Of a stretch of 37,162 nucleotides of DNA, positions 1-37,162 are shown in pieces. Below the pieces are notes generated by a model. That model did not search any database. It saw only the letters and a list, made by a program, of their open reading frames with translations, and had not been told where the DNA came from. The position numbers were made by a program, and so were the translations under genes. This stretch comes from Thermoplasmata archaeon. GTDB lineage: Archaea; Thermoplasmatota; Thermoplasmata; Thermoplasmatales; Thermoplasmataceae. Numbering within the stretch: position 1 is the stretch's first letter; each line of letters opens with the position of its first letter. The stretch covers positions 1-37,162 of the forward strand of contig JAKADT010000006.1 of assembly GCA_021820245.1 (NCBI GenBank), written 5' to 3'.

Positions 1-51
1 CTAAATCTGTTCCATACAAAATTTTAAGGTTAAATCCACATAAATGTACTC

Positions 52-1413
52 ATGGTTGTTTCTCCACTTGAATACAGATACGGCAGAGAAGAGGTAAAAT
101 TGATTTTTGATGAGGATTCAAGGCTGAAATACCTTTTGAAAATAGAGGTTGCAATTGCCCAGGCACAGTCGGAGCAGAATCTCATACCAAGAGAAGCCTT
201 CATAGAGATACAGAATGCGGTTAACTCTGGAAAAGTGAAACTTGAAAGAATCAAGGAGATCGAAAAGGAGACCAGACATGACATGATGGCACTTATCAGG
301 TCTCTAACCGAAGTGAGCGGTTCAGGTGGAAAATATGTGCACTTCGGTGTCACATCCAATGACATTCTTGATACCGCAACTGCGCTTCAGTTGAGAGATT
401 TCACACATTTCCTGATTGAAGATCTTATTGAGCTTCAGGGTGAACTTCTGAAGAAAGTTGAGGAACATATTCACAGCGTAATGCTGGGAAGAACACACGG
501 ACAGCATGCCAGCCCTATAACCTTTGGTCTCAAAATGGCGGTTTACCTGGCCGAGGTCAACAGGCATATACAGAGAGTAATGCAGGGCAGGGAGAGATAC
601 ATCGCAGGAAAAATACTTGGACCCGTTGGGACTGGTGCATCTCTTGGTGAAGCTGCACTGGAGATTCAGGACAGAGTTATGGAAATTCTTGGAATCCGGG
701 CGGAGACTGCGTCGACTCAGGTGGTTGATCGTGACCGCATCATAGAATTTCTATCCATAGTCAATAACATTGTTACTACACTTGAAAAAATATCAACTGA
801 AATAAGGAACCTTCAGAGATCAGAAATCGATGAGGTATCAGAATATTTTGACATGGAAAAGCAGGTGGGTTCCAGTGCAATGCCAAACAAGGTGAACCCG
901 GTTAATTCTGAAAACATAAGCAGTCTGTCAAGATTCATACGCAGTCTGATAATATCAGAATACGAGGCTGCAATAACCTGGCATGAGAGGGATCTTACAA
1001 ACAGTGCATCTGAAAGGTTTGTCATACCATATGCGTCAATATTAACAGATTATGTTCTAAAGAAAATGTCAAATGTGATCTCCACACTTATTGTAAAAAA
1101 GGAAAGAATGCTAGAAAATCTAATAGCTGATCCTCTTGTAATGGGGGAAAATATCGTTTCAACACTGACAGAGCACGGAGTCCCAAGACAGGATGCACAT
1201 GAGATGGTAAGAACTTCATCAATGGAGGTATATAGAACGGGAAAACCATTTAAAGAAACACTAATATCCAATGGAATATTGAAGTACTTATCTGAAGCTG
1301 AACTGCAACGGACTCTGAATCCAGAGGATTTTACTGGAAAGTCGGAGAAGATATGTCTCAATGTCATTGAGTCGTCAAAACTGTTGCTTCAGGAAGTATA
1401 CCGAGGGATCTGA
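52..1413 (+). CDS. purB: Adenylosuccinate lyase
   Basis: 453-aa ORF; fumarase/ASL superfamily signature GSSAMPNKVNPVNSE, GRTHGQHASPITFG and THDMMA-type N-terminal motifs. Confidence 0.95.
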   Translation: MVVSPLEYRYGREEVKLIFDEDSRLKYLLKIEVAIAQAQSEQNLIPREAFIEIQNAVNSGKVKLERIKEIEKETRHDMMALIRSLTEVSGSGGKYVHFGVTSNDILDTATALQLRDFTHFLIEDLIELQGELLKKVEEHIHSVMLGRTHGQHASPITFGLKMAVYLAEVNRHIQRVMQGRERYIAGKILGPVGTGASLGEAALEIQDRVMEILGIRAETASTQVVDRDRIIEFLSIVNNIVTTLEKISTEIRNLQRSEIDEVSEYFDMEKQVGSSAMPNKVNPVNSENISSLSRFIRSLIISEYEAAITWHERDLTNSASERFVIPYASILTDYVLKKMSNVISTLIVKKERMLENLIADPLVMGENIVSTLTEHGVPRQDAHEMVRTSSMEVYRTGKPFKETLISNGILKYLSEAELQRTLNPEDFTGKSEKICLNVIESSKLLLQEVYRGI

Positions 1414-2003
1414 TGAACGGTAATTTAAAGGAAGAAAAAACATTCAAAAAACAGATTATCGCAGATCTTTCGAGAGAGGAAAAATCAATATCCGGTCTTC
1501 ACAAATCGCTCGAGGAGCAGGGCATAGTAATACACAGGCTTGTTCTTACGGGCTACCTCAGGGCACTGGTCGATGTTGGATATCTGAAAGAGAAAGAGAT
1601 AAAGCCATCAAGAATATATTCAGTGCTGTATAACAATCAGCAGGACATTTACGAGATAGTTGGATCAGCTTCAAGAAATTATGATGAGGAGAATGCAGGG
1701 GACAATTCTCTGCGCATGCTTTTCTTCCTTTTCAACAGGCCAATTTTTCTCAGGGAGATAGAGAGGTGTGGTGTCGAACTCCCAAAAAACTACAAACGTG
1801 TAACTCCCCAGAAAAGAATGGAATATATTGAAAAACTGGGTGAAGCGGGCATAAAGATCCCTGCAAGCAACATGATGATGGAGCCGGTGAGTTCTGACTC
1901 AATGGTAACAATAAAAATACTCAGAGAAATTATAAATCTATCCCTGGATCTTAAGAGATACGTTGTCAGCATGGCAGATTATTCACAGAAGACACTGGAC
2001 TGA
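1413..2003 (+). CDS. Hypothetical protein, possible winged-helix regulator
   Basis: 196-aa ORF directly abutting purB (1-nt overlap); N-terminal HTH-like helices. Confidence 0.6.
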   Translation: MNGNLKEEKTFKKQIIADLSREEKSISGLHKSLEEQGIVIHRLVLTGYLRALVDVGYLKEKEIKPSRIYSVLYNNQQDIYEIVGSASRNYDEENAGDNSLRMLFFLFNRPIFLREIERCGVELPKNYKRVTPQKRMEYIEKLGEAGIKIPASNMMMEPVSSDSMVTIKILREIINLSLDLKRYVVSMADYSQKTLD

Positions 2004-2013
2004 GTTTCCAGGT

Positions 2014-2667
2014 TTACTGTTCTTCTGTTTTGGCACTGTTGATAATGAAGTAACCATGTGAACCCTGCCATAAGATTTCGGATTTTTCAATAAATATTTT
2101 TTTTCCATAACTTGTACCGTTCACAAAAGTTTCATATTCTCCACCTTCCCCGGTAATATTTATTCCATACCTTGCATTCTTTTTCTTGAGAATCTCAAGA
2201 TATTCTGTATCGATCTTCACGCCTAAATCGGTTGAGTCAAACCCCTCAGCGGACACCGATACAATGATTGGGACAATACCTCTGGCTATGATTTCCATCA
2301 GCTCTTTCTCCTGATCCATTCTCCACAGGGGCGTATAAGACATGATTCCCAGTTCAGTGCAGGCAGCCTCTATTCTTGTTTTCTGGTAATCAGAAGCTAT
2401 GGCCCCGGAAATTACAGCCTCAACATGATCTTTTTCAACCATACTGGCAATCAGTTTCCATAAATCATCCTCTGAAGTTTCAATGACATCCAGATCCAGG
2501 ATTTCAGCCACATAACGGGACATTCGTGCATTGGGGTAATGAAACATGAAAGAGAATTCCTCAGGAACAACTGTAATTGCAGCAATTATTTCAAAGCCCT
2601 GTTCTAACGCTATCTGCGCAGATAAAAACGAATCCTTTCCTCCTGAAAAAAGTGATACTGCCTTCAG
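2014..2667 (-). CDS. Diphthine--ammonia ligase / ATP-pyrophosphatase (Dph6, DUF71-like)
   Basis: ORF track starts at ATG 2547, but the frame stays open upstream and encodes LKAVSLFSGGKDSFLSAQIALEQGFEIIAAITVVPEEFSFMFHYPN, the SGGKDS PP-loop expected at the N-terminus; C-terminal GEGGEYETFV motif. Start probably CTG at 2667 (see findings). Confidence 0.85.
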   Translation of the reverse strand: MKAVSLFSGGKDSFLSAQIALEQGFEIIAAITVVPEEFSFMFHYPNARMSRYVAEILDLDVIETSEDDLWKLIASMVEKDHVEAVISGAIASDYQKTRIEAACTELGIMSYTPLWRMDQEKELMEIIARGIVPIIVSVSAEGFDSTDLGVKIDTEYLEILKKKNARYGINITGEGGEYETFVNGTSYGKKIFIEKSEILWQGSHGYFIINSAKTEEQ

Positions 2668-2926
2668 ATTTGCACCATCCTGATGCTGTATTTCAACTGA
2701 TCATAAATAAAGTACTTCGTGGGTAACGCCATGTGCCATAATCAGTGGTCACAATTAACAGAGAGGATACTTTATACTTTCTGTTAAACTGCATAACGGT
2801 CCATGTCAATTGCAGGATATCAGCATTGCTTTTTACTGGGAACTAACCTGGCAGTCTTTTATGGCAAACATAAAATTCACAAAACATTTTTCAAAAGATT
2901 TTTTACCCATACTGTCATCACAAATC

Positions 2927-3400
2927 ATGTCAGTTAATGTGGGAGAAAAGGCTCCCGACTTTGAAGCACTGGACACAAAACTGAAGAGCAGGAAACTATC
3001 AGACTACCGAGGTTCAAACGTTGTTCTTGCGTTTTTCCCCGGAGCTTTTACTGGGGTATGCACGAAAGAACTCTGTTCATTCAGGGATTCCATGGCAAAA
3101 TTTAACAAGCTGAACGGCAAAGTTGTTGGAATAAGCGTGGATGCACCATTTTCCCAGGCTGAATTTGCAAAGGTGAACAAACTTGAGTTTGATCTGCTCA
3201 GCGATGGTGACAGGAAAATAAGTACAAAGTATGATGTTCTTCACCATGATTTTGTTGGTGCAAAGGGTCTTACCGCATCAAAAAGGTCAGTGTTTATACT
3301 TGATAAGGACGGAACTGTAAGGTACAAATGGGTAAGTGAGGATCCGGGCAAAGAACCAGATTATAAACAGATAGAAGAAGAGCTCGAAAAACTTAACTGA
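2927..3400 (+). CDS. Peroxiredoxin (AhpC/TSA family)
   Basis: MSVNVGEKAPDFEALD...FFPGAFTGVCTKELCSFRD with peroxidatic Cys; N-terminal part of the ORF-track call (2810) looks like non-coding leader. Confidence 0.9.
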   Translation: MSVNVGEKAPDFEALDTKLKSRKLSDYRGSNVVLAFFPGAFTGVCTKELCSFRDSMAKFNKLNGKVVGISVDAPFSQAEFAKVNKLEFDLLSDGDRKISTKYDVLHHDFVGAKGLTASKRSVFILDKDGTVRYKWVSEDPGKEPDYKQIEEELEKLN

Positions 3401-3554
3401 ATTCTATCCGATCTGAAACCATATTCAACCTTTCTCTAATTTTCTACATCCATATTTTTGTGAATATTATCACTCGTGAGAGCTATTCCAACAAGATTGA
3501 AGCTATTAATTTCTATGATAAAAATTGTTTAATCCATGTATGTAATCCAGTTTA

Positions 3555-4037
3555 ATGAACAGGGACGTAGCCAGAAGGATAATTGCCCTTGTGGCCACAG
3601 AGAGGAAAAACAGCCCAAACGGATTGACCAGGCAGGATTTCATAACTACAATTGCTTATAAGAGAAAACTTATGGATCCAGACCTGATTGAAAAATTCAT
3701 TCAGGAGAGCATCAAGGAATCGCTTCTAATGGAAAAGGAGAAGAAGATTTTTCCAAACTTCAGTACCTCAGGGATAATAGTTCCATTGGATTTCCAGATA
3801 AACCCCGAACAGCTCTTTGCTGAAAATACTGATAAACCCATTGTGGACAGGATGCTTGATGCAATATCCGCATCTGGCAAGATGACGAAGAAAGAAGCCA
3901 TATCAAACTCCAGAGAAATAATGGAGTACATGAAACTTATAAATTTTGAAATTGCCCTCATGGCAGTTATGTCCGAAGAGGGAATAGATATCACCAATTT
4001 TCTTAAGGAATACACAATTCAGTATAACAGAGAATAA
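3555..4037 (+). CDS. DUF2240-like archaeal conserved hypothetical protein
   Basis: 160-aa ORF; pattern RQDFITTIAYKRKLMDPDLIEKFIQESI...F...GIIVPLDFQ resembles DUF2240. Confidence 0.6.
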   Translation: MNRDVARRIIALVATERKNSPNGLTRQDFITTIAYKRKLMDPDLIEKFIQESIKESLLMEKEKKIFPNFSTSGIIVPLDFQINPEQLFAENTDKPIVDRMLDAISASGKMTKKEAISNSREIMEYMKLINFEIALMAVMSEEGIDITNFLKEYTIQYNRE

Positions 4038-4039
4038 AG

Positions 4040-4774
4040 CTAGTCGGAGTTCAATCTCTGAGCTATCTTCATTGCCTGGTCCACATCTTCCTTTTCCATG
4101 GCCATGTCGCTTGCGAGATCATACATGAAATCAAGGGATTTTTTCAGATCTTTTTTCTCCTTCTTGTTCTTTATTTTTGAACATATCTTATCTATGAAGT
4201 CAAGCGCTTCCATGGAAAGTTCAAAAGCCCTGTCCGGATCCTTTTCCCTTTCAAGCGAAATCTTTCCCCTCATAGCTTCGAAATAGTTGTCCCAGTCTTC
4301 CACCTCTCCTGAGATTTCAATAACCTTGTTGTATATTTCAAGTGCCTTAGTTGCCCTACTCTTCCATTTCGAATAAAGCTCCGCAAGTGCATTGAGACTC
4401 ATGGAAAAGAGAACAGGATCTTCCGCTTCATCTGCTTTTTTAATTGCCGATGAGAAAAATTCTTCACTCTCTTCAAGCTTTTTCCCATCCATGTAAATAT
4501 AGCCCAGATTAAGATAATCCATAACAATCATGTCGGTTTCTTTGAGCTTTTCATGTATGGCAAGGGATTCCTTTCCAAATCTTCCGGAATTATCAGTGTT
4601 CTTTGGTTCAAGTGCGTAATACGCCTGTGAAAGCTTGTAACATAGTTCCGCCTTGTCCGGGTTATCTTCCTTCATAATCTCGTATGCCTTTGTGTATTCC
4701 CTGATTGAATCCATGAATTTGTCTTTCTGCAGGAAAGCATCACCGTTTTTTATGGTCTGTTCTATTTCATCCAT
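4040..4774 (-). CDS. TPR-repeat protein
   Basis: Helical repeats with TPR spacing (DKAELCYKLSQAYYALEP, MDYLNLGYIYMDGKKLEESEEFFSSAI). Confidence 0.7.
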   Translation of the reverse strand: MDEIEQTIKNGDAFLQKDKFMDSIREYTKAYEIMKEDNPDKAELCYKLSQAYYALEPKNTDNSGRFGKESLAIHEKLKETDMIVMDYLNLGYIYMDGKKLEESEEFFSSAIKKADEAEDPVLFSMSLNALAELYSKWKSRATKALEIYNKVIEISGEVEDWDNYFEAMRGKISLEREKDPDRAFELSMEALDFIDKICSKIKNKKEKKDLKKSLDFMYDLASDMAMEKEDVDQAMKIAQRLNSD

Positions 4775-4915
4775 CTAATCTAACTCCATTCCAGATGTAT
4801 TGCCTATTTATCAATAACTCGTTTATAAATTGTTGTTTTAGGTGTAAATGAATCCAACTTTCTGCATAAATTTAGATCGTTATCCTCGAATTTCTCAACT
4901 GCCCGGAATGGCATT

Positions 4916-5071
4916 TCAGTCCTGCTGATATGAAGTTAAAGGGACACCAGCCAGCCTCAGCAGATCTTTCTGTCTCTGTGTCAGTTCCGGCTGGAATTTC
5001 TTCACGATCTTTCCTCCTGCCTCGATCCAGTTCAACTGTACCAGGGAGAAGTCCCTAAGTACCCTGTTAAC
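4916..5071 (-). pseudogene. Transposase C-terminal remnant
   Basis: 52-codon frame VNRVLRDFSLVQLNWIEAGGKIVKKFQPELTQRQKDLLRLAGVPLTSYQQD* resembling the C-terminal tail of DDE (IS4/IS1634-like) transposases; no intact upstream part. Confidence 0.5.
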
Positions 5072-5287
5072 TGTCGGCTATTCGCATGATATGAATTCCT
5101 GGCATATCTGTATGGATTTTCTAAAAAAGTACTGCTGTTGGGTTTAAAAATCAGTAATACAAGCTTGTCGTGAAATTATTTCGTTGAGAAATTATCCAAA
5201 CATACAGGGAAAAGATCTAAAACTATCCTGCCATAGTGTAAGAATTTAATGTAAAAAAATTTATAATTAAACAATGATAACTCACAT

Positions 5288-5857
5288 ATGAAAACAATTG
5301 CTGTGGAGGATTCCACATATTCTAAGCTGTCAAAACTAAAGTTTACTCTGAATAGAATGAGGGGGACATCCTTAACATTCAGCGAATTGTTAGAAGATAC
5401 CATAAGAAAACCGCTTGGTATCTTATTGATCAATACCACCCTGAGAGAGGCACTTAAATCTCTGGTTAAATATCTTTCACAGGATGAGAGTATCCTCGGG
5501 GTCATTCTTTTTGGGTCAGTCGTTAAGAACACCTCTCATGCAATTAGCGATGTTGATCTTTTTATTTTAGTTAGAGACGCTGATTCAAGAACATTCGATC
5601 ACGTGGAGAGTTCTATCAGGAAAACTGAAATCGAATTCTTCGATCGCCTCGTGAGGAGCAAACTCCCTGTACATTTCGCTCCATTTATATGCAGTCCGGA
5701 CAAACGTGATTATGTGAGACCTATATTCTTTGATATAGCAGATAGTGGGGTGATACTTTTTGATCGCAATTCCGATGCGTCTGAGTTTATTGATAAATAT
5801 CTTTCACTGCCACACAACAGAAAATATACGGAGAATGGGGAGGTATTGACATGGTAA
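5288..5857 (+). CDS. MNT-type nucleotidyltransferase with N-terminal antitoxin-like (RHH/DUF7557-like) segment
   Basis: ILFGSVVKNTSHAISDVDLFILV = GSx(n)DxD minimal nucleotidyltransferase motif; N-term MKTIAVEDSTYSKLSKLK...TFSELLEDTI. Confidence 0.8.
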   Translation: MKTIAVEDSTYSKLSKLKFTLNRMRGTSLTFSELLEDTIRKPLGILLINTTLREALKSLVKYLSQDESILGVILFGSVVKNTSHAISDVDLFILVRDADSRTFDHVESSIRKTEIEFFDRLVRSKLPVHFAPFICSPDKRDYVRPIFFDIADSGVILFDRNSDASEFIDKYLSLPHNRKYTENGEVLTW

Positions 5858-6060
5858 ACATGCACCTGGCCGAAAGAGCGCTTGCAGATGCCGAAGAATG
5901 GTTACAATCCGCGGAAAAGCTGAGGGAGATCGGCGCAGGCCCAAAGATACTGTATTCACTTGAAATGGGAGTGGAATTGGGTGTTAAGGCACTTTTGCTT
6001 TACCACGGAATAGATTTTCCCAAGACACACAACGTATTGAACACGAAATGGAAAATATGA
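5851..6060 (+). CDS. HEPN-domain protein, apparently truncated
   Basis: Overlaps MNT gene; AERALADAEEWLQSAEKL...SLEMGVELGVKALLLYHGIDFPKTHN is the N-terminal half of a HEPN domain; stops at codon 70. Confidence 0.7.
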   Translation: MVNMHLAERALADAEEWLQSAEKLREIGAGPKILYSLEMGVELGVKALLLYHGIDFPKTHNVLNTKWKI

Positions 6061-6109
6061 ACTCCAATACGTGGGTATTTGGTGACATGTAGTGAGCTAA
6101 CGTTGAATT

Positions 6110-7366
6110 TCAGTGCATGCGTTTTACTATGGTCTCTGCTGTCTTTCTGTCAATTTTGCCTTCCATGATCATTTCACTGACCACTGCGTCCACTTCCTCT
6201 GGTCTTGCACCAGCCTCAAGTGCAATATTCCTGGCATGGAGGGACATATGTCCCCTCTGTATCCCCTCGTCACACAATGCCCTTAAGGCAGCAAAGTTCT
6301 GAGCCAGGCCAACCGCTGCAAGAACGTTGGCGAGATCAGTGGAATTTTCTACTCCAAGTATCTTTCTTGAAATTTTTGCCTTTTCCACAGTACCTGTTGT
6401 ACCGCCTACGGTACCCACCGCAAGCGGAATTTCAATGCTTCCAACAAGATCTCCATTCCGGTCTTCCTCAAATTTCGTCAGAGATAGATTTCCTGTCACA
6501 TGCCCGTAAGTGTGGGCATTTGCCTCAACGGATCTCCAGTCATTCATGGTAGCAAGTATAACAGCATCTATGCCGTTCATTATGCCCTTGTTGTGGGTGG
6601 CAGCCCTGTATGGATCAATATTTGCCAGTTCACAAGCCCTTACTATGTTCCTTACAATTTGCGTCCCACCAATAAGTTCTTTCGGAAACGTTGCCCTGGA
6701 TCTGGATACTCTCCTTACAGAGAGGTTGCTGAGTATCCTGAGAACACTTCTCCCTCCAGTAATATCCTCCACTATGGGTGCCACATGTTCACACATTGAA
6801 TTGACAACGTTTGCACCCATTGCATCTCTCACATCAACAAATATGTGAACAACGATCATGTCGTCAATTCCTTCAAATGTCCTTATTTCCATGTCTACTG
6901 CACCAGCAGATAGCCTGGAAAGTGTCTGGCTTCTTGTATTGCTCTCCCTGAGTATTGCCTCCTTCTTCAGCATTAGCGATTGAATGGCACTTTCCCTTGA
7001 CGGAATATTAACGATCTGAATCTGGCCAATCATAACCGGTCCTGAGGACTCTGATCTGAACCCACCTCTTTCTCTGGCAATCCTGGCAGCGTTTGAGCAT
7101 GCCGCTATAACAGAAGGCTCCTCTACCGCCATAGGGACAAGGTATTCTTTTCCGTTTACGATGAAATTGGTGGCAATTCCAAGGGGGATCTCAATGGTAG
7201 ATATAACATTCTCAATGAGTTTGTCAGCATGCTGGATTTCCATAGACCCGGTTTTTCTGAGTGTTTCGATCTCACTTTCCGAAAGTTCACTGAATTTTTT
7301 AACTATCTCCAGCCTTTCTTCCGGAGTTTTTTTGTAGAACCCTGAAATCTTTGATTGTTTTTCCAT
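6110..7366 (-). CDS. Hydroxymethylglutaryl-CoA reductase, class II (degradative-type)
   Basis: 418 aa; MEKQSKISGFYKKTPEERLEIV..., VDVRDAMGANVVNSMCE, AVGTVGGTTGT motifs. Confidence 0.92.
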   Translation of the reverse strand: MEKQSKISGFYKKTPEERLEIVKKFSELSESEIETLRKTGSMEIQHADKLIENVISTIEIPLGIATNFIVNGKEYLVPMAVEEPSVIAACSNAARIARERGGFRSESSGPVMIGQIQIVNIPSRESAIQSLMLKKEAILRESNTRSQTLSRLSAGAVDMEIRTFEGIDDMIVVHIFVDVRDAMGANVVNSMCEHVAPIVEDITGGRSVLRILSNLSVRRVSRSRATFPKELIGGTQIVRNIVRACELANIDPYRAATHNKGIMNGIDAVILATMNDWRSVEANAHTYGHVTGNLSLTKFEEDRNGDLVGSIEIPLAVGTVGGTTGTVEKAKISRKILGVENSTDLANVLAAVGLAQNFAALRALCDEGIQRGHMSLHARNIALEAGARPEEVDAVVSEMIMEGKIDRKTAETIVKRMH

Positions 7367-7473
7367 ATGAACCCGTAAATGTCATAGTCATATAAGATTT
7401 GGTTCAAAATGATCAATTTCGAAATGTCATTAGCAAATTAACATATAATTCATGGTGTTAACCTAACTAACCA

Positions 7474-8292
7474 ATGAATAGATGGGTGGATATAGTAAGG
7501 CCGGTAAACGGAGTAATGGGTATAGTTGCCACTCTCGTTTCTGCAGTTATTGGAGCAGGTCTGCACTTCAGTGCTTTTTATGTGAGCGTTGCATCTGCTG
7601 CAGCCATTGTATTTATGGTGATCTCAGCAGGTAACATCATTAACGATGTTGTTGATGTTGAAATAGACAGATTGAATCACCCGGACAGATCCCTTGTGAA
7701 ATTTCCAGAAATGATTCCAAAGGCTAAGATGCTATTCGTGGTACTCTTCATTGTGCCTTTAATCCTGTCAATACTTTTCATATCAATTATGGCACTGCTT
7801 CTCGTCATTGTAGCTGAAATACTTCTGATCACATATGAGCTATATACGAAGAAACTTGGCATAACGGGGAACATTACAATAAGTATTCTTGTTGGACTCA
7901 TATTTATATTCGGAGGAATTGCAGTCAATTCTGTCGTGAGAATGTTTCTGCTCTTCGGTATGGCATCTCTTGCAAACCTTGCAAGGGAGATCACTAAAGA
8001 TGTTCAGGACATGGAAGGAGATGTGGACAGAAAGACATTTCCAAAGAGATACGGAAAACAGATTTCGTCAATATTCGCGGCCGTTTTTACAGTTGCAGCT
8101 GTGATTATATCATTCATACCTTATTACCTCGGAATATTCTCCATATACTATCTGTTGATTGTTCTCGTTTCTGATGTGTTTTTCATCATGTCAGTCTATA
8201 TTCTTTTTGGAGATCCCGAGAGAGGGCAAAAGATATCAAAGTATGCAATGATACTGGGACTGGCAGCATTCTTTATCGGTGGTCTGGCATGA
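7474..8292 (+). CDS. UbiA-family geranylgeranylglycerol-phosphate geranylgeranyltransferase (DGGGP synthase)
   Basis: Polytopic UbiA protein with NIINDVVDVEIDRLNHPDRSL and REITKDVQDMEGD prenyltransferase motifs; adjacent to GGGP synthase. Confidence 0.9.
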   Translation: MNRWVDIVRPVNGVMGIVATLVSAVIGAGLHFSAFYVSVASAAAIVFMVISAGNIINDVVDVEIDRLNHPDRSLVKFPEMIPKAKMLFVVLFIVPLILSILFISIMALLLVIVAEILLITYELYTKKLGITGNITISILVGLIFIFGGIAVNSVVRMFLLFGMASLANLAREITKDVQDMEGDVDRKTFPKRYGKQISSIFAAVFTVAAVIISFIPYYLGIFSIYYLLIVLVSDVFFIMSVYILFGDPERGQKISKYAMILGLAAFFIGGLA

Positions 8293-9029
8293 AGGTTTAC
8301 GATGAAATAATATCAACACTGAAAAACGACAAGATTCACATGACACTCATAGATCCAGCCTCGCAGGATGTCGACAGGGCCGCGGCAATTGCAAAGGAGG
8401 CAGACAGGGCCGGAACAGATTATTTCATGATCGGAGGTTCAACAGAAATTGACTCGAAGAGAATGGACTGCACAATAGGGGAGATCAGGAAGGTAACGGA
8501 CAAGAAAATAATAATATTCCCAGGTTCTTCTTCCATGCTGAGCAGAAAGGCAGATGCCATATACTTCATGACGCTAATGAATTCACGAAATCCAGAATTT
8601 ATCGTGAAACATCAGGTCAAGGCAGCCCCCATTCTCCGAAGTATAAAAATGGAGACAATTTCCATGGGGTACATAATCTTCAAGCCAGGAATGACTGTGG
8701 GAAGGATAGGAGAGGCAGATCTTCTGGACGAGACAAATATGGAGGAGGCGGTTTCCTACTCAATAGCGGCAGAGATGTTCGGACTGAAGATGCTGTATCT
8801 GGAGGCAGGAAGTGGATCTCCAAGCCATATCAGACCTGATACTGTCAGTGGGGTGAGATCCTCTGTATCGATTCCACTCATAGTGGGAGGGGGGATACGT
8901 GATCCCGAAGCTTCTAGAAAAATATCACAGGCAGGGGCGGACATCATAGTTACCGGTACTGTTGCGGAGAAATCCTCTAATATAGAGAAGGTTCTGGGAA
9001 ACATAATAAAATCCATGAAAAGATTCTGA
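8289..9029 (+). CDS. Geranylgeranylglyceryl phosphate synthase
   Basis: TIM-barrel with HMTLIDPASQD, MIGGSTEID, YLEAGSGSP, IVGGGIRDPE motifs; ATGA overlap with upstream gene. Confidence 0.92.
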   Translation: MKVYDEIISTLKNDKIHMTLIDPASQDVDRAAAIAKEADRAGTDYFMIGGSTEIDSKRMDCTIGEIRKVTDKKIIIFPGSSSMLSRKADAIYFMTLMNSRNPEFIVKHQVKAAPILRSIKMETISMGYIIFKPGMTVGRIGEADLLDETNMEEAVSYSIAAEMFGLKMLYLEAGSGSPSHIRPDTVSGVRSSVSIPLIVGGGIRDPEASRKISQAGADIIVTGTVAEKSSNIEKVLGNIIKSMKRF

Positions 9030-9067
9030 AACTGGAAGATTTTATAGTTTCCCCACAATACGGTTCC

Positions 9068-9310
9068 ATGGTTACTTTCAGGGTTGAGGTCAGGTATCTT
9101 CCCGGTGTTGAAGATCCTGAGGCTTTAACTGTCAAGAGGAATTTGAAAATTCTGGGTTATGATTCCGTTTCTGGAGTCAGTATGGCAAGGATTTACGAAC
9201 TTACATTTGAGGATGGAAAAGATGCCCATGAAAAAGTGGAAAAACTGGCCAGGAATCTCCTATCAAATCCCGTAATAAACAGCTACACCATCACTGAGAC
9301 GGGTGACTGA
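9068..9310 (+). CDS. purS: Phosphoribosylformylglycinamidine synthase subunit PurS
   Basis: 80-aa protein VEVRYLPGVEDPEALTVKRNLKILGYDSV...; directly precedes purL. Confidence 0.92.
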   Translation: MVTFRVEVRYLPGVEDPEALTVKRNLKILGYDSVSGVSMARIYELTFEDGKDAHEKVEKLARNLLSNPVINSYTITETGD

Positions 9311-11611
9311 ATGGATAACGTTGCCGGTTACAGAAAATCGGTTGGAATCATCGGTCTTACCGGTTCACAGCTTAAGGATCTGTCTGAGAACATGGCCCTT
9401 GGACTGAATGACGATGAACTCCGTATGCTCCAGAATTACTTCAGTGACCTTAACAGGAACCCCACAGATATTGAATTACAGGCAATGGCACAGGCCTGGA
9501 GCGAACACTGCTGCTATAAGTCATCAAAATTCTATCTCAAGAAGTATCTCTCCGGCCTGAAGACACCTTATACAATACTGGCAATGGAGGATGATGCCGG
9601 GGTTGTTGAATTTGACAGTGATCATTCCTACGTTGTCAAGATGGAAAGCCACAACCATCCCAGTGCGGTTGAGCCTTATGGAGGAGCCGCCACAGGTGTA
9701 GGGGGAATATTAAGGGATGTACTGTGCATGGGGGCACAACCCGTTGCTCTCCTGGATTCGCTGTACTTTGGAAAACCGGATGAAACATTGGCCGAAGGTT
9801 TATCAACACGTTATATTATGAATGGAATCATATCGGGCATCAGGGATTACGGCAACAGGGTCGGAATTCCCACTGTGGCCGGGTCCATAGATTTTGGCAG
9901 TTCTTATGCAGGAATGCCACTTGTAAACGTCGGTTGCGTTGGAATTATGAAGAAGGAAAGTCTCTCAAGAAGCAGGATCAGTAAAATTGGAGACCTGCTG
10001 ATTCTGGCTGGAGGAAGAACTGGAAGGGATGGTATACACGGAGTCAATTTTGCATCCAAGGCCATGATGGGAAACACCGAGGAGAGCAAGAGGGCCATAC
10101 AGCTTGGAAACCCGATTATAAAGGAACCACTCATACATGCAGTCCTGGAGGCAAATGAAGCAGGTCTGATAGATGGCATGAAAGATCTTGGTGGCGGTGG
10201 ACTTTCAAGCTCTGCCGGAGAGATGTGCTTTGCTGGTGGGACTTCAGCCGAAATAGATCTTTCAAAGGTAATCCTCAAGGAAGACTCAATGGAACCGTGG
10301 GAAATCTGGGTGAGCGAGAGCCAGGAGAGGATGCTGATGGCGGTAGACCCTTCCAATCTATCCAGAATATCCAAAATATTTGAACTGTGGGATGTGGAGT
10401 ACTCTGTCATCGGAACTGTTAAAGAGGGGACAAACCTTGTCCTGAAGTTTTACGGGGAGGAGATACTCAACCTGGATCTATCGTTTCTCACATCAGGACC
10501 AATGTATTGCAGGAACTTTGTGGAAACGAAACCAAGTTCAAATCAGTATCTGATGCCACCCGAACCATCAGACCTTAATGCATTTGCAGTTAAATTCATG
10601 TCACATTACCTGAACTCTTCCAGATTTCCCGTAACACGGCAGTATGACCACACAGTCAGAGGAAATACAGTAGTTGGACCAGAACAGGGATATCCAAACC
10701 GGGAAACTCACTCCGACTGTGCAATAATAAAGCCGGTGCATTCATCATTCAAGGGACTGGGTCTGACATCAGGTTCACTGAGCAGGATGGTCAGCATAGA
10801 TCCGTACAATGGAACGATGCACACAATGTGCGAAGCGTTCAGGAATCTACTGTCGGCAGGAGTTACGCCGCACGCGGTTGTGGACTCACTTAATTTCGGG
10901 AATCCGGAAGATCCGGAAATAATGGGCCAGTTTGTATCATCAGTACGGGCAATTGGCGATTTCTGCAGACGCTTCTCACTACCCATTGTTGCTGGAAATG
11001 TGTCACTTTACAACCAGTCCATGGGGAAAAATATACATCCGACTCCAACCATAATGATGACCGGTATTATAGAGGATGTGCGGAATTATGTCCCGTCATT
11101 TTTCACCTCATCTGACAGGGACGTATATGTTCTGGGAGAACCGCAGACAAATCTTGGGGGGAGCGCTTATCTTGAATATCTCGGTATGGACGCAAAGAGC
11201 ATTGCACCACTTGATCTCAGGGAACTGGAGAAGATCACACCTGTGCTGAAGGGACTTCAGGAAAGAGGCATAGTGGAAGCATGCCATGACGTTTCGCAGG
11301 GTGGACTTTTTGCATCATTATGTGAAATGTCATTTGGCAATCAGGTTGGTATACGGGGAGACATTTCCTGGATTTCTGGCGAACGATCAGTGCATAAACT
11401 GTTTGCTGAAGGAGGGAACCGTTTTGTGGTGCAGATTCAGAGGAAAAATGAAGAAGAGTTTCTGAAGCAGATAGAAGGAATCCACCACACCTTTATTGGC
11501 ACCACTGAGGGGGACAGAATAGTTATAGCAGACCATGGGAGAGAGATCATTAATGCCGGGATACTGGAAATAATGAAGCCATGGGAAAATGGGCTTGAGG
11601 AATATTTCTAG
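9311..11611 (+). CDS. purL: Phosphoribosylformylglycinamidine synthase subunit PurL
   Basis: 766 aa; WSEHCCYKSSK, KMESHNHPSAVEPYGGAATGVGGILRDVL motifs. Confidence 0.97.
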   Translation: MDNVAGYRKSVGIIGLTGSQLKDLSENMALGLNDDELRMLQNYFSDLNRNPTDIELQAMAQAWSEHCCYKSSKFYLKKYLSGLKTPYTILAMEDDAGVVEFDSDHSYVVKMESHNHPSAVEPYGGAATGVGGILRDVLCMGAQPVALLDSLYFGKPDETLAEGLSTRYIMNGIISGIRDYGNRVGIPTVAGSIDFGSSYAGMPLVNVGCVGIMKKESLSRSRISKIGDLLILAGGRTGRDGIHGVNFASKAMMGNTEESKRAIQLGNPIIKEPLIHAVLEANEAGLIDGMKDLGGGGLSSSAGEMCFAGGTSAEIDLSKVILKEDSMEPWEIWVSESQERMLMAVDPSNLSRISKIFELWDVEYSVIGTVKEGTNLVLKFYGEEILNLDLSFLTSGPMYCRNFVETKPSSNQYLMPPEPSDLNAFAVKFMSHYLNSSRFPVTRQYDHTVRGNTVVGPEQGYPNRETHSDCAIIKPVHSSFKGLGLTSGSLSRMVSIDPYNGTMHTMCEAFRNLLSAGVTPHAVVDSLNFGNPEDPEIMGQFVSSVRAIGDFCRRFSLPIVAGNVSLYNQSMGKNIHPTPTIMMTGIIEDVRNYVPSFFTSSDRDVYVLGEPQTNLGGSAYLEYLGMDAKSIAPLDLRELEKITPVLKGLQERGIVEACHDVSQGGLFASLCEMSFGNQVGIRGDISWISGERSVHKLFAEGGNRFVVQIQRKNEEEFLKQIEGIHHTFIGTTEGDRIVIADHGREIINAGILEIMKPWENGLEEYF

Positions 11612-11789
11612 TAATAACGAAACTTGCCCATAAAATCCACATAGATTTTGTGAAAGTGCTAGGGGTTTGGAGAATCAGTAAAACTCCGGTGCTTCAGCTG
11701 AGGAGAGTATGTCACAATTTGGGTATGTAAATGAAATATCTGTAACGAAACTGCAGAAATAGTCTACCAATAAATGGAATAATTATAAC

Positions 11790-12068
11790 GTGTCCGGCAA
11801 TACAGGTTGCATGGATGATCATCTGGACGAAAGCATATTCCTGAAAGATCAGGATGTAACTATAAGAGTGAGCTACAGGCTTAATTTCGATGCAGAGAGA
11901 TTTTGCGGTTATTCAAAGATATTCAAGGGTATTCCAGAAAAAGAGGACGAGAGCTTTGAGATTTACATGGAAAATTATGAATGTGGTATGGATAGAGAGA
12001 AGGTTATGGGGAAATTCCAAAAACTTGTGGAAGAGGTTAAAGACGGAAAGATCGACGTGACATTCTGA
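11790..12068 (+). CDS. Hypothetical protein
   Basis: 92-aa ORF with acidic composition; no recognised family. Confidence 0.5.
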   Translation: MSGNTGCMDDHLDESIFLKDQDVTIRVSYRLNFDAERFCGYSKIFKGIPEKEDESFEIYMENYECGMDREKVMGKFQKLVEEVKDGKIDVTF

Positions 12069-12113
12069 ACCAAAAAATTTCGATCTTCACAGTAGGAAGG
12101 GACAATAAGTCGC

Positions 12114-12830
12114 TCATAAATCCACGTGAAGGCTTATTTTCATTCCATCAGAAAGTTTCAGTTTCTCCCTCAGGAAAAAAGGTGATATAATTTCAAGTAC
12201 ATCACTGTAAACAGATCTTTCAGGAAGTATTGCAGCGCATTCCAGTCCATTCAAATTACCCATAAAAGTCTTTACAGCCCCAAATGTCCTGTCGTCGGTA
12301 ACAAAACCATCTATGTGTATTCCAGGTGAATTCCTCAATCTTCTGAGTTTCCCCTCATTCTCTGGTTCTATCTTCATGTTCAGCGTTCCGAGGTATGGTA
12401 TGAATCCAAGTTTCTCCTGAAACTGAATAATATAAGATTTCCTGGATATGTAATACCTGCCCTCACCAAGGCCACTTATGACTTTTCCAACTATATCAAG
12501 TTGGTTATCCATCTCAAGCACGGTTGCCAGATCATTCATTTCCGAAAAAAGTAAGTCCAGGCCAACATCAGTAATTGATATGTTCTGGCGTCTGTCCTCT
12601 ATTTTCCTCTGGATGAATCCCTCATCTATAAGTTTCAATATAATCCGGGATGCTGACTGCTGACTCATGCCCAGCATTTCCCCAAGCTCTCTGGAGGAAA
12701 GAGATATCAAGGCGTTCTTTCCCATTATACGTTTGATTGTTTTCAAAGCCCAGTAATCATATGGATCCCTGCTGTCCATTTCAGGGGATATAACCGGAAA
12801 CATATTAGTTTTATGCGAAAATGCAGGCAA
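12114..12830 (-). CDS. ribK: CTP-dependent riboflavin kinase with N-terminal winged-helix DNA-binding domain
   Basis: N-terminal MarR-like wHTH (SSRELGEMLGMSQQSASRIILKL) and C-terminal DUF120 domain (GLGEGRYYIS...GTLNMKI). Confidence 0.92.
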   Translation of the reverse strand: MPAFSHKTNMFPVISPEMDSRDPYDYWALKTIKRIMGKNALISLSSRELGEMLGMSQQSASRIILKLIDEGFIQRKIEDRRQNISITDVGLDLLFSEMNDLATVLEMDNQLDIVGKVISGLGEGRYYISRKSYIIQFQEKLGFIPYLGTLNMKIEPENEGKLRRLRNSPGIHIDGFVTDDRTFGAVKTFMGNLNGLECAAILPERSVYSDVLEIISPFFLREKLKLSDGMKISLHVDL

Positions 12831-12836
12831 TAAGAT

Positions 12837-13226
12837 TCAACTTTCCTTAATGTTCCAGTACGCAAGTCTCTTTTTACCCGTGAACATAACACATTTAATG
12901 CCTTTTTTCTGAAGTTTAAGGGAAAGATCCCTGTCGTTGGTCACAACAATGCCATCTACCTTTACTGCAGTTTTCAGAACGCATTCGTCCCCGCTTCCAT
13001 CCGACTCTACGATCTTGAATCTGTCAATCATTCCCAGTGCCGTCCTTGCGTCCACATTTCCAGACGAAAGGCCTATTAATTCGTTAACCACGCACTTCGG
13101 AATGATTATCTCAGATTTTCCAAGCAGATATGGAATCTGTTCCCTCAGATCCAGGTGGGCCTTCACCATGTAAATGAGGGAGTTTGTGTCCAGGACCACA
13201 GTTTTGGGTTTATCTTCATTTTTCAC
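12837..13226 (-). CDS. PIN-domain protein (FCF1/COG1412-like)
   Basis: VVLDTNSLIYM, VVNEL, DECVL, VVTNDRDLSLKLQ acidic-residue pattern; overlaps aIF2-beta gene. Confidence 0.85.
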   Translation of the reverse strand: MKNEDKPKTVVLDTNSLIYMVKAHLDLREQIPYLLGKSEIIIPKCVVNELIGLSSGNVDARTALGMIDRFKIVESDGSGDECVLKTAVKVDGIVVTNDRDLSLKLQKKGIKCVMFTGKKRLAYWNIKES

Positions 13227-13839
13227 GGTCTACAACTTCTGCTATAGCTGTATTGTTCCTTATCTTTTTTATGACTACCTTCACAGTTTCTCCCTTTTTA
13301 ACCTTTGGAACAAAAATGTTGTAACCTCTGAATATGGCCCTTCCTTCCCCAGACGGACCTATGCTTGTTACCTGTATTGTATACTGTTTTCCCTCCTCTA
13401 TATCTGTGTCACTCTCCTTTGATTCTCTTCCCATCCTGATTGGATGTTGAGCCCCACAGGCCTTGCAAACAAGAACTGTTGTTCTTCCAACCTTCTGCAG
13501 TTCAGTATCTGGAGCGTTGCATTCATAACACATCACGAATGTGTCCATATACATGTTCATCTTTGACATAAGCTGTTCAAGTGTTACCTTGCGGTTGATA
13601 ATAAGTCTCTTTCCGTTAAGCGTCAATCCTATGCCAAGCTCACTCATGAGGAATTTTGTGATATGTCTTGGATCCCTGTTAATGAGGGTCAACATGTCTC
13701 CAAAATTTCTCACAATGGTCAATTTTCCCTCGTAGATAATATCTGGATCCGGTACTTTGAGTCTTTCCATATTTTTATTTGATTTTGATAGAATTTTCTC
13801 TCCCCTCTTCAAAAGGGCTTCGTAATCTTCCTGAGCCAT
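13216..13839 (-). CDS. Translation initiation factor aIF2 beta subunit with C-terminal TRAM domain
   Basis: Zn-ribbon CYECNAPDTELQKVGRTTVLVCKACGA, N-terminal aIF2B domain, C-term YTIQVTSIGPSGEGRAIFRGYNIFVP TRAM. Confidence 0.95.
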   Translation of the reverse strand: MAQEDYEALLKRGEKILSKSNKNMERLKVPDPDIIYEGKLTIVRNFGDMLTLINRDPRHITKFLMSELGIGLTLNGKRLIINRKVTLEQLMSKMNMYMDTFVMCYECNAPDTELQKVGRTTVLVCKACGAQHPIRMGRESKESDTDIEEGKQYTIQVTSIGPSGEGRAIFRGYNIFVPKVKKGETVKVVIKKIRNNTAIAEVVDREK

Positions 13840-13994
13840 GGTATGTCATCAAACGGCTTTATTAATACTTTGACTGTGCCTGAAGTCTCTTTCGGATACA
13901 GTTCATTTAACCGGTCTCTACAGAGGGCCCAGAACCTGTTCGAATCCCAATTATAAATATATTATAATTGCAATTAAAATGTACATAAATTTCT

Positions 13995-14132
13995 TCATGT
14001 ATGGCATATAATAAAATCTGATTCAATATATTGCTTAATAATCAATGAAATACTATTTTATGTGAATATCTTAATTTTAAGTAAAAATATTTCATGTACA
14101 TGAACTGTCCATACATGACAAAAATTTAAATA
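13995..14132 (+). promoter_or_regulatory. Putative promoter/operator region of the RHH gene
   Basis: TCATGTATGG (13995-14004) is inverted relative to CCATACATGA (14109-14118); perfect 14-bp palindrome TTCATGTACATGAA (14091-14104); TATA-like AAAATTTAAATAC at ~14120. Confidence 0.5.
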
Positions 14133-14166
14133 CTTCGGTACGAATAGATGATGGAGGTTAAACTGA

Positions 14167-14595
14167 TTGGAAGGAAAGGATACCAAGCTTACTATTCGTA
14201 TATCTGAAAACGATCTGGAGGAGATAGATGAATTTCTCCAGAAAAATACGCGCTTTGGTAGCAGATCAGAATTTATAAGACATGCCTCAATTGATTTCAT
14301 CTCAAAGAGCAGAGCGCAGTTCATAGAACCTTCTGAGACAAATGTAAATGTAAACCGGAAACTTCTGGAAATCCTCAACCTTGCAGTTGAGAAAGGGTAC
14401 TTCAGTTCAATAAGTGCAGCCCTTGGTGAAATTATAAATTACTCCACAGAGAATGGAATTATTTCAGAACTCATAGCAAAAAGGCGCCAGGAATACAGAA
14501 AACTGGCAGCGAGTGCTACCGATATTTTTGCTGATGAGCCAGATCTGGAAAGTGGAAATAAAGGTTCAGACGTGATAAAGAAGGAGAAAGATTGA
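14167..14595 (+). CDS. Ribbon-helix-helix (CopG-family) regulator
   Basis: N-terminal KLTIRISENDLEEIDEFLQKNTRFGSRSEFIRHASIDFI typical RHH; TTG start preceded by GGAGGT. Confidence 0.88.
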   Translation: MEGKDTKLTIRISENDLEEIDEFLQKNTRFGSRSEFIRHASIDFISKSRAQFIEPSETNVNVNRKLLEILNLAVEKGYFSSISAALGEIINYSTENGIISELIAKRRQEYRKLAASATDIFADEPDLESGNKGSDVIKKEKD

Positions 14596-14596
14596 T

Positions 14597-15373
14597 ATGG
14601 AAAATGAATTTGATAGCAACATAGGAAGGCATGCTCGCGAGATAATAAGGAATTACTACGAGGACCGGGCTGATAATACCATCATATCATTTGGAGATGC
14701 GGGAAGAAGAATACTTGAGAATATAATGCCGCTGGAATACAGGAGAGCAGTGTATCATTCAGTGGTGAGGAGCAGGACAGGTTACCACTTCAATGATCCT
14801 CAGGACAGATATACAGATATACTTGAGATAGTTGGCCCCGAGCCGATGGAGGTGGAACTTATCACAAAAACCCAGTATGAACTGGAGAGATCAAAGAAGG
14901 TAAAACTAGTGGAGAGAGATCCCATTAAGATAAGCGAGACAATCGTAGACTATAACCCACGTGATTACTCTCCCGCAGTCACTGCTAAGGAAATATTCTC
15001 AGGCATAGACAAGTCAAATTCATTCATACTTGTCAGCGGTTTTGGAGGGCAGTTTGCTCAACCAACGCATATAGCTTTTTCAAAACTGCTTGCCAGTCGT
15101 AATATAACACACTACAGTTTTGTGGTGAAACCGTCAGTTAATGAATATTCCAAGAGACATATGGCAGAGGTTGGATTGAGAGAACTCTCATGCATTAACA
15201 ACTACATAAGGGAATACGACCATGACATCCATCTGGGTCCACTCAACGGAACAGTGTCCCAGATATCAGAAAAAGTTAAGAATTTAAATATAAGGATCGC
15301 AAGAGACCTTGAGGTTGTCTCAACCAGGATGTCAGGTGCACTGGAAATGCTCAGGCTTCAGCTCATATTATGA
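14597..15373 (+). CDS. Divergent FtsZ/tubulin-fold-like protein
   Basis: 258 aa; NTIISFGDAGRRILENIMP (T1-like) and FILVSGFGGQFAQPTHIAFSKLLASRNITHYSFVVKPSVNEYSKRHMAEVGLREL, aligned by eye with FtsZ T4 loop region and following strand. Confidence 0.5.
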   Translation: MENEFDSNIGRHAREIIRNYYEDRADNTIISFGDAGRRILENIMPLEYRRAVYHSVVRSRTGYHFNDPQDRYTDILEIVGPEPMEVELITKTQYELERSKKVKLVERDPIKISETIVDYNPRDYSPAVTAKEIFSGIDKSNSFILVSGFGGQFAQPTHIAFSKLLASRNITHYSFVVKPSVNEYSKRHMAEVGLRELSCINNYIREYDHDIHLGPLNGTVSQISEKVKNLNIRIARDLEVVSTRMSGALEMLRLQLIL

Positions 15374-15395
15374 ACATCTGTTCCGTGTCCATTTT

Positions 15396-15866
15396 TTATA
15401 GATTATTTAAAATCTCTTTTTCCTGCATGTTTCTCTCGCAGTAATAACATCTCAGGATAAGCGGTTTTTTCGATATGACATGAAACTCACTTACGACCGG
15501 CTCTTTTGAGTTTGTTATGCAATTGCGATTTGAGCATTTTATTATGCCCGTAACCCTTTCCGGGATCTCCACAATGAATTTCTCCACAACCTCATAGTTT
15601 TTCACAATGCTTATTGAGGCCTCAGGAGCAACAAGGGAGATCTTGTCAACCTCGAACCTCTCAAGGTATCTCCCTTCTATCTTGACCACATCCTTTGATC
15701 CTATTCTTCCACTTGGTACTCTGATACCAACGCTGACCGTCTGCGAACCCTTTTCGTCGATTCTCAGTATTGCCAGCACCTTTATTGCCTTTCCAGCAGG
15801 AATATGATCAATAACAGTCCCTTCCCTTATTTTCGAAATCTTAAGTGTCTGTTCCATTTTTTTCAC
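15396..15866 (-). CDS. pyrI: Aspartate carbamoyltransferase regulatory subunit
   Basis: C-terminal Zn site [14 protein letters not shown]...[21 protein letters not shown]; next to pyrB. Confidence 0.95.
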
Positions 15867-16777
15867 CCCAGTATTGTTGAAACAAGGGCCATCCTGACCG
15901 GTACACCATTCGCAGCCTGCCTGAAATATGCAGCTTTTTTGGAATAGTCAACTTCCGGAGAGATCTCGTCAATCCTTGGAAGAGGGTGCATTATTATGGC
16001 ATCCTCCTTCATCTCAGACACTGCCTTTTCATCAACTGAATAGGAACCTATAACACTCTGGTACTCATTCTGATCGGTAAATCTCTCTTTCTGTATTCTT
16101 GTCACATAAAAAACGTCAGACTTTTTCAGTACATCGGAAAGGTTGTCGGTAATGGTTATCTCCGTCCTGTCAGGCACTCTTGCCAGGATATGCTCAGGTA
16201 TTCCGAGTATCTGGGGAGAAACCAGCGTTACACTGACGTCAAATCGTGAAAGGGCCAGAAGCAGTGAATGTACAGTCCTTCCGTATCGAAGATCACCAAT
16301 CATTGCGATGTTCAGACCGTCAATCCTGCCTTTCTCCTTCTTAATAGTATAAAGATCCATAAGGGTCTGTGTGGGGTGTTGCCCGGAACCATCACCCGCA
16401 TTAATCACTGGTTTTGATGAAAATCTGGATGCGAGTTTGGCAGCACCCTCCATTGGATGCCTGATCACAATGATATCAGAGTAGGATTCGGTCATCCTGA
16501 TGGTGTCAGCAAGTGTTTCTCCCTTGGATATGGATGAACTTCCGGTGTCAGAAACTGTTATCACCGATCCACCAAGTCTGTTCATTGCGCTCTCAAAGGA
16601 TAGCCTTGTTCGGGTGCTGGGTTCATAGAAGAGAGTTGCCATGATCTTTCCATCCATAATCTTCAGGGGTTTGTGCTGTTCAAGCAGCCTGGACATTTCG
16701 TCAGAAGTTTCAAAAATTTCGGTCAGATCCTCTTTTGACACATCATCAATTGAGACGACGCTCCTGTTTTTTAACAT
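15863..16777 (-). CDS. pyrB: Aspartate carbamoyltransferase catalytic subunit
   Basis: [39 protein letters not shown]; start assigned to internal ATG ([12 protein letters not shown]). Confidence 0.96.
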
Positions 16778-16914
16778 CGGGTATGAATATCGGTCCTGTT
16801 CTAAAAAACCTTTCTTAAATGGATGGTATATGTCATACTGATGTACTGCCGGATCACTTACAGGAAGAATGCATCTGGCATATACGGTACTCCTTCTGTC
16901 CATACAATTCAATC

Positions 16915-17970
16915 TTACCTCTTCCGCGTGAAAACCTCAATTACCTGTTCATACCCTTCCTGCATTTTCAGTCCGGTTACAGAAAATTCTGTTCTTCCGA
17001 ATTTACTGATTCCGGCACTGTAAAGGGATTCAAAAACTTTGTTGAAAGACGGGATATCTGTCCCAAGTTTTTTTCCTATATCTCTCAGGTCGATAAAGTA
17101 TCTGGAAATATCCTCGTTTTTCATGAGTTCAAGAAACCTCTCAAGTTGGCTTTTGTTTTCCAGATAATCCGGCACCTCAATTTTCTGCAAAATATCCTGG
17201 TTATTGATACATTCAGTCCACACTGGACCCTCGTCGACTGAAGGATAAATTTCTGACACTTCAACATTTTTGTTAAGGAATCCTAAATTTTTAAGCATTG
17301 CATCTGATCCGGTGGTGCCCTTAAAAACCCTTATTATGACGCGGTAAAAATGTGATTTCCAGAAAGACATCTGTGGTTCAATATAACGGTCAAAGACGGC
17401 AGCCCTTTTTGCCAGATAGGCTATGAGATTTCTAATCCCAGCTTCATGTCTGGTTGAATCATTTGGCAGTCTGGATCCGTATCTGCGAAATGTTTTGGAT
17501 GGTGCCGATCCGGTAAGTGCAGAAAGGTCCGTTGCGGTGAAAGCTATATATCCTCCATTCCTGATATTCCTTATTGCGTCGTCTGCATACCTTACAACTG
17601 AACCATAGGGATCCACATCTATGAAATCGTATGGCACATCTCTAACTTCATCCTGAAAGTCCTTCATTTTAAGTATTGCGGAGCTTCTGTTCAGGATGCT
17701 GTTTCTCTCAAGGTATCTGTATGATTCAGGATTCTTTTCACATACTGTAACCTCAACTCCGGTTTCCCTCTCAACCCTGAACCCTCTTGCACCCGTGGAA
17801 CCGAATCCGTCAAGAAAAGTCCTGACTCCAGATTTCCTGATAAATAGGATGGTGAGATCCCTGTTGATCTGCTGAGACCGATTGTAAAAACCTGCGCCGA
17901 TCTTTCCCGGTCCCTTTGATTGGCTGCTTTCCGGAATATAAAGTTGAACCAGCCCCTCACTTACAATCAA
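16915..17970 (-). CDS. tRNA (guanine-26-N2)-dimethyltransferase
   Basis: Trm1 pattern: FYNRSQQINRDLTILFI, FLDGFGSTGARGFR, FIDVDPYGSVV, AFTATDLSALTGS. Confidence 0.93.
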   Translation of the reverse strand: MIVSEGLVQLYIPESSQSKGPGKIGAGFYNRSQQINRDLTILFIRKSGVRTFLDGFGSTGARGFRVERETGVEVTVCEKNPESYRYLERNSILNRSSAILKMKDFQDEVRDVPYDFIDVDPYGSVVRYADDAIRNIRNGGYIAFTATDLSALTGSAPSKTFRRYGSRLPNDSTRHEAGIRNLIAYLAKRAAVFDRYIEPQMSFWKSHFYRVIIRVFKGTTGSDAMLKNLGFLNKNVEVSEIYPSVDEGPVWTECINNQDILQKIEVPDYLENKSQLERFLELMKNEDISRYFIDLRDIGKKLGTDIPSFNKVFESLYSAGISKFGRTEFSVTGLKMQEGYEQVIEVFTRKR

Positions 17971-18525
17971 TCAGCTACCTTCTTCTCCCTTGATAACTCT
18001 TACAACCCTGAAGGGGAGCAGATTCCTGTTTATTGGTGTAATATCAAATACCCTTATCCCTTCAAGAGCCTTTATCTCCTGCAATACAGGGTTTCTCGAT
18101 TTCTTATGCAGTGTAACAACAAGTGGTTTTTCCGATTTCAAAGTCTCAACGATCTCCTTCTGTATGTTCTTTGTAACATTTTCAAGCTTTCCAACCTCGT
18201 CAATAACTATTACATTAGCTTCTTCCCTTGCTTTCTGAAGGCTTGGTATGAGTATCTCCTCAAGGAGTCTTGTATCGACACCAAGTTTGTCTATCTTCAC
18301 CCTTGAAACTATATCTGCCTCGGCAAAATTAACCCTCTTTTTCGTATTAATATCAAAAAGTGAATAGCCCTTGAGTTTTCCATGTTCCATCACCTCGTTC
18401 ACAAGGACTCCCTGGATGATCATGCCGTCGTTAGTGAGCATATCCATTATCTTTCTCAGAGCCTCGGCTTTGATACTCCCTACTGGTCCGGTGATTCCAA
18501 TCTTTACGGCTACCAAATTAATCAC
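17971..18525 (-). CDS. THEP1-family nucleoside-triphosphatase-like protein
   Basis: VKIGITGPVGSIKAEAL (degenerate P-loop), VIVIDEVGKLE Walker B, RNP motif near C-terminus. Confidence 0.8.
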   Translation of the reverse strand: MINLVAVKIGITGPVGSIKAEALRKIMDMLTNDGMIIQGVLVNEVMEHGKLKGYSLFDINTKKRVNFAEADIVSRVKIDKLGVDTRLLEEILIPSLQKAREEANVIVIDEVGKLENVTKNIQKEIVETLKSEKPLVVTLHKKSRNPVLQEIKALEGIRVFDITPINRNLLPFRVVRVIKGEEGS

Positions 18526-18883
18526 CTTCCAGGTACATCAGCGGGTAGTCCATGTCAGGGACATATCTCAATCTTGCCTTTACCTCCTCGTTCCTGTACT
18601 TCACGGTGAGGCTAACATCCATCATGTCTCCACTCAGTGTAATGTATTTATAAACGCCCTGTTTCTTGTTCACAATGTCCCGGTCAATTCTCACCTGGGC
18701 TTCTGTCACGAAAGGCTGAACAAGAGCACTCTCCCTTATTGCATTTTCAATAGATTGCAAATTGGTGAGATTTATGGGAATACCAACGTACTGGTGATAT
18801 ATTGTTCCAAGTTTGATTCCTGCTTCAAAGGTTGCCCTCTCTCTATCTGTGCAGTTGAAATAATGTTCAGCGGGATCTTGCAT
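18518..18883 (-). CDS. Archaeal dihydroneopterin aldolase (MptD, DUF381-like)
   Basis: ATFEAGIKLGTIYHQYVGIPI...RIDRD...Y.SGDM...DYPLMYLEGD pattern. Confidence 0.75.
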   Translation of the reverse strand: MQDPAEHYFNCTDRERATFEAGIKLGTIYHQYVGIPINLTNLQSIENAIRESALVQPFVTEAQVRIDRDIVNKKQGVYKYITLSGDMMDVSLTVKYRNEEVKARLRYVPDMDYPLMYLEGD

Positions 18884-19398
18884 ATTTTACCTATATGACT
18901 GGATGTTAAATAAACATTTTTCGAAATTCAAAGATACCTGACTTGAACTGATAATCACAGGACCAGGTGCAGAGAACAGTAAATCTGCGTGGCTATTTTC
19001 CTGTACAATCAGCGATGGCATTCCTTAATGCTGAACCAGCGAAAGCCAGAAATTCTCGATCTTATACGGAAAATTTGAATAGGTTCATTCTCAACCGGCT
19101 TAACGGAAATCATGTGCTATGGTGCGATAAAATAGAGACCATTCATAGGATTCGATCACTTACGAAATTTTTCATGGGGAATAAATTTATATTTTAGTTG
19201 ACATGAAATATAACGCCAGACCACAACAGCATAAAGAACGAAATTCTGTCCACCGGGAGTTATAAAAAGCTTCTCGAAATCCGCAGGACAATTCAGAATC
19301 TTAAAGGTTCATTTCCTTTCACAATATTTGCCGATCTTCAGGGGAGAGTCGATGAGAGGATCAGGATCTTTGAATATCCGCTGTGTGAAAGCTGTGAT

Positions 19399-19803
19399 AT
19401 GAAGATCCTTTTTTCAAACGGACTCGCGGTTCCAGTTGTGAAACAGGACTGTATGGATGCAAGAAGCGAGGACAGGAAATTTACGGATCACATATTTGCA
19501 AAGTACGTTTCCACAAGGGACATTATCACGGACCCCTCCAGGATAACAGGGGCATACGATAAAGACTATTTCCGGAGAGTATCAAGAAATGCACCTGAAT
19601 CTGAAAAGCAATCAGGCGATCTTACACAGTCATTTCAGAACAGGGTGGATCTGCTTGTTGCAAAGATTGAGAACTTCGAAAGCATGTACCGTCGGGATTT
19701 GACAAAGATAATGGGTAATCTGGACAGCCTCAACGTAAAAATTGACATAATCTACAGAAAGATATTCGAGAACTCGGAAGAAGATGATAAGGACAAACAA
19801 TGA
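19399..19803 (+). CDS. Hypothetical protein with C-terminal coiled coil; likely extends upstream to ~19207
   Basis: 134-aa ORF from ATG; the frame is open 64 codons further upstream (IKNEILSTGSYKKLLEIRRTIQNLKGSFPFTIFADLQGRVDERIRIFEYPLCESCD) without ATG/GTG/TTG. Confidence 0.55.
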   Translation: MKILFSNGLAVPVVKQDCMDARSEDRKFTDHIFAKYVSTRDIITDPSRITGAYDKDYFRRVSRNAPESEKQSGDLTQSFQNRVDLLVAKIENFESMYRRDLTKIMGNLDSLNVKIDIIYRKIFENSEEDDKDKQ

Positions 19804-19928
19804 AAGGTTTCAAATGCTGTTTTCCAGTAACTTGACACTTAGGAATCTTTCCAGAGGTTGTGGAAAAATAGATAAAAAGATATATCCATGTTTCAATACC
19901 CACGTACTCTGAGAGGTAAAGAATAATC

Positions 19929-20156
19929 ATGATTAAGAACAGGGATAACACAAAAACCAGGGTTCCATATGGCGGTTTTTACAGGGTTCTGGGTCTTTCA
20001 CTTATAGTTGTTGGTCTCGCATTCTACTTTGCATGGTCTATCATGTACGGCACCTGGCTTGATATAGGCCTGTATTCATTTGTAATCGTTCTTATTGTTT
20101 TCGGTATTCTCTCAATCGCACTGATTGATGCCAAAGAAAAGGAAGGAATAGCGTAA
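19929..20156 (+). CDS. Small two-TM membrane protein
   Basis: 75 aa, two hydrophobic segments; convergent to VirB4-like operon. Confidence 0.6.
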   Translation: MIKNRDNTKTRVPYGGFYRVLGLSLIVVGLAFYFAWSIMYGTWLDIGLYSFVIVLIVFGILSIALIDAKEKEGIA

Positions 20157-20195
20157 CTCATTATACACGTAAAATTTTTTTGTGCAATAAGGTAG

Positions 20196-21824
20196 TCATT
20201 TTATGAGTTTTCGCTCATTTTCCGTGCTGATGATCCTTATTTTAAAGAGTTCTCTTCTCCTTATGAAGTAGCACTCAGAATAATCGACTGTCCTGCCTCC
20301 AAGAAGGGAATGGAACTCAGGCTCATCAAATCCTTCGAGATTCAACATTTTCGCATATTCCATCCTCATGGATCTTGTTCTGAAAACAAAAATTGAGGAT
20401 GTGTTTGCAAGGAGTGAACGATTTTCTCGGTACGAAAAGAGGTCGTCAATGCTCTGGGTTATGGATATTATGGAGAGCATGTAATGCCTGGAATGCCTGC
20501 TCAGGTTTGAAAGTATTCCTGAGGTATATCTGCTCGAGAGCGCCAGATGAGCTTCTTCAATGACCAGCATCTTCTTCAAACCCGGTGTCTGGACAGAATA
20601 GGCAAAAAGAGAAAGTATCAATTCAGGAAGAAGGCTCTCTGAAGTTTCCTCTTCAAGTATATTTACTTTAAATATGACAACTTTTACATGTTCACGCATC
20701 CAGGATTCTGAACTGATCACATTGAACTTCTGGGATCTCCCGTTATTCGGACCATATTTCATCCATATCCTGTGAATAATGTTGGAAGAACTTTCTTCTG
20801 GTTTTTCATGAACAAAGTATCCAATATCCCTCTCAATCTCACTTTTCATATGATCGTCTCCAAAAATTGTTCCAGAAAGAATGGTCGCAAGAGGAGATAC
20901 AAGATCCTGATTGAAGGGTCCCTGGCCAGATATATCCAGTATGTCTCCTTTTTTGAAATTTATCTCTACAGAATCAGGTCCGAACAGACTGGCACTGTAT
21001 TCATTCAGTGGATCTATTATGAAGATCTTTTCAGTATTCCCAGACGCTATGGATCTTCTGAGAAACACCTTTGAGAAGAATGATTTTCCAGACCCCGTTT
21101 CCCCAAGTATCACCGTATTGAAGGATTCATTCTGAAAACTGTCTATCAAGAACGGCTTCCCATTAACAGAATCTATACCAACTAAGACACCATTTGCAGG
21201 TTTCGCCGTGGAATAAACGGGCAGGATTGAGGAAACAGACCTTGCGTCAATAATATATGGGTCATCCATCCCTCTTTTAAGCGAGAATATTTTTTTCAAG
21301 TTTCGTCCATTTATGTTGGAAGACCTCCGATTGGAAAAACCAAGATAATTCATTGCGGATTCAAATCTGGAAGCGTTTTCCTTGAGCTCAAGGGGATCCC
21401 TTCCCATGATCCTGAATCTGAGGTCCATATAGAACAATTTGTTCCCCTGATTTCTCACGCGATCGGACAGGAATTCAATCTCACTGGATTCTCTCTTCAG
21501 CTCCTCATAAATCTGGCTCCTCTTTCCATAGTGAAATTTCATTTCTGCATGACGTGAGGACAGAAGCCCTGCAAGCATTCGTTCAGTCTTCGTTTTATCA
21601 ATAGGTTCCAGTTTCAGTCTGGTCAAAACAGGAAAGTCAAAACTTTCAAGCAATGATGCATAGGAATGCCCAAGGGAATAAACCATGTCTACTGTATGGT
21701 ATAAAGCCTGGAAGTTTCCAAGTTTGAAATAATTCACGCCAGTCCAGAAACGGTGCTCCGATAAAACTGATGCAGAATCATCTTCACCTTTCTTTAACAT
21801 CTCTTTCCCACACACTGACTCCAC
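20196..21824 (-). CDS. VirB4/TraC/CedB-like type IV secretion or DNA-import ATPase
   Basis: NTVILGETGSGKSFFSKVFLRR Walker A; FIIDPLNEY; KKMLVIEEAHLAL Walker B; SIISITQSIDDLF, typical of VirB4-type HerA/FtsK superfamily ATPases. Confidence 0.85.
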   Translation of the reverse strand: MESVCGKEMLKKGEDDSASVLSEHRFWTGVNYFKLGNFQALYHTVDMVYSLGHSYASLLESFDFPVLTRLKLEPIDKTKTERMLAGLLSSRHAEMKFHYGKRSQIYEELKRESSEIEFLSDRVRNQGNKLFYMDLRFRIMGRDPLELKENASRFESAMNYLGFSNRRSSNINGRNLKKIFSLKRGMDDPYIIDARSVSSILPVYSTAKPANGVLVGIDSVNGKPFLIDSFQNESFNTVILGETGSGKSFFSKVFLRRSIASGNTEKIFIIDPLNEYSASLFGPDSVEINFKKGDILDISGQGPFNQDLVSPLATILSGTIFGDDHMKSEIERDIGYFVHEKPEESSSNIIHRIWMKYGPNNGRSQKFNVISSESWMREHVKVVIFKVNILEEETSESLLPELILSLFAYSVQTPGLKKMLVIEEAHLALSSRYTSGILSNLSRHSRHYMLSIISITQSIDDLFSYRENRSLLANTSSIFVFRTRSMRMEYAKMLNLEGFDEPEFHSLLGGRTVDYSECYFIRRRELFKIRIISTENERKLIK

Positions 21825-22553
21825 CTACACCATGGAGGAGAATATCCTGATGAAAAGGGGCCTGGAATCAATCTTATGCACAGTAAACCCAAGCGAAGAA
21901 AGGTCTCTCCTCAGTTTCTCAATCCCATCTGCAGCCATTGTTGCGGCTTCATGAAATCCTCTGGCAGTGACAGGGTACTTAAGGACAACATAGTTTTTCA
22001 AATAATAAATTCCCGAGAATGAATATCTCAAGAGTCCGGCATAATCCTGCTCAAGTTCTCCTTTGTCTCTGGGTAGAAGGCCGGTTAGATCTGGTTCATG
22101 GGGAACAGAAATGAATTCAACGCTGCAGTCAAGCTTGTTCAGAATCAGGCGAAGACCGTTGTCACGTGCACCTGTGTCACTTCCCGGAACTGAGTGAAAC
22201 TGGGGGGATGAAATCTCCACAATTCCAGATATTGTGTTATCGTAAAGGGAAAATATGCACTCTTTCATTTCATGCAGTTCGTAGGTGTTGTTCAAAATAC
22301 CCTCAGTGCCTGAAAACTGCTTTCTTGCCCATGTTACCATCACTGTTCCAAGAACTCTATCGTTTACTCTTGCAATCAGAAATATCATTGATAGAAGAAG
22401 AAATGCAACAGATAAATAAAGGTTCAACCTGAAAATTAGTGCGGATATTATTACTGCCAGAATAATCATCATGAAGCGTCTGTATTCGAAGCCGAATATA
22501 TTTGCCTCGTATTTCAGAACATTTTTTGCCACACGATCACCGACTATCTTCAC
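21825..22553 (-). CDS. 2-TM membrane protein with soluble domain, VirB3/PrgI-like N-terminus and possible VirB4 N-domain-like C-terminus
   Basis: Two adjacent TM helices after a short basic N-terminus (FMMIILAVIISALIFRLNLYLSVAFLLLSMIFLIARVND); abuts the ATPase gene. Confidence 0.55.
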   Translation of the reverse strand: MKIVGDRVAKNVLKYEANIFGFEYRRFMMIILAVIISALIFRLNLYLSVAFLLLSMIFLIARVNDRVLGTVMVTWARKQFSGTEGILNNTYELHEMKECIFSLYDNTISGIVEISSPQFHSVPGSDTGARDNGLRLILNKLDCSVEFISVPHEPDLTGLLPRDKGELEQDYAGLLRYSFSGIYYLKNYVVLKYPVTARGFHEAATMAADGIEKLRRDLSSLGFTVHKIDSRPLFIRIFSSMV

Positions 22554-23592
22554 GACTATCAGCTCCTGAATTCAGTTCATTCTTCTCCATCATCTTAAAA
22601 TCAACACCGTGATCCCCATTTTCCGAGGAAGGTGAAAATTTTATATTCCTCATCAGGGGGAGTGCAGTTACGCCTGTTATGGAATTTATATCTGAGACTC
22701 CTGTCGCAATCGAAGCGAATCCCTGGGCAGTTGCAGCTCCGTATTCCATGGTTGATCCAAGTGATGCTCCGGATAGAAACGATGCGATTGTGCTGAACCT
22801 GAAAATTGGTGACTGACTGAACAGCAGAACCGGCATCATTGCTGCAAGGCTTATAAGTGCAAGTCTCAGAATAAAATCATCTGGGAACATTGTTGAAATG
22901 TAGATCGGTATCAGGACAAAGAATGGAAGTACCGAAAGTCCTATGAAAAACTTCCAGAAGCTAACTGCTGTCTTTTCCATACCGGGTATTGCTGAGAGAA
23001 TTGTAAATACAGGAAGAGTGACAATGAAGAAAAGGATCAATGCCTGCCTCAGTGCAAGCATACCCAGAAGTGCCATTATTACTGCAAAATAACCGGAATA
23101 AAATACAAGGTTCAGTAAAAGACTGCCGAGATTGTTTCCAGAAAGGTTACCCGAGACCTGAGCAGGTATGTTTATGTTGATCAGTATACCATACCAGTTT
23201 ATATTCCCGTTCCACAGAACAAGAAATATAGATCTGGAAATGTCAAGCACAGCAATGGATACCTGATATGATAAGATACCCACAGATACGGAAATGGCCA
23301 GTCTTATCACAAATTTGCCAGGTGAATTTGGCTCCAGAATAGAATTCCTGACCACGTACACCAGCGATGAACCCACAAGGACGAGTGAGATAATCGGGAT
23401 ATAGATGTTCCCCAGCAGACTGTTATATAGCCCCGATATGCCCGCTATTTTGAAAATACCGAAGGAATAGTGTGGGCTCAGTCCATAGTAAATTGCATAA
23501 TACCAGAACAGTGATATTAAGGGTGACAGTGCATCGTCGATCACTGTCAGTACAGCGGAGACAAGTCCTTCCGCTTCAGAAAGACCTATCAA
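22537..23592 (-). CDS. Polytopic membrane protein, VirB6/TrbL/CedA-like
   Basis: 351 aa, multiple TM segments, hydrophilic C-terminal tail; operonic with VirB4-like ATPase. Confidence 0.6.
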   Translation of the reverse strand: MIGLSEAEGLVSAVLTVIDDALSPLISLFWYYAIYYGLSPHYSFGIFKIAGISGLYNSLLGNIYIPIISLVLVGSSLVYVVRNSILEPNSPGKFVIRLAISVSVGILSYQVSIAVLDISRSIFLVLWNGNINWYGILININIPAQVSGNLSGNNLGSLLLNLVFYSGYFAVIMALLGMLALRQALILFFIVTLPVFTILSAIPGMEKTAVSFWKFFIGLSVLPFFVLIPIYISTMFPDDFILRLALISLAAMMPVLLFSQSPIFRFSTIASFLSGASLGSTMEYGAATAQGFASIATGVSDINSITGVTALPLMRNIKFSPSSENGDHGVDFKMMEKNELNSGADSREDSR

Positions 23593-23596
23593 TAAT

Positions 23597-23908
23597 TCAC
23601 GCGCCTGTTATGACATAGTTGAGGACAGCGTAAAGGGCCCCGCTCATTGCAAAGATATAGATGAGGGTTCCAATAAGGGCATTTTTGGTTCTGGTTCGAG
23701 CCTCAAACTTCCTGTTCTCATCAGTACTGAAATATCCAATTGCAATTGGAATCCATAAAAGAGCTATTAGTACAGCAGAAATTGAAGCCACAACAGCATA
23801 AACGCGGTTTATCATGGTTGAAAGCTGCTGGCTGCTACCACTAATGGCATTTATTACACTAAGTACATTTGTGGCATTAATGACCATAAGTACCATAAGT
23901 GCACACAA
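23597..23908 (-). CDS. Small membrane protein, VirB2/TrbC/CedA1 pilin-like
   Basis: Two long TM helices flanking a charged loop (FSTDENRKFEARTRTKNALIGTLIYIF); first gene of the operon; TATA-like TTATATATT suggests leaderless start at ATG 23887. Confidence 0.6.
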   Translation of the reverse strand: MCALMVLMVINATNVLSVINAISGSSQQLSTMINRVYAVVASISAVLIALLWIPIAIGYFSTDENRKFEARTRTKNALIGTLIYIFAMSGALYAVLNYVITGA

Positions 23909-23980
23909 TATATAATTCTTTTAAGGATTGTGAAGACGAAAAAATCCATCGATATAAATTACAGGGTTGGAAAAATTGTA

Positions 23981-24469
23981 TTATTTCTTGAGGTCTGCCT
24001 TTATTTTAGCAAGTTGCGCAAGTCTTGCTTTGCTTCTTATCTCTGCCTCTTGATATATTTTCCTATCAGCTTCGGTCTCAAGTTTCAGGGGTGGTATATC
24101 GGTAGGCTTGCCGTCCTGGTCAACAGCGACATATGTAAGGAAGCTTTTTGTTGCAACTCTTCTTGTGCCTGTGAGACCCTCTTCTGTGGTTACGTTTACC
24201 TCTATTTCCATTGTGGATCTGGTAACGAAGTTGAGCTTTCCCGTTATAGTGACAATATCTCCTAGATGGATTGGAACAAGAAAGAAGAGGCTGTCTATGC
24301 TTCCCGTGACATTCCTGCGCCTTGAGTGCCTGGTTGCAACTATTCCAGCCACATTGTCTATCCACTCCACCAGCCTGCCCCCGTAAAGTGCGTTGAAAAT
24401 ATTTGTGTCAGGTGGCAGTACAAGTCTTTCCAGCTCAGTGTATGATTCTTTCCAGGATTTTGATTCCAT
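23981..24469 (-). CDS. Acyl-CoA thioesterase (hotdog fold)
   Basis: NIFNALYGGRLVEWIDNVAGIVATRHSRRRNVTGSIDSLFFLVPIHLGDIV motif of YciA/BACH-type thioesterases. Confidence 0.9.
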   Translation of the reverse strand: MESKSWKESYTELERLVLPPDTNIFNALYGGRLVEWIDNVAGIVATRHSRRRNVTGSIDSLFFLVPIHLGDIVTITGKLNFVTRSTMEIEVNVTTEEGLTGTRRVATKSFLTYVAVDQDGKPTDIPPLKLETEADRKIYQEAEIRSKARLAQLAKIKADLKK

Positions 24470-24700
24470 GTAATCTCCATTGCATTTAAATATAAAATAT
24501 AAACATCTGGGGAAATTTAAAATGCACCTTGATCCCCAGTTGTGATCAGATGAACTACCCGAAAAGGGGGGAACCAGGCATTAAAACGAAAAGTAGAGGT
24601 TAGCTGGTGGATGGTGCCTTGAAGCTTCAATGATGAAAAGAAATGTTGATGGCAAAGGTTTTTCAACAGCCTTTAAATATTTCAGGGGGAATGAACAGTT

Positions 24701-25375
24701 TTGTCATTATGTGAAGATGAAAAGAAATTAGCGGCCAATGAAGCACTGAAATATATTAAAGACGGCATGATTGTTGGGATTGGAACAGGTTCTACCGTGG
24801 ATTATTTCATAGAGGGACTTGGAAAGAGGGTTGCCTCTGGACTCAGGGTAAAGGGGGTATCCAGTTCACTGAAATCGTCCGATCTTGCCAGAAAACATGG
24901 TATAGAGATACTGGACGATTTTCAGGGCATGATGGATATTGATGTGGATGGTGCGGATCAGGTGGACGAAAAAGGAAATCTCATAAAGGGAGGTGGCGGT
25001 GCACTCCTAAGGGAGAAAATAGTTGCATACAACAGCAGGAATGTATGTATTATAGTAGACAGCAAAAAAATGGCAGGAAATGACTTTGGTTCCTTTCCTC
25101 TGCCCGTTGAGGTGACGCCTTATTTTGCATCAGGAACCGTGAGACACATTGAAAAACTTGGTGCAGAATGCACTCTCAGGCAAAATGGGAGTTTTGTTAC
25201 GGACAATAACAACCTCATCGCTGACTGTAAATTTGGAAGGATAAAGGATCCTGAAACGCTCCACAGTAAAATTAGGGAAATACCCGGCGTCGTTGAAGTT
25301 GGTCTCTTCATTGGTATGGCAAACGAGATAATCGTCGGATCAGGAAAGCAAGCCAGGGTTATTAAAATAAAATAA
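24701..25375 (+). CDS. rpiA: Ribose-5-phosphate isomerase A
   Basis: VGIGTGSTVDYFIEGLG, DVDGADQVDEKGNLIKGGGGALLREKIVA; TTG start with upstream AGGGGGA. Confidence 0.95.
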   Translation: MSLCEDEKKLAANEALKYIKDGMIVGIGTGSTVDYFIEGLGKRVASGLRVKGVSSSLKSSDLARKHGIEILDDFQGMMDIDVDGADQVDEKGNLIKGGGGALLREKIVAYNSRNVCIIVDSKKMAGNDFGSFPLPVEVTPYFASGTVRHIEKLGAECTLRQNGSFVTDNNNLIADCKFGRIKDPETLHSKIREIPGVVEVGLFIGMANEIIVGSGKQARVIKIK

Positions 25376-25403
25376 TGGGGTTTAAAAAAACCTATTATTT
25401 AAA

Positions 25404-25760
25404 TCATTTCTGGAAGTTTCTTAACTGTTCAATGTCAGTATTGATTTCAGCAATCTTATTTGAAAGATCCTGAATTATCTCTTCAAGAATCTCCCCAAAA
25501 TTCTTTGAGAGTTTATAGCCGTGAATGGGTCTTCCCTTTCCCTCCTTTTTCATATTACGTTTGTTGATCCAACCCTTACGCCGCAGCCACTGCATTGCGA
25601 TTGAAACCTCAGGCTGTCTCAAACCCGTTTCACGCTCTATTTCAACACTGGTAATCTCCCCTTTGTTCCTTATATATACCAGTGTATACGCCACACTCCT
25701 CGGTATGTCAGATATTATGAGATATCTGGCAAGCTTCTCATTCTCTTCAGATAGTACCAT
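25404..25760 (-). CDS. Winged-helix transcriptional regulator
   Basis: GEITSVEIERETGLRQPEVSIAMQWLRRKGWINKR wHTH. Confidence 0.8.
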   Translation of the reverse strand: MVLSEENEKLARYLIISDIPRSVAYTLVYIRNKGEITSVEIERETGLRQPEVSIAMQWLRRKGWINKRNMKKEGKGRPIHGYKLSKNFGEILEEIIQDLSNKIAEINTDIEQLRNFQK

Positions 25761-25903
25761 GTTAACTCACCGAAATATTATTGTGTATTTAATATTTCTC
25801 CATTGCTAATAAATATTACTATATCTATATTTGTAAAATTTTTACGAATAAATATCAATGTTTTTCAAATTTCTTGGACATAATCCGGAAAAAATAAAAA
25901 TTT

Positions 25904-26161
25904 TCAGGATTTTGCCAGAGACTCAAGTTTGCTTATTATTGTATACAAAGCTGCTCTTCCGTGTGAGGGAACATTTGGGTCGTTGGCCATTTCATCCAAA
26001 GTAGAAACTGCCCCTGCACATCTTAGATCAAGGGATTCTCTTGAATTTGAGAGTCTGGTCTTTGAATCGGTTGCACTTTTTCTGACATTTCTCGGTACAG
26101 ATGTGTCTTGAGCCAACTCATCCAGCAAAAAATTTATCTCATCATATAATTTCTGATCCAT
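25904..26161 (-). CDS. UPF0147 family protein
   Basis: LLDELAQDTSVPRNVRKSA...LDEMANDPNVPSHGRAALYTIISKLE. Confidence 0.85.
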   Translation of the reverse strand: MDQKLYDEINFLLDELAQDTSVPRNVRKSATDSKTRLSNSRESLDLRCAGAVSTLDEMANDPNVPSHGRAALYTIISKLESLAKS

Positions 26162-26165
26162 CTTA

Positions 26166-26522
26166 TCACGCCCCCAGATTTTTTCCCATTTCTTTCTTTA
26201 TTGAAAGAACCATCATTGTTTTTGACCCTTTGATTCCGGACATTCTGCTCAACCGATTCACAACAAATCTCTGGAATTCTTCATAGTCTGGAAACCTAAC
26301 TTTTATGACTATATCAAACTGTCCAGTGACGATCAGTACATCCTCAACATTATTTTCCCTTGCTATCTCCTTTCCTATTGCTTCCACAAGATTTACGTCT
26401 GTCTCTATTCCAATCAGGGCGGTTACTATCTTATTGCCGTAATACTTACCAAGTGTTCCGGTCATTTCAGTTTGGACTTCCATATTTTCACGCATCCTTT
26501 TTATAACTTGAATGTCTGGCAA
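26166..26522 (-). CDS. Lrp/AsnC-type RAM-domain protein lacking HTH
   Basis: VTALIGIETDVNLVEAIGKEIA...VEDVLIVTGQFDIVIKVRFPDYEEFQRFV...GIKGSKTMMVLSIKKE. Confidence 0.85.
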   Translation of the reverse strand: MPDIQVIKRMRENMEVQTEMTGTLGKYYGNKIVTALIGIETDVNLVEAIGKEIARENNVEDVLIVTGQFDIVIKVRFPDYEEFQRFVVNRLSRMSGIKGSKTMMVLSIKKEMGKNLGA

Positions 26523-27005
26523 TCAAGTTTGTATCTTTCACCGTATCTCTAATTTTCTTAAAAATTTTGCATTTGAAAAAAATTACGGTTTTGACCAGGA
26601 TCTTTTCTCAGGATGGTTTAAAACCTGTATTTCTTACTTAAGTTACTGCACCTGCATAGAGATTGTGTCCTCTTCCGGTCTTGCCTTAAAATTGAAGAAA
26701 TGCAAAAGAGGTGGGCATATCATTACGATTCAAGAATACTACATTTTTTGAAAATTAGTAAAGTGACCAGACATCTCAAATTTGTGGTGCTACAAAGGGA
26801 CAAATTGGTTAGAAATTCATAAATGCTGACCATTTTGCACGGGTGAATAAGGTGTACTTCGTTGTTTCGCAAGTTATCCTCAGTGCATTGCATATTGCAT
26901 GATACCCCATGAAAAAAATAATAAACAACAGTAATATAAACGTAGACTGCTCAATTTAGTTTGCGGTCTCAGAAAAAGAAGATCGGAAATGGATTGAGCG
27001 AATGA

Positions 27006-27110
27006 CCCGGCTTAGCTCAGTTGGTAGAGCGGCGGACTGTAGAGGGAATCCACGGCAATAGGAAAACCGCCGTTATCCGCAGGTCTCTGGTTCAAATCCG
27101 GAAGCCGGGA
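27006..27110 (+). tRNA. tRNA-Tyr (GUA) with 32-nt intron (27043-27074)
   Basis: Acceptor CCCGGCT/AGCCGGG+A73; D-arm GCTC-AGTTGGTA-GAGC; anticodon arm GCGGA-CTGTAG|intron|A-TCCGC; T-arm TCTGG-TTCAAAT-CCGGA; spliced length 73 nt; intron at canonical 37/38 position. Confidence 0.95.
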
Positions 27111-27138
27111 CTAAGATCTTAAGTCCAATACCTGAACA

Positions 27139-27340
27139 TTACTGCGTAGCTACTTGTGCTGGTTGCTTATATATCTGCCTCATACTTCTAAGAAACTTTT
27201 TAGTCATTGGTGTTAATTCAATACCACTTGTAAGTACTTTTTTTCTTACGACTCCATTTTCTCTGCATCACTACAGACCAACTTCTTTAGGACTTATCTA
27301 CAGCTCTAACTTTTATATCTTTCACTTCTTCTTGACTCAT
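27139..27340 (-). pseudogene. Decayed ORF, frameshifted and stop-interrupted
   Basis: Reads MSQEEVKDIKVRAVDKS then, with frameshift, PKEVGL**CRENGVVRKKVLTSGIELTPMTKKFLRSMRQIYKQPAQVATQ*. Confidence 0.45.
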
Positions 27341-27740
27341 TTTGGACAATTTCTAAAAACCAATGAAAACTGATTTGTTACGGCCGTTCACGTGATTGAA
27401 AATAAATCACATTACGAATTTCTTAGAGTAAAACAGTTTTTGATATTTGCACGAAACTTGGGTTTATAGAAATCTTCTTTGTTTAGATACCCAAGTGTTT
27501 TATTACGATTGTCATTCATATCCAGCACACAGGATCCCATTTATAGAGAACTTCTTGATCATACTCCTTACCTTTTATGTTTATGATCAATATCATTTTC
27601 CTTGCTTTGATCAACATAGTCTTAATTCATATCACTAAATTGTTAGTAATATAATATTCTTCTCCATGAGCAAACTATATGCTGGAAAAAACGCATTCTT
27701 CAAAGTAAAAGTACTTATAACACGAAATGCAGGCATTATT

Positions 27741-27768
27741 TTGATATCAATCGATATCAATTTATACT
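27741..27768. promoter_or_regulatory. Tandem near-palindromic operator-like sites upstream of the DUF3800 gene
   Basis: TTGATATCAA then TCGATATCAA (10-nt tandem near-repeat; first is a perfect palindrome), immediately followed by TATA-like TTTATACT. Confidence 0.35.
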
Positions 27769-27905
27769 ACTAACAAATGATCATCTACAATCAGGAGGGT
27801 TGCATTTGCGATCCGTTATGATACATTCATACCTGGTTGTTTCTTTCTTATTCATCATGGATTAACAACCGACAAAAATATAATTATGCTGATATTTACA
27901 GTAAA

Positions 27906-28649
27906 ATGTATTTCCTCTACTTAGATGAATCTGGAGATTGTCATTCATGGTCTCAGAATAATAATTTCGTAATTGGTGGTGTAGCAATTCACGAAGGACA
28001 AGTTACAAGTTTAACAAATCAAATGAATGCCATACAACAAACTTATTTCCCAGGAATTCAAGTTCAAATACCATTCCATTCGAATGAGATTAGATCAGGG
28101 CGAGGCAGATTTGGAAAACTGGATCGGGAAACCCGAAATAACCTGTTTAGTGATCTCTTTAATGTACTTAAGAACACGGTTTTTCCAAAGGCAATTTTGT
28201 TTTCGTCCGTGATGGATATTTCAAAAGCGACTATACCTACCCAAGATCTATACACAGTATTCTCAGATATTGCTTCAAGATTTAATCTATTCCTAACGCG
28301 TGGGTATTCAAGGGGTCCAAAAAACAAAGGCATGATTATTATAGATCACGCCAATGAAGACAAATACATGGAATTCTTTCAAGGATACAGAAACAACGGG
28401 ACTCCATATGGTAATATACGTAACATAGTCGATATCCCATATTTTGCAAGCGGGAAGGATACAAGAATGATTCAACTTGCTGACCTATGTGCTTATGCCG
28501 TTTTCAGGAGATACGAACATAACGACCTCACTTATTTTGATTACATTAAAACTAAATTTGACAGAAGGCATCAGATAGGGCCTGTTGACGGTCTCAAACA
28601 TATGACGGAAAGCAACTGCGAATGCATTGCATGTAGTTCTAGAACCTAA
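27906..28649 (+). CDS. DUF3800-like protein
   Basis: MYFLYLDESGDCHSW...FVIGGVAI N-terminus, IIDHANEDKY, DTRMIQLADLCAYAVFRRYE C-terminal motif. Confidence 0.8.
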   Translation: MYFLYLDESGDCHSWSQNNNFVIGGVAIHEGQVTSLTNQMNAIQQTYFPGIQVQIPFHSNEIRSGRGRFGKLDRETRNNLFSDLFNVLKNTVFPKAILFSSVMDISKATIPTQDLYTVFSDIASRFNLFLTRGYSRGPKNKGMIIIDHANEDKYMEFFQGYRNNGTPYGNIRNIVDIPYFASGKDTRMIQLADLCAYAVFRRYEHNDLTYFDYIKTKFDRRHQIGPVDGLKHMTESNCECIACSSRT

Positions 28650-28840
28650 CAATCTACTTTGCAGGTGAGAAACATTCCACCTACAATGCCACAGGATTAA
28701 GCAGATTATAACTCAACAAAGCATAGAATCGCCCATTATAAACTCATAAAGGCTTAATGTGCATAGGTTTGAACCCATATCTTGGGAACTGACAAACTTG
28801 CAATCGTACAGGCTTGCTACTGTATATATTGTAATAAGTA

Positions 28841-29176
28841 TTGCCGTATAGTTTTAATTTTCTTAGACATTATTTAGCTACGCAAAAGCTCGAAATCAAC
28901 AACGCAAAGGAACAGTCTGTGGCAATACGGAATGAGATACCTCGTTCAGAGGAATCGAGGTACGATCACCGGTTGCATGGAGTCTTCCTTGTAAGTGAAG
29001 GTATGAGTTGCTATGAAGCAGGAAGAATCCTTTGTGAAGATTCCAGAACCATGGAGAGATGGGTAATGAGATTCAATGAGAAAGGTTTCAATGATCTCAG
29101 GGAAGGAAAGAGATCCGGAAGGCCATCGGAACTCACTCCTCAACAGATTGATACGATAAGCGCTGATCTGAAAGCC
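28841..29176 (+). pseudogene. IS630-like transposase N-terminal HTH fragment
   Basis: VFLVSEGMSCYEAGRILCEDSRTMERWVMRFNEKGFNDLREGKRSGRPSELTPQQIDTI; ORF loses similarity at ~29175. Confidence 0.7.
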
Positions 29177-29304
29177 CACAGCCAGTATTTCTTTCCATTC
29201 ACATGAAAACATGTCTCGTCTAGGTTAACCGCTTCAGATCTCCCATAGCAAATATGAGGATACGCCATCAGTATGAAATTGGATGTTTCCTGTAGCATGA
29301 GATA
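29177..29304 (-). pseudogene. IS66-like/DDE transposase internal fragment
   Basis: Minus frame reads ...YGRSEAVNLDETCFHVNGKKYWLW, matching the DET-x(4)-NGKKYWLW catalytic-region pattern; no start or remainder. Confidence 0.5.
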
Positions 29305-29354
29305 CTACAGAACATGATGTTCTTACATGGTGGTGTACCAAAATGTGAAAGAAA

Positions 29355-29456
29355 ATGAGTGAAGTGGAAAATCAAGCGTCAGATCTCAACACAAACAGAG
29401 GTACTGGTTTTATAGAAAACATTATCAAAGGAGGATCAAGTCTCAACCAGAGGTAA
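29355..29456 (+). CDS. Putative 33-aa small ORF
   Basis: MSEVENQASDLNTNRGTGFIENIIKGGSSLNQR*; immediately upstream of a small membrane protein ORF. Confidence 0.25.
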   Translation: MSEVENQASDLNTNRGTGFIENIIKGGSSLNQR

Positions 29457-29461
29457 CAAAT

Positions 29462-29680
29462 TTGATAAAGAAAGACCAGGTTTTGCCAGAGTGGAGAAGG
29501 AACATTCTAGAGAAACATCTTCTTACTTCTCTCATAGCACTTGAACTGGTATTGAGCGTGATTTTTTTTACAATTTCATATGTTAACGGGAACATATACT
29601 TCAAAGGAGTAGGAGTTGGGTTATTAATTGCATGGGTAACAGGATTGATAGCCCATATAATTAAGGTTAAGCTAATCTAA
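29462..29680 (+). CDS. Small two-TM membrane protein
   Basis: 72 aa with two hydrophobic segments; TTG start preceded by AGAGGT. Confidence 0.5.
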   Translation: MIKKDQVLPEWRRNILEKHLLTSLIALELVLSVIFFTISYVNGNIYFKGVGVGLLIAWVTGLIAHIIKVKLI

Positions 29681-29976
29681 ATCTGCACAGTTTGATGTAG
29701 CGTATCTTGATTCAGTCAGAAGGATAGGAAACAACTGTTCGTTTGCCATTCTAAAACTTTCAAGTTCCCCCATGAACAGGCATTGTCCCTCCTCATGTGG
29801 TCGAATTGCTTTATCAGAGTTTTACATCACCATAACATCTTGACCAGTTTCCATTTTTATAATGCTAAAGGGGATTTTCACATAGCAAATGTTAGAAACA
29901 GGTGGAAACGTAGTACTTAACCAATTAATGCAGGTGACAAAAGAAATCCTTATGGTAAATTATCATTTCAGGATAT

Positions 29977-31986
29977 ATGAGCACTGGCACTTTTAAAGAT
30001 AAGTTCCCACTAATTGGAGACGATGAAAAACCAGAAGATCCTAGATTTTCTGTCGAATATATTGATCATGGCATTGATCTAGCCGAAAATTTTTACGATT
30101 ATGCCAATGGAAATTGGTTGAAAACACATCCTATCCCGTCAGATCGTTCATACTGGGGGGCCTCTTCTGAACTTTATGAAAAAAACCGATATATTCTTGG
30201 AAAAATACTTGAAAAATGTGCCGAAGAGGTTGAAGGGGGATCTGACAATGTACGGAAAATGATCGGAAACTTCTATATATCATCCATGGACAGGGGACTC
30301 ATTGATGAATTAAAATTTAAGCCTATAGAGAAAATATTACAAATGGTTGAAAATATAAAATCCATAGCTGATCTGGTTTCATCCCTTTCAACATTGCATT
30401 CATCGGGTATTCCAGTACTTTTCTCTGCAGATTCTGACATAGACGAGAAAAATAGCTCAGTTTACTCCTTCTATATTGCACAGGGTGGATTGACTCTACC
30501 AAATAAGGAATATTATATTCTGGACTCTTTCAAGGAAATAAGGGAACAGTATAAACAGCATATTGAGAACATGTTCATCCTGTATGGTTATGATGAGATC
30601 AGTTCGAAGGACTTCTCCAGTAAAATAATGGACATTGAAACAAAACTGGCAAAGTCAAGTCGGAGTCCTGTTGAGCTAAGGGATCCGGAGAAGAATTACA
30701 ACAGGGTCCAGTTCACTGAAATAGATGATCAATTTCCGGAAATGAGGCTTAAAAGTTATTTTACCGGAATAAATCTCGGTGAAGTTAATTATGTAATCGC
30801 TGGTCAACCGGAATTTTTCCATGAACTTTGTAAAATGTTGGAGGAAATACCACTTGAGGACTGGAAAATATACATCAAGTGGAAAGTGATCAATGGAACT
30901 GCGCCATACCTGCACTCTGAGGTGGAGAGCGAGAATTTCGATTTCTTTCACAGAAAACTGTTTGGCCAGAAGGATCCAGAAAAAAGATGGAAAACTGCAG
31001 TATCCGTAATTGATTCACACATGGGTGAGGCTCTTGGAAAAATATACGTCGAGGAAGAATTCGGTGAAGAATCAAGGGAAAAAATGAACGAAATGATCGA
31101 AGACATAAAGGAGGTCTTCATGGATCGGTTAAGTCACATAGACTGGATGAGCGAAGCAACAAAGGAAAAGGCCATCGAAAAATTCAAGAAGTTCAGGGCA
31201 AAGATTGGTTATCCAAAGAAGTTTATAGACTATTCACCCGTGAGAATAGAAGCACGCGACTACCTGGGAAATATACTAAGATGCAATGAATTTGAATTTA
31301 AAAGACATATTGAAAGGGTCAATAAACCCGTGGACAGGGACCTCTGGGAAATGACTCCTCCCACTGTGAATGCTTATTTTTCGCCAACTGAAAATGAGAT
31401 AGTGTTCCCTGCAGGCATATTACAACCGCCTTTCTTCGACAGTGAAATGGATGACGCTGTAAACTATGGGGCAACAGGTGGGACAATAGCTCATGAGATC
31501 ACGCATGGCTTCGATGACGAGGGAAGGAAGTTTGATGCGGACGGGAACATAAAAGAATGGTGGACAGAGGAAGATGAAAAGGCGTTCATGGAAAGGGCAA
31601 AGCAGGTGGTTGATCTTTACGGTTCACAGGAAGCTCTTCCTGGCCTCCATGTTAATGGGGAACTGACACTTGGAGAAAACATTGCGGATCTGGGTGGCGT
31701 AAGTATAGCATACGAGGCTCTTCAGAGAAAGTTAAAAAAGCACCCGGAAAAGAGGGTTATGGTTGACAATCTCACACCAGAACAGAGATTCTTCCTGGGT
31801 TGGGCACAAGGCTGGAGAATGAATATAAAAGACCAGACACTGAGATGGCAGGTCTCAAACGATCCACATTCTCCTGATAAATACAGGGCCGAGCTTCCTG
31901 TTTACGCTCATGAGGATTTCGAAAAGGTATTTGGAGGGCTATTCAGGAAAGACGATCCGGTCTTCAAAAAAATAAAGATATGGTAA
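29977..31986 (+). CDS. M13-family zinc metallopeptidase (neprilysin/PepO-like)
   Basis: GGTIAHEITHGFDDEGRKFDADG (HExxH), GENIADLGGVSIAYEAL, N-terminal DHGIDLAENFYDYANGNWLKTHPIPSD; no obvious signal peptide. Confidence 0.95.
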   Translation: MSTGTFKDKFPLIGDDEKPEDPRFSVEYIDHGIDLAENFYDYANGNWLKTHPIPSDRSYWGASSELYEKNRYILGKILEKCAEEVEGGSDNVRKMIGNFYISSMDRGLIDELKFKPIEKILQMVENIKSIADLVSSLSTLHSSGIPVLFSADSDIDEKNSSVYSFYIAQGGLTLPNKEYYILDSFKEIREQYKQHIENMFILYGYDEISSKDFSSKIMDIETKLAKSSRSPVELRDPEKNYNRVQFTEIDDQFPEMRLKSYFTGINLGEVNYVIAGQPEFFHELCKMLEEIPLEDWKIYIKWKVINGTAPYLHSEVESENFDFFHRKLFGQKDPEKRWKTAVSVIDSHMGEALGKIYVEEEFGEESREKMNEMIEDIKEVFMDRLSHIDWMSEATKEKAIEKFKKFRAKIGYPKKFIDYSPVRIEARDYLGNILRCNEFEFKRHIERVNKPVDRDLWEMTPPTVNAYFSPTENEIVFPAGILQPPFFDSEMDDAVNYGATGGTIAHEITHGFDDEGRKFDADGNIKEWWTEEDEKAFMERAKQVVDLYGSQEALPGLHVNGELTLGENIADLGGVSIAYEALQRKLKKHPEKRVMVDNLTPEQRFFLGWAQGWRMNIKDQTLRWQVSNDPHSPDKYRAELPVYAHEDFEKVFGGLFRKDDPVFKKIKIW

Positions 31987-32047
31987 AAATCATCATCTGG
32001 CTTTAAATCGCAATAAAATATATTGTTGTTGTTTTAGAATCTCTTGA

Positions 32048-32263
32048 TCACTTGGCAACGATCCTGACAACGTTGCTGCCTCTGATCACGACGGTTCCAA
32101 GTTTTCGCGTGAGGCTTTCAGCATTTTCCTGAACCTCATCCAGCACCATATTCATGTATTCATCGTATCCTGTAAGTCTCCCTTCCAGGACTCGGTTATC
32201 CTTCAAGAGCAAAGCTACCTGCTTGTTCAAATTTTCTTCCAGCATTTTCATTGGCATTATCAT
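32048..32263 (-). CDS. Sm-like archaeal protein (LSm)
   Basis: 71 aa; LLKDNRVLEGRLTGYDEYMNMVLDEVQE...LGTVVIRGSNVVRI Sm1/Sm2. Confidence 0.92.
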   Translation of the reverse strand: MIMPMKMLEENLNKQVALLLKDNRVLEGRLTGYDEYMNMVLDEVQENAESLTRKLGTVVIRGSNVVRIVAK

Positions 32264-32272
32264 TTCTTTACC

Positions 32273-32440
32273 TCAGTTATATTCGTCTTCGTCGAGATTA
32301 TCCTCTCTTCCCATAACAACCTGTATAAGTCCCTTGAGAACCTCTTTGACATCCTCAAGTTCTTTGCGCATAGTTACTACTTCTCTGGAAAGCTGTTCCA
32401 CATTTTTAACCTTATCTGCATCAGTTCCTTTCATATCCAT
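32273..32440 (-). CDS. Small 55-aa coiled-coil protein
   Basis: MDMKGTDADKVKNVEQLSREVVTMRKELEDVKEVLKGLIQVVMGREDNLDEDEYN*; between lsm and csl4, overlapping the end of csl4; below the ORF-track size cutoff. Confidence 0.6.
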   Translation of the reverse strand: MDMKGTDADKVKNVEQLSREVVTMRKELEDVKEVLKGLIQVVMGREDNLDEDEYN

Positions 32441-33038
32441 CACCAAACGTTAAAACTTCTCCATAATCATCAGTAATCTTCCTTAAATCAGTTTTCTCAC
32501 AGTTATCGCAGTAAAGGGACCCGTTTTTTAATTCCATTGGATTCCTGCATCTGTCACACAGAGTCTTCAATACGCCATAATGTTTTCCGTTTATTGAAAT
32601 ATCCGGTGTTCCCCTAAATATTTTGATTACTCTGGCCCTTACCAGATCTCCAATCCTAAGAAGGTTTCTTCCAACATCTCTTCTGTTGCCACCCTCCCCG
32701 AGCCTCAGGTTCGAATCACCGTGATAATATATAAGTTCATCATCAGAACGGCATATTGCTGCAATGCTGACAATTGCAAAACGCTGATCCAGTTTTACTA
32801 TCTGTCCGTAAACAACATCACCCGGCTGAGGGAAAACCTTGGATTTCATTTTCCTTACCGAAAGGATAAGGTTTTTATCATCTCTCTGCACAAGGCCGTT
32901 TATTGTGGAGACAATCTTCCCCTCATCTTCCATGGTGTTTTTTCCAGGGACATATTCCTCGGTGGTGGATAATTCCATTCCGGGAGTTGTTATCTCAATT
33001 TTCTCGGCGTTTGATTCCATTAATATTACTAATCCCAT
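32421..33038 (-). CDS. Exosome subunit Csl4 (S1 domain plus Zn ribbon)
   Basis: PGDVVYGQIVKLDQRFAIVSIAAI...GDLVRARVIKIFRGTPDISI; CDRCRNPMELKNGSLYCDNCEKTDLRKITDDYG. Confidence 0.92.
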   Translation of the reverse strand: MGLVILMESNAEKIEITTPGMELSTTEEYVPGKNTMEDEGKIVSTINGLVQRDDKNLILSVRKMKSKVFPQPGDVVYGQIVKLDQRFAIVSIAAICRSDDELIYYHGDSNLRLGEGGNRRDVGRNLLRIGDLVRARVIKIFRGTPDISINGKHYGVLKTLCDRCRNPMELKNGSLYCDNCEKTDLRKITDDYGEVLTFGDGYERN

Positions 33039-33069
33039 TCCAGTTAATTTATCGTCATATTAAATCTTT

Positions 33070-33325
33070 GACATCCATCCTCCCAACAGATGGATTCGGA
33101 ATTTTGCATGACTTTCTAATCCGGATCTCGCAAGGACCCACCAGTTTTAAAGGTTGCCGGGGATTCTCCATAGGATTGCGTTCCCTCGGCCTGAAGGGTC
33201 CCTTCCTCACTTCCAAGCCATCCACTTTGCGCACACAGGCACGCACGAAGCAATATGCTATCCGACCTCTTTCACATCTGTCATCCAAAGAAACGAACAT
33301 TAATCCGGCAAATCTATTTTGTTTT
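33070..33325 (-). ncRNA. Candidate structured ncRNA of unassigned class
   Basis: GC-enriched intergenic segment; nested complementarities GGACCC/GGGTCC (33134-33139 with 33196-33201), GCCG+GGGA/TCCC+CGGC (33156-33163 with 33182-33190), ATCCATC/GATGGAT (33073-33079 with 33089-33095), CCGGAT/ATCCGG (33121-33126 with 33303-33308); TATA-like TTTATATGG upstream on minus strand. Confidence 0.4.
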
Positions 33326-33408
33326 GGGTCATTCTCATCTTCTACCATATAAAAGGGAATTTTCCATTCGAAATGTTAAATTTAAGAGGTCAGATATGAT
33401 GCCCGGAA

Positions 33409-34977
33409 GTGATTAAAGACGATAATTTTTTCGCCCTCGCAAGATCTGGAACACTGGACGAAAGGTGGGAATATCCAATTATTGTGAATACGCAGAATCC
33501 AGATCAGTTCATTAACTCTGGCGAAGAATTGATGATCCTGGGAAATAGTTTTAAGAAAACTTTAACCTACCCGGAATTAATCAGAAACCAGGACAGCAAG
33601 GATATCATTGAATCTGAGGACATTGTAATGGTACTCAACACCCTGGAACTCATAGAACGACCAAAAAACCTTGTCGACAGAATTCTATCCATCAGGAAAA
33701 GTATTGGCTGGAAAAAGCTGATTTACGCCCCTGGAATTGGCGATCCATTCCTGATTCCAGTATTGGTTTATTTGGGAATATCAGTTTTTGATGATATTTT
33801 CATAAGGAAACAGAGCTACAGGGGCATTAAGTACACTTCACTGGGAGCAACCAGGGCTGAATCATCATTAAGCCATAATATGGATTTCGCAACGTACCAG
33901 ATGGAGGTGCTGAGAGAGAGCATTAAAAACCGGACTCTCAGGGAAATAGTGGAGAAGTTCCAGTTCTCCTCGAAAGCTCTTGAGATTCTGAGAATTCTTG
34001 ATTTTTCACACTATAGCTCGGTAGAAGAGATATTTCCGTCAAGGACACCTTACATCATGGCGAACAGTATTGAATCACTGCAGAGGCCCGATCTTGAGCG
34101 CTACAGACGGAAAATAATGAACGAATATGAAAAGCCAGTGAACAGAGAAGTTGCCCTGATTTTACCATGTTCCGCAAGAAAACCGTATTCAACCTCAAAA
34201 ACACACACTGCAATCCTGTCACATATTGGAGAATTCAGGAAATATATCCATGAACTCATAGTAACATCTCCGGTTGCACTTGTCCCAAGGGATCTTGAGA
34301 ACATCTATCCCGCAATGTTTTATAATATCCCTGTTGTGGGCCACTGGTATGATGACGAGAAAATAATGATGAAAGAGACACTCTCATCCTATCTAATAAA
34401 GAACAGTTACAGAAAAATCATAGCTTACATAACGGAAGATCTGGGGTTTGTCCGGGATGTACTTCCCCAAGATTCGATTATAATCGAGGGTAATATAAAA
34501 TCTGATGCAAATCTCAGGGCACTATACTCTGCAATAGATGAGGTTATCAAGGGCATAGATCCAAAAAAGGGGAACAGGATTGATCACCATGTATCAAGGG
34601 CAAAGTTCCAATTCGGAAGCTGGATCGGAAAATATATTGAAAAAGCCAGGGTAATAAATAATTACAACCAGGAGATGCTGGTTGTTGAAGGAAAACCAGC
34701 AATAGTTTTTAACGATAGGCTTGGTAAATACACAATCAATAAATCTTCAGCGAACTGGTTCATGGAAAATGGAAAGTTTTTAGTTGAAATAGACAATTTT
34801 AAACCGACTTCAAATGTTTACTCAGTGGGTGTGCTGGATGCCACATCAGATATAAGGCCTGAGGATGAGGTTGTTCTCCATCATAAGGGTGAGATAAAGG
34901 GTGTTGGCATTGCAAAAATGCCCTATGATGCCATGAAACAGCTGAAAAAGGGCGTGGCTGTAAAGGTAAGAAATTAA
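33409..34977 (+). CDS. Archaeosine synthase ArcS-like (TGT-related with PUA domain)
   Basis: LILPCSARKPYSTSKTH motif; C-terminal PUA (PEDEVVLHHKGEIKGVGIAKMPYDAMKQLKKGVAVKVR); GTG start. Confidence 0.88.
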   Translation: MIKDDNFFALARSGTLDERWEYPIIVNTQNPDQFINSGEELMILGNSFKKTLTYPELIRNQDSKDIIESEDIVMVLNTLELIERPKNLVDRILSIRKSIGWKKLIYAPGIGDPFLIPVLVYLGISVFDDIFIRKQSYRGIKYTSLGATRAESSLSHNMDFATYQMEVLRESIKNRTLREIVEKFQFSSKALEILRILDFSHYSSVEEIFPSRTPYIMANSIESLQRPDLERYRRKIMNEYEKPVNREVALILPCSARKPYSTSKTHTAILSHIGEFRKYIHELIVTSPVALVPRDLENIYPAMFYNIPVVGHWYDDEKIMMKETLSSYLIKNSYRKIIAYITEDLGFVRDVLPQDSIIIEGNIKSDANLRALYSAIDEVIKGIDPKKGNRIDHHVSRAKFQFGSWIGKYIEKARVINNYNQEMLVVEGKPAIVFNDRLGKYTINKSSANWFMENGKFLVEIDNFKPTSNVYSVGVLDATSDIRPEDEVVLHHKGEIKGVGIAKMPYDAMKQLKKGVAVKVRN

Positions 34978-35028
34978 TCATATGAACATAGAAAATGTAT
35001 TTATAGTTCTGGAGACTAGAACATAATA

Positions 35029-37162
35029 TTGTCACCAAAATCTTTGGCTCTATTGGTTGTAGGAGCATTAATTATTCCTACTGTTTTTGCTACTTTACCA
35101 ATGACCTATCCGAGCACAAATCCAGTTCCAGTGGATCATGTATTCCAGAATCAGAGAGTATCATCTGGATTGTCACAACTGGAGGGTGTGGCCGGTTCTA
35201 CAGGTTTCAACAATTCAGGTCTGAACATGTCAAGCCTTTCAAGTCTCTTAGGTTCCCTTCCAGGGTTTCTTCTGCACCTCCTGATGAGTTTATGGGATGA
35301 CATAAGAGGGCTAACCAGTGGGTTGCAGTCAACAGGGTTTTCATCAACAAGTGGGTCATCAGTGACCATAAAGGGGTATGTAACGAACGCATCCAGCACT
35401 AATTCTCCCATACCCAGCTCAATGTTGACTGTATCAGAAACAGAGTATTACACTCAGGTGCAGACAGGATCAAATGGATACTATTCTTATGTGATGGTCC
35501 ATCAGGGAAAAGGGTCTCTTTCATATTTCATACAGGGTTTCAATCCAAAAATTGTAAGTATAGACACCATAGGTCTTTCAAACGCATGGGTGAATGTCAC
35601 ACTCACACCAGCTGAGAGGTACAATATCAGCGGTCTGACAGAATTCAGGAACAATACGCTGGTTCCAGGTGTTTCAGTGGACTTCTCAAGTAAGTTTGGA
35701 AGCTACACCACCCAGTCTTCATCATCTGCCAGATATTCACTGGACATACCCAACGGAACTTATGGTATAACTATAAGCAAAAGGGGCATGAATCCCATAC
35801 CGGATCCGTATTACATCATTGTGTCCGGGAGGTCAATGACAAACTTCAATCTAATAATAAATGTGTCCGGTAAGGACCAGTTCAACGTTTCAGGATTTAT
35901 ACTCAACAGGGAAAACAGGACAATATCCGGCGCAACTGTCGGTCTGTACGGAAGGTCTTCCGGCAATGCAACAACAAACAGCACCGGGTTTTACAGGATC
36001 AAGGTTCCATATGGAATTGATATCATCACCGCTGTGGATCCTGCCTACGGTTATAATTACACAGAACGGAATGTTATAACGAACCTCACAGATGTTAATA
36101 TTACGCTCACAAACAAGGATCCAATGCCTTCAGGGTCCACAATAGGTCAGCAGAACAGCACAAATGTATCTAAAAATATCTCTGGAAATATAACACATTA
36201 CCTCCAGGGAAACAATTCGCGGATCAACTATTCCAACAGCACCATGAATCTTACACTGCAGGGTAACATAACGAACTCCCTGGATGGCAATCCGGTGGCT
36301 GATACGTCTGTCATTTTCTATACGGACATCAACGGTACAATATTCGCTGATAATATTACAACCAATTCAACTGGGCATTACCTTATACGTCTATCTTACA
36401 CAGGAAATTATTCCTTCGCTGTTAATTCGACTTTCTATAATCCTAAATTCTTCAATTTGAATATAACAGGAAATACGACATACAATTTCACACTGGTTCC
36501 ATTGCAGAGTCACATATTCTATGTCAGTGGTTATGTTAAGATACATGGTCCTGAAACAGGACTTAAGGGAGCTTATGTTTACCTTCTCTCGTCGTCAGCG
36601 AAACTGGTAAAATATAATGTAACTGACTCTACAGGTCATTATATTATTACTGCAATAAATGGAAACTACCTGATTAAGGCTGAAGCGGTAGGTTTCAATA
36701 AGTCCAAAACTCTCAAACTTACTCTGGATAGCAACATTACAGATCGCAATTTCTCTCTTTATATATCCATTAAAATAGGAAGTGGAATTACACAGTTTCC
36801 TCCAGGTTCAACCAGTGGAATTCCAGGAGTTAGCGGGTCATCCATATCCAGTCAGTTGAACGCGTCATCGGGTTCATCAAACGCAACCGGATCCGGCCCA
36901 GTCACGTTGACAATTCATCTGGTGAATTCCACATCAGCTCTTTCCAACACGAAATTCATTGCGTATATAGAGATAGATAGTATTCAGTTCAGATCCGTTG
37001 GTAAGACAAATTCCACCGGGAATTTCACCTATGACATGAACATAACAGGAAGATTCACAATCCTTGCTGATACTCTTTATAACCGTGGGAATACAACGGT
37101 GGTTAACGTGGAGAATAACACATCTGTAACGCTCACTCTTACTCCAGTTCCGGTATATACCG
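35029..37162 (+). CDS. Large secreted/surface protein with carboxypeptidase-regulatory-like repeats, truncated by the window edge
   Basis: Open frame from TTG 35029 (MSPKSLALLVVGALIIPTVFATLPMTYPS signal-like) to end of window; repeated (V/I)SG...V.....T.STG.Y.I..P.G.Y modules; many N-x-S/T sequons; TATA-like box ~30 nt upstream. Confidence 0.8.
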   Translation, partial: MSPKSLALLVVGALIIPTVFATLPMTYPSTNPVPVDHVFQNQRVSSGLSQLEGVAGSTGFNNSGLNMSSLSSLLGSLPGFLLHLLMSLWDDIRGLTSGLQSTGFSSTSGSSVTIKGYVTNASSTNSPIPSSMLTVSETEYYTQVQTGSNGYYSYVMVHQGKGSLSYFIQGFNPKIVSIDTIGLSNAWVNVTLTPAERYNISGLTEFRNNTLVPGVSVDFSSKFGSYTTQSSSSARYSLDIPNGTYGITISKRGMNPIPDPYYIIVSGRSMTNFNLIINVSGKDQFNVSGFILNRENRTISGATVGLYGRSSGNATTNSTGFYRIKVPYGIDIITAVDPAYGYNYTERNVITNLTDVNITLTNKDPMPSGSTIGQQNSTNVSKNISGNITHYLQGNNSRINYSNSTMNLTLQGNITNSLDGNPVADTSVIFYTDINGTIFADNITTNSTGHYLIRLSYTGNYSFAVNSTFYNPKFFNLNITGNTTYNFTLVPLQSHIFYVSGYVKIHGPETGLKGAYVYLLSSSAKLVKYNVTDSTGHYIITAINGNYLIKAEAVGFNKSKTLKLTLDSNITDRNFSLYISIKIGSGITQFPPGSTSGIPGVSGSSISSQLNASSGSSNATGSGPVTLTIHLVNSTSALSNTKFIAYIEIDSIQFRSVGKTNSTGNFTYDMNITGRFTILADTLYNRGNTTVVNVENNTSVTLTLTPVPVYT

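Follow-up and report, generated by a model that had tools for sequence, protein, structure and literature searches.

A conserved four-gene VirB2-, VirB6- and VirB4-type cassette in Thermoplasmatales, probably a domesticated conjugation machine for DNA uptake

The window analysed here, a stretch of 37,162 nucleotides from a Thermoplasmata archaeon of the family Thermoplasmataceae (assembly GCA_021820245.1, contig JAKADT010000006.1), contains a run of four genes that were assigned to a VirB2-like pilin, a VirB6-like polytopic membrane protein and a VirB4 motor encoded in two parts (Table 1). The four minus-strand reading frames delimited in a preliminary description of this DNA were all recovered from the sequence. 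Its reading of them as one operon was borne out by the ORF map of the window, which shows an overlap of 17 nt between genes 2 and 3, no gap between genes 3 and 4, and 4 nt separating the pilin gene from the VirB6-like gene. The same gene order was repeated in ~35 related loci, and dN/dS values of 0.00-0.23 were obtained for the cassette genes in close pairs of relatives; by these two results the cassette is confirmed as real, far above chance.

Table 1. Genes and signals of the cassette, with positions in the window.
Feature	Position	Strand	Description
Gene 1, VirB2-like pilin	23597-23887; ORF reaches 23908	minus	~96 aa; 103 aa with upstream TTG
Gene 2, VirB6-like polytopic membrane protein	22537-23592	minus	351 aa, 6-7 TM
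Gene 3, two-helix anchor and VirB4 N-terminal domain	21825-22553	minus	242 aa
Gene 4, VirB4 ATPase, C-terminal part	20196-21824	minus	542 aa; Walker A GETGSGKS, Walker B LVIEEAH, TQS motif
TATA-like box TTATATA of the operon	about 23909-23917	minus	recognised in the sequence
Candidate fifth gene, two-TM protein	19929-20156	plus	75 aa, convergent with virB4

The TATA box that had been proposed to precede the small gene is present, but the TTG start suggested for that gene at 23908 lies too near to it. Since TTATATA directly adjoins this TTG, and since the pilins of relatives are shorter and several are preceded by a TTTATA box ~26 nt upstream of their ATG, the probable start of the pilin is ATG 23887 or 23896. 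In most relatives of the family, the pilin measures 83-99 aa, with 93-96 aa being commonest, and a comparable box precedes the pilin gene in several other genera.

Alignment A3 revealed the build of the pilins to be two hydrophobic helices with a short charged loop between them. Of 30 relatives, 29 matched the T4SS_pilin family PF18895 (best E 1.7e-8), while the pilin of the window reached E 5e-4, which is under the curated cut-off, and 4e-4 with the Mbov_0395 pilin-like model; the PDB sequence search with the pilin profile returned nothing meaningful. On this basis, the small protein is classed as a VirB2-like pilin. No clear signal peptide was found in the pilins of the window's family, whereas those of other families (L063, L069 and L070, compared with family f1 in alignment A3) carry apparent signal peptides, a contrast paralleling that between TedC and CedA1. 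An Aciduliprofundum-like genome has five tandem pilin-like genes (L070:11315-16174), at least three of them with large N-terminal domains, and f7 genomes encode proteins of ~1500 aa upstream of VirB6 (L277, L278). At L096:741-2051, the pilin seems to lie in frame behind an ORF (436 aa) resembling GTP cyclohydrolase, being either an artefact or a fusion.

For the polytopic protein encoded by gene 2, a Pfam search gave zero matches. Its family profile (A2) matched a VirB6 of Saccharibacteria at 1.6e-12, in a region overlapping the match of that protein to TrbL PF04610; the matched VirB6 adjoins a pilin, a PrgI protein and a VirB4. Comparison with a Firmicutes VirB6 profile was weak, and the PDB sequence search with the VirB6 profile yielded nothing meaningful. 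The AlphaFold model is all-helical (pLDDT 81) and had no significant match in a fold search against the PDB; two chains of R388 TrwI/VirB6 ranked 7th and 11th there with E > 1 and were not counted as evidence. Judged by its profile match, the gene 2 product is a VirB6-like polytopic protein.

Genes 3 and 4 are the two halves of one VirB4 motor. They are fused in about a dozen relatives, forming a single ORF of ~540-760 aa, and in the window they share the same frame with a TAG as the sole separator. Read-through of this TAG as a conserved feature was considered and rejected, since several relatives have genes 3 and 4 overlapping or in different frames. In the VirB4 tree, fused forms occur mixed with split ones, even inside one genus, which implies that the boundary between anchor and ATPase has changed repeatedly. 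The AlphaFold model of a fused orthologue (758 aa, pLDDT 81) matched R388 TrwK/VirB4 across its full length in Foldseek (best E 6e-23, TM-score up to 0.63); the top 14 matches were all chains of R388 T4SS entries, and the first HerA entry appeared at 4.6e-11.

Gene 3, encoding two TM helices and a soluble domain, had been listed in the preliminary description as a gene of its own. It is no independent component but the anchor and N-terminal domain of VirB4, as indicated by the fusions and by the profile of the soluble domain (A4), which matched a separate bacterial VirB4-NTD protein at 1.9e-17; the PDB sequence search with the gene 3 profile gave nothing meaningful. Similarity of the two helices to PrgI/VirB3 was weak, with PrgI matches subthreshold in 5 of 24 and an hhalign E of 6e-4 but a probability of 28%. 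The position of gene 3, its two TM helices and the fusion to VirB4 agree with a VirB3/PrgI-type anchor, and the helices probably represent such an anchor. For gene 4, the best PDB profile match was VirB4 4ag5 (8e-27), followed by a HerA-like NTPase (8j4u, 1.4e-19) and HerA (8wiv, 8.7e-12). The protein matches the DUF87/HerA Pfam domain, and VirB4-type NCBIfam models (CD1110/Mbov_0397/TraC type) were matched by 33 of 33 relatives.

Maximum-likelihood analysis of the ATPase domain united all sequences from Thermoplasmata in one clade with a bootstrap of 100, including one contig binned as WOR-3. This clade is nested in a VirB4 group together with bacterial monoderm and Thermoproteota T4SS-type VirB4s (bootstrap 88), while CedB groups with VirD4-like and Micrarchaeota ATPases (bootstrap 92) and HerA is the outgroup; a second ATPase tree was concordant at lower support. 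The motor thus belongs to the VirB4 clade, apart from CedB, and is not a HerA. Within the VirB4 tree, f1, f3, f4 and f7 each came out as a monophyletic family, as would be expected if inheritance were mainly vertical. The CedB model scored only 2e-4 on the window ATPase; the CedB profile aligned with the Thermoplasmatales VirB4 over 424 columns, part of the N-terminal domain included. An hhalign comparison of the VirB6-like profile with CedA, whose shallow profile comprised four sequences only, gave no signal. The cassette on the contig assigned to a WOR-3 bacterium (L103:3101-9464) is of the Aciduliprofundum type, reflecting misbinning or transfer.

Profile, fold and tree results together bear out the proposal of a minimal T4SS with VirB2-, VirB6- and VirB4-like parts. 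Tree, PDB profile scores and fold search also agree with the earlier view that its ATPase is not of the HerA or viral packaging type. Because the tree places the ATPase among bacterial VirB4s and not with CedB, the label 'Ced-like' suits the probable mode of working of the cassette but not the family of its ATPase.

A scan of genome contigs with a single VirB4 protein gave no matches; a profile scan recovered the homologues. The cassette ATPase was found in 36 of 37 sampled genomes of the window's family and in 54 of 61 relatives, and the VirB6 profile matched in 45 of 293 sampled genomes of the phylum, all belonging to the order of the window or to a single other family in its class. Some near-complete Aciduliprofundum-like (f5) genomes lack the cassette. 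In most of the family, it sits between thioesterase, RpiA and regulator genes on one side and DHNA aldolase, NTPase and TRM genes on the other. The housekeeping neighbours in the window are the catalytic and regulatory chains of ATCase, a TRM methyltransferase, an NTPase, DHNA aldolase, a thioesterase and RpiA. Ferroplasma-like genomes have the cassette at another site. No tRNA is present in the window, no integrase or relaxase was recognised among the identified neighbours, and VirB11, VirB8 and relaxase were not identified. A search for one relaxase family, PF03432, found none in the window's genome, which is ~80% complete. No relaxase, integrase, attachment site or sign of mobility that would assign the cassette to a mobile element was recognised among its identified neighbours, and its synteny is conserved. 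There is good support for a machine that is chromosomal, domesticated and inherited vertically.

The convergent 75-aa gene accompanies the cassette in most of the family: among 66 partly redundant loci, 44 have a homologue facing virB4 at a distance of no more than 250 nt from its 3' end. The dN/dS of this gene is 0.04. It is retained beside virB4 in L096, where the flanks are rearranged and thioesterase and RpiA sit on the opposite side; it is missing from the Ferroplasma-like clade and from other families. Its product is a possible fifth component of the cassette. The window has no VirD4 gene, as had been remarked before, yet a VirD4/TrwB-like ATPase is encoded elsewhere in the same genome (G000:C77:20359-22344; L154:6360-8348). 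This ATPase occurs in most genomes of the family and is absent from Ferroplasma-like ones; in G009, G018, G019 and G025, which have the cassette, only HerA-sized proteins match it. In the I-plasma family (L131:9112-11789, L063, L068, L073), the gene of a VirD4/CedB-like ATPase begins inside the last part of virB4, and a Gins23-like replication gene comes next, again with overlapping ends. The core common to the families comprises pilin, VirB6, anchor/NTD and VirB4. The cassette can do without the coupling-like ATPase, and this speaks mildly for a role on the recipient (import) side. Three type IV pilus-type ATPases in the window's genome make an Ups-like adhesion step possible.

Among known systems, Ced (CedA1, CedA, CedB and CedD; Sulfolobales and Desulfurococcales) resembles the cassette in being chromosomal and in combining a pilin, a 6-7 TM pore and a motor of the FtsK/HerA superfamily. 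The order pilin-VirB6-VirB4 equals that of the Ced clusters of two crenarchaeal genomes (L262, L263). Ced differs in that CedB lies outside the VirB4 clade, and gene 3 of the cassette is the anchor and N-terminal half of a VirB4; between the convergent two-TM gene and CedA2, no relation was demonstrated. Ted (TedC, TedA and TedB; Thermoproteales) is likewise a three-part minimal chromosomal T4SS with a VirB4-like ATPase (PMC9905601), a likeness drawn from its description, as no Ted sequences or loci were recognised among 300 sampled Thermoproteota genomes. Ted has HerA, Rad50 and ParA neighbours, none of which were seen at the cassette. Monoderm (MPF-FATA) conjugation systems, including those of Patescibacteria, share a VirB4 of the CD1110/Mbov_0397/TraC type, and a Saccharibacteria locus (L107) with separate PrgI and pilin matches the VirB6, VirB4-NTD and VirB4 profiles of the cassette. 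Compared with MPF-FATA, the cassette is a far smaller set at a fixed chromosomal site, with no relaxase found and no VirB1 or VirB8 recognised. Micrarchaeota and Marsarchaeota loci (L105, L108, L130 and similar ones) show tandem 6-8 TM proteins beside a VirB4/CedB-like ATPase, a conserved and apparently different system.

Reasoning from homology to R388 and Ced/Ted (PMC9905601, PMC11868833), we consider it probable that the cassette is a minimal domesticated T4SS of Thermoplasmatales, in which VirB4 drives a pilus and ssDNA passage via VirB6, most likely for uptake. The parts, namely VirB2-like pilin, VirB6-like protein and VirB4 motor, rest on sequence and fold, the transport steps on homology to R388 and Ced/Ted. 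A VirB4 hexamer would sit at the cytoplasmic face, with the gene 3 helices tethering it to the VirB6 pore, and would draw pilins out of the membrane into a thin pilus. It would further power the passage of ssDNA via VirB6 between adjacent cells that belong to one species or to closely related ones. The most likely role would be the one that Ced has, in which chromosomal DNA is taken up to serve recombination and repair. Both DNA transport and its import direction we infer by analogy.

The same machine could work on the donor side, as a pilus or DNA-export device served by the VirD4-like ATPase encoded elsewhere. The occurrence of this ATPase in most family genomes, and of a related one overlapping the virB4 stop in I-plasma-type genomes, speaks for a donor function, yet the cassette is kept in the four genomes with only HerA-sized matches, and we regard this explanation as unlikely. 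Instead of moving DNA, the domesticated T4SS might secrete proteins or act in contact between cells (effectors, adhesion, antagonism). This would accord with the lack of a PF03432 relaxase in the genome and of a coupling protein in the operon, as well as with the adhesive look of the pilin-like proteins of Aciduliprofundum-like and f7 genomes, which bear large additional domains at the N-terminus. However, the closest known chromosomal minimal systems, Ced and Ted, act on DNA, no effector-like genes adjoin the cassette, and the ATPase found in most family genomes is of the TrwB/VirD4-like, DNA-coupling type; such a role appears quite improbable.

That the cassette is a remnant or resident of an integrated conjugative element might be read from the grouping of its VirB4 with bacterial conjugative VirB4s and from related ATPases on archaeal conjugative plasmids. 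This reading is largely refuted by the conserved synteny, most of the family sharing the housekeeping neighbourhood; the mostly monophyletic family groups, the low dN/dS and the lack of a tRNA in the window and of any integrase or relaxase found also stand against it, leaving it very improbable. The preference for a domesticated chromosomal setting voiced in the preliminary description is upheld by the same evidence. Least credible, to the point of being practically dismissed, is a HerA/FtsK-type DNA repair or viral packaging ATPase beside unrelated membrane proteins. The DUF87/HerA Pfam match would suit it, but VirB4 scores are far above those of HerA, HerA forms the outgroup of the tree and no NurA lies beside the ATPase; moreover, the pilin and VirB6 partners are conserved, and phage records gave one weak match among 50,697.

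With a minimal domesticated T4SS as the preferred reading, we incline slightly towards a wider one, in which the cassette represents a third domesticated conjugation lineage, that of Thermoplasmatota, which would have arisen from monoderm-type VirB4 systems separately from Ced and would serve intercellular DNA exchange, with a motor repeatedly split and fused and with the gene at 19929-20156 as an extra family-specific two-helix component. Ced and Ted, both of Thermoproteota, are the only domesticated archaeal conjugation systems we found described in the open-licence literature. In Cuniculiplasma, a genome paper of 2016 reports a T4SS cluster in which VirB4 is joined by a multipass protein and two more membrane proteins, while an ATPase of the VirD4 family is encoded elsewhere; the passage concerned names no component beyond VirB4 and gives no conservation or phylogeny (PMC5155288). 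This cluster (CSP5_1185-1189/CPM_1190-93) very probably corresponds to the four genes described here. Later work on the Cuniculiplasma set was not found in the open-licence literature, and the order-wide conservation, the VirB3-VirB4 anatomy and the extra two-TM gene appear to be new.

Archaea have been stated to lack VirB3 (PMC11868833), a view to which the VirB3-like anchor probably encoded by gene 3 is relevant. Cultured carriers exist in Cuniculiplasma, going by its genome paper (PMC5155288), and in Thermoplasma, with Ferroplasma presumably carrying the cassette as well, so that the pilus is open to direct search. In Ferroplasma, where within-population recombination is high (PMC2704941), the cassette would offer a testable mechanism for it. 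The retention of the cassette at a fixed site by nearly all relatives suggests that the acidophilic Thermoplasmatales exchange DNA by a tamed conjugation machine. If true, such a machine throughout an order outside Thermoproteota would mean that taming conjugation is a recurrent archaeal strategy.
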